This document shows, piece by piece, positions 1 through 64,000 of a stretch of DNA of 64,000 nucleotides. The DNA lies in NCBI GenBank assembly GCA_021404785.1, contig QWHH01000011.1, positions 24,789 to 88,788 on the forward strand. Direction: 5' to 3'. A program made the translations under genes and the position numbers. How positions within the stretch are numbered: position 1 is the first letter of the stretch; every line of letters begins with the position of its first letter. Origin of the DNA: Lysobacterales bacterium PRO7. GTDB taxonomy: Bacteria; Pseudomonadota; Gammaproteobacteria; Xanthomonadales; Rhodanobacteraceae. The notes under the pieces are model-generated. The model searched no databases and was not told the origin of the DNA. It was given only the letters and a program-made list of their open reading frames with translations.

Positions 1-1155
1 GAATTCCGGAATCACGAATCCACGTTTGAATGCGGGACCGTGCGCGACAAACAGCGCTGCCATTTTCGGATCGGCGTTGTCGTAGCCGTGTTCGCCGCTT
101 GAGATGTGGTGATCGGGGCGGTCGAGATAGCTTTGCGTCTCGATCAGCCAGCCATCGTTGGCGACGCACACGATCGGCGGAATGCGTGCATTCGTGCCGT
201 AGTGCAGGCGTGCGGGTATCTTCGCCTTGTTCCAGCAGTGCATGTGCTCGTGCGGCGCGAGCAGGGCGGCATCGACCTGGGCTTCATGTCCGGGTTTCGC
301 CGCCAGTCCGGCGACCACGCCGGCGTTGATCACGGTGACATCGTGCATGTCGACGAGTTTGTCGAGCACCACGAGGCGATCTTCGCTGGTCGCGGTCATA
401 CCGTGATCGGATACCACGACAATATTCGCGTTGTCGAAAATGCCGCGTTGCTTCAATCCGTCAATCAGCCGCCCAAGCGCGTTGTCGATCTTGCGCAGTT
501 CGGTGTTCACTTGCGGCGAATCCGGACCGTAGCCGTGGCCGGCGTGGTCGACTTGCTCGAAATACAGGGTGAGGAAATCCGGACGCTGTCCGGGTGGAAG
601 ATCCAGCCACGCCAGCGCCTGATCCACGCGCGCGTCCGGCGTCATCTTGCCGTCGAATGGCAGCCAATGTTGCGGGCGCACGCCGTCGATCGCCACGTCC
701 GAGCCCGGCCAGAACATCGTTGCCGCATGTTTGCCCTGGCGTTCGACGCCTACCCAAACCGGCTCACCACCCCACCAGTGCGGATCATCGGTGGTGCGGC
801 GGTCGGTGTAGACGAACTTCGCGCCGCTAACCGGATCGAGGAAACGGTTGTTGACGATGCCGTGATGATCCGGGTACAGCCCGGTGACAATGCTGTAGTG
901 GTTCGGAAACGTCAGCGTGGGAAAAGCAGGCTTCATCGCAGTCGCGCGCACGCCGGTTCGCGCAAGTGCCGCCAGATTCGGCGACAGCCCGCGCTTGATG
1001 TAGTCGGCGCGATAGCCGTCAATGGAAATCAGGATCAGCGGCGAATACGGATGCGCGGGCTGCACCGGTGTGCGCACACACGCGGACAGCGCGAACAGCA
1101 ACGCCAGAAACAGCGCCGCGAAAATGCGGCGCTGTGTTGCTTTCAGGGGCCTCAC
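1..1155 (-). CDS. Ectonucleotide pyrophosphatase/phosphodiesterase (NPP), alkaline phosphatase superfamily; truncated by window edge
   Basis: The frame is open from a GTG at 1155 to the left edge, giving about 385 visible residues; the C-terminus is missing. A GAGG sits 8 nt before the GTG. The N-terminus is a lipoprotein signal (LALLFALSAC, Cys26), so it probably acts in the periplasm or outer membrane. The two-metal phosphodiesterase core is visible: Asp46 in ISIDGYR, the nucleophilic Thr82 in FPTLTFPNH, an HAGHGYG histidine pair and VVSDHGM. This closely resembles Xanthomonas NPP, which hydrolyses nucleotide phosphodiester bonds; the true substrate here is not shown by sequence. It lies 10 bp downstream of the zinc metallopeptidase gene and may share its transcript. 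Confidence 0.9.
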   Translation of the reverse strand, partial: MRPLKATQRRIFAALFLALLFALSACVRTPVQPAHPYSPLILISIDGYRADYIKRGLSPNLAALARTGVRATAMKPAFPTLTFPNHYSIVTGLYPDHHGIVNNRFLDPVSGAKFVYTDRRTTDDPHWWGGEPVWVGVERQGKHAATMFWPGSDVAIDGVRPQHWLPFDGKMTPDARVDQALAWLDLPPGQRPDFLTLYFEQVDHAGHGYGPDSPQVNTELRKIDNALGRLIDGLKQRGIFDNANIVVVSDHGMTATSEDRLVVLDKLVDMHDVTVINAGVVAGLAAKPGHEAQVDAALLAPHEHMHCWNKAKIPARLHYGTNARIPPIVCVANDGWLIETQSYLDRPDHHISSGEHGYDNADPKMAALFVAHGPAFKRGFVIPEF

Positions 1156-1165
1156 GGACTACGCC

Positions 1166-2062
1166 TCACAGTGTCGCGGCATTGAACGTGTCGCAACTGC
1201 GGATGTCGCCCGACTGGAAACCCGCCTTGAACCAGCGCGAACGCTGCGCCGAGGTGCCGTGGGTAAACGAATCTGGCACGGCATAGCCGCGCGATTCCTT
1301 CTGCAGGGTATCGTCGCCGACTTGCGCCGCCGCGTTCAATGCGGAGTCGATGTCGCCAGCCTGCAGCCAGTTCAGTTGCGCCTGCGACTTGTTGCCCCAC
1401 ACGCCGGCGAAACAGTCGGCCTGCAGTTCCAGGCGCACCGAGGTGCCGGTGGCGCCTTCGGTCGGCCGCCCGACCTGCTGCATGACGCCGAGCAGGTTCT
1501 GTACATGGTGGCCGACTTCATGTGCGATCACGTAGGCGCGCGCGAAATCGCCGCTGGCGTGGAAGCGCGTGTCCATTTCCTTGAAGAAATCCAGGTCAAG
1601 GTAAACCTGGTGATCGGCCGGGCAATAGAACGGGCCCATGGCTTCCTGGGCCGCGCCGCAGCCCGATGAGGTCTGGCCATGGAACAACACGAGCTTGGGC
1701 CGCTCATACTGATTGCCCATGGATTGGAAATACGGGCCCCAGACGTCTTCGGTGCTGGCCAGGATCGTGGAGACGAATTTGACTTGCGGGTCGTTCGCGT
1801 CCGCCGCGTGGCGCTGGCCTGGCGCCGGCGCGGCGGCCTGTTGGCTGGAATCGACGCCGCCACCGCTGAGGAACAGGTTCATGATCAGGGGCCGCGTCTG
1901 CGGGAAGATCAACGCGATGATGACGACGATGATCGTGCCGCCGATGCCGAGGTGGAATCCGCCGAAGCGCATCCCGCCGCCGCCACCACCGAATCCGCCA
2001 CCACCGCCGCTGCCATCGTCCTGAACGACGTTGTCGCTTTGCCGACCCTTCTGCCAATCCAT
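1166..2062 (-). CDS. ypfJ: Neutral zinc metallopeptidase, YpfJ family
   Basis: 298 residues. A Gly-rich N-terminus is followed by one membrane segment (GGTIIVVIIALIF, about residues 41-53) and a zinc-peptidase domain with the HEVGHH motif (VIAHEVGHHVQNLLG) and a downstream RLELQADCFAG segment typical of the family (PF04228). The domain after the single membrane segment is presumably periplasmic. A GGGAGG stands 5-9 nt before the ATG. The in vivo substrate of this family is unknown. The tRNA-Leu gene is divergent, with an intergenic gap of about 150 bp. Confidence 0.92.
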   Translation of the reverse strand: MDWQKGRQSDNVVQDDGSGGGGGFGGGGGGMRFGGFHLGIGGTIIVVIIALIFPQTRPLIMNLFLSGGGVDSSQQAAAPAPGQRHAADANDPQVKFVSTILASTEDVWGPYFQSMGNQYERPKLVLFHGQTSSGCGAAQEAMGPFYCPADHQVYLDLDFFKEMDTRFHASGDFARAYVIAHEVGHHVQNLLGVMQQVGRPTEGATGTSVRLELQADCFAGVWGNKSQAQLNWLQAGDIDSALNAAAQVGDDTLQKESRGYAVPDSFTHGTSAQRSRWFKAGFQSGDIRSCDTFNAATL

Positions 2063-2139
2063 ATGTCCTCCCGCGCCGCGTGGATATCCAACGCGAACAC
2101 TACTCCGCCGCCAGCGAAACGCGCAAGCGTGCTGCTACA

Positions 2140-2168
2140 TTGGACGGCGCCGATGCTTCGCGTATACT
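2140..2168 (+). promoter_or_regulatory. Sigma-70-type promoter of tRNA-Leu
   Basis: TTGGAC (2140-2145), a 17-nt spacer and TATACT (2163-2168). The predicted start is near 2175, about 36 nt before the mature tRNA 5' end, leaving a leader for RNase P. Confidence 0.7.
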
Positions 2169-2210
2169 GCGCGCCCTGCCTCGGCGCGGTCACGCGCCGT
2201 CATCACACGA

Positions 2211-2297
2211 GCCGGTGTGGCGGAATTGGTAGACGCGCCAGACTCAAAATCTGGTTACCGCAAGGTAGTGTGGGTTCGATTCCCTCCACCGGCACCA
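2211..2297 (+). tRNA. tRNA-Leu (anticodon CAA)
   Basis: An 87-nt class II tRNA with a long variable arm. Acceptor stem GCCGGTG/CACCGGC, encoded CCA at 2295-2297, T-arm GGTTCGATTCC. The anticodon stem CCAGA/TCTGG encloses the loop CTCAAAA, so the anticodon is CAA, reading UUG. The convergent cysteine dioxygenase gene ends one base beyond its 3' end. Confidence 0.97.
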
Positions 2298-2298
2298 A

Positions 2299-2877
2299 TC
2301 AATGCGTGGCATCCAGCGACAACTGGCGCTGGTCGCGGTCGTACCAGCGATCGTCGATCGGGCGGAACACCGAGCACTGCGTCATCGCGCCGCGGTAGAC
2401 GTGCAAGGTCACGGCGATGGTGTCGCGGCTCGGGTTGCGGATGGTGTGGTATTCGTGCGGCGGGATCAGGCTGCCGGCGGAGCCGGGGCCGACGTGCATG
2501 GTGCCGCGCGGCTCGAAGTGGTATTTGCCATCGCGCTGATCGGTCAATTCGTAGGGCGTGATTTCCAGCGCGCCGTGCCAGACGCCTTCCACGCACCACA
2601 TGCCGCAATGATCGTGGATCGGCGTGCCTTGCCCGGGTCCCCAGGTCATGGCGATGACCGAGAATCCATGCTCATCGCTGCGGTACAACTCGCGGCGCGC
2701 GTAGTGGTCGGCCACGCGCTCGTAACAGCAATCGGGAAGTTTCACGCCTGGGTCGCGGATCAGTTCGCACAGCGTGTTGCGCAGGTCGTCGGTGATTTCG
2801 GTCGGGCAGTCGTGGCAGACGGCGGCGTTGAGTGCGTCGACAAGGCGTTTTGAACCGGGAAATTCGAGCGCAAGCAT
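2299..2877 (-). CDS. Cysteine dioxygenase family protein
   Basis: 192 residues, a cupin of the cysteine dioxygenase type I family (PF05995). The iron ligands appear as His88 and His90 in PIHDHCGMW and a later histidine in PPHEYHTI. Family members oxidise L-cysteine (some prefer related thiols such as 3-mercaptopropionate) to the sulfinic acid with Fe(II) and O2. It lies 30 bp downstream of the metX-type gene, so a serine-acylating step towards cysteine and a cysteine-degrading step are probably co-transcribed. Its stop codon is one base from the convergent tRNA-Leu, so read-through would be antisense to that tRNA. Confidence 0.85.
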   Translation of the reverse strand: MLALEFPGSKRLVDALNAAVCHDCPTEITDDLRNTLCELIRDPGVKLPDCCYERVADHYARRELYRSDEHGFSVIAMTWGPGQGTPIHDHCGMWCVEGVWHGALEITPYELTDQRDGKYHFEPRGTMHVGPGSAGSLIPPHEYHTIRNPSRDTIAVTLHVYRGAMTQCSVFRPIDDRWYDRDQRQLSLDATH

Positions 2878-2907
2878 GGCGATTTCGGCGGTGGCGTTGC
2901 GGCGATT

Positions 2908-4011
2908 CTACAAGGTCGCCAGGAAGCGCGCGATGGCGGCCCCGAAACGCGGAATATCGACGAGGAAGGCATCGTGGCCCTGCGGCGAATCCAGCGCCAC
3001 GAAGTCGACTTTCGCGCCGGCAGCGGTCAGGCCGTCGGCGATTTCCTGCTGCTGCGACAACGGAAACAGGATGTCGGTGCTCACGCCGATCACCAACGCG
3101 CGCTCCACGCCGAGGCGTGCGAGCGCGGCGTTTACATCGCCGTGTGAGTATTCGGCTACATCGAACCAATCACTGGCGCGCGACAAATACAGGTAACAGT
3201 TCGGATCGAAACTGCGCACAAAGCGGCGCGCGTGGCCAGCCAGGTACGACTCGACCTGGAATTCCACGCCGAACGGATCATCGTCGGTGCGGGCTTCGGA
3301 ATCCAGGCGAATGCGCGCGAAGCGACCGACCCATTCCATCGCCGAACGATAGGTGATGACGCCGAGCTTGCGCGCGATCGACATGCCGGCCTCGGGATAA
3401 CGCGTGTCGTCGTAATCGCCGTCGTTCCAGTTGGGATCGAGGCGGATCGCTTCGCGCTGCAACGAGCGGATCGCGATGGCAAAGGGTTGGGCCTGCGGCG
3501 CGGTCGAGATGCTGATGTGCGCGCGCACGCTGCCGGGATGATTGACCAGCCAGCCGAGCGCGCTCATGCCACCCATCGAGTTGCCGATCAGGCAGGCGAG
3601 CTTTTCGATGCGCAGTCCACGCATCAGCGCGTACGCGGAATTGCCGACGTCTTCGAGCGTCAGCTCCGGAAAAGTTAATTTGTATACTTTTCCGATCGCC
3701 GGATCGACCGAAGCCGGTCCGGTCGAGCCTTTGCAACTGCCCAGCGAATTGACGCAGACCACGAACCAGCGATTCGTGTCGATGGGCTTGCCGGGCCCGA
3801 GCATGTCTTCCCACCAGCCGGGCGTGGCGTCGTCCGCATTCGATGCGGCGTGCGCGCTGGGCGACAGGCCGGTGAGGATGAAGATCGCGTTGTCGCGCGC
3901 GGCGTTGAGCCTGCCCCAGGTCTCGTAGGCAAGGCGCGCGCCGGTGAGCGCGCCGCCGCGCTTCATAGGAAACGGCGAGGGCAGGTTGAAGTATCGGGTG
4001 GCGTCGGGCAT
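2908..4011 (-). CDS. metX: MetX-family serine/homoserine O-acyltransferase (probable serine O-succinyltransferase)
   Basis: 367 residues, alpha/beta-hydrolase fold. The nucleophile Ser is in IGNSMGGM, the Asp in STDILFP and the His in SPQGHDAF. In most bacteria MetX acetylates homoserine. The close Xanthomonadales relatives, with the pattern FPMKRGGAL, TGLSPSAHA and VCVNSLGSCKGSTGP, have been reassigned as serine O-succinyltransferases feeding cysteine synthesis, so I infer that role; methionine synthesis is the alternative. The gene follows ccmI by 9 bp, suggesting read-through from the ccm operon, and precedes the cysteine dioxygenase gene. A cysteine synthase gene lies at 25.3-26.3 kb. Confidence 0.88.
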   Translation of the reverse strand: MPDATRYFNLPSPFPMKRGGALTGARLAYETWGRLNAARDNAIFILTGLSPSAHAASNADDATPGWWEDMLGPGKPIDTNRWFVVCVNSLGSCKGSTGPASVDPAIGKVYKLTFPELTLEDVGNSAYALMRGLRIEKLACLIGNSMGGMSALGWLVNHPGSVRAHISISTAPQAQPFAIAIRSLQREAIRLDPNWNDGDYDDTRYPEAGMSIARKLGVITYRSAMEWVGRFARIRLDSEARTDDDPFGVEFQVESYLAGHARRFVRSFDPNCYLYLSRASDWFDVAEYSHGDVNAALARLGVERALVIGVSTDILFPLSQQQEIADGLTAAGAKVDFVALDSPQGHDAFLVDIPRFGAAIARFLATL

Positions 4012-4020
4012 CCGCCGATT

Positions 4021-5256
4021 TTACGGTACGACTTGATCGATCGTCAGCCTGATTGGATCGGTGGTCGTCACCGAGATGGGTTTCGACAGCACCTGCAAAT
4101 CGCCGCTCTGTGGCATCGCGTTGCCGGATTTCGATACGCGCGCACCGACGACGACCTGCGGGAATTGCGACAGCTTCATGCTCGGCAGCATGCCCATGCC
4201 GTCGGTCAGTGTCACCGTGACCGGTAGTTTGCTCGCCTCCATGCGCTGGATCGCAAGCGGCATCGGTGGGCCCTCGGCGGCCTTGGCGTAGACGAACAAG
4301 ACATCGCCCGGCGCGAGTTTGTCGCGCAGTTTCGGATCCAGTGCCACCTCGACGTGCAATTGCGCGCCCTCGGCTGCCGGCTGGGGTGCGCTTGCGGATT
4401 CCAGCGCTGCGGCGGATGCGGTTTGTGTTTCTTCGGCTGGCACCGGCTTGCCGTCGCGTTCGGACTCGGCGCGCGCGATCTGTTGCTGCACGGATGGAAT
4501 GATGTCCGAATCCTTGGGCAATACGCCGAGCAGGTGTTTCCACGCGGCGATGGCGTTGTCGTATTTCTTTCCCTGATATTCGCTTATCCCGAGCAGCCAC
4601 AGCCCGCGCTGGTTGTCCGGCGCTGCTTTCAGCGCCGCATCCAGAATCTGGCGCGGCTCGCCTTTGATGCGCCGCGTCGGACTCGATAGCGCCAGCGCCT
4701 CGGCGTAGGCGACGGCGACATCCGGATCGCCCTTGGCCAGGTCGTAGGCATGCTTAAGCGCATCGCGCGCCTGATCGAAACGCTGGGTCGCCTCGTAGGC
4801 ACGGCCGAGCAGGGTCCAGCCTTCGGCGTCGTCCGGATTCTGCTTGAGCTTGTCGGCGAGCTTGGCGATGGCCTGTTCCATGTCGGCGCCATGATCGGCT
4901 GGCGCCGGCGCTGTCGTTTCGGCACCGGGCACAAGCGCGGCGGGCGTGCCGACCAGGCGATACAGCACGATGGCCGCAAGTGGCATCAGCAGCGCAATGC
5001 CGATCGCGACGTTGTAGCCGCGGCGCGGCGCGGCCGGCGCATCCAGCGTGCCGAGCATGCGTTCACCAAGTTGCGCGCGCTTGGCCGTGTATTCGGCGTC
5101 GCTGAGCAATCCATTCTTGTGCGACTCGTCGAGCAGGGCGAGCAGGCGCCGCGCGTCGGTTGCCGGTTGCGAACGCGGGCCGCGCAGCAGCGGCGGCAAC
5201 ACGAATGCGAGCGCCGCGGCCAGCATCAGCGCGGTGAGCAGGATGAATACGGTCAT
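4021..5256 (-). CDS. ccmI: c-type cytochrome biogenesis protein CcmI
   Basis: 411 residues from an ATG sharing one base with the ccmH stop (TAATG), which fixes the start. Two membrane segments (about residues 3-22, and NVAIGIALLMPLAAIVLYRL near residue 80) flank a cytoplasmic loop. A periplasmic TPR region follows (AEGWTLLGRAYEATQRFDQARDAL and later repeats), then a C-terminal beta-rich domain. CcmI chaperones apocytochrome c for the CcmFH haem ligation complex. It is the last ccm gene; the metX-type gene follows after 9 bp. Confidence 0.93.
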   Translation of the reverse strand: MTVFILLTALMLAAALAFVLPPLLRGPRSQPATDARRLLALLDESHKNGLLSDAEYTAKRAQLGERMLGTLDAPAAPRRGYNVAIGIALLMPLAAIVLYRLVGTPAALVPGAETTAPAPADHGADMEQAIAKLADKLKQNPDDAEGWTLLGRAYEATQRFDQARDALKHAYDLAKGDPDVAVAYAEALALSSPTRRIKGEPRQILDAALKAAPDNQRGLWLLGISEYQGKKYDNAIAAWKHLLGVLPKDSDIIPSVQQQIARAESERDGKPVPAEETQTASAAALESASAPQPAAEGAQLHVEVALDPKLRDKLAPGDVLFVYAKAAEGPPMPLAIQRMEASKLPVTVTLTDGMGMLPSMKLSQFPQVVVGARVSKSGNAMPQSGDLQVLSKPISVTTTDPIRLTIDQVVP

Positions 5257-5681
5257 TACCAGTCTTCCCCGGAATCGGCGGGTGACAGCGGCACGCGTGC
5301 GCGCTGACGCAAGATGCGCAGCACAACGAACGCGCCGAGCGCGAGAAACGCGAACGGGCCGAACCACAGCAACCAGGTGCCGGCGTGCAGCGGCGGATCG
5401 TAGAGTACGAAATCGTTGTAACGCGACACCAGGTACTGCTTGATCTGGTCGTCGCTCTTGCCCGACTGCATCATCTCGAAGACCTGGCGGCGCAAGTCTT
5501 TCGCAAGATCGGCGTCGGAGTCGGCCAGATCCTGGTTCTGACAGACCAGGCAACGCAGTTGGCGCGTCAGGTTCTGGAAGCGCACTTCCTCGGCGCGATC
5601 CTTGAATGGCAGCGGATCGATGGCGAATGCCGCGTGCATGCCGATGAACAAGACGGCGACGACCAGCGCGATGCGCTTCAT
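5256..5681 (-). CDS. ccmH: Cytochrome c maturation protein CcmH
   Basis: 141 residues: a signal or anchor segment, the conserved LRCLVCQNQ with the redox CxxC pair, a three-helix domain and a C-terminal membrane segment (TWLLWFGPFAFLALGAFVVL). It reduces or binds the CxxCH cysteines of apocytochrome c in the periplasm. This is the short CcmH form; the TPR part is encoded separately as CcmI. It overlaps ccmG by 4 nt. Confidence 0.95.
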   Translation of the reverse strand: MKRIALVVAVLFIGMHAAFAIDPLPFKDRAEEVRFQNLTRQLRCLVCQNQDLADSDADLAKDLRRQVFEMMQSGKSDDQIKQYLVSRYNDFVLYDPPLHAGTWLLWFGPFAFLALGAFVVLRILRQRARVPLSPADSGEDW

Positions 5682-6220
5682 GGTGCCTCCTTGCCGAGTT
5701 TCGCAATGGCGGGCTTGAGTTCGCGCGCGATGATGTCGGGCGTCAGGTTGCCGATGTGCTTGTAGCGGATCACGCCCTGCGCATCGACGAGATAGGTTTC
5801 CGGTGCGCCGTAGACGCCGAAGTCGATGCCGGCCTTGCCGTTTTCGTCAACGATGATGGTGTCGTAAGGGTTGCCGAATTGCGCGAGCCAGCGCTTGGCC
5901 GTATCGGGGTCGTCCTTCCAGTCCATGCCGATCAGCGGAACGCCGAGTTTCTTTGCGTACGCCATCAGCACCGGATGTTCGTCCTGGCAGGTCACGCACC
6001 AGCTGCCGAACACGTTGAGCAGCCAGGGCTTGCCGAGCAAGTCCCGGCGCGCGACGGTTTTTGTCGGCTCGTACAAGAGTGGAAGATTGAATTCCGGCGC
6101 CGGTTTGTCGATCAGCGGACTCGGCACCCAGTTCATGTCGTGCGAACGGTTCCAGTGGATGCCGAACGCGAGCAGGGCGACGATCAGGGCGAAACCGATG
6201 AACGGCAGCAGCCGGTTCAT
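5678..6220 (-). CDS. ccmG: Thiol:disulfide interchange protein CcmG (DsbE)
   Basis: 180 residues with an N-terminal membrane anchor (LLPFIGFALIVALLAFGI) and a thioredoxin fold. The active site is WCVTC, where Escherichia coli has WCPTC, so the usual proline inside the motif is absent. The cis-Pro loop is GAPETYLVD. It supplies electrons for apocytochrome thiol reduction with CcmH. Its ATG overlaps the ccmF stop by 4 nt. Confidence 0.95.
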   Translation of the reverse strand: MNRLLPFIGFALIVALLAFGIHWNRSHDMNWVPSPLIDKPAPEFNLPLLYEPTKTVARRDLLGKPWLLNVFGSWCVTCQDEHPVLMAYAKKLGVPLIGMDWKDDPDTAKRWLAQFGNPYDTIIVDENGKAGIDFGVYGAPETYLVDAQGVIRYKHIGNLTPDIIARELKPAIAKLGKEAP

Positions 6221-8184
6221 GCCGTGGCCTGCGCCGGAGCAGCAGCGATCGACGCGGGCTCATCGGTGACGATGCGTTTGCCGCGGAAGCGGCGATCGGC
6301 CGCCGCGGTCAGGCCGCCGGCGAGCATGAACAGTCCGCCGAACCAGATCCAGCGCACGAAGGGTTTGACGTAGATGCGCACGGCCCAGGCGTCATTGCCG
6401 AGCGGATCTCCGAGCGCGACGTAGATGTCGCGGAACACACCGCCCTGGATCGCCGCGACCGATTGCATCTGCTGGCCACTGTATTGCCGCTTTTGCGGAT
6501 GCAGCGTGGTGATGAGGCGTGTACCGTCGCGCACTTCAACCGTACCCTGGTCGGCAAGGTAATTCGGACCCTGCACACGGGTTACGCCGGTGAAGCGGAA
6601 ATCGAGCCCCGCCGCCTGTTGCGACTGGTTCGGTGCGAAACTCAGGTCGCGTTCGACGCTGGTTGCGCCGGTGATCAGCACGCCGGCAAGGAACACGGCA
6701 AGGCCGAAATGCGCGAGGATCATGCCAAGCATTTCCGGCGTGTAGCGGTGGCCGGCGGGTGCTTCGCGCCAGCGCTTGAGCGCATACGCGACGATGCCTG
6801 CACCAACCCAGAACGTCGCGGCCACGCCGACGATCGCGTGCAGCGGTGCATGCAGGAAAACCAGTTTCGCCGCGAGCGCCGCTACGATGACGAGAATCAA
6901 TGCCGGGCGCAAACTGCGCAGTGCGCCGCGCCAATCCGCGACGCCCCAGCGGAAGAACGGCCCGAAGGGGATCAGCAATACGACGGGGAGCATCAGCAGC
7001 GGGAACACGAATCCGAAGTAGGGTGGTCCGACCGAAATGCGGCCGATGCCGAGCATGTCGCCGATGATGGGATACAAAGTGCCGAGCAGCACCATAGCCG
7101 CCGCACACACGAACATCAGGTTATTGACCAGCAGCAAGGTCTCGCGCGAGAGCAGGCGGAAAGGTTTTCCACCGGCAACTTTCGGCGCGCGCAGTGCGTA
7201 CAGCAACAGCGAGGTCCCGACCACGATGCCGAGGAAGACCAGGATGAAGATGCCGCGGCGCGGATCGGACGCGAACGCATGCACGCTGGTGATCACGCCC
7301 GAGCGCACGAGGAAGGTGCCGAGCAGGGACAGCGAAAACGTGAAGATCGACAACAGGATCGTCCAGGCGCGGAACGAGCCGCGTTTTTCCGTCACCGCCT
7401 GCGAATGGATCAGCGCGGTGCCGACCAGCCACGGCATGAACGAGGCGTTCTCGACCGGATCCCAGAACCACCAGCCGCCCCAGCCGAGTACGTAGTAGGC
7501 CCACCACGATCCGAGCGTGATGCCAAGCGTGAGGAACGCCCACGCCACATTTGTCCACGGTCGCGCCCAGCGCGCCCACGCGCCATCGGTTACACCGCCG
7601 AGCAATGCCGCAATCGCGAACGCGAACGCGACCGAGAATCCGACGTAGCCGGTGTACAGCATCGGCGGATGCACGATAAGGCCAGGGTCCTGCAAAATCG
7701 GATTCAGGTCGTTGCCATCGGGCAACGCCGGCAGGTGGCGCAGGAACGGATTCGAGGTGAGGAGCGTAAACAGCAGGAAGCCCAGGCTGATCGCGCCGAG
7801 CACCCCGAGCACGCGCGCCATCAGCGCGTCGGGCAGGTGGCGGGTGAATGCGGCAACGGCGACGGTCCAGATGTTGAGTATCAGTATCCACAACAGCAGC
7901 GAGCCTTCGTGCGCGCCCCATACGGCGGGGAAGCGGTAGTACCACGGCAGGCTCAGGTTGGAATTCTGCGCGACGTAGGCGACCGAAAAATCCTGGCTCA
8001 CGAAGGCCCAGGTCAGGATCGCGAACGCGAGTACGACAAACACGAATTGCCCGGCGGCGGCCGGCCGCGCGATTCCCATCAAAGTGCCGTTGTTGCGCCA
8101 GGCGCCGTAAATCGGCAGCGTGCACTGCACGGCGGCCAGCAGCAAGGCGAGGACGAGGGCGAATTGGCCGAGTTCGGGAAACAT
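6217..8184 (-). CDS. ccmF: Haem lyase CcmF
   Basis: 655 residues, a polytopic membrane protein of the haem-handling family. The tryptophan-rich WWD motif GGWWFWDPVENASFMPW is visible, with periplasmic histidines including PPMLYTGYVG and the TALIHSQ segment. It ligates haem from holo-CcmE to apocytochrome c together with CcmH/I. The 84-bp gap to the HiPIP gene and the gene inserted upstream break an otherwise tightly packed operon. Confidence 0.96.
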   Translation of the reverse strand: MFPELGQFALVLALLLAAVQCTLPIYGAWRNNGTLMGIARPAAAGQFVFVVLAFAILTWAFVSQDFSVAYVAQNSNLSLPWYYRFPAVWGAHEGSLLLWILILNIWTVAVAAFTRHLPDALMARVLGVLGAISLGFLLFTLLTSNPFLRHLPALPDGNDLNPILQDPGLIVHPPMLYTGYVGFSVAFAFAIAALLGGVTDGAWARWARPWTNVAWAFLTLGITLGSWWAYYVLGWGGWWFWDPVENASFMPWLVGTALIHSQAVTEKRGSFRAWTILLSIFTFSLSLLGTFLVRSGVITSVHAFASDPRRGIFILVFLGIVVGTSLLLYALRAPKVAGGKPFRLLSRETLLLVNNLMFVCAAAMVLLGTLYPIIGDMLGIGRISVGPPYFGFVFPLLMLPVVLLIPFGPFFRWGVADWRGALRSLRPALILVIVAALAAKLVFLHAPLHAIVGVAATFWVGAGIVAYALKRWREAPAGHRYTPEMLGMILAHFGLAVFLAGVLITGATSVERDLSFAPNQSQQAAGLDFRFTGVTRVQGPNYLADQGTVEVRDGTRLITTLHPQKRQYSGQQMQSVAAIQGGVFRDIYVALGDPLGNDAWAVRIYVKPFVRWIWFGGLFMLAGGLTAAADRRFRGKRIVTDEPASIAAAPAQATA

Positions 8185-8268
8185 CAGGTAAACGAGCGCA
8201 GCGCACTACCGGCTTGGCAAGCAAGCCGATAGGTTACGCGAGACGAACGAGGATTGCGACGAGAAGCT

Positions 8269-8616
8269 TCAGGCTTTCTTCGCGTAACCGGCGCACCAGC
8301 CGTCGCGATGCACGGATTTGCCCGGGAACAACTGGCACGGGCCCCAGGCGTCGTTGGCTCCACCCTGGAAGAAGTTGCAGTTGTGGCAGGCTTCGCCGGC
8401 TTTCCACGTCGGCGCGGCCGCCTTGTCGACCTTGGTGGCGTCGTCGTTGTAGTGCAGCGCCTGTGCGGTCGGATCCGACGCGGTCAGGTGCGGAAGTTCT
8501 GCGGCTCGTGCCTCGCGCGGCAGCGCGCTGGCGATGGCGGCGGCGCCGATCGCGCTGCCGGCAATGGCGAAGAAGCGGCGGCGGCTGGAATTGGTGGAAT
8601 CGGATTCGTGCGACAT
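8269..8616 (-). CDS. High-potential iron-sulfur protein (HiPIP)
   Basis: 115 residues from an ATG preceded by AGGAG at about 7 nt. A twin-arginine signal (SRRRFFAIAG, then a hydrophobic stretch ending near AREARA) means it is exported folded to the periplasm. The four [4Fe-4S] ligands fit the HiPIP pattern CHNC, WGPC, DGWC. HiPIPs carry electrons between the bc1 complex and terminal oxidases or reaction centres. It sits inside the cytochrome c maturation operon, between ccmE and ccmF, and has its own -10 element, so it can be expressed independently. Confidence 0.93.
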   Translation of the reverse strand: MSHESDSTNSSRRRFFAIAGSAIGAAAIASALPREARAAELPHLTASDPTAQALHYNDDATKVDKAAAPTWKAGEACHNCNFFQGGANDAWGPCQLFPGKSVHRDGWCAGYAKKA

Positions 8617-8647
8617 GATCGATCTCCTGTTGATTGAACTGGAAACG

Positions 8648-8653
8648 ATTATA
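8648..8653 (-). promoter_or_regulatory. -10 box for the HiPIP gene
   Basis: A perfect TATAAT on the minus strand, 31 nt upstream of the HiPIP ATG, which puts the start near 8641 and gives a 25-nt leader. No good -35 hexamer is visible at 16-18 nt, so an activator may be needed. Confidence 0.5.
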
Positions 8654-8695
8654 GACCTCTGCCGTGGCGAGTGCGTACGCCAGGCTTGACCTGAA

Positions 8696-9154
8696 TCAAT
8701 GCGGATTCCCGGCATGCTGCACCGCTTCAGCCGCTTTTGCCTTCGCGATGGCGTCGGCGACTTCTTTCGGCATGTAGGTCTCGTCGTGCTTGGCCAGCAC
8801 TTCGCGCGCGCTGAAATGGCCGTCCTGCATTTGCCCCGTGGCGATGATGCTCTGGCCCTCGCGAAACAGGTCCGGCAGCACGCCGGTGTACTGCACCGGC
8901 ATTTCGCGGAAGCGGTCGGTGACGATGAAATCCACGGTCAGCGAGCCGGGCGCGCGCTTGATCGAGTGTTCGAGCACGACGCCGCCAAGTCGGAAACTGG
9001 CGCCGTCCGGCGCCTTGCCGGCGAGCACTTCGCTGGGCGAGAACAGGTAACTCATGTTGCGGCTGAGCGCGAGCACGGTCAGCGCCGCGGCGATGCCGAT
9101 GGCGGCAAGTATCAGGCTAACCGCGATCAGGCGGCGCTTGCGGGTGGGAGTCAT
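8696..9154 (-). CDS. ccmE: Haem chaperone CcmE
   Basis: 152 residues: an N-terminal membrane anchor (LIAVSLILAAIGIAAALTVLAL) and a periplasmic OB-fold domain. The covalent haem-binding histidine lies in LAKHDETYMP. CcmE receives haem from CcmC and passes it to CcmF. Its ATG overlaps the ccmD stop by 4 nt. Confidence 0.95.
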   Translation of the reverse strand: MTPTRKRRLIAVSLILAAIGIAAALTVLALSRNMSYLFSPSEVLAGKAPDGASFRLGGVVLEHSIKRAPGSLTVDFIVTDRFREMPVQYTGVLPDLFREGQSIIATGQMQDGHFSAREVLAKHDETYMPKEVADAIAKAKAAEAVQHAGNPH

Positions 9155-9321
9155 GGCGATTTTCTCGATGCGGCGCGGCGTGCGCGTGCGGCGATGTCGC
9201 GCAGGATGCGGCGGCGTGCAAACACGGGGGCGATGGCATCCGCGAACAGCACGATGGCGAATACGGCATAGGCCGGCCAGACGTAGGCGGCATAACCGTG
9301 CATGGCAAGGAAATCAGTCAT
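9151..9321 (-). CDS. ccmD: Haem exporter subunit CcmD
   Basis: 56 residues, read directly from the minus strand: start ATG at 9321, stop at 9151. The sequence has the CcmD hallmarks: FLAMHGYAAYVWPAYA leading into one membrane helix (AVFAIVLFADAIAPVF), then an Arg-rich cytoplasmic tail. CcmD helps release holo-CcmE from the CcmABC complex. It overlaps ccmC by 8 nt and ccmE by 4 nt. Confidence 0.92.
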   Translation of the reverse strand: MTDFLAMHGYAAYVWPAYAVFAIVLFADAIAPVFARRRILRDIAARARRAASRKSP

Positions 9322-10075
9322 GGGATGTTTCCGTCACTGGCAGCAATGCGCGCACCCATTCCTTGCCCGACTCGAGCTCGAGCAGGGCGACACGCGCGCG
9401 CGCAAACAGGCTGGCGAAAAAATACATGTGGGTTGCGATCGCGAGCGTCAGCAGCGGCCACAGCATGCTCGGTGCGATCTTCGAAGGGCCAATAAGACTG
9501 ACGGTCTGGCCCTGGTGCAGCGTGTTCCACCAGATCACCGAGTAATGCACGATCGGCAGGTTGACGACGCCAATCAAGGCGAGAAACGCGGCGGCGCGCG
9601 CGGCCTGACGGCGATCCTCGATCGCGTGGTACAGGCCGATCACGCCGAAGTACAGGAACAGCAGCACGAGTTCCGACGTCAGGCGTGCGTCCCAGGTCCA
9701 CCACGTGCCCCAGGTCGGCTTGCCCCACAACGAACCGGTGACCAGCGTTATGAAAGTGAAAGCGGCTCCGATTGGCGCGCTCGCCATGGCGAGTGTTTCC
9801 GACAATTTGATCCGCCACACCAAAGCAATGAATCCGTTCACGGCCATGAACAGATAGGCGAACAGGCCCATCCACGCGCAGGGCACGTGCACGTACATGA
9901 TGCGGAACGAATCGCCTTGCTGATAGTCGGCGGGCGCCGTGAACAGTGCGCCGTAGAAACCGAATGCCGCGGCTACGAGCGCGATCCCATACAGCCAGGG
10001 GATCCAGCGTCCGGCGAAGCTATAGAAATAGGGCGGCGAGCCGAGCTTGTGGAACCAGAGGACGAGGGGATTCAT
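9314..10075 (-). CDS. ccmC: Haem exporter/ligase membrane protein CcmC
   Basis: 253 residues, six predicted membrane segments. The WWD-type motif is present (WGTWWTWDARLTSELVL), with the flanking periplasmic histidines in VHVPCAWMG and VNLPIVHYSV. CcmC loads haem onto CcmE. One base separates it from ccmB. Confidence 0.96.
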   Translation of the reverse strand: MNPLVLWFHKLGSPPYFYSFAGRWIPWLYGIALVAAAFGFYGALFTAPADYQQGDSFRIMYVHVPCAWMGLFAYLFMAVNGFIALVWRIKLSETLAMASAPIGAAFTFITLVTGSLWGKPTWGTWWTWDARLTSELVLLFLYFGVIGLYHAIEDRRQAARAAAFLALIGVVNLPIVHYSVIWWNTLHQGQTVSLIGPSKIAPSMLWPLLTLAIATHMYFFASLFARARVALLELESGKEWVRALLPVTETSHD

Positions 10076-10076
10076 T

Positions 10077-10760
10077 TCAACTCAACGAGATTTTCAATGC
10101 CGCCGCGGCCGCAAGCGGCGCAATGATGATCGACAATACCAGCCACGCGGCGAGCCACAACAGCGGTGCGGAATAGGCGAATCCATCCTGGGCTGCGTTG
10201 CAGGCGCCGGCGCCGAAGATCAAGGCCGGCACGATCAGCGGCAGCACGAGCAAGGTCAACAGCATACCAGAGCGGCGCATGCCCACGGTAAGGGCGACGC
10301 ACACCGCACCGATCAGGCTGAGCAAGGGCGTCGCCAGCGCGAGCGCGATCATCAGCACCGGCAAGACCTGCGACGGCAGTTGCAAGAGTTGCGCGAGCAG
10401 GGGTGCGATGACGATGAGTGGCAGCGCGGTCGTCAACCAATGAATGAAAATCTTGCAGCCAATCAGCAGTGCGAGCGGATGCGGCGACACGACGAGTTGC
10501 TCCAGCGAGCCGTCTTCCAGGTCGCTGCGGAACAGCGCATCCAGCGACAACAGCATCGCCAGCAGCACGGCGACGAAGATGGTGCCGGCCGCGATGCGCG
10601 CGAGCACGGTTGTCTCCGGCCCGAGTGCGAGCGGAAACAGCGCCACGACGATGATCGCGAACAGCAGCGGATTGAGCGCGTCGCCGCGCCGTCGCCAGAC
10701 CAGCAGCAAGTCGCGGCGCAGCAGGGCGATGCAGGCTGACGAGGTGGTTCCGGGTTTCAT
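10077..10760 (-). CDS. ccmB: ABC transporter permease CcmB
   Basis: 227 residues, six membrane segments, with FRSDLEDGSLEQLVVSPHP typical of CcmB. It forms the CcmAB transporter that drives release of holo-CcmE. It overlaps ccmA by 4 nt. Confidence 0.95.
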   Translation of the reverse strand: MKPGTTSSACIALLRRDLLLVWRRRGDALNPLLFAIIVVALFPLALGPETTVLARIAAGTIFVAVLLAMLLSLDALFRSDLEDGSLEQLVVSPHPLALLIGCKIFIHWLTTALPLIVIAPLLAQLLQLPSQVLPVLMIALALATPLLSLIGAVCVALTVGMRRSGMLLTLLVLPLIVPALIFGAGACNAAQDGFAYSAPLLWLAAWLVLSIIIAPLAAAAALKISLS

Positions 10761-11401
10761 GCCGATGCCTTCAATGCGATCCGTCGCGGAGTACCCGACG
10801 TGAAGGCATACGCGCCATGCGAGGTGATCAGCGCCGCGCCACCCCGCCGCGCGTGATGGTCGAGCAGGCGATTGACCAGGTCGATGCCGCTGCGATCGAG
10901 ATTCGCATACGGCTCATCGAGCAGCCACAGGGCGGCCGGCACGAGCAACAGGCGCGCGAGCGCGACGCGTTTGCGTTGTCCGGCCGACAGCGTGCGCAGC
11001 GGTGCGTCTTCGTAACCTTCCAGACCGACGCTGGCGAGCGCCAGGTGCGGCGTGATACCGGGGCGGATGCCGCCCATGCCGGTGGCGAAACGCAGGTTTT
11101 CCAGCGCCGACAATTCGAGTTTCAGTCCAGGCAAATGCCCGAGCAAGGCGACCTGGTGCGAGAGTTTGGCCAGCGTCAATGGCGCGCCGTGCAACAGCAC
11201 ATCGCCGGATGTCGGATCAAGCAGGCCGGAGAGCACCTTGAGCAACGTCGTCTTGCCCGAGCCGTTGTCGCCTTCGATCAGCACCGTCTCGCCTGCGTGC
11301 AGGGAAAAATCCAGTGGTCCGAAAATCACCTCGTCGTTGCGCGCGAAGCACAAAGACTGCGCTTGCAGCAAGGCTCGGGGCTCGTCGGCGGATTCGTGCA
11401 T
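10757..11401 (-). CDS. ccmA: ABC transporter ATP-binding protein CcmA
   Basis: 214 residues. Walker A GDNGSGKTT, signature LSAGQRKRVALARLL and Walker B LWLLDEPYANLD are visible. It is the first gene of the ccm operon and is divergent from the S8 protease gene, about 60 bp between start codons, so the two promoters share a short region. Confidence 0.95.
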   Translation of the reverse strand: MHESADEPRALLQAQSLCFARNDEVIFGPLDFSLHAGETVLIEGDNGSGKTTLLKVLSGLLDPTSGDVLLHGAPLTLAKLSHQVALLGHLPGLKLELSALENLRFATGMGGIRPGITPHLALASVGLEGYEDAPLRTLSAGQRKRVALARLLLVPAALWLLDEPYANLDRSGIDLVNRLLDHHARRGGAALITSHGAYAFTSGTPRRIALKASA

Positions 11402-11462
11402 AGGCCGCGCATCCTACCTGCACGAGGCAAGGTAGACTAGGGCAAATCGCGTGGAGTCGCCG

Positions 11463-14400
11463 ATGTTCGCCCGAGCCATTGCCCTCATCGCCATTTGTCT
11501 TCCTCTGCTGGCTATTGACGCGCCGGCTGCAGAAGTCCGCCATACGTATATGGTGCGTCTGCAGGGCGAGCCACTGGTCGAGCATGTGCATGCGCGCGTC
11601 GTTGCGCAGGATCTTGCCGTCGTTGAAGGCGGTGAGAAGCCGGCGATGCGCCGCGAGTTGCGCTCTGCGCTGGCACTAGATTACCTGCAGCAGATCGACG
11701 CCCAGCGCACACGTGTACTCGATGCGGGTAGTGTGGAACTGGGCCGTGCGCTGGCGCCGCGGGCGGTCTATCGCTACGCAGGCAATGGCATGGCCTTGTC
11801 GCTGACCGATGCGGAAGCTGCACGTCTGGCGACGGTGCCGGGCGTCCTGGGCGTGCGCCGCGAGCGCATCTTGCGACCGATGACCGACGCGGGCCCGGAG
11901 TGGATCGGTGCCGACAAATTATGGAATGCCCAGGTCCCGGGCGTCGCCGCCACGAAGGGTGAAGGTGTAGTGATCGGCATCATCGACACCGGCATCAGCC
12001 CCAGCCATCCTTCGTTTGCCGCAACCGGTCCTGATGGTTATGCGATCGCGAATCCGCGCGGGCATTTCTACGGCTTGTGCGCGAGCGCGCAGGCGACCTG
12101 CAACAACAAGCTGATCGGCATCTACGATTTCACCGACGAGGGCACGAAGGGCATCGACAGCGTCGGCCACGGCACGCATGTCGCCGGCATCGCCGCGGGC
12201 AACGGCATGAACAACGCGCTTGCGGGCACGACTATTTCGCTTCCGCGTTTCGTATCGGGCGTGGCGCCGCATGCAAACATCATCATGTACAAGGCGTGCA
12301 AGTCCGGCAGTTCCGGCGGCACCTGTCCGGAATCTGCGCTCGTTGGCGCGCTGGACCAGGCCATCGCCGACAACGTGGACGTGATCAATTATTCGATCGG
12401 CGGCGATGCGCAGGACGCGTACCAGATGCTGGCCCAGGGCGGCAATGACGTCTCCGAAATGTTCAACGCGCGCGCGGCGGGTATCGTCGTTGTCGCCGCC
12501 GCGGGCAACGAGGGTCCGGGACCAAACTCCGTGAGCGAACCGGGGAATGCGCCGTGGGTGATCGCCGTGGCGAATGCGACGCACGACCGCCAGTTCGCCA
12601 ATTCGATCGGGAATTTCTCCGGCGCTGCGAATGCGCCATCGAACTTGACCGGCGCCGGTTACACGGCCGGATACGGGCCGGCGGAAATCGTCTATGCCGG
12701 CAATTACGGCAACGCCCTGTGCGGCACCGGGCCGAGCGATTTTCCGCCGACCGGCAAGAGCAATCCGTTTGCGCCCGGAACGTTCCACGGCCAGATCGTG
12801 ATCTGCGATCGCGGCATCTATGCGCGCGTCGAGAAAGGCTACAACGTGCTGCATGCCGGCGCCGGCGGCTATATCCTCGCCAATGCGCAAAGCGACGGCG
12901 AGTCCATCGTCAGCGACGATCATTACCTGCCGGCGGTGCATCTTGGCTACACCGAAGGCGCAGCGCTCAAGGCCTGGGTTGCGGCAGCCGGCAGCCATCA
13001 GGGCACGATCAGCGGCGTCACCGCCCTGTTGCAAGCCAGCCTCGGCGACATTCTCAATTCGAGCAGCTCGCGCGGACCGTACGGATTCGGTGGCGGAATA
13101 CTCAAGCCCGACATCACCGCGCCGGGAACGAACATCCTGTCGTCGGATTACCAATCCAACGGACTCGCATTCATGTCCGGCACGTCGATGGCGTCTCCGA
13201 ATGTCGCCGGCGCGGTCGCATTGCTTGTTGCCGCGCATCCGGCCTGGAGTCCGGCGCAAATCGAATCGGCCTTGCTCGGCACTGCGCTCGCCGGCAGTGT
13301 GCGCTTGCAGGATGGCGTGACGCCGGCCGCGCCGCTGGATGCCGGCGCAGGCCGCGTGCAACCCGCTACTGCCGTCAAGGCAGGACTTTATCTGCCGCTG
13401 AGCACCGCGGATTTTCGCGCGCAGAATCCCGCACAAGGCGGCGATCCATCCCGTCTCAATCGTCCCGGCATCGAGAGCGAGTCCTGCTTCGGCCAATGCA
13501 GTTTCGTGCGCACCGTCGCCGACATGTCCGGCGGCGGCACCTGGACGGCGAGCGTGCAGGGCGCAACCGCCAATGCGAAGATCACGGTAATGCCGTCGCA
13601 ATTCTCCCTCGCTTCGGGAGCGTCGCAACAGTTGAACATTGCCGTGGACGTCAGCGATCCGCACCTCACCGGAAACTGGTCGAACGCGCGCATCGTCCTG
13701 CACAAGACCGGCGGCGGACAGTCTGCCACCGACTTTGCTCTGTCGCTCGCGGTGTACGCATCGCCGGGCAATGCGCCGGCGTTTCGCGAGTTCACGACAG
13801 GCGAGCCATTTTTCGACACGACGCTAATCGTCTCAGGCCTCGCCGCGTTGCCGCACGCGCAGTTCGCACTGACGGGCCTGGTGCCGGCAACATCGAATTC
13901 GATGAGCCTCGGCGTCGACCCGAAGCCGAGCGATTTGTATACGACGTTCCCGGGAACCGGCAAGCAATTCGTGTTGTTCCCGGCTCTGACTCCATCCGGT
14001 TTTTCCTCGCCGCCGCCGGGAGGACCACAAGGCCGCGTGTTCATCGTCGAGATCGCGGCCTCTACGTCACCTTCGGCAACTTTGTATGCCGGCATCGACA
14101 GCAATGGCAGCGGCCAGCCGGATTCCGCCGAACAGGCGTGCGCGGCGCAGGGGGTTGGCGCGCGCTGCATCGTCGACTTGCGCGACCAACCGGCATCGAC
14201 GCAGGTTTGGGCGCTTGTGGACATTCCGTCCGGCAGCACTGGCGCTACTTATACCGTGACGCTGAGCAGCGGTTTGCCGTATACCTCGCCAGGATTCGTC
14301 AATCAGGGCAGCGTCATCCATTACGGTCTCGCCGGCCCCGGCCATGTAGCCAGCGGTGCGAATTTCCCGTTGCGGATGACGCTCGGTTCGGTCACCAATC

Positions 14401-15656
14401 CCCTGGCGCCCGGGCGCTACTACGGTGCGGTCATGATCGACGCGATCCCGATCAGCGGCAGCATGGCCGGACATGCCGGCGTGTTGCCGTTCGCGCTAAC
14501 GCGCGCGCCCGGCGGCGACGATGTCGTCGATCCGCTGACGCTGGGTGCGGATGCGACGCGCCAGTACTTCATCGCCGCGGGCGAGACCCTGCGCCACAGC
14601 TTCATCGATATTCCCGACACGCGCCAGATCACCATCCAGACCGGTCCTCCCGCCGCTTCCACTCTCGGTATGCCCCCGGCGGCAAACGTCTCGTTTTACC
14701 TGGCGCGCAGTGACATTCCGCCGGCGGCGCGCTCGGCGCAGGTCGCGGCGGCGCCACCCATCGGCGCCGCCGTCAAGCAATGGTCGATAGGCGGCACCGG
14801 GCCGGCGCAGGCGGTGATCTTCCAGACGGTCGGGCCGGGCCGGTGGTACATCGTCGCGACGAATGTCGGCAGCAGCAACGGTCAATTCAGTCTGTCCCTC
14901 GCCAACGATGCGGGCGGCACGGCCACGCCGCCCACGCCTGGCGCCTACTACAATCCCGAGCGTTCGGGTCACGGCATCTTCATCAGCCAGGCCGCCGGTG
15001 TGCAAGCGGTGTACTGGTATACATTCAATGAAGATGGCACGCCGACGTGGTACGCGGCGCAGGCGGATGCGCCGGCAAGTGGTGCGGTGGCCTGGACTGC
15101 ACCGCTGTTCAGCGACAATTGGGATGGCACACACGTCAATTCGTATTCCGTACTCGGCGACGTGATCCTCACGCCGATCGATGCGAACAATCTCGAGTTC
15201 TCGTGGCATCTGCACGGCGACGCCGGCAGCGAACGCTTCACGCGCATCGGTCCGGCGGCAGCGTGCGTCGATACCGGTTCGGTGCAGGCAAACCTCAACG
15301 GACAGTGGTATGCGCCGACGCAAAGCGGGTATGGCATGGACGTTCTCGCGCTGCCGGGCTTCCAGCAGGACACGTTCTATCTCTACGACGCGCTCGGCAT
15401 GCCGCGCTGGATCGCCGGCAGCACCAACTCGACAATGGGATCGAACACGCTGTCGATGTACCAGATCGGCGGATTCTGTCCGTCATGCGACTGGCTTGCG
15501 ACGCAGCCGCTGCAGGTAGGCACGATGACGACGAGTTTCACGAGTGGCACGCAGGGCACTTACGCGACGCAGATCCAACTCGTACCGCCACTGTCGGGAA
15601 ACTGGAACATCAACCAGCCGATCGTGCGGTTGACCGGGTCGCCAACGTGTCCGTGA
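11463..15656 (+). CDS. Secreted S8 subtilisin-like serine protease with PA domain and two C-terminal WYNP modules
   Basis: 1397 residues from the ATG at 11463, chosen because GGAG lies 6 nt upstream; an in-frame GTG at 11451 is the alternative. Order: signal peptide (1-23), inhibitor I9-like propeptide, S8 catalytic domain with Asp175 (GIIDTGIS), His236 (GHGTHVAG), oxyanion Asn349 (AAGNEG) and Ser575 (SGTSMASPN). A PA domain is inserted before the Ser. Beta-rich regions follow, then two WYNP-type modules (DNA about 14935-15290 and 15295-15655) beginning AYYNPERSGHG and GQWYAPTQSGYG. An extracellular protease is expected. A TAGACT at 11433 may be its -10 box. Confidence 0.92.
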   Translation: MFARAIALIAICLPLLAIDAPAAEVRHTYMVRLQGEPLVEHVHARVVAQDLAVVEGGEKPAMRRELRSALALDYLQQIDAQRTRVLDAGSVELGRALAPRAVYRYAGNGMALSLTDAEAARLATVPGVLGVRRERILRPMTDAGPEWIGADKLWNAQVPGVAATKGEGVVIGIIDTGISPSHPSFAATGPDGYAIANPRGHFYGLCASAQATCNNKLIGIYDFTDEGTKGIDSVGHGTHVAGIAAGNGMNNALAGTTISLPRFVSGVAPHANIIMYKACKSGSSGGTCPESALVGALDQAIADNVDVINYSIGGDAQDAYQMLAQGGNDVSEMFNARAAGIVVVAAAGNEGPGPNSVSEPGNAPWVIAVANATHDRQFANSIGNFSGAANAPSNLTGAGYTAGYGPAEIVYAGNYGNALCGTGPSDFPPTGKSNPFAPGTFHGQIVICDRGIYARVEKGYNVLHAGAGGYILANAQSDGESIVSDDHYLPAVHLGYTEGAALKAWVAAAGSHQGTISGVTALLQASLGDILNSSSSRGPYGFGGGILKPDITAPGTNILSSDYQSNGLAFMSGTSMASPNVAGAVALLVAAHPAWSPAQIESALLGTALAGSVRLQDGVTPAAPLDAGAGRVQPATAVKAGLYLPLSTADFRAQNPAQGGDPSRLNRPGIESESCFGQCSFVRTVADMSGGGTWTASVQGATANAKITVMPSQFSLASGASQQLNIAVDVSDPHLTGNWSNARIVLHKTGGGQSATDFALSLAVYASPGNAPAFREFTTGEPFFDTTLIVSGLAALPHAQFALTGLVPATSNSMSLGVDPKPSDLYTTFPGTGKQFVLFPALTPSGFSSPPPGGPQGRVFIVEIAASTSPSATLYAGIDSNGSGQPDSAEQACAAQGVGARCIVDLRDQPASTQVWALVDIPSGSTGATYTVTLSSGLPYTSPGFVNQGSVIHYGLAGPGHVASGANFPLRMTLGSVTNPLAPGRYYGAVMIDAIPISGSMAGHAGVLPFALTRAPGGDDVVDPLTLGADATRQYFIAAGETLRHSFIDIPDTRQITIQTGPPAASTLGMPPAANVSFYLARSDIPPAARSAQVAAAPPIGAAVKQWSIGGTGPAQAVIFQTVGPGRWYIVATNVGSSNGQFSLSLANDAGGTATPPTPGAYYNPERSGHGIFISQAAGVQAVYWYTFNEDGTPTWYAAQADAPASGAVAWTAPLFSDNWDGTHVNSYSVLGDVILTPIDANNLEFSWHLHGDAGSERFTRIGPAAACVDTGSVQANLNGQWYAPTQSGYGMDVLALPGFQQDTFYLYDALGMPRWIAGSTNSTMGSNTLSMYQIGGFCPSCDWLATQPLQVGTMTTSFTSGTQGTYATQIQLVPPLSGNWNINQPIVRLTGSPTCP

Positions 15657-15756
15657 GTTACCTGCGAATTTGCGCCGAATGCATGTTTGACACACGGCAT
15701 TGCCAAGCGTAGTTTCCAGATGGCTGGGGGCACCAATCCAAAAGGAAGGTGCCGTG

Positions 15757-16860
15757 ATGAGTAAGAAGACCATGCTGGCCTTGAGCTTTGCGGTCTTGTT
15801 CGGGGCGGGATGGGGGGCGGCATACGCCCAAGTCCAAACGCAGTCGCCGGTCTTCGGCACTGTGCTTGAGTATCCGACTACTGGCTGCGGCGGGGCCGTT
15901 CTGCAAGTGCCTCTGTCCGGGCAGCAGCTTCTTCCGAAAACCGGTCTTGTGCCCTCTACGTCAGTGTCGTTCTACGGCCAAGCGGCAGCATTGCACGTCA
16001 AGTGGCTAACCACACTTCAGTGCAAGCACACCGGCATCACCCATGAGCTGGTGCCTGCTGCCGGCGCAGTGAACACTGCGAATATCAGCAACGATTATAT
16101 TTCCGCAAATTGGTCCGGATACCAGATTGCCAACACCGCGCAATTTGCGCAATCGGGTTGGACCATCCCTACCGTAGTTAAACCCAATCCAGGTTACGGA
16201 ACAGGGGCAGGATTGAATGGCTACTATTCATCGACGTGGACGGGTATAGGCGGTGGGGTCAATGCCGGCTCCGGGCCGTTGATCCAATCCGGGTCAACCC
16301 AGGATTTGGTTGCCGGTGCCACCACTTACTATTTTTGGTACGAAGTTGTCGGTGGTCCTACCGATACGGGGGGCGAAGTCCAGTTGTGTTCGCAAGGAAG
16401 TGGATGTCTTGCCGCAAATCCTGGGGATTTGGCTGGAAGCGCTTCGCTGTGGATACCGGATCCGAATCCCAATAATCCGGGGATGGGCCAGGTTACCCTT
16501 GGGGTATGTGATTTCACCGTCGGCGGTCCCTGTGCGAACCTCATTATTGATTCTGACAGGTACACTACGCCGACACCGGGCAATACTACCGAATGGATAG
16601 TAGAAGCCCCAAGCTATAACGGAAATATCCTTGCATTGGCGGATTTTGATTCCGCGACATTCGTGAACGCGTGCTGGTCGCCGGCGTATAACAACGGTAC
16701 GGGTAGCTGCTACACGATAGCGCAGGGCAGCTATCCGGGCGCAATATCCATAGAAAACACCGTGTTCGGCATTTACCAGTATTTGGCATCTCCTGATTCG
16801 CTGAATGCTTCGGGCAATGGGTTTACCGATTATTACATTCAGCCGGAAAAAGGAAACTGA
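15757..16860 (+). CDS. Secreted G1-family (eqolisin-like) glutamic endopeptidase
   Basis: 367 residues; ATG at 15757 behind AAAGGAAGG. Signal peptide ends near WGAAYA. The fold is recognised from family motifs: ANWSGYQ, SGWTIPTV, STWTGIGGG, YYFWYEVV and TTEWIVEAPS. The catalytic pair would be Gln177 (PLIQSGS) and a Glu in EWIVE (279 or 283). G1 peptidases (PF01828) are best known from fungi and act at acid pH; bacterial homologues exist but few are characterised. The gene is clearly more A/T-rich than its 5' neighbour, suggesting transfer. It lies 24 bp before the LRR gene. Confidence 0.78.
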   Translation: MSKKTMLALSFAVLFGAGWGAAYAQVQTQSPVFGTVLEYPTTGCGGAVLQVPLSGQQLLPKTGLVPSTSVSFYGQAAALHVKWLTTLQCKHTGITHELVPAAGAVNTANISNDYISANWSGYQIANTAQFAQSGWTIPTVVKPNPGYGTGAGLNGYYSSTWTGIGGGVNAGSGPLIQSGSTQDLVAGATTYYFWYEVVGGPTDTGGEVQLCSQGSGCLAANPGDLAGSASLWIPDPNPNNPGMGQVTLGVCDFTVGGPCANLIIDSDRYTTPTPGNTTEWIVEAPSYNGNILALADFDSATFVNACWSPAYNNGTGSCYTIAQGSYPGAISIENTVFGIYQYLASPDSLNASGNGFTDYYIQPEKGN

Positions 16861-16884
16861 ACAACTCGCATATCGAGAAGTGTC

Positions 16885-19566
16885 ATGACGATTTCCGAAG
16901 AACCGCGTGTTGCAGTTTCAGACACATTTGCACGTTGCCTGTCGATACTCGGCTTATTGGCTTGCTGGCTGGCATTGAGCTATTTCGGAATGGAGGGTGC
17001 GCAAGCGGCAATTCCATCCACAGAACGTGCGGTATTGCTGAATCTGTACGGTTACACCGATGGCATCCACTGGGATCCACAGTACCAAGGTGGCTGGAAC
17101 GGCCCGCCCGGTACCGAATGCGCTTGGTACGGAATCACTTGCGATGCCACGAGTTCCACAGTAATAGGAATCAACTTGGCCGGGGTAGGAATGAATGGTG
17201 CATTGCCTTCATTGTCCGCACTGACGAATCTGCGAACGTTCGATATTCATCAAACTGCTACCGGCGGAATCGGCGCTTACAATTCGTTGTACGGTCCGAT
17301 TCCGCCTTTGAGCGGGTTGACACACCTTCAAACATTTATTGCCAACAACACGTATTTCGACGGCAGTATTCCGTCATTGGCCGGATTGGCCGAGCTGAAG
17401 GATTTTGAGGTATATACCTATGGTTTCAGCAGCCTTGGCGGGTCGATTCCATCCCTGAGTGGGTTGACCAATCTTGCTCGGTTCGATGTTCATGGCGACG
17501 GTCTCACCGGGCCCATTCCATCGCTCACGGGTTTGTACAACCTTGCCTATTTCCGAGTTGGTGGGAACCACCTGACCGGATCGATTCCGGATCTAAGCGG
17601 GTTGGATGCCTTGAACTATTTTGATGTTAGTGCCAATTACCTAACTGGCAACGTGCCTAATTTGATTGATTTGCCTAATCTCCAGCATTTTCTTGCCTAT
17701 GGAAATTTGTTGGATGGAACCTTCGGAGAGTGGTCCGATCTTCCGCAATTGTTGGAGTTCAATGCCGAATATACCCGATTGACAGGCGGTCTTCCTGCAT
17801 TAGTGCAGGCGCCAAACATTCAACGATTTGTGGCGGGGCCGAGTGGCCTTACCGGCAATATCCCCGATATTTCGCAGTTGACGAACCTTGTGGTGTTTGG
17901 CGTGGCCGGCAATCAATTGACTGGCCCACCACCGTCGCCGCCCGCGTCGTTGGTGAATGCCCGCGTCAATGCGACCGGCGGTGGCGCCTTGTGTCCGAAC
18001 CTTCTGACGCCAGCCAGCGATCCACCATCAGCCATCGATACCGATTGGAATACGGCAACCGGAACGACGCCATGGTCACTGAAATGCGCGCCTGATCCGA
18101 AATGGCCGTCGTTTGTTCAGGCTTCTTCGAGCCGCAATCCATCGGTTTTCGGGCAGGCCGTGACATTCACTGTTCTGGTGAACGGCATGAATCCGACCGG
18201 CACGGTGACGTTCACGTCGCTGCCGGAGGTTCCCGGTAATGCAGGTCAGACGACGACTTTGTGCGACGCCGTGCCGCTGAACGATCAGATTGCGACCTGC
18301 ACTGTCGACAACTTCGACGCGGGCACTTCAAATGTGATCGTCGCCAGCTACTCAGGCGACGCGAACAACGCGCCATCAAATAATGTCATCGGTACGATTT
18401 TCGGGAACGTGAGCATATCCACCGTCGACCAGTTGGTGTACCAGTCCGTTACGGAAAGCGCCACGGTGAACCCTGTACAGACGGGACAGCCTGTCGATCT
18501 GACGGCATCGATCGCGGGCGGCAAGCCCGGCGATACGGTAACCTTTTACGATGGCCGGGCCACGCTTTGCGCGAATGTCCCGGTCGTTGTCGAACAGGAT
18601 CATCAGGTGGTGCGTTGCACGACGCAGTTTTCGACGACGGGGCCGCATCCGCTCATGGTTGGATATGTCAACACAGGCGTTGGCGGTGCGTCCGATCCCC
18701 TGATCATGAATGTCGTGTCTGCGGCTGCCTTCGACAGCGACCAGTTCGCGCTGACGGGTTCGTGGTACAACCCGCCGACATCGGGGCAGGGGTTGGAGAT
18801 CGAGGTTTATCCCGATCTATCCGGCACGGGCACCGGCTTCCTGTTCGGCGGATGGTTTACGAACGACGCGCAAGGAAATCCGCAGTGGTACACCCTGCAA
18901 GGAAGTCTTGCGGCGAGTCATGGGGCATCGTATTCGTTGGCCATTGCCGAATCCACGGGTGGCAATTTCAACGCGCCGCCGATAACCCAGGCCGTCGCTG
19001 ATGGCACGGCAACGCTCACCTTCTACGATTGCTCCCACGCGGCGTTGGCTTACAAGTTCAACGATGGCCGCAATGGCACGATTCCGTTCGTGCGTCTGAC
19101 GCCGGCCACGGGATGCAGTTCGTCGGTGCCAGCCGGGAATATCGCGCCGCCGCCAAACTACGCAGACGTGCTGCACTCGGGAGCATGGTACGATCCGGCG
19201 ACATCCGGACAGGGATTGATGATCGACATCGTACCGTCGATCAACACGTTTTTTGCGGCGTGGTACACCTACGCGCCGCAGAGCGAAGCGCAGACTGGCG
19301 CAGCTTCGCAGCGCTGGTTCACCTTGCAGGACAACGCCTACACACCCGGCGCACTGAACTTGAACAATGTACCGATCATTGCGACCTCGGGCGGCGTGTT
19401 CAATCAGCCGTCGAATGTGGCGACTACTCAAGTTGGCACGGCGAATATCGCATTTACGTCATGTATGACGATGACGCTGACCTACAATTTCACGCAAGGC
19501 GAATTCAGTGGGCAGAGCGGGACGATCCACGAAAGAGCGATCGTGCCGCTGGCGGGATGTCAGTGA
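16885..19566 (+). CDS. Secreted plant-type leucine-rich-repeat protein with Ig-like domains and two WYNP modules
   Basis: 893 residues. An N-terminal hydrophobic export segment (LSILGLLACWLALSYF) is followed by an LRRNT-like cap (ERAVLLNLYGYTDG, ECAWYGITCD). About ten LRRs of the GxIP type come next (residues about 95-350, for example LTGSIPDLSGLDALNYFDVS), closed by a cap LCPN and NTATGTTPWSLKC. Two Ig-like repeats (about 405-610) precede two WYNP modules (GSWYNPPTSGQG at DNA 18758 and GAWYDPATSGQG at about 19181). No enzyme motif is seen; extracellular binding is the likely role. The LRR half is A/T-richer than the Ig/WYNP half. Confidence 0.85.
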   Translation: MTISEEPRVAVSDTFARCLSILGLLACWLALSYFGMEGAQAAIPSTERAVLLNLYGYTDGIHWDPQYQGGWNGPPGTECAWYGITCDATSSTVIGINLAGVGMNGALPSLSALTNLRTFDIHQTATGGIGAYNSLYGPIPPLSGLTHLQTFIANNTYFDGSIPSLAGLAELKDFEVYTYGFSSLGGSIPSLSGLTNLARFDVHGDGLTGPIPSLTGLYNLAYFRVGGNHLTGSIPDLSGLDALNYFDVSANYLTGNVPNLIDLPNLQHFLAYGNLLDGTFGEWSDLPQLLEFNAEYTRLTGGLPALVQAPNIQRFVAGPSGLTGNIPDISQLTNLVVFGVAGNQLTGPPPSPPASLVNARVNATGGGALCPNLLTPASDPPSAIDTDWNTATGTTPWSLKCAPDPKWPSFVQASSSRNPSVFGQAVTFTVLVNGMNPTGTVTFTSLPEVPGNAGQTTTLCDAVPLNDQIATCTVDNFDAGTSNVIVASYSGDANNAPSNNVIGTIFGNVSISTVDQLVYQSVTESATVNPVQTGQPVDLTASIAGGKPGDTVTFYDGRATLCANVPVVVEQDHQVVRCTTQFSTTGPHPLMVGYVNTGVGGASDPLIMNVVSAAAFDSDQFALTGSWYNPPTSGQGLEIEVYPDLSGTGTGFLFGGWFTNDAQGNPQWYTLQGSLAASHGASYSLAIAESTGGNFNAPPITQAVADGTATLTFYDCSHAALAYKFNDGRNGTIPFVRLTPATGCSSSVPAGNIAPPPNYADVLHSGAWYDPATSGQGLMIDIVPSINTFFAAWYTYAPQSEAQTGAASQRWFTLQDNAYTPGALNLNNVPIIATSGGVFNQPSNVATTQVGTANIAFTSCMTMTLTYNFTQGEFSGQSGTIHERAIVPLAGCQ

Positions 19567-19573
19567 ATCGAAT

Positions 19574-20965
19574 TCATTGGGCCAGTGGCGGCAATCGCTC
19601 ATCGACCAGCCGGTCGGCGAGCGTCAGATCGACCTGATCGAGCGCTGTCTTGCCGGTGGTGAGTTCGCGCAGGATGCCGGACTGGATTTCGCCGCGCTCG
19701 AATGCGACCGAGTAGGGCAGGCGCGAAAACGTGACCATCCAGTAGCGCGGTACGAAGCGGCCCGGATGGCGGGCGGCGAGTTGGCGTTCAAGCGCGCGCA
19801 TCAGCAGGAAGTGTGCGTCGGCGACGGAGTCACGCATCTCGATGTAGTTTTCCAGCGCCATCGCTGCGATCGCGTCCGCGTTCGGCTTGCGTCGATGCTG
19901 GAATTGCGCGAACACGGTTTCGAAATCGCTGCTTGAATCTTGCAGCAGATCGGCGAGTTCCACCGCGTCTTCGAATCCACAGTTCATGCCCTGGCCGTGG
20001 AACGGCACGATGGCGTGCGCGGCGTCGCCGATCAGCAGGGCGCGACCAGCCAGGTGCCAGCGATCCAGGTACAGCGTGCCGAGGATGCCGGTCGGGTTGG
20101 TGTCGAAGTCTTTTTCCAGATCGGGGATCAGCGGCAGGGCGTCGCCAAAGTCGCGCGCGAACAGCGCATGCGCGTCGGCGCCGCTGCGCACGCTGTCAAA
20201 GCCGGGTTTACCGGAGTTTGGCATGAACAGGGTGACGGTGAAGCTGCCCTGCGCATTCGGCAGCGCGATGCACATGTAGTTGCCGCGCGGCCAGATATGC
20301 AGGGCGTTGGGTTCCATCGCGAACTTGCCCCCTTCACCGCTGCGCGGAGCTTCTCCCGCGGGCGGGGGAAGCGAATCAAGGGCCGGAATTTCAAGTTCCT
20401 TGTAGCCGTGTTCGAGCGGCTCGAAACGCTCGCGCAGGTCCGAATGCGTGCCCATCGCCGCGCGCAACGCCGAACCCGCACCATCCGCGCCGATGATCGT
20501 TTTCGCTTCGTGCGTGCGGATCGATCCAGCGTCGTCGCCGAAATGCAATGTCGACGAATCCCAATCGACCGAATCGAGGCGTTGGCCGAAATGAATGCGC
20601 GCGCTGGCCTGTTCGGCGGCATCGAGCAGGGCCATGTTGAGCGCGCCGCGGCTCACCGACCAGATCACCTCGGAATCGTCGCGGCCGTAGCGCAGCAGTT
20701 CGGTATGGCCGTCCGCATGGTGCACCATGCGCCCGCGCATCATCACCGCGATCGGTTCGATGCGCTTTTGCAATCCGGCCACGCGCAGGCCGTGCCAGCC
20801 GCGTTCGGCCAGGGCGAGGTTGATCGAACGCCCGCCCTGGAAACCGTGGACGCGCGGATCGGGCCGGCGTTCGAACACGGTGACTGCAAATCCGCGTTGC
20901 GCAAGCAGGGTGGCGGCGAGCGCGCCGACGAGGCCGGCGCCGATCATGGTAATTTCGGGTTTCAT
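19574..20965 (-). CDS. kmo: Kynurenine 3-monooxygenase (FAD)
   Basis: 463 residues from ATG at 20965. Rossmann motif GAGLVGALAATLLAQRG, then FQGGRSINLALAERG, the FAD motif ALLIGDAAHAIVPFHGQGMN, NALHIWPRG and GYKELEIP, all typical of KMO. It hydroxylates kynurenine to 3-hydroxykynurenine with NADPH and O2. No other kynurenine-pathway gene is in the window. A GC-rich palindromic stretch adds a peptide near SLPPPAGEAPRSGEGG between GYKELEIP and FAMEPNALHIWP, where relatives have a short loop. It is divergent from the S10 peptidase gene. Confidence 0.9.
   Translation of the reverse strand: MKPEITMIGAGLVGALAATLLAQRGFAVTVFERRPDPRVHGFQGGRSINLALAERGWHGLRVAGLQKRIEPIAVMMRGRMVHHADGHTELLRYGRDDSEVIWSVSRGALNMALLDAAEQASARIHFGQRLDSVDWDSSTLHFGDDAGSIRTHEAKTIIGADGAGSALRAAMGTHSDLRERFEPLEHGYKELEIPALDSLPPPAGEAPRSGEGGKFAMEPNALHIWPRGNYMCIALPNAQGSFTVTLFMPNSGKPGFDSVRSGADAHALFARDFGDALPLIPDLEKDFDTNPTGILGTLYLDRWHLAGRALLIGDAAHAIVPFHGQGMNCGFEDAVELADLLQDSSSDFETVFAQFQHRRKPNADAIAAMALENYIEMRDSVADAHFLLMRALERQLAARHPGRFVPRYWMVTFSRLPYSVAFERGEIQSGILRELTTGKTALDQVDLTLADRLVDERLPPLAQ
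20325..20385. repeat. GC-rich palindrome-containing insert inside kmo
   Basis: The stretch contains nested inverted repeats (on the minus strand GGAG/CTCC and CCGC/GCGG stems, with flanking CCCCC and GGGGG). It reads in frame through kmo as a Pro/Gly/Glu-rich loop. It resembles the C-rich palindromic elements usually found between genes in this group. Confidence 0.5.
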
Positions 20966-21061
20966 CGGCAAAGTGTAGCAGTCGCGCTTCCCGTGACTTT
21001 CGGGGCATTGGCCGCAACCGGATTCGCCACTAGGATGGCGGTTCATTCGAGGGGAATACCG

Positions 21062-22666
21062 ATGCGCAAAATTGTCCTGAGTTCGATGGTGGCGTTGGGT
21101 TGCCTGGCACTTGCACCGGCATGGTCGGCCGACAAGGCGGCAGCGGACAAGCACGAAGACGCATCCGTCGCGTCGGCGGTCAAGGCACAGAAGGTCGAGA
21201 CCTCCGGCAGCGTCAGCGTCGAAGGCAAGAAGCTCGACTACAAGGCCATCGCCGGCACCATTCTTCTCACCGGCAAGGACGAGGACAAGGATGATCCCAC
21301 CGCGAACATGTTCTACGTCGCCTATTTCAAGAGCGGTGTGGATAGCGTCAGGCGCCCCGTGACCTTTCTCTACAACGGCGGCCCGGGCTCGTCCACGGTG
21401 TGGCTGCACATGGGCGCGTTCGGCCCCAAGCGCGTGGTCACGCTGGACGACCAGCACACGCCGGCGGCGCCGTACCAGTTGATCGACAACAACTACAGTC
21501 TGCTCGACGCGTCCGACCTGGTCTTCATCGACGCGCCCGGTACCGGTTTTTCGCGCCTGCTGGTCAACGAAAAGGACAAGGCCAAGCGCGCTGCGGCGAT
21601 GAAGGAACGCGGCAAGGAATTCTACGGCGTCGACCAGGACGCGCAGGCTTTCGCCCAGTTCATCACCAAGTTCCTGACTGAATACGGGCGCTGGAATTCG
21701 CCCAAATACCTGTTTGGCGAAAGCTACGGCACCACGCGGTCCGCAGTGCTGGCGAACGTGCTGTCGACCGAGCAGGCCGTGGATTTGAACGGCGTGATGC
21801 TGCTGTCGCAGATCCTCTCGTTCGCCAACGATATCGACGCGCCGCAGTACAACCCGGGCGTGGACCAGCCGTACGCGCTGGCGCTGCCGACCTATGCGGC
21901 GACCGCGTGGTACCACAAGAAACTGCCGAACCAGCCGGCGCAGCTCGAACCGTTCCTGAAAGAGGTCGAACAGTTTGCGATGACCGACTATACGGTCGCG
22001 CTCGCGGCTGGCTCCACGCTCGATCCCGAACGACGCAAGGCTATCATCGCCAAGCTGCACGAATACACCGGCCTGCCGGAGTCCTACATCGACAAGGCCG
22101 ACCTGCGCGTGTTCGGCGGCGAGTTCGAGAAGACTTTGCAGGATTCCGCCGACCTCACCACCGGCCGCCTCGACACGCGCTTCTCCGGCCCGAGCATGGA
22201 CCCGCTGGAACAGCAGTCGGCCTACGATCCGCAGTCCGCCGCGATCAGCTCGGCCTATGTGTCGATGTTCAACGATTACGCGCGGCGCACGCTCAAGTTC
22301 GGCGAAGGCATGACGTTCCACGAGTTCGGCAATGTCTATCCGTGGGACTGGAAACATGCCGCGCCCGGCCTGCCGCCCGGATTCTTTCCGTCATCGACGA
22401 ACGTGATGTCGGATCTTGCGGTGGCAATGAAATACAACCCGCAACTGCATGTGCTGCTGGCCGGCGGTTATTACGATTTGGCGACGCCGTATTTCGCTGC
22501 CGTGTATGAAATGCGCCATCTGCCGATTCCGGCGAAGTTGCAGTCCAACATCGAGTACGCGTTCTTCCCGTCCGGGCACATGGTCTACGCGCACGAGGAA
22601 TCGCTGAAGAAATTGCACGATGTGACAGCGGCTTTCATAGGCCGCACGGATAATCTGGGCAAATAG
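21062..22666 (+). CDS. S10-family serine carboxypeptidase-like peptidase
   Basis: 534 residues; ATG at 21062 behind GAGGGG. Signal peptide ends near PAWSA. The alpha/beta-hydrolase peptidase motifs are FLYNGGPGSST (oxyanion region), GESYGTTR with Ser221, the Asp in GGYYDLATPY and the His in FPSGHMVY. S10 enzymes remove C-terminal residues from peptides; the signal peptide places it in the periplasm or outside. It converges with the TerB-like gene, seven bases apart. Confidence 0.92.
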   Translation: MRKIVLSSMVALGCLALAPAWSADKAAADKHEDASVASAVKAQKVETSGSVSVEGKKLDYKAIAGTILLTGKDEDKDDPTANMFYVAYFKSGVDSVRRPVTFLYNGGPGSSTVWLHMGAFGPKRVVTLDDQHTPAAPYQLIDNNYSLLDASDLVFIDAPGTGFSRLLVNEKDKAKRAAAMKERGKEFYGVDQDAQAFAQFITKFLTEYGRWNSPKYLFGESYGTTRSAVLANVLSTEQAVDLNGVMLLSQILSFANDIDAPQYNPGVDQPYALALPTYAATAWYHKKLPNQPAQLEPFLKEVEQFAMTDYTVALAAGSTLDPERRKAIIAKLHEYTGLPESYIDKADLRVFGGEFEKTLQDSADLTTGRLDTRFSGPSMDPLEQQSAYDPQSAAISSAYVSMFNDYARRTLKFGEGMTFHEFGNVYPWDWKHAAPGLPPGFFPSSTNVMSDLAVAMKYNPQLHVLLAGGYYDLATPYFAAVYEMRHLPIPAKLQSNIEYAFFPSGHMVYAHEESLKKLHDVTAAFIGRTDNLGK

Positions 22667-22673
22667 AACCGGA

Positions 22674-23153
22674 CTAGGCCGCGCCGATTCCGGGTATGCG
22701 CTTGTGCAATTCGTCTTCCGGGAAACCCAGCGCCGTGGTGATCTGCAGCAGAAAGCGCTGCTCGCCAGGGCGGATGCGCGCATCCGCTCCGGCCAGGCGC
22801 AGCAAGCCTGAGTACAGGCGCTCGACTTCGCTCGACCCGGGCTTGAACTGCGCGAGCAGGCGCCTGGCGTCGGCGGAATAATCGTAGTCGCGGCGACAGC
22901 CGGTGGCGAAGGATTCGGTGGCGATCTGGCGCGCCCGCGCGTTGAGCTTGAGTTCTTCCATCAAGGTGTTGGTGAACGCTGCTTCTTCGGCGGAAACCAC
23001 GCCATCGGCGCGCGCCATCGCGCCGAGCAGGCCGAAGGAGACCTGGATCAACAATTCCTGGCGCGGATCGAGCTTGCCGCTGAACAATTCGCCGAAAGCG
23101 TTCTTGACATCGCGAAACAGACTGCCGCTTGTCGCGGCGGTGTCGTTTGACAT
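22674..23153 (-). CDS. TerB-like (tellurite resistance/DjlA N-terminal) domain protein
   Basis: 159 residues; ATG at 23153 with GGAGGG upstream. An acidic helical TerB-type fold is indicated by QVSFGLLGAMARADGVVSAEEAAF and the second half GLLRLAGADARIRPGEQRFL. No ter operon is nearby, so a tellurite role is not supported. It is cytoplasmic, as no signal peptide is seen. Confidence 0.75.
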   Translation of the reverse strand: MSNDTAATSGSLFRDVKNAFGELFSGKLDPRQELLIQVSFGLLGAMARADGVVSAEEAAFTNTLMEELKLNARARQIATESFATGCRRDYDYSADARRLLAQFKPGSSEVERLYSGLLRLAGADARIRPGEQRFLLQITTALGFPEDELHKRIPGIGAA

Positions 23154-23220
23154 GACCGCACCCTCCCCGTGGATGCGGCCATGTTGCGCCAGATTCAAAA
23201 AAATGAAAAGTCCTGCCAGC

Positions 23221-23532
23221 TCAGTTTTGTGACTTCACCCAGTGCTCGTATTGCGCCTTGCTGATGCTGTTGGCGTGGTGCGCGATGTAGTCGAAATCGT
23301 TCAGCAGCGGCGGATAGGCGTTAGCCTCTTCGCGGGTAATCCTGCCGTTGTGGTTCGCGTCCAGCGTGGCGAAGGCTGGCGGCGGGCCGTAGTGATCGGG
23401 CGCCGGTTGGCCGGACGTCAGGGTGACGCGGGTGCCGTTGGCTTCGGTGAAATGGACGGTCTGGTCCTGGGCGTAGGCGCCGCCACTGGCGAGCAACGCG
23501 CCGGTTGCAAGCAAGGTGAGTGTGCGATTCAT
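23221..23532 (-). CDS. Secreted EF-hand protein
   Basis: 103 residues; AGGAGA precedes the ATG at 23532. A signal peptide ends near GGAYA. One canonical calcium loop is visible (DANHNGRITREE) followed by a degenerate second hand (DYIAHHANSISKAQYE). It is a small periplasmic or secreted calcium-binding protein of unknown partner. A/T-rich DNA of about 65 bp separates it from the TerB-like gene. Confidence 0.8.
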   Translation of the reverse strand: MNRTLTLLATGALLASGGAYAQDQTVHFTEANGTRVTLTSGQPAPDHYGPPPAFATLDANHNGRITREEANAYPPLLNDFDYIAHHANSISKAQYEHWVKSQN

Positions 23533-23589
23533 GGCATTCTCCTGTCGTCGTTCGCGGATACACTTCATCAATTGAAGTGAAGCGTCCGC

Positions 23590-24909
23590 ATGGGCAGACC
23601 GGAAACCCGCAACGAAGTTCGGCTATCCGCGCAGCAGGCGCGCAATCTGCACCTGGCTGTTCAGGGTCTGCTCACGCCCGCACGCGCGCGGGCCACGCGG
23701 GCGCGCGTGCTCGCTGCGATCGCGCGCATGCGCCTGTTGCAGATCGACACGATCAATGTCGTCGCGCGCAGTCCCTACCTGGTACTGTTTTCACGCCTCG
23801 GCGCTTACGAGCCGCGCTGGCTGGACGACTTGCTCGCGCGCGGCAAAATCTTCGAATGTTGGGCGCACGAAGCCTGCTTCGTGACAATGGACGATTACGC
23901 CTTGCATCGCGGCCAGTTCGATGCGCGTTCAAAGCACTGGGCGCACCAGCGCGCGGCACGCATGCACCGCGAACATCGCGAATCGATGGACAAACTGCTT
24001 GCGCATATCCGTGACCACGGGCCGGTGAAGTCGTCGGATTTCGAGCGCAAAACGCGGGTACAACCGGGCTGGTGGGAATGGAAGGACGAAAAGCGCTGGC
24101 TCGAGGCCTGGTTTGCGCTTGGCGAAGTGATGATTGCGCGACGCGACAGTTTCCAGCGCGTTTACGATCTCACCGAGCGCGTGCTGTCACGCGCGAAAAT
24201 GGATACCGTCGCATTGTCGCCAGTGGACGGGACGAGGGAATTCACGCTTGGCGCGGTGCGTGCACTCGGTATTGCGCAGGCGCGCTGGATCGCGGATTAC
24301 TTTCGCAGCGGGCGCAAGCACAAGAATGCCGACCTGGACGACTTCGTCGCCAGCGGCGAATTGATTCGTGTGCAAGTGCGCGGCTGGGAGAATCCTGGTT
24401 ATGTGCATCGCGAGCATCTGCCGCTGCTGCGTCGGGCGCGGAGATCGGCCTTGCGCGCCACGCACACGACGCTGCTGTCGCCATTCGATCCGGTTGTCTG
24501 GGATCGTGAGCGTGCGCTGGGGATGTTCGATTTCGACTATCGACTGGAGTGCTACACGCCCGCGCACAAGCGCCGCTTCGGCTATTACGTGCTGCCGATC
24601 CTGCATCGCGGCAACCTGATCGGGCGGCTCGATGCCAAAGCGCATCGCGGTGACGGGTTGTTCGAGATCAAGTCGATTCACCTGCAAACCGGCGTTGTGC
24701 CGGGAGATGAATTGATCGCAGACGTGGCCGGCGCAATCCGTGAGTGCGCCGATTGGCACGCGACACCGCGCATCATCGTGCGCAAGTCTGATCCGGCGGC
24801 ATTCGCGAAACGCCTGCAAGCGGCGATCATGTCGCCTTCGCATGCGCCCCGGGCTGGTAGGTCCCGGCCTGCGAGCGGAATGGAATCGCGAGGCGATTCC
24901 AGCCGTTGA
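23590..24909 (+). CDS. ycaQ: Winged-helix DNA glycosylase, YcaQ/AlkX family
   Basis: 439 residues of the HTH_42 family (PF06224). LQIDTINVVARSPYLVLFSRLG contains the QxD catalytic motif of YcaQ-type interstrand-crosslink glycosylases; SPFDPVVWDRERALGMFDFDY and YYVLPILHRGNLIGRLDAK are the C-terminal family motifs. It is expected to unhook alkylated or cross-linked bases. The last 27 codons overlap the convergent AhpD-like gene; that tail (rich in Ser, Arg and Pro) is outside the conserved domain, so the reading frame may just run on. Confidence 0.88.
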   Translation: MGRPETRNEVRLSAQQARNLHLAVQGLLTPARARATRARVLAAIARMRLLQIDTINVVARSPYLVLFSRLGAYEPRWLDDLLARGKIFECWAHEACFVTMDDYALHRGQFDARSKHWAHQRAARMHREHRESMDKLLAHIRDHGPVKSSDFERKTRVQPGWWEWKDEKRWLEAWFALGEVMIARRDSFQRVYDLTERVLSRAKMDTVALSPVDGTREFTLGAVRALGIAQARWIADYFRSGRKHKNADLDDFVASGELIRVQVRGWENPGYVHREHLPLLRRARRSALRATHTTLLSPFDPVVWDRERALGMFDFDYRLECYTPAHKRRFGYYVLPILHRGNLIGRLDAKAHRGDGLFEIKSIHLQTGVVPGDELIADVAGAIRECADWHATPRIIVRKSDPAAFAKRLQAAIMSPSHAPRAGRSRPASGMESRGDSSR

Positions 24910-25297
24910 TCGCAATGATGGCGAGTGAAAGATCGACCAGTTCCTTGTCGCTGAAGTGCTGGCATGCCTCCGCGTACAAGGCATCGGGCACATCGTTGCC
25001 GGCGATGCGGGTCAAAGCTTCGGTCCAGGCCAACGCCGCGCGTTCGCGCGCGCTGTAGAACGGTGCTTCGCGCCAGGCATCGAGCAGATACAGGCGCTGT
25101 TCGGTTTCGCCGGCCGCGCGCGCGTCCTTGCTGTGCATGTCCAGGCAATAGGCGCAACCGTTGATCTGCGAGGCGCGCATCTTCACCAGTTCCAGCAGCG
25201 TGGGCTCGATGCCGCAAGCGTCGACGTGCGCCTGCAGCGCGCGCATGGCCTTGAAACCATCAGGCGACGCCGTGTAATAGTTCAATCGCTGTGTCAT
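24827..25297 (-). CDS. AhpD-like carboxymuconolactone decarboxylase family protein
   Basis: 156 residues. The CxxC with following His (NGCAYCLDMHSKDAR) is the peroxidase-type AhpD motif. The protein probably acts in thiol-based peroxide defence; substrates of this subfamily are unknown. It lies 12 bp downstream of the cysteine synthase gene and its 3' end overlaps ycaQ by 83 bp. Confidence 0.88.
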   Translation of the reverse strand: MTQRLNYYTASPDGFKAMRALQAHVDACGIEPTLLELVKMRASQINGCAYCLDMHSKDARAAGETEQRLYLLDAWREAPFYSARERAALAWTEALTRIAGNDVPDALYAEACQHFSDKELVDLSLAIIAINGWNRLAIPFRSQAGTYQPGAHAKAT

Positions 25298-25309
25298 GGG
25301 ATTCTCGTC

Positions 25310-26260
25310 TCAGTGGAACGGCAATGGCTTGTCGTGGCCGGCGGTCGGGTGCATGAAGAAGTCGTGCAGGTATTTCTCGCCTTCGTCGTCGAGGATGGTG
25401 ACGACGGTTTTCAACTCGGGATGTTGCTCGCGGATTCGGCGTGCGGCAATCATGTGCGCGCCGGAACTTGGTCCGCAAAACAGCCCGCGCGTGCGCGCGA
25501 GCTTGCGCATTTCCGCCACTGCGTCTGCGCTGGCGACGCTGGTCGTGTCGCGCACGAGGGCGCGATGGTGGGCGAAGATGCCCGGCACGAAACCGTCGGA
25601 GATGCCTTCGATCTGGTGCAGCGCGACTTCGCCGCACAGGATCGTGCGCGATTCGGACGGTTCCATCGCGAACAGGCGCACGGCCGGGTTGGCCTTGCGA
25701 AACGCCTGGCCGACGCCGATCAGGGTGCCGCCGGTGCCGACGCCATGGACGAAGGCATCCGGCACCCGCCCATCGGGAAGTTGCGAGAGGATTTCCGGGC
25801 CAAGCCACTCGCGGTTTTCCTCTACATTCCATTCCGATTCGAACTGGCCGGGAAAGAAGAATCCGGGCTGCCTGCCGAGCTCACGCGCGCGCTCGAGCGC
25901 GGCGTTGACGTGGAAGCTGCCGCAGAACAGCACCTCGGCGCCGAATGCGCGCGAGATCGCGACACGCTCGCTCGACAAGCCCTCCGGCATCACCACGATC
26001 ATGCGGTAGCCCTTCACCGCCGCGACCATCGCGAACGCGTTGCCGGTGTTGCCGCTGGTCGCCTCGACGATGGTGTCGCCGGGCTTGAGTTGCCCGGCGG
26101 CTTCGGCGCGTTCGACGATGTGCTTGGCGATGCGCGCCTTGATCGAGCCGGAAGGATTCAGGAACTCGCACTTGGCGAAGATGCCGTCGATCTCGAGCAG
26201 CGGCGTGTCGCCGATCGCGTCGAGGATGTTGGCTGAAATGCTGGTGTAACGCGGTGGCAT
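25310..26260 (-). CDS. Cysteine synthase family PLP enzyme
   Basis: 316 residues. PLP lysine in NPSGSIKARIAKH, asparagine loop TSGNTGNAF, phosphate loop GVGTGGTLIGVG and the C-terminal PSSGAHM serine are all present, so it is a beta-replacement enzyme of the O-acylserine sulfhydrylase group. It converts an O-acylserine plus sulfide (or thiosulfate) to cysteine. Because the acyltransferase at 2.9-4.0 kb is probably a serine O-succinyltransferase, the donor may be O-succinylserine. The N-terminus is shorter than CysK. A cystathionine beta-synthase-like role is less likely. Confidence 0.85.
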   Translation of the reverse strand: MPPRYTSISANILDAIGDTPLLEIDGIFAKCEFLNPSGSIKARIAKHIVERAEAAGQLKPGDTIVEATSGNTGNAFAMVAAVKGYRMIVVMPEGLSSERVAISRAFGAEVLFCGSFHVNAALERARELGRQPGFFFPGQFESEWNVEENREWLGPEILSQLPDGRVPDAFVHGVGTGGTLIGVGQAFRKANPAVRLFAMEPSESRTILCGEVALHQIEGISDGFVPGIFAHHRALVRDTTSVASADAVAEMRKLARTRGLFCGPSSGAHMIAARRIREQHPELKTVVTILDDEGEKYLHDFFMHPTAGHDKPLPFH

Positions 26261-26272
26261 CGGTTGATCCGG

Positions 26273-26596
26273 TCAGCGTTCCAGATGCGGCAACTTGTCG
26301 GGCACGCCGTCCCACTGCCTGGCGTCGGGCAATTCATCGATCTTGGCGGCGATCACCGGCCAGACCTTGGCCAGTTCCGCATTGATTCCGAGGAAGTGTT
26401 CCATCCCGGCTGGCACGTCCTGCTCGGGGAAAATCGCCTCGGCCGGGCATTCGGGCACGCACAATGTGCAGTCGATGCATTCCTCGGGGTCGATCGCGAG
26501 AAAATTCGGGCCCTCGTGGAAACAATCCACCGGGCATACTTCAACGCAATCGGTGTACTTGCACTTGATGCAGTTGTCGGTGACGACGTGAGTCAT
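26273..26596 (-). CDS. fdxA: 7Fe ferredoxin FdxA
   Basis: 107 residues. The N-terminal cysteines CIKC, TDC, EVCP supply a [3Fe-4S] cluster and part of the second cluster; [12 protein letters not shown] supplies the [4Fe-4S] cluster. The C-terminal extension ([14 protein letters not shown]) is typical of the Azotobacter FdI/FdxA group. Cytoplasmic electron carrier. It sits 12 bp upstream of the cysteine synthase gene in the same direction. Confidence 0.95.
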
Positions 26597-26702
26597 GGCT
26601 TGCGATTACGGCAATCGACGACCGCCGATTATGCGCGTGCCGCGCGAAAATTTCCTGATGCGGGTCAAGCGCGACGGGATTCAGGTCGAGGAATGGCGGC
26701 TG

Positions 26703-26735
26703 AAACAAAAAAGCCAACCGGATTGTGGTTGGCTT
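26703..26735 (-). terminator. Rho-independent terminator of tRNA-Ala
   Basis: On the minus strand a perfect 9-bp stem AAGCCAACC/GGTTGGCTT with a 7-nt loop (26711-26735) runs into a T tract, 12 nt beyond the tRNA 3' end. Confidence 0.88.
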
Positions 26736-26747
26736 GTTGTCTGTGAG

Positions 26748-26823
<76 letters not shown>

Positions 26824-26861
26824 ACGTTATTGCAGCCGTCCTCCTGACGGCAAAGAACAGA

Positions 26862-26877
26862 CCAGCATCCATGCTGG
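26862..26877 (-). terminator. Possible terminator hairpin after thrC
   Basis: CCAGCAT/ATGCTGG perfect palindrome about 90 nt past the thrC stop, followed on the minus strand by TCTGTTCTTT. A second small hairpin (26836-26850, CCGTC/GACGG) lies between it and tRNA-Ala. The T tract is imperfect. Confidence 0.45.
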
Positions 26878-26964
26878 ACTTTCAATTGGAGCCTGGCATC
26901 CATGCCGCAACTTTGGTGGCGCATCCTGCGCCAGCCGATACCGCCGGTCCATGGCGGGCGCGCA

Positions 26965-28275
26965 TCATACCTGCTCGGGCGCATCCGATTCAAGGAATCC
27001 GCTCAATGCGGCGTAGTCGGTGGCCAGCGGCTGCGAGTGCGTGGGACGCGCGAGCAATTCGGCGAGGGCAGGCGGTACGGTGACCGGTTGCCCGATCAGC
27101 GGCTCGACGATGCCTTCGAACTTGGCTGGATGCGCGGTGGCGACGGTGCACCAGTCGCCACTGACGCCTTTTGCCCGCATGGTTTCCAGCATGCGGATTG
27201 CGGTCGCTGTATGCGGACAGAACACTTCGCCGAAGCGCGCGTGGCGGTCACGGATCGTGGCGCGGATCGCCGCATCGTCAATCGCCTCGACGCTGAATTC
27301 GTGGCGCAGCGTATCGGCATCCGGATACAACCAGCGCAGGCGCTCGAAGTTGCTGGGCGCACCGACATCCATGGCGTTGGCAAGAGTGGCGATGCTGTCA
27401 CGAGGCCTGTAATCATCGCCGGCGAAGAAATCGGGCAGGGTGCGATTCGCATTGGTCGCCAGCGCGATGCGACCGATGGGCAAGCCTGCGGCGCGCGCAA
27501 GCATGCCCGCGAGCGCGTTGCCGAGATTGCCGGTCGGTACCACGAAGTTCAGCGTTTCGCCGCGTGCACGATGATGCGAAAGTGCAGCCTGCGCGTAGTA
27601 GGCCATCTGCGGCAGCAGGCGACCGAGGCTGATGCTGTTGGCCGACCCCAACGGATTGCCTTCGCGCAGGCACGCATCGGACAACGCCTGCTTGACCAGG
27701 CGCTGGCAATCGTCGAATGATCCGGCTACGCGCAGCGCGTGGACATTGCCGCCGAAGCAGCCGAGCTGGTGCGCCTGGCGCGGCGAGACCCGGCCATCGG
27801 GGTACAGGATCGCGACACGGAATCCCGACAGACCGGCGAATGCCGCACCGACTGCCGCGCCGGTATCGCCGGATGTCGCGACCAGGATCGTCAGCGGCTG
27901 ACTGCTCGCGCGCGGAATGCGGCGCATGCAGGCCGCGAGAAAGCGCACGCCGAAATCCTTGAATGCGGCGGTCGGTCCGTGGAAAAGTTCCAGCACGAAA
28001 TCGTTCGCTGTCGCGAGCGGCTGCAGCGGCGCAGCAAACGTGCATGCTTCGGCGCAGATCGCCGGCAACTCGGATTCCAGCGCATCGCCCGCGAAAAACG
28101 GAGCGAGCAGGCGTGCGGCGATGTCGGCGAGCGATTCGCGTCCGGCGAAATCATCAGGAACGAAACGTGGCAGGGTCTGCGGCACATACAGGCCGCCGTC
28201 CGGCGCCAGGCCCGCCGCGATGGCGTCGCTCAAACTTGTCGCCCGCGTGCCGCCGCGGGTGCTGACATATTTCAT
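26965..28275 (-). CDS. thrC: Threonine synthase
   Basis: 436 residues. PLP lysine in [23 protein letters not shown] loop, [14 protein letters not shown] and the N-terminal YVSTRGG are hallmarks of class I ThrC. It converts O-phosphohomoserine to threonine. Its ATG overlaps the thrB stop by 4 nt; last gene of the thrABC operon. Confidence 0.96.
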
Positions 28276-29189
28276 GGGATGACTCGCGCGGCCGGCCCGT
28301 TCACCGGCGAGACAAAACTTTCGCTTGAAAATCCGGCGGCGGCGAAAGCGGCGCGCATCGCGGGCGCAGCGATTTCAGCGGCGGCGCGCGTTTCGAACCA
28401 CGCGAACACGCTGGGACCCGCGCCGGAAATGCTCGCGCCCATCGCGGCATGATCGAGCGCTGCCTGCTTGACCTGCGCGAAGCCACCTATCAGCGGCGCG
28501 CGGCGGGGTTCGACCAGCACGTCGCGCAGTCCCGCGCGCACAAGCTCCACGTCGCCGCTTCTGCAGCCTTCGAGAAACAATGCAAAGTTCGCGCTCTGTT
28601 CGACAAAATTTCCGATTGCATATGCGCCCTTGAGCGCCTCGCGCGCGCGACGGGCTTCCAGCACCGCGTGCGGATGCACGAGTACGCTGTGCCACGCATC
28701 GGGCACGGCAATCGGAATGATGCGCTCGGCGGTTGTCAGTGCGACGCCGCCGACCAGCATCGGGCCGACGTTGTCGCCGTGGCGACCGCCGCTGGCCACG
28801 GATTCGCCGTGCAGGGCGAACGGGTAGAGTGCGTGCACGTGCAGCGGATTTTCCAGCAACGCATTCGCGGCGACGAGCGCGGCGACACAGCTCGCGGCCG
28901 AGCCGCCCATGCCCGATCCGAACGGGATGCCCTTGTCGAGCTCGATCTCGAGGCCGAACGGCAGATCCAAGGCATTGCACAGCGCGATCAGCGCCGCGCC
29001 TGCGGTGTTGCTGGCTGCGTCCATCGGCAGATTGTCCAGGCCACGAATCGCGACGATGCGTACGACGGGTTCATCGATGCAACGAACAGTTGCACGATCG
29101 CCGGCGCCTTCGAAGGTCTGGCCGAGGATGTCGAAGCCGACGCCGAGGTTGCCGATGGAGGCGGGGGCGAAAGCGGTGGTTTGTTTCAT
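28272..29189 (-). CDS. thrB: Homoserine kinase
   Basis: 305 residues, GHMP kinase: N-terminal [13 protein letters not shown] and the ATP loop [12 protein letters not shown]. It phosphorylates homoserine to O-phosphohomoserine. Overlaps of 4 nt with thrA and thrC indicate translational coupling. Confidence 0.96.
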
Positions 29190-31681
29190 ACCCGTGCTCC
29201 GAGTGACGCCGCCACGCGCAGCAGGTCGGCGAAAACGCCCGCCGCAGTGACTTCAGGCCCGGCGCCGGGACCTTGCACGACCAGCGGATTGTCGCAGTAG
29301 CGGCGCGTGGTGAACTGCACGACGTTGTCGGTCAGGCGCAGGTTTGCAAACGCATGCGTGCGTGGCAGTTCAACCAGGCCCACGCTGGCCACGCCGTTGC
29401 GATCGAGGCTTGCGACATAACGAAGCACCTGATTGCGAGCTTGCGCATTCGCGAAACGCGTGGCGATGGCGCGGTCGAGTTCGCCCAAGCGCGTCATGAA
29501 TTCCTCGCGGCCCGCGCCTTGCAGCGATGGCGGCACGAGGTTTTCGACGGTGACGTCATTGAGCGACAACTCGCGACTGGCTTCACGCGCCAGGATCACC
29601 AGCTTGCGCGCAACGTCGGTGCCGGAAAGATCGTCGCGCGGATCGGGTTCCGTATAACCCAGCGCGTGCGCTTCCAGGATCAGCTTCGAGAACGGCACGC
29701 TGCCATCGTAGCGATTGAACAGCCACGCCAGCGTTCCGGAGAAAATGCCTTCGACCGCATGCAGCTCGTCGCCCGTGTCGAGCAGGTCGCGCAGGGTCTG
29801 GATGATCGGCAAACCGGCGCCGACCGTGGCCTCGTAGCGAAAGCGCGCGCCACCGGCGGCAGCGGCGGTGCGGATCGCACGATAGCGGTCGATCGATCCC
29901 GCGCCGGCCTGCTTGTTCGGCGTGATCACGTGGATGCCGGCGGCGAGCCATTCCGGATAACGTGCGGCAACATCATCGCTGCCACTGCAATCCAGGATCA
30001 CCGTGTGTGGCAGGTGCGCGGCGATCAGGTGCTTGAGGAATCCGTCGATGTCGTTGTCGACGAAGTCCGCGTCGCGATCACGCCAGTTCGAGCCGAGGTC
30101 CTTTTCATCAGCGAGCAGGTATTTCGTGGACAGGATCGCGCGCAGGCGCAGGTCGAGTCCGGCGTCGTGGCGCAGGCGCGGGGCCGCAGCCGAGATCTGG
30201 TCGAGCAGTGCCGCGCCGACCTTGCCCGGGCCGATCAGGCCGACCGAAATCGTGCGCGGCGACAGCCAGAACGCGGCGTGCGCGGCGCGCAGCGCAACCG
30301 TGGCCTGTTCGCGCGCGATCGCGACCGAGATGTTGCGCTCGGACGCGCCCTGCGCGATGGCGCGGATGTTGATGCGCGAGCGCGCCAACGCGTCGAACAG
30401 GCGCGCGGCAACGCCCGGGGTGCCGGCCATGCGATCGCCGACCGCGGCGAGCACGCTGATGTCGCGCGCGACATGCACGGCGTTGATCTGGCCGCTGGCC
30501 AGTTCGCGTGCAAACGCGCCTTCCACGGCCGCGCGCGCGCGGTCCGCTTCGGCGGCCTTGACCACGCAACTGATCGAGTGCTCGGACGAACTTTGCGAGA
30601 TCATCGCCACCGACACGCGCGCCGCGCGCAACGCCGCGAACACGCGTTCGGCGGTGCCGGGCACGCCGAGCATGCCGGTGCCTTCGACTTCGAGCAGGGC
30701 CAGGTCGTGGGCGAGGGTGATGCCCTTGACCGGGCCGCTGGCGTCGCCGCTCGCGTCGATGCGCGTGCCGGCATGTTCGGGCTTGAACGTGTTGCGGATG
30801 TGGATCGGCAAGTTGCGCGCGATCGCCGGCGCCATCGTCTGCGGATGGATGACCTTGGCGCCGAAGTAGGCGAGCTCGCAGGCCTCGTCGTAGCTCATCG
30901 CCGCCAGCGTCACCGCTTCGGGCTCGACGCGCGGGTCGGCGCTGAGCACGCCGTCGACGTCGGTCCAGATGTGCAACTGTTCGCTGCCGGACAGGGCGGC
31001 GAAGATCGCGCCGGAAAAATCGCTGCCATTGCGACCGAGTACGGTATCGCGACCGTGTTCATCGCGCGCGACGTAGCCGGTGACGACGATGCGCTCCTGC
31101 GCGTGCTCGCGACGCCAGGCGTCGAAACGCTGGCGGGTGGCGTCCCAGTCGACGGCGGCGCCGAGTTCTTCGTGGCGCACGATGAGCACATCGCGCGCAT
31201 CGAGCAGAGCGTAGTCCGCGCCGAGCATGCGCAAGCAGGCGTGCAGGAGATGGGCGGACCAGACCTCGCCGTTACCGCTCGCCGCCTCGGCAATGCCGCG
31301 GCTGGCGCCGCGCAGTACCGCTATCGCATTGATCGTGTCGGCGAGTTCGCCGAAGCGGCCTTCGAGCCATTCGCAGGACGGGCCGGCGGCGACGCCGAGC
31401 AGGTCGCGTGCGGCGTCGATGTGGCGCCGGCGCAGCGCGTCGAACGCCTTGCGCCAATGGGCATGGCCGTGTGCCGCGGTATCGGCGCAAACCAGCAGCG
31501 CGTCGGTGACGCCGCGCATTGCCGAGACGACAACCAATTGCCGTGCCTCGGGACGCGCACGCACCAGTTCGGCGACGTGCCGGATGCACGCGGCATCGGC
31601 GAGCGAGGAACCGCCGAATTTGTGCGTCGCCGCGCTGACCGCGGCGTGCAGTGGATCGGCGGGTTTTGCGAGAGCGTTCAT
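29186..31681 (-). CDS. thrA: Bifunctional aspartokinase I/homoserine dehydrogenase I
   Basis: 831 residues from the ATG at 31681, which has a strong GGAGGT 4 nt upstream; an in-frame ATG at 31741 lies in the leader hairpin and is unlikely. Domains: aspartate kinase ([10 protein letters not shown] near residue 23, [15 protein letters not shown]), two ACT regulatory domains (about 300-460), then homoserine dehydrogenase ([17 protein letters not shown] and catalytic segment [26 protein letters not shown]). It performs the first and third steps from aspartate to threonine and is usually feedback-inhibited by threonine. The Thr-rich leader peptide upstream points to attenuation. Confidence 0.97.
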
Positions 31682-31728
31682 GGAACCTCCGGTTCGGGGC
31701 TCCGCGCTGTCGAAGAATGCGTGGGTTT

Positions 31729-31755
31729 GCCCCGCATCCATCTTCGGTGCGGGGC
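31729..31755 (-). promoter_or_regulatory. Leader hairpin between thrL and thrA (candidate attenuator)
   Basis: Perfect 8-bp stem GCCCCGCA/TGCGGGGC with an 11-nt loop, starting 16 nt after the thrL stop codon. The G-rich run in the thrL coding region (GGGGGCGG) can pair with the 5' arm, giving a possible antiterminator. No U tract follows the stem, so termination would have to be of a non-canonical or Rho-dependent type. Confidence 0.5.
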
Positions 31756-31771
31756 CGGGGATATTGTTGCT

Positions 31772-31825
31772 TTATCCGCGCACGGCCGACCGCCCCCACG
31801 TCATCGTGGTAGTGGTCGTCATCAT
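31772..31825 (-). CDS. thrL: thr operon leader peptide
   Basis: A 17-codon reading frame MMTTTTTMTWGRSAVRG ending in TAA, read directly on the minus strand. Five consecutive threonine codons (ACG ACC ACT ACC ACG) plus a sixth lie ahead of a stable hairpin, about 90 nt before thrA. This is the arrangement of ribosome-mediated attenuation: scarce charged tRNA-Thr stalls the ribosome and changes the RNA fold. Unlike enterobacterial ThrL there are no isoleucine codons. No strong Shine-Dalgarno precedes the first ATG. Confidence 0.75.
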   Translation of the reverse strand: MMTTTTTMTWGRSAVRG

Positions 31826-31856
31826 GGAAGTGGCGAAGTGCCGGTGCATGCAGCAA

Positions 31857-31885
31857 GTGGAACCGATGCGGCCGGTCTCTGTCAA
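31857..31885 (-). promoter_or_regulatory. Possible thr operon promoter
   Basis: TTGACA (31885-31880), a 17-nt spacer and TTCCAC (31862-31857). The -35 is perfect but the -10 is poor. It overlaps the rnd stop codon and would start transcription about 25 nt before thrL. Confidence 0.3.
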
Positions 31886-32979
31886 GCGCCGCGCGCAAGG
31901 CCAGCCATCAAAGTATCGTGCAGTAGCGGCTTTCGCCAGCCTTCCAGCGCGGACGGCCAAATGCCGTCGGCGACGAGCGCCTCCAGATGCCGGCGCGGGC
32001 ACAGCAGGCCGTCCGGAATATCGAGCGATTGGGCGATTGCGGCAACGGCAACGCGCAGATCGGCTACCGTGCGTCGCTGCGCTCCGGATAGCGGCGGCGG
32101 AATCGGCGCGAAATCGAGGTCTTGCGCTGTCAACGGGGCATGCAAAACGTCCAGCAATTGCTCGCGCTGCGGGCCGCGCAGCGCGCGCAAGCCCTTGCAG
32201 CGTTCGAATAGCTCCGTGGCGTCGCGTGGTGGATGCGCGGCCAGATCGAGGATGCGCGCGTCGTCGAGGATCCACGAGCGCGGCTTGTCGATCGTGCGCG
32301 CCGTCGCCTCGCGCCAGAGCAGCACGCGGCGCAGCAAGGCCTGCGACTCGCGCGGCCACTCGGATGCACGCGGAAAGGCGCGTTGCAGCTGCGGGTCCGG
32401 ACCGGCGCGGCAGACTTTTTCGACAAGGCGCCGACTGTCCTCGGCCAGCCACTCGCCGCGGCCGAGCACATCGAGTTTCTGCGCGAGCAGGGTGTGGACC
32501 TGCGCCAGATGTTCCACATCCTGCGCGGCGTATTCGAGTTGCGCGGGCGTGAGCGGGCGCCTGAGCCAATCCGAACGCGTTTCGCCCTTGGGCAAGTCCA
32601 CGCCGAGCAAGGCGGCGACAAGCTTCTGGTAGCTCAGTCCCGGTCCGAGTCCGCACATTGCCGCGGCGATCTGGGTATCGAACAGGTTGGCCGGGCCATC
32701 TAGCAGTATCGTGGAAAGCGCTTCGAGGTCTTCGCTGGCGCTGTGCATCACGCACGTCGTGCGCGGATCGGCGAGGCACGCGGCAAGCGCCGCGTGCTCA
32801 TGCAATGCCGGCGCATCGATGACGCCGATGCGCTCGCCGATTTCCGCCTGCACCAAGGCGAGCCTGGCATAGAACGTGTCGGTGCGCATGAATTCGGTGT
32901 CCAGGCCGATGACGGTCGGCGCCGCTGCGGCGGGAATCCATGCGCTGAGTGCGGATTCGCTGTCTATCCAGTCAAACAC
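31882..32979 (-). CDS. rnd: Ribonuclease D
   Basis: 365 residues. DEDDy exonuclease motifs: GLDTEFMR, HSASEDLEAL and YAAQDV; HRDC-type helical domains follow. It trims the 3' ends of tRNA precursors. Its stop codon lies inside the candidate -35 box of the thr operon. Confidence 0.94.
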   Translation of the reverse strand: MFDWIDSESALSAWIPAAAAPTVIGLDTEFMRTDTFYARLALVQAEIGERIGVIDAPALHEHAALAACLADPRTTCVMHSASEDLEALSTILLDGPANLFDTQIAAAMCGLGPGLSYQKLVAALLGVDLPKGETRSDWLRRPLTPAQLEYAAQDVEHLAQVHTLLAQKLDVLGRGEWLAEDSRRLVEKVCRAGPDPQLQRAFPRASEWPRESQALLRRVLLWREATARTIDKPRSWILDDARILDLAAHPPRDATELFERCKGLRALRGPQREQLLDVLHAPLTAQDLDFAPIPPPLSGAQRRTVADLRVAVAAIAQSLDIPDGLLCPRRHLEALVADGIWPSALEGWRKPLLHDTLMAGLARGA

Positions 32980-33056
32980 GATTCATTCCTTGTTGCGGAA
33001 AATGCGCGATATGGCCTAAGGTGAGCCATCGTCATCACACCTTCGCACATTCCGCA

Positions 33057-34958
33057 ATGCCCGGTACAGAAGTCGTCAGCAAGCAAGCCATTTACGGTGG
33101 CGCCGCCGGCATCGCCTTGCTCGCCTTCGCGCTGATCTACCGATTCTATCCCGGCCATCCAGCCGTGCCTGCCGCGCCTGCGCCGCCGGCCGAATCGGCG
33201 ACGGTTCCATCCATGTCGTTGACGTCGTCCGCGAAGACAGCCGGCAAGACGGGGGCGAAGTCGCCACAGGCCACGACCGAACCTGCGGCACCCGTAGCGC
33301 CCGCCGCGCCACCGACCAAGGCGATCGCGGCGCTGCTGAAGAAGGCGGCGAAGGCCTTCGACGATGGCCATCTGACCTCGCCGAAAGACGCCAGCGCGCT
33401 GGCTTTCTACCAGCAGGTGCTGGCCGCGGACAAGGACAACGCCGCCGCGCGCAGCGGATTGGAAAAAATCCACAAATCCCTTTTGCAGCAGGCCGGTGAT
33501 GCGCTCGATCGTGGCGATGAGCGCGATTCGGCGCGCCTGATCGGCGAATTGGCGCAGGTCCCCGCGACCGAGGAAGATGTATCCGATTTGCAGTCGCGCC
33601 TGAAGACGCTGCGCCAGGTCATGCCCTTGCTCACGCGCGCAGCGGACTTGTTGCAGCAGGGTCATGCCACGACGCCTTCGGGCGGCAACGCATTGGCGGT
33701 GTATCGGCAGGTGCTCAAGCTCGACCCGGGCAACAAGCTGGCGGCGCTGGGTCTGGTCCAGGTGCAGCAGGGATTTCTCGACCTCGCCCTGGCGGCGGCG
33801 GCGCAGGATGATTTCAATGGCGCTGACAAGATCCTTGCCGATGCGTCCACGGTCAGCCCCGGTTCGCAGGAATTGCTCGACACGCGTTCGCGCATCGAGG
33901 GAATTCGTCGCGACCGTGCGGCGAACACGTTGACGCAGGCCAATTCCGCGCTGGATGCGGGTAATGCGGATCTGGCGGAAACGCTGGCGAAAAAGGCCTT
34001 GGCACTAAGTCCCGATTTGTCCGGTATCGACGCCTTCAACGAGCGCCTGCGCAACGCGCGCCTGTACGCGAGCTACAGCCCCGGCCAGGTCATCACCGAC
34101 AAGTTCCGCGACCGCCATGGCAGTGCGCCGCCGCTGGTGGTGATTCCGACCGGCAGTTTCATGATGGGAGCGGCGGCGGATGACCGTGACGCACGGGCGA
34201 ACGAAGAACCGCAGCGCATGGTGAAAATCGACTCCGGTTTTGCGCTCGGCCGCGATGACGTCAGCGTCGGCGAGTTTCGCGTGTTCATCGAAGATTCCGA
34301 CTATGTAACGGATGCCGAAAAAGCGGGCGTGGCCAGCGTCTACGACGAGTCGACGGGCCGGATGATCGAACGCCGTGGCGTCACCTGGCGCGACGATTAT
34401 CTCGGTTCCTCCGCTGCGGATGACCTGCCGGTCATCAATGTGTCCTGGAACGATGCGGTTGCCTACACCCAATGGTTGTCGGCACGCACCGGCAAGCACT
34501 ATCGTCTGCCCAGTGAAGCCGAATACGAATACGCGCTGCGCGCGGGGTCGAGCACGCGCTATCCGTGGGGCGACGGCAATCCGCCACGTGAGATCGAGAA
34601 CATCACCGGTGACGGCGACCGCTCGCCCAAGCTCAAGCGCAGCTGGGCCAAGGCCTTCCGGCGTTATGAGGATGGCTATTGGGGTCCGGCGCCAATCGGC
34701 AAGTTTCCGCCGAATGCATTCGGCCTTGTCGACATCGATGGCAACGTTTCGGTCTGGGTCGCCGATTGCTGGCATGACAACTACATGCGCGCGCCAGCCG
34801 ACAGCAGCGCGTGGATGAATCCCGGCTGTGCCGAACATGTGATCCGCGGTGGCTCGTGGGGCAGTGCGCCGGATCAGGTGCGCTCGGCGTATCGGCTGTC
34901 GGCGCCGTCGGCGACGCGCTCCGCGCGCGTGGGGATTCGGGTGGCAAGGGATTTGTAG
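33057..34958 (+). CDS. Membrane-anchored TPR and SUMF1 (formylglycine-generating enzyme-like) domain protein
   Basis: 633 residues from ATG at 33057; the frame is open further upstream (GTG at 33021) but that extension looks non-coding. One membrane segment (AIYGGAAGIALLAFALIYRF), a Pro/Ala-rich linker, TPR-like helical repeats (about 85-340, three copies of a motif such as ALAVYRQVLKLDPGNKLAAL) and a C-terminal SUMF1/FGE-sulfatase fold (361-633: PTGSFMMG, NVSWNDAVAYTQWLS, YRLPSEAEYEYA, VIRGGSW). The FGE copper-site cysteines are not evident, so it is probably a structural or binding domain rather than a sulfatase activator. Confidence 0.85.
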   Translation: MPGTEVVSKQAIYGGAAGIALLAFALIYRFYPGHPAVPAAPAPPAESATVPSMSLTSSAKTAGKTGAKSPQATTEPAAPVAPAAPPTKAIAALLKKAAKAFDDGHLTSPKDASALAFYQQVLAADKDNAAARSGLEKIHKSLLQQAGDALDRGDERDSARLIGELAQVPATEEDVSDLQSRLKTLRQVMPLLTRAADLLQQGHATTPSGGNALAVYRQVLKLDPGNKLAALGLVQVQQGFLDLALAAAAQDDFNGADKILADASTVSPGSQELLDTRSRIEGIRRDRAANTLTQANSALDAGNADLAETLAKKALALSPDLSGIDAFNERLRNARLYASYSPGQVITDKFRDRHGSAPPLVVIPTGSFMMGAAADDRDARANEEPQRMVKIDSGFALGRDDVSVGEFRVFIEDSDYVTDAEKAGVASVYDESTGRMIERRGVTWRDDYLGSSAADDLPVINVSWNDAVAYTQWLSARTGKHYRLPSEAEYEYALRAGSSTRYPWGDGNPPREIENITGDGDRSPKLKRSWAKAFRRYEDGYWGPAPIGKFPPNAFGLVDIDGNVSVWVADCWHDNYMRAPADSSAWMNPGCAEHVIRGGSWGSAPDQVRSAYRLSAPSATRSARVGIRVARDL

Positions 34959-34968
34959 AGAGGCGTCA

Positions 34969-35070
34969 CCCCGGCAGGGATTGCCGGGGCCCAGACTGCA
35001 TGGATGCCAAAGCCAGCGTGGATTGACGTTGCCATCCGCGGCTTCTGGATTCCGGCATTCCCTGCCGGAA
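34969..35070. repeat. Pair of inverted intergenic hairpin repeats
   Basis: Two palindromes, CCCCGGCA/TGCCGGGG (34969-34989) and TTCCGGCA/TGCCGGAA (35050-35070), with outward-facing GTCACCCCGGCAGG and CCTGCCGGAATGACGG arms. The second half resembles the dispersed intergenic palindromes of Xanthomonadales that read CATTCCCTGCCGGAATGACG. They fill the gap between the SUMF1 gene and hutU and could also end the upstream transcript. Confidence 0.6.
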
Positions 35071-35095
35071 TGACGGGCAAAAAGCCGGCTGCCCG

Positions 35096-35101
35096 TATAA
35101 T
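35096..35101 (+). promoter_or_regulatory. -10 box upstream of hutU
   Basis: Perfect TATAAT 30 nt before the hutU ATG, just downstream of the hairpin repeats. No good -35 is visible at 16-18 nt; an ATGACG at 35070 is 20 nt away. Confidence 0.45.
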
Positions 35102-35131
35102 TCCATTTCATCTTTCGCGGACAAGACTCAC

Positions 35132-36802
35132 ATGAACGCCCCCACCCGCATCGACACCGCGCGTGTCATCCATCCGCCGCGCGGGCCGCAACTCACCTGC
35201 AAGAACTGGCTGATCGAAGCCGCGTACCGGATGATCCAGCACAATCTCGATCCCGAAGTGGCGGAGAATCCGGCGGAACTCGTTGTGTACGGCGGCATCG
35301 GCCGCGCCGCGCGCAACTGGGAATGCTTCGACGCGATCCTGAAATCACTTCGCGAATTGAATCCTGACGAAACCCTGCTGGTGCAATCCGGCAAGCCGGT
35401 CGGCGTGTTCAAGACGCATGCGGATGCGCCGCGCGTGCTGATCGCCAATTCCAACCTCGTGCCGCATTGGGCGACGTGGGAACACTTCCACGAACTCGAT
35501 AAGAAGGGCCTGATGATGTACGGCCAGATGACGGCCGGTTCGTGGATCTACATCGGCTCGCAAGGCATCGTGCAGGGCACCTACGAAACCTTCGTCGAGA
35601 TGGGCCGGCAGAGTTACGGTGGCAGTCTCAATGGCAAATGGATTCTGACCGCAGGTTTGGGCGGCATGGGCGGAGCGCAGCCGTTGGCCGCATCGCTCGC
35701 CGGCGCGTGCTCGCTGAATATCGAATGTCGCCAGAGCAGCATCGACTTCCGTTTGAAGACGCGCTATGTCGATGAGCAGGCGAAGGATCTGGACGACGCA
35801 CTCGCGCGCATCGCCAAGTACACGAAGGCGGGCGAGGCCAAGTCCATCGCGCTGCTCGGCAATGCGGCGGAAATCCTGCCGCAGATGGTCAAGCGTGGCG
35901 TCAAACCCGACGCAGTGACCGACCAGACCAGCGCGCACGATCCGGTGCATGGCTACTTGCCGATCGGCTGGAGCGTCGAGCAATGGCTGGCCGAGCAAAA
36001 GGCCAATCCGGAAAAAGTGCGCGACGCGGCGAAGCAATCCATGCGCGCGCACGTCGAGGCCATGCTCGCGTTCCAGAAAATGGGCGTGCCGACCTTCGAC
36101 TACGGCAACAACATCCGCCAGATGGCATTCGACGTCGGTTGCAAGAATGCGTTCGCGTTCCCCGGCTTCGTGCCGGCCTACGTGCGGCCATTGTTCTGCC
36201 GGGGCGTCGGCCCGTTCCGCTGGGTCGCGCTGTCGGGCGATCCCGAAGACATTTTGAAGACCGACGCGAAGGTGAAGGAACTCATTCCGGACGATCCGCA
36301 TCTGCACAACTGGATCGACATGGCGGAAAAGCGCATCAGCTTTCAGGGCCTGCCGTCGCGCATCTGCTGGGTCGGACTCGGATTGCGCGACAAGCTCGGC
36401 CTCGCCTTCAACGAAATGGTGCGCAAGGGCGAGTTGAAAGGCCCGGTCGCGATCGGACGCGATCACCTGGATTCGGGTTCCGTCGCCTCGCCGAATCGCG
36501 AAACCGAAGCCATGCGTGATGGCAGCGATGCCGTATCCGACTGGCCGCTGCTGAACGCGCTGCTCAACACCGCGAGCGGCGCGACGTGGGTGAGTTTCCA
36601 CCACGGCGGTGGCGTCGGCATGGGCTATTCGCAGCACGCCGGCGTCGTCATCGTCTGCGACGGAACGAAGGAAGCGGACGCCCGCATCGCGCGCGTGCTG
36701 TGGAACGATCCCGGCACCGGCGTCATGCGCCACGCCGACGCCGGCTACGACATCGCGATCCAATGCGCAAAGGAAAAGGGATTGAAGTTGCCGATGGTGT
36801 GA
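35132..36802 (+). CDS. hutU: Urocanate hydratase
   Basis: 556 residues, the usual length. NAD-binding [34 protein letters not shown] and the C-terminal [16 protein letters not shown] are clear urocanase signatures. It hydrates urocanate to imidazolonepropionate, the second step of histidine degradation. It stands apart from hutH and hutI, which are not in the window; a hutG is at 62.2 kb. Confidence 0.97.
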
Positions 36803-36848
36803 GAGGAAAACGGGGTAGTGAACCTTTCCAACGAAAGGAGAATCCATC

Positions 36849-37295
36849 ATGTCGTCAGGCACCGTTCGACTGCATCGCGTATTGCGCGCGAAACCCGAGC
36901 GCGTGTATCGCGCCTTTCTCGACGCCGCCGCAATGGCCAAGTGGCTTCCGCCTTACGGGTTCACCTGCACGGTGCATCACATGGATGCGCGGGTTGGCGG
37001 GACGTTCAAGATGTCGTTCACCAATTTCGGCACGGGCAACGGCCACGCGTTCGGCGGGACTTGGCGCGAGCTGGTGCCGCATGAGCGCATTCGCTACTCG
37101 GACGTGTTCGACGATCCGAACCTGCCCGGCGAGATGGAGACGACCGTGTCGCTGAAGCCGGTCGTGTGCGGCACCGAAATCAGCATCGTGCAATCCGGAA
37201 TCCCGGAAATGATTCCGGTCGAGATGTGCTATCTCGGCTGGCAGGAATCGCTGGCGCAGCTGGCGACGCTGGTCGAACCCGAAATCCCGGGCTGA
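36849..37295 (+). CDS. SRPBCC (AHSA1-like) domain protein
   Basis: 148 residues; AAAGGAGAA before the ATG. The START/AHSA1 pattern is RVLRAKPERVYRAFLDAAAMAKW, VGGTFKMSF and CYLGWQESLAQLATLVEPE. These helix-grip proteins bind small hydrophobic ligands; the ligand is not predictable. It follows hutU by 46 bp and may be co-transcribed. Confidence 0.85.
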   Translation: MSSGTVRLHRVLRAKPERVYRAFLDAAAMAKWLPPYGFTCTVHHMDARVGGTFKMSFTNFGTGNGHAFGGTWRELVPHERIRYSDVFDDPNLPGEMETTVSLKPVVCGTEISIVQSGIPEMIPVEMCYLGWQESLAQLATLVEPEIPG

Positions 37296-37396
37296 TCGGC
37301 CTGGTTTGATCGGCTTGGGCTGGATGGCTTGTGCTGGCTGCGCGGGACGGGGTGTGCTACTGTCGTATCGCAAATGCTATGCAATTGGAGATCGAC

Positions 37397-37681
37397 ATGA
37401 AAACTGCCACCTTGCCGCCGCTACGGGTCGAACCGAAATTTCGCAAGGCCGCCGAAGCCGTGCTCCGCGATGGCGAAAGCTTGTCCGGCCTGATGGAGCA
37501 ATCCCTGCGCAGTGAAGTGAACCGCCGCCGCATGCAGGCCGAGTTCATCGCGCGCGGGCTGGCCGCGCGTGAAGACGCCAAACGAACGGACGTGTACTAC
37601 ACCGCCGATGAAGTTCACGCCGAGCTGCGCGACATGCTCGCCAAGGCAAAGGCGAAGTCCAAGGCTAAGGCTAAGGTGTGA
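37397..37681 (+). CDS. Type II antitoxin, YacA (YlcI/YnfO) family
   Basis: 94 residues; GGAG 6 nt before the ATG at 37397. It starts MKTATLPPLRVEP and has the ribbon-helix-helix-like stretch AAEAVLRDGESLSGLMEQSL followed by EFIARGLAAREDAKRT, characteristic of YacA-type antitoxins. The C-terminus is a low-complexity Lys/Ala tail built on an AAGGCTAAGG-like DNA repeat, which probably tolerates copy-number change. The stop overlaps the toxin start by 4 nt (GTGA). Autoregulation is expected from the family. Confidence 0.8.
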   Translation: MKTATLPPLRVEPKFRKAAEAVLRDGESLSGLMEQSLRSEVNRRRMQAEFIARGLAAREDAKRTDVYYTADEVHAELRDMLAKAKAKSKAKAKV

Positions 37682-37977
37682 GCTGGCGCGTCCGCTATAC
37701 ACTTGCGGCGCGCGAAGACCTCAAGCGGCTGTACGTCTTTCTGCTGGAACACGACATCATGGGCGCGCAACACGCACTGACGGCAATCGTCAAGGGCGTG
37801 GACCTGCTTCGACAGTTTCCTTTCGCCTGCCGCAAGGTCGATCCGGGTAACCCGTTGTTGCGCGAACTGCTGGTGTCGTTCGGTGCATCCGGGTATGTGC
37901 TCGCGTACGAAATTGAAAACGAACAAAGCGTTGTGATTCTGGCCGTGCGCCATCAGCGCGAAGACGACTACCACTGA
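37678..37977 (+). CDS. Type II toxin, RelE/ParE family
   Basis: 99 residues from a GTG within the antitoxin stop. The ParE-like pattern is visible: YTLAAREDLKRLYVFLLEHD, FPFACRKVDPGNPLLRELLV, YVLAYEIENEQSVVILAVRHQRED. ParE toxins poison gyrase and RelE toxins cleave mRNA; the target here is not resolved by sequence. Confidence 0.85.
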   Translation: MSWRVRYTLAAREDLKRLYVFLLEHDIMGAQHALTAIVKGVDLLRQFPFACRKVDPGNPLLRELLVSFGASGYVLAYEIENEQSVVILAVRHQREDDYH

Positions 37978-38110
37978 GTCTCTCTTGCCGCCAACGCGGT
38001 TACCCATGGCAGACGGGCGAATTGATCGGGTTTCGCCATTTTCCGCCCTGACTGGCATCACGGCACCGCAGCGGTTACCTTCGGCATTCTGCTTTGGGGA
38101 ACCTGCCACG

Positions 38111-39658
38111 ATGACGAATCCCGCCACTGCCGCGGCGCCGCTGCCGCGCCAGATTCCCTACATCATCGCGACCGAGGGCTGCGAGCGTTTCGGTTTCTAC
38201 GGCATGCGCAACATCCTGACGCCGTTCCTGGTGTCGATGCTGCTGCTGCATCTGCCGGTGGGCGAGCGCGGGCTCGCCGCCAAGGACGTTTTCCACACCT
38301 TCGTCATCGGCGTCTACTTCTTTCCGCTGCTCGGCGGCTGGATCGCCGACCGCTTCTACGGCAAGTATCCGACGATCCTGTGGTTGTCGATGGTGTACGT
38401 GGCCGGCTTCGCCTGCCTTGCGTTGTTCGTCGACAACCGCACCGGTTTCTACACGGGCCTGTTTCTGATCGCGCTCGGCTCCGGCGGCATCAAGCCGCTG
38501 GTGTCGGCCTTCGTCGGCGACCAGTTCGATTCGAGCAACAAGCACCGCGCGAAAGCAGTCTACGACGCGTTTTACTGGATCATCAATTTCGGATCGTTCT
38601 TCGCGTCGTTGCTGATGCCGATCTTCCTGCGCGGCTTCGGCCCGGCGATCGCGTTCGGGATTCCCGGCGCGCTGATGGCGATCGCGCTGGCGGTGTTCTG
38701 GATGGGGCGCAAGCGCTACGTCAACGTGCCGCCGACGCCGGCCAATCCGCATTCGTTGCTGCGCGTGGCGCGCACGGCGCTCCTCGCGCATGCGCCGGGG
38801 CAGGCGCGGCCGGGATTGGCAGTCGCGATTGTCGGTGCGGTCGCGGCGCTGGCATTGCTCGCTTCGATTGCGTCTGTCGGATTCGTCATCGGCGTGTGCC
38901 TGTCGCTCGGCGCACTGATCGCGTTCGGCGGCGTCGGCACGTCGCTGCAGCTCGAGCGTGCGCGCGGCGCGCATCCGGATGAAGCCGTGGACGGCGTGCG
39001 CGTGGTGTTGCGCGTGCTGATCGTGTTCGCGCTGGTCACGCCGTTCTGGTCGCTGTTCGACCAGAAGGCGTCGACCTGGGTCTTGCAGGGCGCGCTCATG
39101 ACCAAGCCCGCGTGGTTTCATGAGGCGCAGATGCAGGCGCTCAATCCGATGCTGGTGATGCTGATCATCCCGTTCAACAACCTCGTTGCGTTTCCGCTGC
39201 TGCGCCGCTTCGGCATCGAACCGACCGCGTTGCGGCGCATGGGCGCCGGCATCGCGCTGGCAGCGGTGGCGTGGGTGGTTGCGGGCATCCTGCAACTGGC
39301 GATCGACGCCGGCGGCGCCGTGTCGATCGCCTGGCAGATCGTGCCGTATGCGTTCCTGACCCTGGGCGAAGTGCTGGTGTCGGCGACCGGCCTGGAATTC
39401 GCCTACAGCCAGGCGCCGCGTTCGATGAAGGGCGCGATCATGAGTTTCTGGATGCTGTCGGTCACCTACGGAAACCTGTGGGTTCTGCTCGCAGATGCGG
39501 GCATCCGCAACGGTGCCGTCACGGCATGGATTGCCGCTGCGGGTTTCGGCGAAACGGCGTTCCTGATGTTCTTCTTCGCCGGCTTCGCGGCGCTCGCCGC
39601 GGCGGTGTTCGCACTGTATGCGCGCCGCTATCCGATGCAGGATTTCTATCGCGTGTAG
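38111..39658 (+). CDS. POT/PTR family proton-coupled peptide transporter
   Basis: 515 residues from ATG at 38111; about 12-14 membrane segments. The ExxERF motif (TEGCERFGFYGMRNIL) and FYWIINFGSFFASLLMP are POT signatures. It imports di- and tripeptides, which fits the many peptidases encoded in the window. Confidence 0.92.
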   Translation: MTNPATAAAPLPRQIPYIIATEGCERFGFYGMRNILTPFLVSMLLLHLPVGERGLAAKDVFHTFVIGVYFFPLLGGWIADRFYGKYPTILWLSMVYVAGFACLALFVDNRTGFYTGLFLIALGSGGIKPLVSAFVGDQFDSSNKHRAKAVYDAFYWIINFGSFFASLLMPIFLRGFGPAIAFGIPGALMAIALAVFWMGRKRYVNVPPTPANPHSLLRVARTALLAHAPGQARPGLAVAIVGAVAALALLASIASVGFVIGVCLSLGALIAFGGVGTSLQLERARGAHPDEAVDGVRVVLRVLIVFALVTPFWSLFDQKASTWVLQGALMTKPAWFHEAQMQALNPMLVMLIIPFNNLVAFPLLRRFGIEPTALRRMGAGIALAAVAWVVAGILQLAIDAGGAVSIAWQIVPYAFLTLGEVLVSATGLEFAYSQAPRSMKGAIMSFWMLSVTYGNLWVLLADAGIRNGAVTAWIAAAGFGETAFLMFFFAGFAALAAAVFALYARRYPMQDFYRV

Positions 39659-39661
39659 GAA

Positions 39662-40732
39662 TCAGGCGGCCTTCGCTTCATCCTTCAAGGTCTGCATGTC
39701 GATCACGAAGCGATACTTCACGTCGCTCTTGAGCATGCGCTCGTAGGCGGTGTTGATGTCGCGCATGGCGATCGTCTCGATGTCGCTGACGATGCCGCGC
39801 TCGGCGCAGAAGTCGAGCATTTCCTGGGTTTCGGGAATGCCGCCGATCAGCGAACCGGCCAGTGCGCGGCGCTTGAAGATGAGATTGAACACCTGCGTGG
39901 ACGGATGCGGCGTGGCCGGGGCGCCGACCAGGCACATCGTGCCGTCGCGCTTGAGCAGGTTCAGGAACACGTCGAGGTTGTGCGGCGCCGCCACGGTATT
40001 GACGATCAGGTCGAAGCGGTTGGCCTGCTTGGCCATCTGCTTGGCGTCTTTGGAAATGATCACGTCGTCGGCACCGAGGCGTTTCGCATCGGCCTCCTTG
40101 CCGGGCGAGGTGGTGAACAGCGCCACGCGTGCGCCCAGCGCGTGCGCGAGTTTCACGCCCATGTGGCCGAGTCCGCCGAGTCCGACGATGCCGACGGTCT
40201 TGCCCGGGCCGGCCTTCCAGTGCTTGAGCGGCGAATACGTCGTGATGCCGGCGCACAGCAGCGGCGCGACGGCGGCGAGATTGCCCTTGTGGCGGATGTT
40301 CAGCACGAAGCCTTCGTCGACGACGATGTGCGTGGAGTAGCCGCCGAAAGTGTGGCCGCCTTCGGCAGCGGTCGCGGGGCCGTTGTAGGTGCCGACGAAT
40401 CCGTTCTCGCAGTAATTTTCCAATCCTTCGGCGCAGGCGGAGCAATGCCCGCAACTGCCGACGAGGCAGCCCACGCCCACCGTTTCGCCGACCTTGAATT
40501 TCTTCACGTCCTTGCCAACGGCGGTGACGGTGCCGACGATCTCGTGGCCCGGCACGCACGGATACAACGTGCCGCCCCATTCGCTGCGCGCGGTGTGCAG
40601 GTCGGAATGGCACACGCCGCAGTGCGATATGTCGATGGCGACGTCGCGCGGGCCGGGTGCGCGGCGCGGGATGGCGTGGAAGGCGAGCGGCTTGTCAGCG
40701 GCCTGGGCGGCGTAAGCGGGGGACTGTGTCAT
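39662..40732 (-). CDS. Zinc-dependent alcohol dehydrogenase, YahK/CAD-like
   Basis: 356 residues from ATG at 40732 behind GAGGAA. Catalytic zinc ligands CGVCHSD, GHEIVG and a later cysteine; structural zinc CGHCSACAEGLENYC; NAD(P) loop GLGGLGHMGVKLA. It reduces aldehydes with NADPH in characterised relatives; the natural substrate is unknown. It converges with the POT gene, and msrB lies 31 bp upstream in the same direction. Confidence 0.93.
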   Translation of the reverse strand: MTQSPAYAAQAADKPLAFHAIPRRAPGPRDVAIDISHCGVCHSDLHTARSEWGGTLYPCVPGHEIVGTVTAVGKDVKKFKVGETVGVGCLVGSCGHCSACAEGLENYCENGFVGTYNGPATAAEGGHTFGGYSTHIVVDEGFVLNIRHKGNLAAVAPLLCAGITTYSPLKHWKAGPGKTVGIVGLGGLGHMGVKLAHALGARVALFTTSPGKEADAKRLGADDVIISKDAKQMAKQANRFDLIVNTVAAPHNLDVFLNLLKRDGTMCLVGAPATPHPSTQVFNLIFKRRALAGSLIGGIPETQEMLDFCAERGIVSDIETIAMRDINTAYERMLKSDVKYRFVIDMQTLKDEAKAA

Positions 40733-40763
40733 TGCAGGTTCCTCGGGATGGGTGTGTAGGAGT

Positions 40764-41213
40764 TCAAGGATGATCGTGAAACAACCGGAGATATTCGCCG
40801 TAGCCTTCCTTTTCCAGATCGGCGAGCGCGATGAAGCGCAGCGATGCCGAGTTGATGCAATAACGCAAACCGCCGCGGTCGCGCGGGCCGTCGTCGAACA
40901 CATGGCCGAGGTGGCTGTCGCCGTGACGCGAGCGCACTTCGGTGCGAACCATGCCGTGGCTGGCGTCGTGCGTTTCAACCACGTTCGACGCATCCGCGGG
41001 CTTGCTGAAACTCGGCCAGCCGCAATGGCTGTCGAACTTGTCCAGCGAGGTGAACAGCGGCTCGCCCGAGACGATGTCGACATACAGTCCCGTTTCGTGG
41101 TGGTCATTGAAAGCGTTGTCGAAGGGGTGCTCGGTGGCGGACTCCTGGGTCACGCGGTATTGCAGCGGCGTGAGTCTGGCCAGCGCTTGCGCGGTTTTGC
41201 GGTAGTCGGCCAT
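40764..41213 (-). CDS. msrB: Peptide-methionine (R)-S-oxide reductase MsrB
   Basis: 149 residues from ATG at 41213. The active-site Cys119 is in [11 protein letters not shown] and a resolving Cys64 in HCGWPSF. The two CxxC zinc-binding pairs of many MsrB proteins are absent, so this is a metal-free form. It repairs methionine-R-sulfoxide in proteins. Confidence 0.94.
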
Positions 41214-41379
41214 CTGCGGATCCTCGTGCGTGAAGCATATCGCCTTGCCCAAACCCGTGCTGCGCGATTTGACAGATATACGGGGCCGATCCAAATTACC
41301 ATGAAGCCCGGGCCGCTTGCGCGGTGGCGGTAGCCCGGTGCTAACATTCCTGCGCCATCAACCGCAACAGGAGAGCGTC

Positions 41380-41484
41380 ATGAGCAAGGGCATGAATCAG
41401 AAAAAGGACACCAAGAAAAAGGCGGAAAAAACGCTGAAGGAAAAGCGCGCCGAGAAGCACGCCAAGAAGGCCGCACGCGGCTGA
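41380..41484 (+). CDS. 34-residue lysine-rich small protein
   Basis: ATG at 41380 preceded by CAGGAGAG at 5-8 nt, stop TGA at 41482. It begins MSKGMNQKKDTKKKAEKT and continues Lys/Ala/Glu-rich, strongly basic and helical, without a signal. Upstream TAACAT (41342) may be its -10. It resembles short Lys-rich proteins in other gammaproteobacteria; nucleic-acid or ribosome association is only a guess. Confidence 0.65.
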   Translation: MSKGMNQKKDTKKKAEKTLKEKRAEKHAKKAARG

Positions 41485-41600
41485 CTCGTCGCATCGCGAC
41501 GCCTTCAATATCCCGGTTTCGGCGTTCGGGCTGATTCCGGGCTTGCCAGCGCCCGCGCCAACCGCGACACTTGCGCAAATTCCGGCACAGGAACCGGCCC

Positions 41601-42095
41601 GTGGCCAATTTCGAGCTATTCAAGCGCATCTTCGGCAGCAATCAGGAGCGGCGCGAAAAGCCGCGCCTGAACGCGCGCCAGGGCACGGTCGTGCTGATCG
41701 TGGACGACTCGCCGACGATCGTCGCGATGCTGCGCAAGTTCCTGCAGCAGAGCGGCTACCAGACGCTGGAAGCCGGCGATGCGGAGAAGGGCATCGAAGT
41801 CGCGCGTGCGGAAAAGCCCGATCTGATCTTCCTGGATATCGTACTGCCCGGCATGAACGGTTTTGCCGCGTTGCGCGCCTTGCGCAAGGATCCGGTCACT
41901 CATCAGATTCCGATCGTGATGATCAGTGGGAACGAACAGGCGACCGAGCAGTTCTATGCGCAGCGCATCGGCGCGGACGATTTCATGAAGAAGCCCTTTT
42001 CGCGTTCGGAAGTGTTCGCGCGCATCGAACGTCTGCTTGACGCGAACCTGGTGCCCAAGCGTCACGCAACACCGGCGCCAGTGCCGAGGGCGTAA
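41601..42095 (+). CDS. Single-domain response regulator (receiver)
   Basis: 164 residues from GTG at 41601 (AGGAA 8 nt upstream). A short N-terminal FELFKRIFGSN stretch precedes a CheY-like receiver: VDDSPT, phosphoacceptor Asp in LIFLDIVLPGMNG, MISG Thr/Ser position and KKPF lysine. There is no output domain and no kinase next to it, so it probably works in a phosphorelay or by protein contact, as in twitching or chemosensory systems. Confidence 0.88.
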   Translation: MANFELFKRIFGSNQERREKPRLNARQGTVVLIVDDSPTIVAMLRKFLQQSGYQTLEAGDAEKGIEVARAEKPDLIFLDIVLPGMNGFAALRALRKDPVTHQIPIVMISGNEQATEQFYAQRIGADDFMKKPFSRSEVFARIERLLDANLVPKRHATPAPVPRA

Positions 42096-42097
42096 GC

Positions 42098-42790
42098 GTG
42101 CGCGCACACCGCGCCGCATGCTGGAGCGCGTTGCTGCTGTGCGGTTGCGCGCAGGTTTCCCGGCCGCCAGCACCCGTGTCTGGCGTACAACCGCCAGCGC
42201 CGGCGCAGGCCTACGAAATCGTGCAGGGACGCGGCCCCGATGTGGTCGCGCGCCTGCGCGCGGCGCCGCCGCTGGCACAACCCGAGATTGCCGATGGCGC
42301 GACGCCGGATGGCGACGAGAACCTGCTGCGTGCGCAGGGCCTGGTGAAGATCGGAGTCGGTCGTTATCCGTCGAGCGACGTGGCATGGCTGCGCGATGAG
42401 GTGGCGAAGCAGGCGCGCAAGGCCGGCGCCGACAGAGCCCTGATCTATCCGCCGCAAGCGCTCGGCGCGCCGGCGTTGGCAAATTTTTTCGTGCGCCTGC
42501 ATCTGCCGTTTGGCGCGAACTTCCGCGACCTCACCGACCTCGAGCGCCAGACCCTGGGCAGCGACGGCGTGGAAATCGGTGAAGTGGTCGGCGGTACGCC
42601 GGCATCCGAGGCGAATTTGCGCGAAGGCGATTTCGTTGTCGCCTTCAACAAGCTGCCGGTGCGCGACAAGGCGCAATTCCAGGACCTGTTGCAGGCGCAC
42701 ATGGGCAAGCGCGTGACCCTGACGATCCGCCGCAATGGCACCACGATGAAACGCCTCGTCGTACTCGGTACGCTTGCGCCGGCCGCTTGA
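42098..42790 (+). CDS. PDZ-domain lipoprotein
   Basis: 230 residues from GTG two bases after the response-regulator stop. A lipobox (ALLLCGC) gives an anchored protein, probably in the outer membrane. C-terminal PDZ domain (GVEIGEVVGGTPASEANLREGDFVVAFNKLPV). No protease domain is attached. Tight spacing suggests co-transcription with the receiver gene. Confidence 0.75.
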   Translation: MRAHRAACWSALLLCGCAQVSRPPAPVSGVQPPAPAQAYEIVQGRGPDVVARLRAAPPLAQPEIADGATPDGDENLLRAQGLVKIGVGRYPSSDVAWLRDEVAKQARKAGADRALIYPPQALGAPALANFFVRLHLPFGANFRDLTDLERQTLGSDGVEIGEVVGGTPASEANLREGDFVVAFNKLPVRDKAQFQDLLQAHMGKRVTLTIRRNGTTMKRLVVLGTLAPAA

Positions 42791-42867
42791 CACTGACTGC
42801 TGCCACTTGACGGCGCAGTCGGCTTGGTTCCCAATCCTCGCAGCATCCAATCAAGGGGACACACCCG

Positions 42868-45159
42868 ATGAAGCAGATTCCGCTCCGGCCGCTGCTGGCC
42901 GCCTTGTCGTTGTCGGTTTGCGTTGGCGCCGCGGCGGAAAATCCCGCACCGTCGACCGGCTTGTTGGGTTTCACCGAGGAAGTTTCGGTCTCGCAACGCG
43001 CACTCGAACAGCGTTTCGATGCGCAACTGAGCGCGAACGAAATGCGCGACTGGCTCAAGCGCCTGTCCGCCGAACCGAATCAGGTGGGCTCGCCGCACGA
43101 CAAGGCCAATGCCGAGTTCATGCTGTCGCTGTTCAAGCAGTGGGGCTGGGATGCGCGCATCGAAACTTTCGACGTGTTGTATCCGACGCCCAAACACGTT
43201 GCCGTCGAATTGGTCGCGCCAACGACATTCAAGGCGATGCTGCACGAACCGCCGGTGGCGGGCGATGCGACATCGGCATTGTCCGGTGCCTTGCCGCCGT
43301 ACAACGTCTACGGCGCCGATGGCGACGTGATCGCAGAGCTCGTTTACGTCAACTACGGCATGCCCGACGATTACAAGGAGCTCGCGCGCCACGGCGTGGA
43401 CGTGAAAGGCAAGATCGTGATCGTGCGCTACGGTGCCGGCTGGCGCGGCCTCAAGCCCGAGCTTGCGTATGAACACGGCGCCGTCGGCTGCCTGATCTAT
43501 TCCGATCCGCGCGACGACGGCTATTTCGCCGGCGACCCCTATCCGAAAGGCGGCTGGCGCCCGCAGGAAGGTGTGCAGCGCGGCTCGGTCGCCAAGATGC
43601 AGTTGTATCCCGGCGATCCGACCACGCCGGGATATGGCTCGACGCCGGGCGCGAAACATCTCGCGCTCAAGGATGCGAAAACGCTGCTGAAGATTCCGGT
43701 ATTGCCGATCTCCTATGCCGATGCGACGCCGCTGCTGCAGGCACTCGGCGGACCCGTCGCGCCGGAATCCTGGCGCGGCGCGTTGCCGATGACCTACCAC
43801 ATCGGCGCGGGCCCGGCGAAGGTGCATCTGGTCGTCGAATCCGACTGGTCGCTCAAACCTGTCTACGACGTGATCGCAACGATCAAGGGTGCGCAGGAAC
43901 CCGACCGCTGGATCGTGCGCGGCAACCACCACGACGGCTGGGTATTCGGCGCATGGGATCCACTGTCCGGCATGATCGCCGAACTTGGCGAGGCCAAGGC
44001 CATCGGCGCGCTGGTCAAATCCGGCTGGAAGCCGAGGCGCACGATCGTCTATACGAGTTGGGACGGTGAAGAACCTGGCTTGCTCGGTTCCACCGAATGG
44101 GCCGAAACGCATGCCAAGGAATTGCAGAAAAAAGCGGTGATGTATCTGAACTCGGATACCAATGCGCGCGGATTTCTCCAAGCCGAAGGTAGCCACTCAT
44201 TGCAGCACCTGGTGAACCGGGCCGCGGCGGACGTGACCGATCCGGAAAAGGGCGTGAGCGTGCTGGAGCGTCGCCGCGCACAGATGCGTGTCGCCGGCGC
44301 AGCGCCGCATGCCAAGCCGGAAATGAAGGAGGATGCGAAGATCGCCGCAGAGGGCGGTGATGTTCCCATCGGCGCGCTCGGTTCCGGATCTGATTACAGC
44401 GCGTTTCTCGAACACCTCGGCATCGCTTCCGTGAACCTCGGCTTTGGCGGCGAGGACGACGACGACGGCATCTACCATTCGCGTTACGACTCGTTCGACC
44501 ACTTCGACCGTTTCGGCGATCCGGGTTTCAAGTATGAAGTGGCGTTGGCGCAGGTCGCCGGCCGCATGGTGATGCGCATGGCCGATGCCGACCTGCTGCC
44601 GATGCGCTTCGGTGACTTCAGCGCGACACTCGACCACTACGTTGCCCAGTTGCACAAGGTCGCCGACGAGGAACGCAAGAAGGCCGAAGCGCAGCACAAA
44701 TTGCTGGATGCCCGTGATTACGAACTGGTCTCCGACCCGACGCGACCGGTGGCGCCGCCGGAGCGATTGTCCGACGTGCCCAAGATCAATTTTGCGCCGC
44801 TCGATGCGGCCGCAAAAAATCTGAAAGCCAGCGCGGAAGCATTCCAGGCCGCCTACGCCGCGCGGGCCGGCGATGGATTCAGCATGCCGGCGAGACAGTC
44901 CGCGCGCATCAACGAACTGATGGGACGCATGGAACAGGCGCTGACCGACGCCGACGGCTTGCCGGGACGCGAATGGTTCAAGCACATGATCTACGCGCCG
45001 GGACTGCTCACCGGGTATGGTGTCAAGACCGTGCCCGGCGTGCGCGAGGCGCTGGAAGCGCGCAACTGGCAGCAGGCCGATGAGTATGCGGCGATCACGG
45101 CCAGGACGCTGGACGGCTACCGCGCGGATCTCGACAAATTGACCGCGCTGTTGCAGTAG
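42868..45159 (+). CDS. M28 family peptidase, glutamate carboxypeptidase II-like
   Basis: 763 residues. Signal peptide, N-terminal part with PA domain ([24 protein letters not shown]), M28 catalytic core with zinc ligands in [28 protein letters not shown] and [11 protein letters not shown], and a C-terminal transferrin-receptor-like dimerisation domain. It should release C-terminal or N-linked acidic residues from peptides in the periplasm or outside. The cyclophilin gene follows after 8 bp. Confidence 0.93.
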
Positions 45160-45167
45160 GACAAGCG

Positions 45168-46088
45168 ATGAAACATTTCATCATCGTCCTCGCCGCATTC
45201 CTGGTCGCCGGCTCCGCGTGGTGCGCGGACGCGCCAAAACCGCAGACGATGGGCGAGGTGCTCGCGGCATCGAAACCATCGGATTGGCATGCGTTGGATC
45301 CGCAGAACACGCTGTATCTGCAGATCGCTTCCGGCCGCGTGGTGATCGAACTCGCGCCGCAGTTCGCACCGCAGACCGTCGCCAACATCAAGACGATGGT
45401 GCGCGAGAAGTATTTCGACGGCCTCGCGATCACGCGCGTGCAGGACAACTACGTCGCGCAATGGGGCGATCCGAACGCAGACGATGCGTCCAAACGCCGT
45501 TCGCTCGGCAAGGCGAAAGCCAAGGTGCCGGCGGAATTCACGGTTCCGCTCGCCGGGGATTTCACCTTCACGCCCTTGCCGGACCATGACGGCTGGGCAT
45601 CCCAGGCCGGGTTCGTCGGCGATTTCCCGGCTGCCGTTGACTTGCAGGCGCATCAAGCGTGGATGACGCATTGCTATGGAACGATCGGGGTAGGGCGCGA
45701 CAGTGCGCCCGACTCTGGCAATGGTTCGGAACTGTACGCGGTGATCGCGTCATCGGCGCGCTGGCTGGATCGCAACATCACCGTGGCCGGGCGCGTGGTG
45801 CAGGGCATGGAATACCTTTCCAGCCTGCCGCGTGGACACGGCGATCTGGGTTTCTACACCAAGACCGAACATCCGGTGCCAATCAAATCCGTGCGCCTTG
45901 CCGCCGATGTTCCGGAAAAGGAACGCGCGCATCTGGAAGTCCTGCGCACCGGCACGCCGACGTTCGCGGCGTTGGTCGAATCGCGCCGCAATCGCCACGA
46001 CGAGTGGTACAAACGGCCGGCGGGTTACATCGACGTGTGCAGTGTGCCGTTGCCGGTGCGAACCGTCGGCGCGACGGCGGGAAAGTAG
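45168..46088 (+). CDS. Periplasmic cyclophilin-type peptidylprolyl isomerase
   Basis: 306 residues. Signal peptide ends near SAWCA. The cyclophilin domain is recognised from [44 protein letters not shown] and the later [24 protein letters not shown]. It is longer than simple cyclophilins, with an insertion between these halves. It likely helps fold exported proteins, including the M28 peptidase encoded just upstream. Confidence 0.9.
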
Positions 46089-46104
46089 TCGCGGCAAACC
46101 TCGA

Positions 46105-47346
46105 TCAACTCTGCGCGCGAATGAACTCCCGCACCTGCGGATAGACGACATTGCGCCAGCGCCGTCCGCTGAAGATGCCGTAATGGCCGGCGCCTTCGAC
46201 AGTCAGGTGGCGCTTGCGTTTGGCTGCGATGCCGGTGCACAAATCGTGTGCGGCGCGGGTCTGGCCGAGGCCTGAAATATCGTCGAGTTCGCCTTCGATG
46301 GTGAGCAGCGCCGTGCTGCGAATCGCCTGCGGACGCACGCGTTCGCCGCCAACTTCCCATTTTCCCGTCGGCAGGGCGTGATCCTGGAACACCGTCTTGA
46401 TCGTGTCGAGGTAGTACTCGGCCGGCATGTCGAGCACGGCGTTGTATTCGTCGTAGAAGCGCCGGTGCGCGTCGGCGTCTTCCATATCGCCACGGCACAG
46501 GTTTTCGTAGAAATCCCAATGCGACATGAAATGCCGGCCCGGATTCATGGCGAGAAATCCCGCGTGTTGCAAAAATCCCGGATACACGCGGCGGCCGCGG
46601 CCGGGATAGTTTTCCGGCACTTCCTGCACCAGGGTGTTTTCGAACCACGATATCGACTTGTGCGTGGCCAGATCGTCCACGCTGGTCGGGCTCACACGCG
46701 TATCGATCGGGCCGCCCATCAGCGTCATCGATCGCGGCAGTGGCTCGCCATTGGCTGCCATCAAAGCGAGTGCGCCGAGCACCGGCACGGTCGGTTGGCA
46801 CACGGAAATGATGTGCAGGTTTTTCGCGCCGATGTGCGCGATGAACTCGCGCATGTAGGCAACGTAGTCGTCCAGATGAAACGGTCCGGCTGCTGCCGGC
46901 ACCATGCGCGCGTCGATCCAATCGGTCAGGAAGACCTTGTGCTCGGGCAGCAGGGTGCGCACGGTGTCGCGCAGCAACGTGGAGTGGTGGCCGGAGAGCG
47001 GCGCGACCACGAGCACGGTCGGGTCGTTCTTCAGCGCGGCGAGTGTCGGCACGTCGTCGCTGAAGCGCTTGAAGCGCAGCAGGTTGCAGAAGGGTTTGGC
47101 CAACGCGACGCGTTCGAGGATGGCGACATCCTGGCCGTGAGCGTTGACAGTCTGGATTCCGAAGATCGGTTTTTCGTAATCCTTGCCGAGCCGGTAGACC
47201 AGTTCGCAATTGGCGGCGGCGCGTTGCGCGAAGGGCAGTTGCGACAGCCAGCTCTCGGGAGTGGATAGCATCTTCGCGCTGGTCTGCGACCAGGCCAGCA
47301 GCGGATTGAACAGGTTGCGGTTGAATTCGTGCAATTGGTACAGCAT
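46105..47346 (-). CDS. phaZ: Intracellular polyhydroxybutyrate depolymerase
   Basis: 413 residues from ATG at 47346 (another ATG lies two codons upstream). Alpha/beta-hydrolase of the PhaZ type: MLYQLHEFNRNLFNPLLAW start, LTDWIDARMVP, and ISVCQPTVP with a Cys nucleophile in the elbow, and GAGHYGIFSGRRWR with the catalytic His. It mobilises stored PHB in the cytoplasm. No phaC or phasin gene is in the window. Confidence 0.92.
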   Translation of the reverse strand: MLYQLHEFNRNLFNPLLAWSQTSAKMLSTPESWLSQLPFAQRAAANCELVYRLGKDYEKPIFGIQTVNAHGQDVAILERVALAKPFCNLLRFKRFSDDVPTLAALKNDPTVLVVAPLSGHHSTLLRDTVRTLLPEHKVFLTDWIDARMVPAAAGPFHLDDYVAYMREFIAHIGAKNLHIISVCQPTVPVLGALALMAANGEPLPRSMTLMGGPIDTRVSPTSVDDLATHKSISWFENTLVQEVPENYPGRGRRVYPGFLQHAGFLAMNPGRHFMSHWDFYENLCRGDMEDADAHRRFYDEYNAVLDMPAEYYLDTIKTVFQDHALPTGKWEVGGERVRPQAIRSTALLTIEGELDDISGLGQTRAAHDLCTGIAAKRKRHLTVEGAGHYGIFSGRRWRNVVYPQVREFIRAQS

Positions 47347-47438
47347 CGGCATTCCCGGGGGCCGGCAAATACCCGGCGGCGGCGCATTGTGGCGGATTTT
47401 GTGTTGCAATGCGACAGCGCATCCAGAGGAGGAAGGTC

Positions 47439-47831
47439 ATGCACAACGCAACGAACGCCGAGCCCGTTTTCCATCCGTTTACCGCGGTTCCGGGAATGCC
47501 GTTTTCCGAGGCCGTGGAAGTCGGCCAGATGCTGTTCCTGTCCGGACAGATCGGCACCGACACGAATGGAAAACTTGTCGGCGGCGGCATCGCCGAAGAG
47601 ACCCGACACGCGCTGGCAAACATCAGCCGCGTGCTCGCGCGCTACAACTCGTCAATGGAGCGCGTGGTCAAGGTCACGGTGATGTTGGCTGACATGGCCG
47701 AATGGCCGGCGATGAACACCGAGTACAAGAAATTCTTCCCGAAGAATCCGCCGGTGCGCAGCGCGTTCGGTTGCAACGGGCTGGCGATGAATGCGCGCGT
47801 CGAGATCGAGTGCATTGCCATGCGTCGCTGA
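47439..47831 (+). CDS. RidA family protein (enamine/imine deaminase)
   Basis: 130 residues; GAGGAGGAAGG precedes the ATG at 47439. Motifs: MLFLSGQIGTD, ALANISRVL, RSAFGCNGLAMNARVEIECIA. The arginine in PPVRSAF is the usual substrate carboxylate ligand. It removes reactive imine intermediates from PLP enzymes. Confidence 0.92.
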   Translation: MHNATNAEPVFHPFTAVPGMPFSEAVEVGQMLFLSGQIGTDTNGKLVGGGIAEETRHALANISRVLARYNSSMERVVKVTVMLADMAEWPAMNTEYKKFFPKNPPVRSAFGCNGLAMNARVEIECIAMRR

Positions 47832-47907
47832 TCCCGCAAAAAAGCGGCTTCTCAGACTGCTTTCGCGCGGGTAGACTCGGGGCGACAGCGTTGTCGTGGA
47901 GCAGTCC

Positions 47908-49740
47908 GTGAAGCCGACCGATATTCGCAAACCCGACTACTTCCACAAGGTCGTCGATTGCCAGTGGGCGTGCCCGGCGCATACGCCGGTTCCCGAGTAC
48001 ATCCGCCTGATCGCGGCCGGCCGCCACGACGACGCGTACCTGATCAACTGGAAATCGAACGTCTTCCCCGGAATCCTCGGCCGCACCTGCGATCGCCCGT
48101 GCGAGCCGGCGTGCCGGCGCGGACGCGTGGAGGAAAACAACGGTGAGAAGCCCGAGCCGGTCGCGATCTGCCGCCTAAAGCGCGTCTGCGCAGACAATAA
48201 AGATGCCGACGCAATCCGCGCGCGCATGCCAAAACCCGTTGCGAAGAAAAACGGCAAGCGCATTGCTTGCGTAGGAGCAGGTCCGGCGTCGCTCACGGTC
48301 GCCCGCGATCTTGCGCCACTCGGCTATCACGTCACCGTGTTCGAGGCCGACGCGAAAGGCGGCGGCTTCATGCGGACGCAGGTTCCGCGCTTCCGCCTGC
48401 CCGAGGAAGTGATCGACGAGGAAGTCGGTTACATCCTCGACCTCGGCGTCGAGTTGCGCGGCAACACGCGCATCGATTCGATGAAGGACCTGCTCGCGCA
48501 GAAGTTCGACGCGGTCTTCGTCGGTTCCGGCGCCCCGCGCGGTCGCGATCTGGAAATTCCGGGGCGGCGCGAAGCCGCCGCGAACATTCACATCGGCCTG
48601 GACTGGCTGGCGTCGGTGTATTTCGAGCACGTCAAGAAAATTGGCCGGCGCGTGATCGTGCTCGGCGGCGGCAACACCGCGATGGATTGCTGCCGCTCGT
48701 CGCGTCGCCTCGGTGGCGAGGACGTGAAGGTGATCGTGCGCTCGGGCTTCGAGGAAATGAAGGCCTCGCCGTGGGAAAAAGAGGATGCACAGCACGAGGG
48801 CATTCCGATCCTGAACTATCTGGTGCCAAAAACTTTCGTGCACGAAAACGGCAAGCTCACCGGCATGACCTTCGAGAAAGTCCGCGCCGAGCACGATGCC
48901 AAGGGCCGGCGCAAGCTGGTCCCGACCGGCGAACCGGATGCATTCTTCGAATGCGACGATGTGTTGATTGCGGTCGGTCAGGAGAACGCGTTTCCGTGGA
49001 TCGAGCGTGATATTGGTATCGAGTTTGACTCCGAATGGGACATGCCGAAGGTCGACAAGATCACGATGCAATCGACGCTGCCGAACGTGTTTTTCGGTGG
49101 TGACGCCGCATTCGGGCCGAAGAACATCATCTGGGCCGTGGCGCATGGTCACGACGCGGCGGTGTCGATCGACAAGTTCCTGAACGGCGAGGACATCCAC
49201 GAACGGCCGGAACCGGGCGTCAGCCTGATCTCGCAGAAGATGGGCATTCACGAGTGGAGCTACGACAATGATATCTCCAACGACGCGCGTTATGCGGTGC
49301 CGTGGCGCGACAAGGCGCAGACGCTGAAAAGCATCAAGACCGAAGTCGAACTCGGCTTTGACGCCAAGAGCGCGCTTGCCGAAGCGCAGCGTTGCCTTAA
49401 CTGCGACGTGCAGACCGTGTTTACCAAGGACGTGTGCATCGAGTGCGACGCCTGCGTGGACATCTGCCCGATGGACTGCATCACCTTCACGCAGAACGGC
49501 GAAGAAGCGGATGTGCGCACGCACCTGTCCGCGCCGGCGTTGAACCTCACGCAAGCGCTGTACGTGTCGGATACGCTCAAGACGGGCAGGGTGATGGTCA
49601 AGGACGAGGACGTGTGCCTGCACTGCGGCTTGTGCGCCGAACGCTGCCCGACCGGGGCCTGGGACATGCGCAAGTTCTTCCTCGAGATGACGCACGCGGG
49701 GCCTGGCTGCCACAAGCATGCGAAGAAGGAGGCGGCGTGA
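47908..49740 (+). CDS. GltD-like FAD/NAD(P) oxidoreductase with two [4Fe-4S] motifs
   Basis: 610 residues from GTG at 47908 (GGAG 6 nt upstream; a GTG at 47896 is the alternative). The N-terminal cysteine-rich helical domain (CQWACPAHTPVPEYI, CDRPCEPACRR) is followed by two nucleotide-binding folds (GAGPASLTVARDLAPLG and GGGNTAMDCCRSSRRLG). The C-terminus holds CIECDACVDICPMDC and CLHCGLCAERCPTGAW. The protein can pass electrons between iron-sulfur centres and NAD(P)H. It overlaps the next gene by 4 nt, so it is probably the electron-transfer partner of the 2-oxoacid oxidoreductase. TAGACT at 47872 may be the -10. Confidence 0.88.
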   Translation: MKPTDIRKPDYFHKVVDCQWACPAHTPVPEYIRLIAAGRHDDAYLINWKSNVFPGILGRTCDRPCEPACRRGRVEENNGEKPEPVAICRLKRVCADNKDADAIRARMPKPVAKKNGKRIACVGAGPASLTVARDLAPLGYHVTVFEADAKGGGFMRTQVPRFRLPEEVIDEEVGYILDLGVELRGNTRIDSMKDLLAQKFDAVFVGSGAPRGRDLEIPGRREAAANIHIGLDWLASVYFEHVKKIGRRVIVLGGGNTAMDCCRSSRRLGGEDVKVIVRSGFEEMKASPWEKEDAQHEGIPILNYLVPKTFVHENGKLTGMTFEKVRAEHDAKGRRKLVPTGEPDAFFECDDVLIAVGQENAFPWIERDIGIEFDSEWDMPKVDKITMQSTLPNVFFGGDAAFGPKNIIWAVAHGHDAAVSIDKFLNGEDIHERPEPGVSLISQKMGIHEWSYDNDISNDARYAVPWRDKAQTLKSIKTEVELGFDAKSALAEAQRCLNCDVQTVFTKDVCIECDACVDICPMDCITFTQNGEEADVRTHLSAPALNLTQALYVSDTLKTGRVMVKDEDVCLHCGLCAERCPTGAWDMRKFFLEMTHAGPGCHKHAKKEAA

Positions 49741-51578
49741 AACCGATTCAAGCCACCAACGATTTCGTCATCAAGTTCGCCAACGTCAACGGCTCGGGTT
49801 CGGCATCGGCGAACGAGTTGTTTGCGAAATCCATCCTGCGCATGGGCGTGCCGGTGAGTCCGCGCAACATTTTCCCGTCGAACATCCAGGGACTGCCAAC
49901 CTGGTACGAAGTGCGCGTGAACGAACGCGGCTGGCTCGGCCGGCGCGGCGGCGTGGACATGATGGTGGCGATGAATCCGCAGACCTGGGATGCGGACATC
50001 GCCGAGATCGAACCGGGCGGTTACCTGTTCTACGACTCGACGCGACCACTGCCGCCATCGAAGTTTCGTGACGACATCACCGTCATCGGCATGCCGCTCA
50101 CCGCGATCTGCAACCGCACCTACGCGGACGCCCGCCAGCGGCAGTTGTTCAAGAACATCATGTACATCGGCGCGCTGTCGGTGTTGCTCGACATCGATCC
50201 TGCCGAAATCGAAAAGCTTTTTGGCGAGCAGTACAAGGGCAAGGAGAAGCTGCTCGATTCCAACGTCAAAGCGTTGCATCTGGGCCGCGATTACGCCAAG
50301 GAACACCTCGCGCCGATCGGCTTGAAGGTGCGCCGCGCGAATGCGGTCGGCGAGCGCATCTTCGTCGACGGCAATTCCGCGGCGGCGCTGGGCTGCGTCT
50401 ACGGCGGTGCGACGGTGTGCGCGTGGTATCCGATCACGCCGTCGTCGTCGCTGGCCGAAGCATTCCAGAAATACTGCATGAAATTTCGCGTCGATGCCGA
50501 GACCGGCGAAAACAAGTTTGCGATCGTGCAGGCCGAGGACGAAATCGCCTCGATCGGCATGGTCGTTGGCGCCGGCTGGAACGGTGCGCGTGCGTTCACG
50601 ACCACATCCGGCCCGGGCATTTCGCTGATGAACGAGTTTATCGGCCTGGCGTATTTTGCCGAGATTCCGGTGACCATCATCGATGTGCAGCGCGGCGGCC
50701 CGTCCACCGGTATGCCCACGCGCACGCAGCAATCCGACGTGCTCGCTTGCGCCTATGCCTCGCACGGCGACACCAAGCATGTACTGCTGTTCCCGGAAGA
50801 CCCGCGTGAATGTTTTGACTTTTCCGCGCAGGCGCTTGATCTGGCCGACCGACTGCAAACGCCGGTTTTCGTTCTGACCGATCTGGATATCGGCATGAAC
50901 CAGCGCCTGACCGCACCGTTCGAATGGGACGATGCGCGTGCCTACGACCGCGGCAAGGTGATGACGACCGAGGAATTGGAAGCCGGAAAATATTTTGGTC
51001 GCTACAAGGATGTCGATGGCGACGGCATTCCGTGGCGCACCTATCCCGCGACGCACCCCAAGCGTGGGAGCTTCTTTACGCGTGGTACCAGCAAGAATCC
51101 GGAGGCGCGTTACTCCGAGCGCGGCGACGATTACATCTACAACATGCAGCGGCTGCTGAAGAAATTCGATACGGCGAAGGCTCTGGTGCCGCAGCCGATC
51201 CTGCACGCGGCGAACGACAAGACCCGCTACGGGGCGATCTACTACGGCTCGACCAGCCCGGCGATGGATGAAGCGCTGGCGGCTTTGGATGCCGACGGGT
51301 TGCATGTGGATGCGCTGCGCCTGCGCGCGTTTCCGTTCCCGGATCCCGTCGCGCAATTCATCGCTGCACATGATCATATGTTCGTGATCGAGCAGAACCG
51401 TGATGCGCAGTTGCGCTCGCTTATCGTCAACGAATTCGGCATCGATCCCGCGCGGCTGGTGCCTGTCCTGCACTACGACGGCACGCCGATCACCGCCCGT
51501 TTCATCGCCGGCGCGATCGGCAAGCACATGCACGCGGCGAAAGTCGTGTCGATCGAATCCAAGGCGGCGCACTCATGA
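49737..51578 (+). CDS. 2-oxoacid:acceptor oxidoreductase, gamma-alpha fused subunit (KorA-like)
   Basis: 613 residues from a GTG overlapping the previous stop, with a perfect AAGGAGG. The first ~190 residues are the gamma domain (FANVNGSGSASANELFAKSILRMG), then the alpha (pyrimidine-binding) domain begins GNSAAALGCVYGGATVCAWYPITPSSSL. It forms a thiamine-diphosphate enzyme with the next gene product, most likely oxidising 2-oxoglutarate to succinyl-CoA; pyruvate or branched 2-oxoacids cannot be excluded from sequence. Confidence 0.92.
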   Translation: MKPIQATNDFVIKFANVNGSGSASANELFAKSILRMGVPVSPRNIFPSNIQGLPTWYEVRVNERGWLGRRGGVDMMVAMNPQTWDADIAEIEPGGYLFYDSTRPLPPSKFRDDITVIGMPLTAICNRTYADARQRQLFKNIMYIGALSVLLDIDPAEIEKLFGEQYKGKEKLLDSNVKALHLGRDYAKEHLAPIGLKVRRANAVGERIFVDGNSAAALGCVYGGATVCAWYPITPSSSLAEAFQKYCMKFRVDAETGENKFAIVQAEDEIASIGMVVGAGWNGARAFTTTSGPGISLMNEFIGLAYFAEIPVTIIDVQRGGPSTGMPTRTQQSDVLACAYASHGDTKHVLLFPEDPRECFDFSAQALDLADRLQTPVFVLTDLDIGMNQRLTAPFEWDDARAYDRGKVMTTEELEAGKYFGRYKDVDGDGIPWRTYPATHPKRGSFFTRGTSKNPEARYSERGDDYIYNMQRLLKKFDTAKALVPQPILHAANDKTRYGAIYYGSTSPAMDEALAALDADGLHVDALRLRAFPFPDPVAQFIAAHDHMFVIEQNRDAQLRSLIVNEFGIDPARLVPVLHYDGTPITARFIAGAIGKHMHAAKVVSIESKAAHS

Positions 51579-52630
51579 CCTACATCGCCAAACCCAAACT
51601 GCATCATCCGAGCCTGACCTGCAACGCGGCCGGGTTCACGCGCCGCGATTACGAAGGCGCAGTGTCGACCCTGTGCGCCGGCTGCGGCCACGATTCGATT
51701 TCGGCTGCCATCATCCAGGCCTGCTGGGAACTCGACATCCAGCCGCACCGCGTGGCGAAACTGTCCGGCATCGGTTGCAGCAGCAAGACGCCGACGTATT
51801 TCCTGTCCGCCTCGCACGGCTTCAACACCGTGCACGGACGCATGCCCTCGGTGCTGACCGGCGCGAACCTCGCCAACAAGGAATTGTTGTATCTGGGCGT
51901 TTCCGGCGACGGCGATTCGGCCTCCATCGGCATCGGCCAGTTCGTGCACGCGATCCGGCGCGGCGTGAACATGGTCTACATCGTCGAGAACAATGGCGTG
52001 TACGGATTGACCAAGGGCCAATTCTCCGCGACCGCGGACCTGGGTTCGAAATCCAAGAAAGGCGTGACCAATACCGATTCGCCGCTGGACATGGTCGGCA
52101 TGGCGTTGCAGCTTGGCGCGAGTTTCGTCGCGCGCGGATTCTCCGGCGACAAGCCGCAACTGGTGCCGCTGATCAAGGCCGCGATCAAGCACAAGGGCGC
52201 GGCGTTTCTCGACGTGATCAGTCCGTGCGTCGCATTCAACAACCATCCGGGCAGCACCAAGAGCTACGACTATGTGCGCGAGCACAACGAAGCGGCGAAC
52301 CGCCTCGACTTCATCGATGGCCGTGACGAAATCACCGTGGACTATGCCGCCGGTGAACTGATCGACGTGACCCAGCACGACGGCAACGTGATCCGCCTGC
52401 GCAAGCTCGCCGCGAGCTACAGTCCGCACGACCGCGTCGCCGCGATGAATTACCTGCACGAGCGTTCGGCGAAAGGCGAAGTCGTTACCGGCTTGCTTTA
52501 CGTCGACGAGGACGCACACGACCTGCACGGACACATGAACACGGTGTCCACGCCGTTGAACCGGCTCGCAGCGAAGGAGCTGAGCCCGGGCAAGAAGGCG
52601 CTGGAGAAGATCAACGCGGCGTTGCGGTAA
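51575..52630 (+). CDS. 2-oxoacid:acceptor oxidoreductase beta subunit (KorB-like)
   Basis: 351 residues. Thiamine diphosphate motif GDGDSASIGIGQFVHA with NNGVYGLTKGQFS; N-terminal LCAGCGHDSISAA and KLSGIGCSSKTP. No [4Fe-4S] cluster cysteines of the CxxCxxC ferredoxin type are seen in it, which fits the iron-sulfur load being on the GltD-like partner. It overlaps korA-like by 4 nt. Confidence 0.93.
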   Translation: MTYIAKPKLHHPSLTCNAAGFTRRDYEGAVSTLCAGCGHDSISAAIIQACWELDIQPHRVAKLSGIGCSSKTPTYFLSASHGFNTVHGRMPSVLTGANLANKELLYLGVSGDGDSASIGIGQFVHAIRRGVNMVYIVENNGVYGLTKGQFSATADLGSKSKKGVTNTDSPLDMVGMALQLGASFVARGFSGDKPQLVPLIKAAIKHKGAAFLDVISPCVAFNNHPGSTKSYDYVREHNEAANRLDFIDGRDEITVDYAAGELIDVTQHDGNVIRLRKLAASYSPHDRVAAMNYLHERSAKGEVVTGLLYVDEDAHDLHGHMNTVSTPLNRLAAKELSPGKKALEKINAALR

Positions 52631-52665
52631 CTGTACGTATCAGTCCAACCAATTTTGGAGGGACT

Positions 52666-53097
52666 ATGTTTATTCGATTGCTTTTCGCCTCGGCCTTGCT
52701 GGCCGCATCCGGCATTGCATGTTCAGAAGATGCCGCAATTCCAGCCATTACAAATCCCATTGCTTGCAAGCAGACATCTGAATCGGTGGTCGTCACTTTC
52801 GGATACAACCGACATCCAACGTATTTCGGCGTCCTGACGCCTCAGGATGAGTTTGTATACCTGAGATATTCGCCGCGGAAAATCGATGTCCTCGGAAAAC
52901 GCTACAAGCACGAGCCGTTAGTCATTCCCCTGCGAAATTTGGAAGGGTATGTGGTGACGGGCAACGACTTGGTCCGCAGGCGGGTATTTGCGACGCCGGG
53001 GAAATACGTGTTGCGATTCGAAGATGCCAACCGGATTGCGCATGACGACATTTTTCGCTTGAGTTGCGAAATTGTCATATCTGATCGAACGTCTTGA
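52666..53097 (+). CDS. Small exported protein of unknown function
   Basis: 143 residues; GGAGGGACT before the ATG. Signal peptide MFIRLLFASALLAASGIAC. The mature part has two cysteines (ITNPIACKQ and LSCEIVIS) that could form a disulfide, and a beta-rich pattern. I recognise no family. The DNA is A/T-richer than the KorAB genes before it, and the 231 bp after it hold no convincing gene. Confidence 0.65.
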   Translation: MFIRLLFASALLAASGIACSEDAAIPAITNPIACKQTSESVVVTFGYNRHPTYFGVLTPQDEFVYLRYSPRKIDVLGKRYKHEPLVIPLRNLEGYVVTGNDLVRRRVFATPGKYVLRFEDANRIAHDDIFRLSCEIVISDRTS

Positions 53098-53329
53098 AAG
53101 GGCAGCGCAGGAGTTGGGTCGGCACGCTCGGCCACTCACGGCAAAGGGAGCTTTGCTTCAACCAAGATGCCGTCCAAGAGTTTAGTCGGGTGTTTCGCCA
53201 CCAATGGATGTGGTGTCGAACGATGTTGCAATGCAAACCGGATTGGTGGGCCTTGCTACTGCAGCATGTGCTGTGTTGCCAAGCCTCCTCCTATTTTCCA
53301 ATACGGCGTAAAGTCATGATGTTTACACG

Positions 53330-53935
53330 ATGTCGTTAAAGCGTTACGACCGCGCCTACTTCGACAAGTGGTATCGACACCCGCGTCACGCGGTGGCGTC
53401 GCGCAGCGAGCTGGAACGCAAGGTCGCGCTGGCCGTGGCAACGGCCGAATATTTTCTCGGTCGGCGCATCGTCAACGTACTCGACGTCGGCTGCGGCGAG
53501 GGCGTGTGGCGCGCTCCGCTGCGCAAGTTGCGGCCGTCCGTCGAATATCTCGGTCTTGATGGCAGCGAGTACGCGATCGCGCGTTACGGGCGCTCGCGCA
53601 ATCTGCGCCTTGCGAGGTTCGGCGATCTCGAACACCTGCGCTTCGATCGGGATTTCGATTTGATTGTCTGCTCCGACACGCTGCATTACGTGCGCACGCC
53701 GGAATTTCGCCGCGGCTTGCGCGGGCTCGTCGACATGCTCGACGGCGTGGCATTTCTGGAGCTGTTCGCGCGCGAAGACGAACCCGAAGGCGACCGCGAA
53801 GGATTTCTCGCGCGGCCGGCAAACTGGTATCGGCGTGAATTCCATGCCGCAGGATTGATAACCTGCGGCGCACACTGTTACATCGGGCCGCGCTTGAAGG
53901 ATTGCGTTGCGGCGCTGGAATTGCCCGCCAGTTGA
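53330..53935 (+). CDS. Class I SAM-dependent methyltransferase
   Basis: 201 residues. SAM-binding motif I NVLDVGCGEGVWRAPL, acidic motif II YLGLDGSEYAI, motif IV DLIVCSDTLHYV. An N-terminal YDRAYFDKWYRHP segment precedes it. The substrate is unknown. No clear ribosome-binding site is visible. Confidence 0.87.
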   Translation: MSLKRYDRAYFDKWYRHPRHAVASRSELERKVALAVATAEYFLGRRIVNVLDVGCGEGVWRAPLRKLRPSVEYLGLDGSEYAIARYGRSRNLRLARFGDLEHLRFDRDFDLIVCSDTLHYVRTPEFRRGLRGLVDMLDGVAFLELFAREDEPEGDREGFLARPANWYRREFHAAGLITCGAHCYIGPRLKDCVAALELPAS

Positions 53936-54095
53936 TTGCGCCAGACTTGCGACTGACGGTGACGTTTCCCCAGCACGCTGGTCTGTTCATTGAACGCGCG
54001 CGCTATCCGTAGTAGGGTCGGGCTTGGGGCGGTGTTGACTGCGTTGCTGGCAGGAGGCACCTGTAACACATGGTTGTTTGATCTGGAGGAAGATC

Positions 54096-54920
54096 ATGTC
54101 CATTTTCCGCTATGCCACGGCGTTGTCCGTGTTCCTCGTGAATTACTGCATCGCGCAGACATTCACCTTCGATCCGCCCAATCCCCAAGCGGGACAGAAA
54201 TTCAGCATCAATGCCGTGTGGCCCAACAGTGGACGTTCGGTAAAGACACAGGGCTATGTTTTTGCCCCGAACTTGCATAGCTATCCAGATCCATCCGATG
54301 GCGGCAGGATCAATGTGTGGTTTGTGCAGGATGGCAATGGTTTTGCAACGCCGCCGCCGGGGTTGGTCATTCGCGCAGCACAGGATATTGATGGGTTGCC
54401 CGCGGGCACTTACACGGTCAGCGTCAACTGGATTCCGGATCCGGATCCGCTCGTCAACACTGCAGCAAATTCACCGCAGACGTTCCAGCTCGTGGTCGGC
54501 GGAAATTCGACGGGAGAACCACCGGAGTCATTTGTGATTGGCAACGGCATCACCGGCAACTGGTACAACCCGGACCAGAGCGGGCACGGGTTTTCCCTTG
54601 AAGTGTTGCCGGGCGGCACGCTGCTTGCCGAATGGTTCGTGTTCTCGCCCACGGGCAGCCGCGACTGGATCGCGGCAAGCGGGCCGATCAACGGCAATAC
54701 GGCCACGCTGAATGCGTTTCGTACGGACGGTTCCGGCGGCCAGTTTCCGCCGCACTTCAATGCGGCGGCGGTGCAACAACAGTCGTGGGGAATAATCACG
54801 TTCGCGTTCAGCGATTGCAACAACGGTACGGTCGCCTGGCAATCGACACAATCCGGTTATGCACCGGGCTCGCTGCCGATCACGCGCTTGACCACGCCGA
54901 ACGGGCTGCATTGCCCGTAA
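54096..54920 (+). CDS. Secreted protein with a C-terminal WYNP module
   Basis: 274 residues from ATG at 54096 behind GGAGGAAG. Signal peptide, an Ig/beta-sandwich-like N-terminal half (FDPPNPQAGQKFSINAVWPN, LPAGTYTVSVNWIPDPD), then the module ITGNWYNPDQSGHGFSLEVLPG with AEWFVFSPTG and RDWIAASG. It is the simplest of the three WYNP proteins in the window: one copy, no enzyme domain. Function unknown. It ends in a Cys-Pro, as does the S8 protease. Confidence 0.75.
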   Translation: MSIFRYATALSVFLVNYCIAQTFTFDPPNPQAGQKFSINAVWPNSGRSVKTQGYVFAPNLHSYPDPSDGGRINVWFVQDGNGFATPPPGLVIRAAQDIDGLPAGTYTVSVNWIPDPDPLVNTAANSPQTFQLVVGGNSTGEPPESFVIGNGITGNWYNPDQSGHGFSLEVLPGGTLLAEWFVFSPTGSRDWIAASGPINGNTATLNAFRTDGSGGQFPPHFNAAAVQQQSWGIITFAFSDCNNGTVAWQSTQSGYAPGSLPITRLTTPNGLHCP

Positions 54921-54934
54921 CGATGTGCGCAGAG

Positions 54935-54966
54935 TTTTCCCTCTCCCGCAGACAGGAGAGGGAAAA
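54935..54966. repeat. Perfect 12-bp palindrome between convergent genes
   Basis: TTTTCCCTCTCC (54935-54946), 8-nt loop, GGAGAGGGAAAA (54955-54966). It lies between the WYNP gene and rhlE. The A/T ends are in the wrong order for a standard U-tract terminator on either strand, so it is more like a CTCTCCC-type dispersed palindrome, though it may still act as a transcription barrier. Confidence 0.6.
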
Positions 54967-54970
54967 AGCA

Positions 54971-56272
54971 TTAAGCCTTGCGCTGATCGCGCTTGCCCTG
55001 CCAGAAGCGCGGCTTCTTGTTGGCGGGATTGTGCGGCTTCTTCGGGCCGTTTGCATGCGGGCGGCGCGCGTGATTCGTGCTGCGCGGCTTGCCATTGCTT
55101 GGACGCGGGCCATCGAAATTCAACGGGCGGCTCGGCTCGTAACCGGCGATGTTTTCCAGCGCGATATCCTGCTTGAGCAGACGCTTGATGTCGCGCAGCA
55201 GCGGTGCTTCCTCGGGTGCCACCAGTGACACCGCCAAGCCTTCCGCACCCGCGCGGCCGGTACGACCGATGCGATGCACGTAATCCTCGGCGACCATCGG
55301 CAGGTCGTAGTTGACGACCATGGGCAACTGGTCGATGTCGAGACCACGCGCGGCGATGTCGGTCGCAACCAGCACGGTGACCTTGCCGTCCTTGAATTCC
55401 TTCAGTGCCTTGGTGCGCGCGCCCTGACTCTTGTTGCCGTGGATCGCGGCAGTGCGCAAACCGAATTTTTCGAGGAAGTCGGCGAGCTTGTTCGCGCCGT
55501 GCTTGGTGCGGCTGAACACCAGGGTCTGGCGGCGGCTGTCCTGGCTCATCAGGTGCAGCAGCAAGTCGCGCTTGCGTGCAGCGTCGACCGGATGCACGCG
55601 ATGCGTGATCGTGGCCACGACGCTATTGCGTGCGGCGACCTGGACTTCGGCCGGATTGCGCATGAATTGCGCGGCGATTTTCTTGATCTCGTCGGCAAAA
55701 GTAGCCGAGAACAAAAGGGTCTGGCGCTGCTTTGGCAGCACGCCGAGAATGCGCCGGATCGCAGGCAGAAAGCCCATGTCGAGCATACGATCGGCTTCGT
55801 CGAGCACCAGGATCTCGATGCCGGACAAATCCACTGTGCGCCGTTCCATGTGATCGATCAGGCGGCCCGGGGTCGCGACCAGTACGTCGACGCCACGGCG
55901 CAGCGCGTCAACCTGTGGGCCCATGCCGACGCCGCCGAAAATCGTCGTGCTGAACATCTTGATGTGCTTGGCATATGCGCGCAGGCTGTCGTGCACCTGC
56001 GCGGCGAGTTCGCGCGTGGGAGTGAGGATCAGCGCGCGCGGGCGGCGCTTGCCGTTGGCCGCAGCCGGTGCGGTCTCGACGAACAGGCGCTGCAGCAAGG
56101 GCAAGGCGAACGCGGCAGTCTTGCCGGTGCCGGTCTGGGCGCCGGCGAGCATGTCGCGGCCAATCAGTGCGACCGGAATCGCGGCGGACTGGATCGGGGT
56201 GGGTGCGGTGTAGCCTTGATCGGCAAGCGCACGCAACAACGCGGGCGCAAGCCCGAGGGTTTCGAAACTCAT
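54971..56272 (-). CDS. rhlE: DEAD-box RNA helicase, RhlE-like
   Basis: 433 residues from ATG at 56272. Helicase motifs: Q motif [57 protein letters not shown] basic C-terminal tail (Arg, Lys, Asn and Pro-rich) follows residue about 375. RhlE helicases act in ribosome assembly and RNA turnover. The 5' region has an internal terminator and a hairpin covering the ribosome-binding site. Confidence 0.95.
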
Positions 56273-56490
56273 ATTGGAAGCTCCAGGTAAAACGAAAAAC
56301 CGGAGCGTTCCCAAGAACCGCGCTGCGGAAAAAAACCGGCAAAGCGCCGGAAAAGGCATCGAACCCGAGTGGTGCCGTCACATTGTCGAGAAGTCCGCAC
56401 CAGGATGTGCGGGCTCTTGATCACGGATGATCGAACAATATGGCTGGAGGGAAGAACGGAGGGCGACGCGATGAATCGGCGCCCAGTATA
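56273..56490 (-). promoter_or_regulatory. Structured rhlE leader region
   Basis: This 300-bp gap to the divergent MFS gene holds no gene. On the minus strand TATACT (56490-56485) is a likely -10 with a weak -35, giving a leader of about 205 nt. Near its end CTCCGG (56305-56300) can pair with CCTGGAG (56287-56281), which is the only ribosome-binding site, 8 nt before the ATG. Together with the terminator at 56329-56350 this indicates control by RNA structure. Confidence 0.5.
56329..56350 (-). terminator. Intrinsic terminator inside the rhlE leader
   Basis: On the minus strand CCGGC, loop GCTTT, GCCGG, then TTTTTTT (56335-56329). The stem is short (5 bp, all G:C) but the U tract is perfect. 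It lies 57 nt upstream of the rhlE ATG and downstream of the predicted start, so it would have to be bypassed for rhlE expression. Confidence 0.6.
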
Positions 56491-56521
56491 CAGGCGAAAT
56501 GCCGGGAGTGCATCATCGCCA

Positions 56522-56550
56522 TTGACGGTCGTTCAGGTTCCGCCTAGCCT
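56522..56550 (+). promoter_or_regulatory. Promoter of the MFS transporter gene
   Basis: TTGACG (56522-56527), 17-nt spacer, TAGCCT (56545-56550); predicted start about 20 nt before the ATG at 56577. Confidence 0.55.
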
Positions 56551-56576
56551 CGCATTCGGCAAACGGGAGGTGGGGA

Positions 56577-57794
56577 ATGGGATTCCTGTCGACGCTGAGA
56601 AACCTGGACACCCAGCAACGCCATGTCGTGGCGGCGAGCTTCCTCGGCTGGACACTCGACGCATTCGATTACTTCCTGCTCGTCTTCGTCATCCCTGAAG
56701 TGGCGCGCGATTTCGGCGTCAGCGTGGCCGAAGTCGCGTTCTCGACCACGTTGACGCTGGCGATGCGCCCGCTCGGAGCCTTGATTTTCGGCCGGCTCGC
56801 GGATCGTTTCGGCCGGCGCCCGGTGCTGATGCTGGACGTGATCCTGTTCGCCGTGTTCGAAGCAGCTTCCGCGCTGGCGCCGTCGCTGACCGTGCTGCTG
56901 GTCGTGCGCGCCTTGTTCGGCATTGCGATGGGCGGCGAGTGGGGCATCGGCGCCTCGCTGACGATGGAATCGATTCCAGCCAAGTCGCGTGGCCTGGTTT
57001 CGGGACTCTTGCAGCAAGGCTACCCGACCGGATACCTGATCGGCGCACTGGTCTACTGGCTCGCCTTCGACCATATCGGCTGGCGCGGCATGTTTGCCCT
57101 CGGCATACTGCCGGCGCTGCTGGTGCTCTATATCCGCCGCAGTGTGCCCGAATCGCCGGTGTGGCAAAACGGAAGCCGCAGCGGCGCCGGCACGAAGGAT
57201 CTGCTCACCGCCATGCGCGGACACTGGAAACTGTTCGCGTACCTGGTCGTGCTGATGATGGCATTCAACATGTTCAGCCACGGCTCGCAGGACATGTACC
57301 CGACGTTTCTCAAGGCGCAGATGCACTTCGATACAGCCACGGTCAGCATGCTGACGATCGTGCTCAACCTGGGCGCCATCGTCGGCGGCCTGGTCTTTGG
57401 CGCCTGGTCCGAGCGCATCGGCCGCCGCCGTGCGATCGTGATCGCCGCGCTGCTGGCCCTGCCGATGATTCCGTTGTGGGCCTACGGCGGATCTATCGTA
57501 TTGCTCGGCATCGGCGTATTCGGCCTGCAGGTGATGGTGCAGGGCGCCTGGGGCGTGGTGCCGGTGCATCTGAACGAATTGTCGCCGGACGGATTGCGCG
57601 GCACCCTGCCGGGATTCGCCTATCAGGGTGGCAACCTGCTCGCGGCGTTCACCTCGCCGTTCCTGGCGTGGCTGGCCGCGCGGCATGCTGGCGACTACGC
57701 GTTCGCGATGGCGGGTTTCATCGCCGTGGTCGCGGTGATTCTGGCACTGGTCACGCGGCTGGGTCCGGAAGCGCGCGGAAGAAGATTCGACTGA
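56577..57794 (+). CDS. MFS transporter, sialate/lactate (SHS)-like
   Basis: 405 residues, 12 membrane segments; GGAGG 8 nt before the ATG. The N-terminus (ASFLGWTLDAFDYFLLVFVIP), the loop GRLADRFGRRP and the helix 7 segment FSHGSQDMYPTFL match the family of carboxylate/proton symporters such as lactate permease. The substrate is probably a small carboxylate. The cNMP-binding gene follows 13 bp later. Confidence 0.85.
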   Translation: MGFLSTLRNLDTQQRHVVAASFLGWTLDAFDYFLLVFVIPEVARDFGVSVAEVAFSTTLTLAMRPLGALIFGRLADRFGRRPVLMLDVILFAVFEAASALAPSLTVLLVVRALFGIAMGGEWGIGASLTMESIPAKSRGLVSGLLQQGYPTGYLIGALVYWLAFDHIGWRGMFALGILPALLVLYIRRSVPESPVWQNGSRSGAGTKDLLTAMRGHWKLFAYLVVLMMAFNMFSHGSQDMYPTFLKAQMHFDTATVSMLTIVLNLGAIVGGLVFGAWSERIGRRRAIVIAALLALPMIPLWAYGGSIVLLGIGVFGLQVMVQGAWGVVPVHLNELSPDGLRGTLPGFAYQGGNLLAAFTSPFLAWLAARHAGDYAFAMAGFIAVVAVILALVTRLGPEARGRRFD

Positions 57795-57807
57795 GGGAAT
57801 GCGTGTT

Positions 57808-58641
57808 ATGGATACGATTCAATTGCTGCGTTCGATCCCGCTGTTCGACTCGCTCGACGACGACGACTTGAAGGCGTTATCGGAAAATTACCTGAGCGAA
57901 CGCCGATTCGCCGCCGGTACGCAGATTTTCGCCCAAGGCGACGCTGGCGACGCGATGTACATCGTGGCCAGCGGCGACGTGAACATTTTCCTGCCCGGTG
58001 AGGACTCGCACCGCATCTCTCTGGAGGATCTGAGCCGGGGCCAGTTCTTCGGTGAACTGGCGGTGTTCGACGAAAAGCCGCGCAGTGCGAGCGCGCTGGC
58101 GACGACCGATTGCGTGCTGCTCGAACTGGCGCACCGCACGCTCGGCGATTACCTGGAGCAACGCCCGCGCGCGGCACTGGCGATCCTGCGCACGCTCAGC
58201 GGGCGCCTGCGCGACACGAACATGCAGCTATCCGCGCGCGCCGCGGTCAATGTCGACGCGGAATTCGAAAAGCATCTGTCCTGGAGCGATCGCATTGCCG
58301 ACAAGGTGGCCGAGCTCAACGGCAGCTGGAAGTTCATCATCATCCTGCTCGCACTGACGGTGTTCTGGTGCTTTGGAAACACCGAATGGTTGGGCAATCC
58401 ACTGGATCCGTACCCATACCAGTTCTTCAACCTGATCCTGGGAATTTTCGTGGCGTTGCAGGGCCCGCTGATCGTGATGAGCCAGAACCGCCAAGCGGTC
58501 AAGGATCGCGCGCGTGCGGAAACCGACTACAACGTCAACATGAAGAATGAGGTCAATATTGAAACGCTGCTGCGCGAGTTGTCCGAATTCCGTGAAGAGA
58601 TGGCCCAACGCCGGGGCAGTGGAGGCATCGTCACGAAATGA
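57808..58641 (+). CDS. Cyclic-nucleotide-binding domain fused to DUF1003 membrane domain
   Basis: 277 residues from ATG at 57808; an ATG at 57799 is an alternative start. N-terminal cNMP-binding domain (IFAQGDAGDAMYIVASGDVNI, GQFFGELAVFDEKPRSASALA; the phosphate cassette is PRSAS). C-terminal two-helix membrane DUF1003 (LNGSWKFIIILLALTVFW, NLILGIFVALQGPLIVMSQNRQ) and a coiled tail. It may sense cAMP or a related nucleotide at the membrane. It is probably co-transcribed with the MFS carrier. Confidence 0.9.
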   Translation: MDTIQLLRSIPLFDSLDDDDLKALSENYLSERRFAAGTQIFAQGDAGDAMYIVASGDVNIFLPGEDSHRISLEDLSRGQFFGELAVFDEKPRSASALATTDCVLLELAHRTLGDYLEQRPRAALAILRTLSGRLRDTNMQLSARAAVNVDAEFEKHLSWSDRIADKVAELNGSWKFIIILLALTVFWCFGNTEWLGNPLDPYPYQFFNLILGIFVALQGPLIVMSQNRQAVKDRARAETDYNVNMKNEVNIETLLRELSEFREEMAQRRGSGGIVTK

Positions 58642-58709
58642 TCGCGCGCATGCGCTAGACTTTGCATGCGTGGGCGCGTGGCGAAGCATTTTTCGTGATT
58701 GAGGTGGCG

Positions 58710-59237
58710 ATGAAAACGAGTTTTTTCTGGATCATGGCCGGCATCGGTATTGCCGCTTGCGCTGGCGCAGCGCCACCGTCCGCCGCTTCGACGGCTGCGC
58801 AGATCGCCGCGCTGCGACAGGAAGTGGATGCGCTGAAGAAGTCCGCCTATCACCCGGAACTCGGCGAGCAGATGCTGATTCTGCAAATCCGGCATGCGCG
58901 CCTGTGGTTTGCCGGCGAAGCGCAGAACTGGAATCTGGCCACGTTTGAAGTGCAGGAATTGCAGGAAGCGTTCGATGCGGTCGTCACGCACAATCCCGAC
59001 GACGCAAACCTGCAACCGGAGCGCCTGGCCGACGTGCTGCCGGCCATGACGCGCGGGCCGATTTCCGACTTGCGCAAGGCCGTGGACGCCAGGGACAAGG
59101 CCGCTTTCGAAAAAGCCTACGACGGGCTGTCGGCTGCGTGTACCGGCTGCCATCATGTCGCCGGCAACGACATGCTGGTCATCCAGCGACCGAAGACGCC
59201 GTTGCTCGACAACCTGCGGGTCACGCCCGCCAAGTGA
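58710..59237 (+). CDS. Exported monoheme cytochrome c-like protein
   Basis: 175 residues from ATG at 58710 (GAGGTGG upstream). Signal peptide ends near ACAGA. A helical region (QMLILQIRHARLWFAGEAQNW) precedes a single CxxCH haem motif, AACTGCHHVAGN, near the C-terminus. It needs the Ccm system encoded at 4-11 kb. Role and partner are unknown; the arrangement resembles cytochrome c'-like four-helix proteins. TAGACT at 58656 may be the -10. Confidence 0.8.
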   Translation: MKTSFFWIMAGIGIAACAGAAPPSAASTAAQIAALRQEVDALKKSAYHPELGEQMLILQIRHARLWFAGEAQNWNLATFEVQELQEAFDAVVTHNPDDANLQPERLADVLPAMTRGPISDLRKAVDARDKAAFEKAYDGLSAACTGCHHVAGNDMLVIQRPKTPLLDNLRVTPAK

Positions 59238-59241
59238 GCGG

Positions 59242-59745
59242 CTATTTCAGGATGCGCTTGGCGCTGGCGAAGTGTTCGCGCCAGTACGGCTCGTCCAGGT
59301 AGTCCAGGCGCACGGTTCCGCCTTCGTTCGGTGCGTGCACGAAGCGGCCTTTGCCGACATAGATGCCGACGTGGCTGACGCGACGCCCGCTCGTGCGGAA
59401 AAACACCAGGTCGCCCGACTCGAGCCTGTTCCCGGGAACTTCTGGCGCATCGATGCGGCTGATTTCCTCGGCCGTGCGCGGCAATCCGATGCCGGCGACA
59501 TCGCGGAACACGTAGTCGACGAGTCCGCTGCAATCGAAACCGCCGCGCGGTGTGTTGCCGCCGTAGCGGTAGGGCGTGCCGACAAGGCCGATGGCGCGGA
59601 AAAGAATATCGTTCGGATTCGCAATGCGCGTTTTTGCCGGATAGGTCACCGTCGGCATGGGTTTCGTGCCCAGGCCACCGCAGCCGGTCAAACCGGCTGT
59701 CACCCCGATGGCGATGCAGCAGATGAGGGATCCGAGCTTGCGCAT
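59242..59745 (-). CDS. NlpC/P60 (C40) cell-wall endopeptidase lipoprotein
   Basis: 167 residues from ATG at 59745. Lipobox AGLTGC. The catalytic Cys is in GGFDCSGLVDYVF and the His in RRVSHVGIYVG, with a third-position His in FVHAPN. It cleaves peptidoglycan stem peptides (D-Glu to diaminopimelate bonds in relatives). It converges with the cytochrome gene, four bases apart. Confidence 0.93.
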   Translation of the reverse strand: MRKLGSLICCIAIGVTAGLTGCGGLGTKPMPTVTYPAKTRIANPNDILFRAIGLVGTPYRYGGNTPRGGFDCSGLVDYVFRDVAGIGLPRTAEEISRIDAPEVPGNRLESGDLVFFRTSGRRVSHVGIYVGKGRFVHAPNEGGTVRLDYLDEPYWREHFASAKRILK

Positions 59746-59841
59746 GACCGCACACTCGGGCAATACGCCCACACTTGTCAATGCGCTGCATGCGGCCCGC
59801 GCGCAAAACGGTTAGGATGCGGCGTTTTCCGAGGACAACCC

Positions 59842-60321
59842 ATGCAGGCAGAACCAGGCAAAGTCGTCAGCATCCACTACATCGTCAGCGAAGAACCGGG
59901 TGACGAAATAGAGTCGTCGCACGGGCGTGATCCCATCGCATTCCTGGTCGGCCACGGCAATATCATCCCGGGCCTGGACAAGGCCATCTCCGGGCATGTC
60001 GCCGGTGACAAGCTCGACGTCGTCGTTTCTCCGGAAGAGGGTTATGGGCTGCGCCGCGAGGATTTCGTGCAGCGCGTGGCGAAAAAATATTTCCGCGATG
60101 CCGAGCACCTGAAACCTGGAATGGCAACCTTGCTCAGTACCAAGGACGGCCCGCGTTCCGTCACGGTGCTCAAGATCGGGTCGAGCGTGATCGATGTAGA
60201 CTTGAATCACCCGTTGGCCGGCAAGACCTTGCGCTTCGCGGTGGAAGTCATCGATGTGCGCGACGCGACGGAAGAAGAACAGACGCACGGTCATGCGCAC
60301 GGACCGGGCGGCCATCATTGA
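59842..60321 (+). CDS. slyD: SlyD-like FKBP peptidylprolyl isomerase
   Basis: 159 residues. FKBP core with IF-domain insert (GKVVSIHYIVSEEPGDEIESS, FLVGHGNIIPGLDKAISGH, VVSPEEGYGLR) and a C-terminal His-rich tail (HGHAHGPGGHH) for divalent metals. Cytoplasmic folding catalyst, linked to nickel handling in other bacteria. Confidence 0.93.
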   Translation: MQAEPGKVVSIHYIVSEEPGDEIESSHGRDPIAFLVGHGNIIPGLDKAISGHVAGDKLDVVVSPEEGYGLRREDFVQRVAKKYFRDAEHLKPGMATLLSTKDGPRSVTVLKIGSSVIDVDLNHPLAGKTLRFAVEVIDVRDATEEEQTHGHAHGPGGHH

Positions 60322-60357
60322 GGCGTTTCGAACGAAACAGGTGATGCTCGAAGCCCG

Positions 60358-60394
60358 AAAAAGTGGAAGGGCCAGGTTTGCACCTGACCCTTCC
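60358..60394 (-). terminator. Terminator after the 102-residue hypothetical gene
   Basis: A 13-bp stem with one mismatch (GGAAGGG/CCCTTCC and CAGGT/ACCTG, 60365-60394), loop of 4; on the minus strand it runs into TTTTT. It may also slow transcription coming from slyD. Confidence 0.75.
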
Positions 60395-60421
60395 GGACTC
60401 CCCTTGCGATTCGTTGGCGAC

Positions 60422-60730
60422 TTACGCGGCGTTGCTTACCAGTACAAGCTTCGGGCGCGTCGCCTGCGTGGCGGTGCTGGCAACGGCCGCCGCAAGCCCG
60501 GTTTGCGTTTCCGCGATGCTGGCCTCGAAATGGGCCAGGCGGTTCTCGGCGGCAGCGTAAACAGCGTCGGAAACCTCGCCATTCCGGACGATCTGCATGA
60601 CCATGTCGCGATGCGACGCGCTGAAATCCGGATCCTTGAGCGCTTCTTCCAGCGCACAGATCATGGTGGCAAGCCAGCCGGACTTCGGGCTGCGCAAGGC
60701 CAGCAGCATTTCGTTGGTGAGCGCCTGCAT
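60422..60730 (-). CDS. Conserved-looking small cytoplasmic protein of unknown function
   Basis: 102 residues from ATG at 60730. The sequence reads as amphipathic helices (MLLALRSPKSGWLATMICALEEALKD and later AAENRLAHFEASIAETQ) with an Ala/Thr-rich tail. No signal peptide, no known domain. It has its own terminator and is divergent from the DadA-like gene. I cannot assign a function. Confidence 0.55.
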   Translation of the reverse strand: MQALTNEMLLALRSPKSGWLATMICALEEALKDPDFSASHRDMVMQIVRNGEVSDAVYAAAENRLAHFEASIAETQTGLAAAVASTATQATRPKLVLVSNAA

Positions 60731-60930
60731 GGTCGTGTTCCGTCTGCGGTGCCGGCACCTGCCGGCGGATGTGAAGATGCAGATTCGATGCCAACAGGTA
60801 CATATCAGGAAAGAAATGGCGCTGTTGAGCCATTTCCAGCCGCTTCCAGCGCCCTGGCTTGCGCGCACGATCCCGCTGTCCATCAACATGCGTGGCGCAT
60901 TGCGTCAAATTTCGACAGGGCTCGCGACGC

Positions 60931-62187
60931 ATGAGCCGGCAGCAGCCTGATGTCCTTGTCCTCGGCGGCGGCGCAGTCGGTCTGGCCTGTGCGCTGTACC
61001 TGTTGCGGGCCGGTCGCAGTGTCATGGTCATCGATCGCGGCAAAGTTGGCGCGGCAACCTCGCATGGCAATTGCGGGACGATTACGCCCAGCCACAGTGT
61101 CCCGTTGGCGGCGCCCGGCGTGCTTATCCAGGCATTGCGCTGGATGCTGAAAACAGACGCACCGTTGCGCATCGCGCCACGCCTGGATTTCGCCCTGTTC
61201 GAATGGCTGCTGCAATTCGCGCGGCGCTGCAACGCCGCGCAATGCCGCCGCGTCACCGCGATCAAGGCGCCGTTGCTGATTCGGGCCCGGGCCGAACTCG
61301 AAGCGCTGGTCCGCGATGCGAAACTCGATTGCGAATTTCAGGCGCAAGGCACCCTGAATGTCTACCGCGATGCGCGCGCCTTCGAGCATTCGCGGGAGTT
61401 GGCGCTGTTGCCCGTCGAATTCGGCCTGCCGGTGGAAATGCTCGACGGCGCCGCTTGCCGTGCGCGCGAGCCGGCACTCAACGACAGTGTCGTCGGCGGC
61501 TATTTCCACGCCGGGGACGCGCAACTGCGTCCCGAGCGCTACTGCGCGGAACTCGCGCGCGCTGTCTTGGCGCTGGGCGGTGAGATTTCCGAATCCACCA
61601 CGATCAGCGGGTTCCGCACGGCCAACGGCAATATCGAATCCGTGGTCGCCGACCGCGGCGAATTCTCCGGCCGCGACGTCGTGTTTGCGCTCGGCGCGTG
61701 GTCGCCGCAGGTCGCGCGCCAACTCGACCTGCGCATCCCCATCCAGCCCGGCAAGGGTTATTCGATCACCTACACGCGGCCGCTCCATCCTCCGCGCATT
61801 CCGTTGTCGTTGAAGGAACGCGCCGTGTGCGTGACGGCGTGGGAATCCGGCTACCGCCTCGGCAGCACGATGGAATTCGCCGGCTACGACGCCACGCTCA
61901 ATCGCACGCGCCTGGATGCGCTCAAGCGTGGCGCCGCCGAATACCTGCACGAGTCCGAAGGCCCGCAGATGGTCGAGGAATGGTATGGCTGGCGGCCGAT
62001 GACGTGGGACGATCTGCCGATACTGGGCCGCGCGGCGACGTTGCGGAATCTGGTTCTTGCCACCGGCCACGGCATGCTCGGCATCACCATGTCGGCCATC
62101 ACCGGAAAGCTGGTTTCGGATCTGATTTGCGCCGCGCCGGCCGCACTCGATTTGGCGCCGTTCTCGCCGGCGCGCTTCAATATCTGA
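60931..62187 (+). CDS. FAD-dependent D-amino-acid dehydrogenase-like oxidoreductase
   Basis: 418 residues from ATG at 60931. DAO/DadA fold: VLVLGGGAVGLACALYLLRAGR, GNCGTITPSHSVPLAAPG, and C-terminal WYGWRPMTWDDLPILGRAAT with GHGMLGITMSAITGKLVSDLI. It oxidatively deaminates D-amino acids or related imino acids. It lies 5 bp upstream of hutG, suggesting an amino-acid catabolic operon. Confidence 0.88.
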   Translation: MSRQQPDVLVLGGGAVGLACALYLLRAGRSVMVIDRGKVGAATSHGNCGTITPSHSVPLAAPGVLIQALRWMLKTDAPLRIAPRLDFALFEWLLQFARRCNAAQCRRVTAIKAPLLIRARAELEALVRDAKLDCEFQAQGTLNVYRDARAFEHSRELALLPVEFGLPVEMLDGAACRAREPALNDSVVGGYFHAGDAQLRPERYCAELARAVLALGGEISESTTISGFRTANGNIESVVADRGEFSGRDVVFALGAWSPQVARQLDLRIPIQPGKGYSITYTRPLHPPRIPLSLKERAVCVTAWESGYRLGSTMEFAGYDATLNRTRLDALKRGAAEYLHESEGPQMVEEWYGWRPMTWDDLPILGRAATLRNLVLATGHGMLGITMSAITGKLVSDLICAAPAALDLAPFSPARFNI

Positions 62188-62192
62188 CGCCC

Positions 62193-62990
62193 ATGAATGT
62201 TTTCACACTGCATCGCGGCACCGCGCCGCTGTTCGTCTCGCTGCCGCACGACGGCACGGCGATCCCCGACGACATCGCAGCGCGCATGACGCCGGCCGCG
62301 CGGCGGGTGCCGGATACCGACTGGCATGTCTCGCGTCTGTACGCGTTCGCGCGTGAACTAGGTGCGTCGATGATCGTTCCGAATTTTTCGCGCTACGTGG
62401 TGGATCTGAATCGTCCGCCGGATGATGTTTCGCTGTATCCCGGCCAGAACACCACGGGACTGTGTCCGATCGTGCAGTTTTCCGGCGAGAAGATTTATCT
62501 GCCGGGGCAGGAGCCAACGCCGGATGAGATCGCCCAGCGCGTCGAATGCTATTGGCGGCCGTATCACGATGCTCTGACCGCAGAGATCGCGCGCATCAAG
62601 GCCGCGCATGGCCGCGTGGTGCTCTGGGAAGGTCATTCCATCCGCAGCGTCGTGCCGTTCCTCTTCGACGGCCGCCTGCCGGATTTCAACCTCGGCACCG
62701 CGAACGGCGCGAGTTGCTCAGCGGATTTGCAGCGTCGACTGAGCGGCGTGCTCGCGGCACAGGAAAAATATACTTTCGTCGTCAACGGCCGCTTCAAGGG
62801 CGGTTACATCACGCGCCGTTATGGCGACCCGGCGAACGGCGTCGACGCGGTCCAACTCGAACTGGCGCAGTCGAACTACATGGACGAGGATTCGTTCGCC
62901 TACGACGAAGCTCTCGCTGCGCCGACGCAGGTGGTGATTCGGGCGTTGTTTGAACAGGTAGTGATAGTTGACGTTCCTGGCCGTCAGTAA
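62193..62990 (+). CDS. hutG: N-formylglutamate deformylase
   Basis: 265 residues. Family motifs: PLFVSLPHDG, DTDWHVSRLYAFARELGAS, SRYVVDLNRPP, WEGHSIRS, NGRFKGGYITRRYGDP. The zinc ligands are the histidines and Glu in these motifs. It removes the formyl group in the last step of the formyl branch of histidine degradation. hutU is 27 kb away. Confidence 0.95.
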   Translation: MNVFTLHRGTAPLFVSLPHDGTAIPDDIAARMTPAARRVPDTDWHVSRLYAFARELGASMIVPNFSRYVVDLNRPPDDVSLYPGQNTTGLCPIVQFSGEKIYLPGQEPTPDEIAQRVECYWRPYHDALTAEIARIKAAHGRVVLWEGHSIRSVVPFLFDGRLPDFNLGTANGASCSADLQRRLSGVLAAQEKYTFVVNGRFKGGYITRRYGDPANGVDAVQLELAQSNYMDEDSFAYDEALAAPTQVVIRALFEQVVIVDVPGRQ

Positions 62991-62996
62991 TAACAT
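62968..62996 (+). promoter_or_regulatory. Promoter of the MazEF-like operon
   Basis: TTGACG (62968-62973), 17-nt spacer, TAACAT (62991-62996), overlapping the hutG stop codon. The predicted start near 63003 is only about 4 nt before the antitoxin ATG and there is no Shine-Dalgarno, so the message may be leaderless. A small inverted repeat AACA-T-TGTT overlaps the -10 region. Confidence 0.6.
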
Positions 62997-63006
62997 TGTT
63001 GCCATC

Positions 63007-63264
63007 ATGAAATCGGTTCAAGTCGCCATCCGCGCCATCGGCAACAGCAAGGGCATTGTCATCCCCAAGCCTGTGCTTGCCCAACTCGATCTTGACCGTG
63101 TGGCGGCGATGACAGTCGAGAATGGCGCGATCGTGTTGCGCAAGCCTGCCAGCGAAGTGCGTGCAGGTTGGGCGCAGGCCGCCAAGATTGTGGCTGAGCT
63201 CAGCGAGGATGCTCTCGTCCTCGGCGAGTTCGGCAATGCCGATGACGCCGATCTGCAATGGTGA
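63007..63264 (+). CDS. MazE/AbrB-type antitoxin
   Basis: 85 residues from ATG at 63007. SpoVT-AbrB DNA-binding domain: VAIRAIGNSKGIVIPKPVLAQL, MTVENGAIVLRK. The C-terminal acidic helix (SEDALVLGEFGNADDADLQW) would bind the toxin. Overlaps the toxin gene by 7 nt. Confidence 0.88.
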   Translation: MKSVQVAIRAIGNSKGIVIPKPVLAQLDLDRVAAMTVENGAIVLRKPASEVRAGWAQAAKIVAELSEDALVLGEFGNADDADLQW

Positions 63265-63578
63265 AACGCGGCGAGATTTGGCTCGTCCATCTCAATCCCA
63301 CGCAGGGCAGTGAGATTCGCAAAACACGCCCCTGTGTCGTCGTTTCGCCCGCCGAGATGCACGATTATCTGCGCACGGCCATCGTTGCGCCTATGACCAC
63401 AAAAGGTTTTTCGGCGCCATTCCGCATTCCATTGACGCATGCAGGCAAGAGGGGACTTGTCCTGCTCGATCAAGTGCGCACCATCGACAAGACACGCCTG
63501 ACCCGCAAGCAGGGTACAGTTTCTCCAGAAACCCTGCGCGCGATCTTGGCGACGCTACGGATGGTGTTCGAGGAGTAG
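63258..63578 (+). CDS. MazF/PemK-type endoribonuclease toxin
   Basis: 106 residues: MVKRGEIWLVHLNPTQGSEIRKTRPCVVVSP, MTTKGFSAPFRIPL, GLVLLDQVRTIDKTRL. The conserved catalytic Arg and Thr of the PemK fold are present (RPCVVVSP, RTIDKTRL). It cuts mRNA at short sequence sites when free of antitoxin. Confidence 0.92.
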   Translation: MVKRGEIWLVHLNPTQGSEIRKTRPCVVVSPAEMHDYLRTAIVAPMTTKGFSAPFRIPLTHAGKRGLVLLDQVRTIDKTRLTRKQGTVSPETLRAILATLRMVFEE

Positions 63579-63651
63579 TTTTCGTGCGGCACTGAGGCAA
63601 GAATCCGCATCCGGTGTCCTTGCCCGGCTGCGGATGAACACGTCTGATCGA

Positions 63652-64000
63652 TCACTCGAAGCCATTTCCGAAAATCTCGTCCGTGCAGCCGCTGTACCAG
63701 GGCGTCACGCCGGTTGCGGTATCCCATGCGGGGGCGGGCGTTTGTGTCAGTGGGTTGGGACAGAGACCTGAAAAGCTTGCTTGCAGGCTCGGTGGTGCGG
63801 CAGGGAGAGTGCCGTTGATCCGGTTGTTGTTGATGTAAAAACTTTTGAGATTGGCCAAACTGCTCAAATCCGGCACGGTCCCTGACAAATTATTGTGGTC
63901 GATGTTGATTTGCAGCGAATCCTGAGCCGGGATTTGCATCGAAAATTGAGCCACCCGTTTGGGGTCTAGCTTAGCTTGTTTTTCGGGTTCGGCTGTTCGG
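63652..64000 (-). CDS. C-terminal part of a leucine-rich-repeat secreted protein; continues beyond the window or is a remnant
   Basis: The frame is open from the right edge (no stop; GTG at 63954 is a possible internal start) to the TGA at 63652. Two GxxP-type LRRs (INIDHNNLSGTVPDLSSL, SFYINNNRINGTLP) are followed by the cap LCPNPLTQTPAPAWDTATG, then TPWYSGC and the tail TDEIFGNGFE. The cap matches that of the LRR protein at 16.9-19.6 kb. The residues before the first LRR (RTAEPEKQAKLDPKR) do not look like LRR, so the upstream part may be rearranged or a pseudogene fragment. Confidence 0.6.
   Translation of the reverse strand, partial: RTAEPEKQAKLDPKRVAQFSMQIPAQDSLQINIDHNNLSGTVPDLSSLANLKSFYINNNRINGTLPAAPPSLQASFSGLCPNPLTQTPAPAWDTATGVTPWYSGCTDEIFGNGFE

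Follow-up and report, generated by a model that had tools for sequence, protein, structure and literature searches.

An unnamed exported module with a predicted calycin-type barrel fold in three proteins of a Lysobacterales genome window

Copies of the module in the window and the family behind them

Three exported proteins encoded in one window of a Lysobacterales genome (the window being the whole 64-kb stretch of DNA analysed) share the short motif WY(N/D)PxxSGxG, which raises the question of what unit is repeated in them and what it might do for its carriers. The motif is merely the first strand and the following loop of a domain of approximately 115 residues, five copies of which are spread over the three proteins. 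The features are as follows, with bit scores from the independent profile described below:

11451..15656, + strand: subtilase (Peptidase_S8 and PA domain) with two C-terminal modules; Pfam PF00082 1.4e-50, PF02225 1.8e-11
14940..15296, + strand: predicted barrel module, S8 copy A; 119 aa, diverged, GAYYNPERSGHG; 45.9 bits; hhalign 98.5; eight predicted strands
15297..15653, + strand: predicted barrel module, S8 copy B; 119 aa, GQWYAPTQSGYG; 37.8 bits; hhalign 98.7; second set of eight predicted strands
16885..19566, + strand: LRR and bacterial Ig-like (Big_3_5) protein with two C-terminal modules; Pfam PF16640 1.5e-15, PF12799 4.1e-9
18751..19122, + strand: predicted barrel module, LRR copy A; GSWYNPPTSGQG; 64.7 bits; clusters with first copies of other pairs
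19171..19563, + strand: predicted barrel module, LRR copy B; GAWYDPATSGQG; 67.0 bits; clusters with second copies of other pairs, support 98/88
54078..54920, + strand: small exported protein with one C-terminal module; hydrophobic leader judged by eye
54546..54917, + strand: predicted barrel module, 54-kb protein; GNWYNPDQSGHG; 140.9 bits; AlphaFold2 pLDDT 95.5, pTM 0.87, eight strands

To avoid circularity, the independent profile drew on 118 domains from outside the own genome, some of them from same-genus genomes. Run against all six reading frames of the window, the profile recovered all five copies with the best score for the 54-kb copy, and just one further stretch was reported, at -1.4 bits. 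The top score among 13,860 frames of a residue-shuffled control was 9.9 bits, and a chance origin of the five copies (37.8-140.9 bits) was rejected on this comparison. When the six-frame translation was scanned with a pattern derived from the five copies, there were 5 matches in the window, all of them at those copies. Each taken together with four same-genus orthologues, S8 copies A and B aligned to the independent profile over 101 and 109 columns at hhalign probabilities of 98.5 and 98.7, respectively. The recurrent module that the first-pass annotation had described in three secreted proteins was thus borne out by a profile that owes nothing to the window. The pattern given there, GxWY(N/D/A)PxxSGxG, holds as the start of the domain; however, the module extends over approximately 115 residues and S8 copy A starts with GAYY, while S8 copy B has A in place of N/D. 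The P-x-W said to follow was present in three of the five copies but reads SQRW in LRR copy B and SRDW in the 54-kb copy. In the 54-kb protein, the N-terminal region of approximately 125 residues had no Pfam match, and the whole protein gave no match in Pfam and NCBIfam.

A Peptidase_A4 gene (15757-16857, + strand, Pfam) sits between the S8 and LRR genes, and a carboxypeptidase-like ORF was recognised by eye within 19940-22666. Together with the S8 protease these genes have the look of a cluster that degrades proteins outside the cell.

The consensus of 65 modules was sG.WYnP..SGqGl.lev.P....lfa.WfTYd..G.qrW..gqG...gg...l......GG.F..n...v....vGtatltF.dCn.gt..y....g.fg.SGt.pl.RLt....C. A search of 28 diverse members in Pfam (E 0.1) and NCBIfam produced no convincing or consistent match, with stray weak matches to Metallophos_C (two members) and to CBM_56, PKD, DUF6645, DUF1481 and MiiA (one each). 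The 28-member profile found nothing better than E 0.83 in a PDB sequence search, and the 54-kb module had no match there. A PHROGs search gave one weak match (0.0061) located outside the module, a plasmid search with one module (L074) gave none, and 14 pattern matches in viral contigs yielded no confirmed case. The phage search with the 54-kb module matched one record of 50,697. The exact motif strings were absent from the open-licence literature searched, and topic searches of that literature showed no account of the domain among the titles listed, although print outside open licence may differ. Overall, a large unnamed family of exported domains is real as judged from sequence comparison, and the existing family covering all copies that the first-pass annotation had named as grounds for refutation was found in neither Pfam nor NCBIfam.

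With the profile at E 1e-5, 110 of the 151 genomes sampled from the order contained the module, representing 44 of 64 genera. In a first sample (E 0.01), all 17 same-genus genomes were positive, the own genome included. Outside the genus, that sample had positives in 1 of 8 genomes of the same family and in 14 of the 16 further genomes taken from the order. A phylum-wide draw had 5 positives in 398 genomes and a class-wide draw 6 in 369, the own genome being among the positives of each. Copy numbers from the phylum, class and order searches are lower bounds, as a limited number of candidates was scored in most genomes (11-12 in the phylum and class searches, 29 in the order search). In the order search the own genome had 15 matches with E of 1e-5 or below, and in the first sample (E 0.01) up to 71 profile matches were found within one genome. 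The fetched loci of the own genome also held 15 copies, in ten ORFs, without identity to the 15 profile matches being assumed. Carriers included Tahibacter, Aquimonas, Chiayiivirga, Pseudomarimonas, Marinicella and Pseudoteredinibacter. The module on a contig titled Bordetella parapertussis (L128, a MAG) clustered with those of an uncultured beta proteobacterium MAG, and the name of the former MAG is doubtful. By these counts, with up to 71 matches in one genome and no model in the Pfam and NCBIfam versions searched, many hundreds of exported proteins would have an unlabelled part, and one profile and one structure would label all module-bearing proteins at once.

Predicted fold, conserved loop and paired cysteines

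The AlphaFold2 model of the 54-kb module (pLDDT 95.5, pTM 0.87) showed eight strands, and the model of the S8 pair (pLDDT 77 for the pair) showed two sets of eight. The fold is predicted to be an eight-stranded antiparallel up-and-down beta-barrel with calycin layout. Disagreement between folds had been named beforehand as grounds for abandoning the module; for the copies covered, namely the 54-kb copy and S8 copies A and B, the predicted folds agree. In the 54-kb model a helix before strand 1 was limited to residues 4-6, and none was seen in the S8 pair model. The first-strand Trp was W in 150 of 166 modules and F or Y in the other 16, and the last strand had R or K in 150 of 166; no covariation between these two positions was detected across the 166 modules. 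Exceptions occur within the window, where S8 copy A has Y at the first-strand Trp and LRR copy B has no last-strand Arg.

Conservation was scored in 72 modules of profile-found loci, 12 of which match W[YF][DN]PxQSG[HQ]; a further 79 loci fetched by that pattern inflate loop conservation and hence were not used for these figures. Within the loop, N/D was conserved at 85%, P at 85%, S at 69% and GxG at 99%. The W/F/Y positions of strands 1, 3 and 4 were 94-100% aromatic, and other conserved sites were the F of the 'GGxF' turn and the last-strand Arg (88%). Strands 5-8 showed the hydrophobic/polar alternation expected of a barrel wall, and in strand 3 and at the beginning of strand 4 both sides were hydrophobic. 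The conservation and the strand patterns lead us to infer that the module has a conserved binding face or rim.

A pair of cysteines, one in the 'DC' turn and one terminal, was complete in 113 modules; the first alone occurred in 0, the last alone in 31 and neither in 22. The 'DC'-turn Cys was thus always accompanied by the terminal Cys (Fisher 3e-13, a value inflated by kinship of the rows), and the simple reading of this coupling is a disulfide. Coupled cysteines suggest robustness and the partners described below are very mixed, as might be expected of an inert stabilising or spacer domain with no specific ligand, in which the loop glycines and prolines may serve the turn alone. The loop is conserved beyond the apparent need of such a domain, however (GxG, P and N/D at the levels given above), and this role is regarded as very improbable.

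Partners, ordered pairs and the possible role of the module

Architecture was determined in 106 distinct complete ORFs ('complete' being a stop-to-stop frame inside the fetched stretch, and 'C-terminal' meaning at most 30 residues after the module). Of these ORFs, 74 have the module C-terminally (55 with a single copy and 19 with a pair) and 24 carry it towards the N-terminus (12 with a single copy and 12 with a pair); in the remaining 8 it lies elsewhere, and the maximum is two modules per ORF. The gap between the copies of a pair was 10-33 residues, and 16-20 in 20 of 31 pairs. A signal peptide was called by a crude rule in 86 of 115 complete ORFs, the 54-kb protein being among the misses. 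Two close paralogues of the own genome (L010 and L011, on contigs C5 and C6) consist of an N-terminal module pair and approximately 370 further residues; L010 had no match in Pfam at E 0.01.

A C-terminal barrel recognised by an outer-membrane machine could act as an export or surface-sorting signal, in the manner of the substrates of Slam (type XI), which are barrels recognised by such a machine. The sorting module considered in the first-pass annotation does not, in a strictly terminal form, fit the positions observed: a strictly C-terminal tag was ruled out by the 24 ORFs with the module towards the N-terminus and the 8 with it elsewhere. Slam (PF04575) was present in 4 of 41 genomes, one of which has the module. 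Neither the own genome nor 31 of the 32 genomes that bear the module have it, so that three of the four Slam-bearing genomes are without the module. Slam-type secretion was rejected as a general explanation on this distribution and is unlikely for the module. GspD matched in all 41 genomes (39 above the curated cut-off) and was equally present in genomes without modules; type II export is therefore available but not diagnostic. A sorting function in any of these forms is judged quite improbable. By eye, a second, higher-scoring GspD type seems commoner in module-bearing genomes, which may merely follow ancestry; the near-complete, module-rich same-genus genomes G002, G008 and G015 are without it.

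The Pfam partner census covered 80 non-redundant ORFs of the 115 complete ones (set A4, redundancy removed) and found 49 partner families, led by Copper-bind (7), SGL (4) and FG-GAP_3, FG-GAP, M28 and PD40 (3 each). Among the first 25 of the 49 families listed, those seen twice include S8, GSDH, dioxygenase and cytochrome c7, and those seen once include DUF1800 and LRR_4. Overall, the partners comprised proteases, propellers, LRRs, cupredoxins, dioxygenases and cytochromes, and the attachment to different domains first noticed in the window was supported for one common unnamed exported module.

Set A5 comprised 92 of 104 module references and the five window modules, and set A6 comprised 28 of 29 pairs and the two window pairs. 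A tree of 180 modules over 118 columns had many forks unresolved. The LRR pair of the window fell within a supported group of 30 rows (95/94). Ten second copies of this group formed a clade of their own (98/88); ten first copies, joined by a row with a masked partner copy, formed another just below the support threshold (97/78). Partners in this group were the window LRR protein, a beta-propeller (L031) and a subtilase (L033), and N-terminal pairs were found in proteins with Dioxygenase_C (PF00775; L022 and L037). In a second group, N-terminal and C-terminal pairs both contributed to a set of nine first copies (98/88) and to one of nine second copies (98/87); the two N-terminal pairs checked both precede DUF1800 (L119, L121), and the one C-terminal pair checked follows an MtrC/F-like multihaem cytochrome region (L126). 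The S8 pair of the window had long branches and lay outside both pair groups. Since related ordered pairs occur on different partners, the pair behaves as a shuffled cassette, and it appears to move as one piece, from partner to partner and from one protein end to the other.

The frequency of tandem barrels also bears on oligomerisation, by which barrels of neighbouring chains would pack and bring enzymes into multimers. An avidin-like barrel is predicted, the aromatics on strands 1, 3 and 4 are not all placed inside by simple alternation, and a precedent, cited in PMC8033661 (its reference 49), exists in the avidin-like domain of sea-urchin fibropellin. Many tandem barrels would, however, tend to pair within one chain, and oligomerisation is considered unlikely.

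Beyond the copies, family, spread, modularity, pair shuffling and cysteine coupling, which are documented above at the level of sequence, the role that we favour, and hold to be on balance probable, is that of an accessory binding or attachment module: an exported, predicted calycin barrel, single or paired, that would hold its partner domain to something outside the cytoplasm. The domain of approximately 115 residues, frequently closed by a Cys-Cys bridge, would be delivered to the periplasm or further out, and one barrel or an ordered barrel pair would be joined to a catalytic or scaffold domain, which it would hold to the envelope, matrix or substrate. The contact face may consist of the conserved rim loop (N/D)PxxSGxG and the aromatics of strands 1, 3 and 4. 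As very different exported partners carry the module at either end, single or paired, attachment to a common extracytoplasmic partner would be the most economical role. The module may bind a polysaccharide or the cell surface, both of which had been put forward in the first-pass annotation. A profile and a structure would also open to test which extracellular partner proteases, propellers, cupredoxins and cytochromes of these bacteria have in common.

Comparison with a sister domain and known barrels

A sister domain with the pattern 'GxWWNPxExGRGxNIE' or 'GxWxxxxELNGxPGRG' was found in a family member (G192), in two other genomes of the class, both from one other family (G234 and G262), and in Dolichospermum phage Dfl-JY45. 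The five-row sister profile matched the module profile over 98 columns (probability 98.0, E 1.8e-13), and the phage sister copy weakly matched S8 copy A of the window (E 6.8e-4, residues 4-50). The sister domain differs from the module in its loop (WWNPxExGRG or ELNGxPGRG) and in its location near the N-terminus of proteins of approximately 290-330 residues, of which the two searched had no match in Pfam. In the phage (L153, PP438435.1 124337-126267), two adjacent exported-looking proteins carry one domain type each, and the phage module has 31% identity to the 54-kb module. A DNA pattern for a sister type reading WWNPxESGWG was found in 0 of 299 genomes; a sister type was found instead beside the phage match. 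The module and the sister domain appear to be related members of a wider superfamily.

The predicted fold of the module has the avidin-type barrel of avidin and streptavidin (PF01382), and its G-x-W-Y-N/D-P-x-x-S resembles streptavidin G19-x-W21-Y22-N23-xxx-S27, of which N23 and S27 contact biotin. The avidin-like spacing of N and S is a tentative lead. Direct membership of the avidins was rejected on sequence: 28 members had no match to Pfam Avidin at E 0.1, hhalign against five proteobacterial avidins gave a probability of 0.4, and the avidin family model had no match in the own genome. The module also differs from avidins in its Cys pair, tandem pairs and multidomain exported hosts. A calyx whose barrel end binds a cofactor-like small molecule as in avidins and lipocalins, perhaps as a scavenger, would accord with the shared W-Y-N/D-P-x-x-S spacing, with the streptavidin rows of VIA-align, which begin at offset 11 and so superpose both motifs, and with the joint presence of N/D and S in 43 of 72 modules outside motif-pattern selection. 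However, most avidin rows in VIA-align start two residues off, so that a two-residue gap is needed, profile similarity to avidins is lacking at the hhalign probability above, and no clear counterpart was seen by eye of streptavidin W79 or D128, which also contact biotin. The diverse partners do not point to a single small ligand either, and the calyx appears improbable. It would be something of a long shot that an avidin-type ligand site in the W-Y-N/D-P-x-x-S loop makes the module a portable adaptor, by which many exported enzymes in bacteria of the order dock to one small ligand or ligand-bearing surface.

For the calycins (lipocalins, nitrophorins and FABPs), PMC2954199 gives as signature a barrel with a helical cap, a first-strand Trp and a last-strand Arg or Lys, and the module resembles them in its predicted barrel with Trp on the first and Arg or Lys on the last strand. 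It is unlike them in that the 54-kb model is without the C-terminal lipocalin helix and in being a shuffled accessory domain; 28 members had no match to Lipocalin (PF00061) at Pfam E 0.1. The barrel of the quinohemoprotein amine dehydrogenase alpha subunit (1jju_A 168-274) has 12-13% identity to the module; it belongs to one enzyme family and is not known to be shuffled. Carbohydrate-binding modules are likewise small, aromatic-rich and shuffled among exported proteins, but no more than one of 28 members matches a CBM profile (CBM_56, E 0.012) and the listed partners of the module are mostly not glycosidases. Set beside these systems, the predicted fold itself is not new; the novelty is the family, in the libraries searched, and the shuffled accessory use of the barrel in bacteria.
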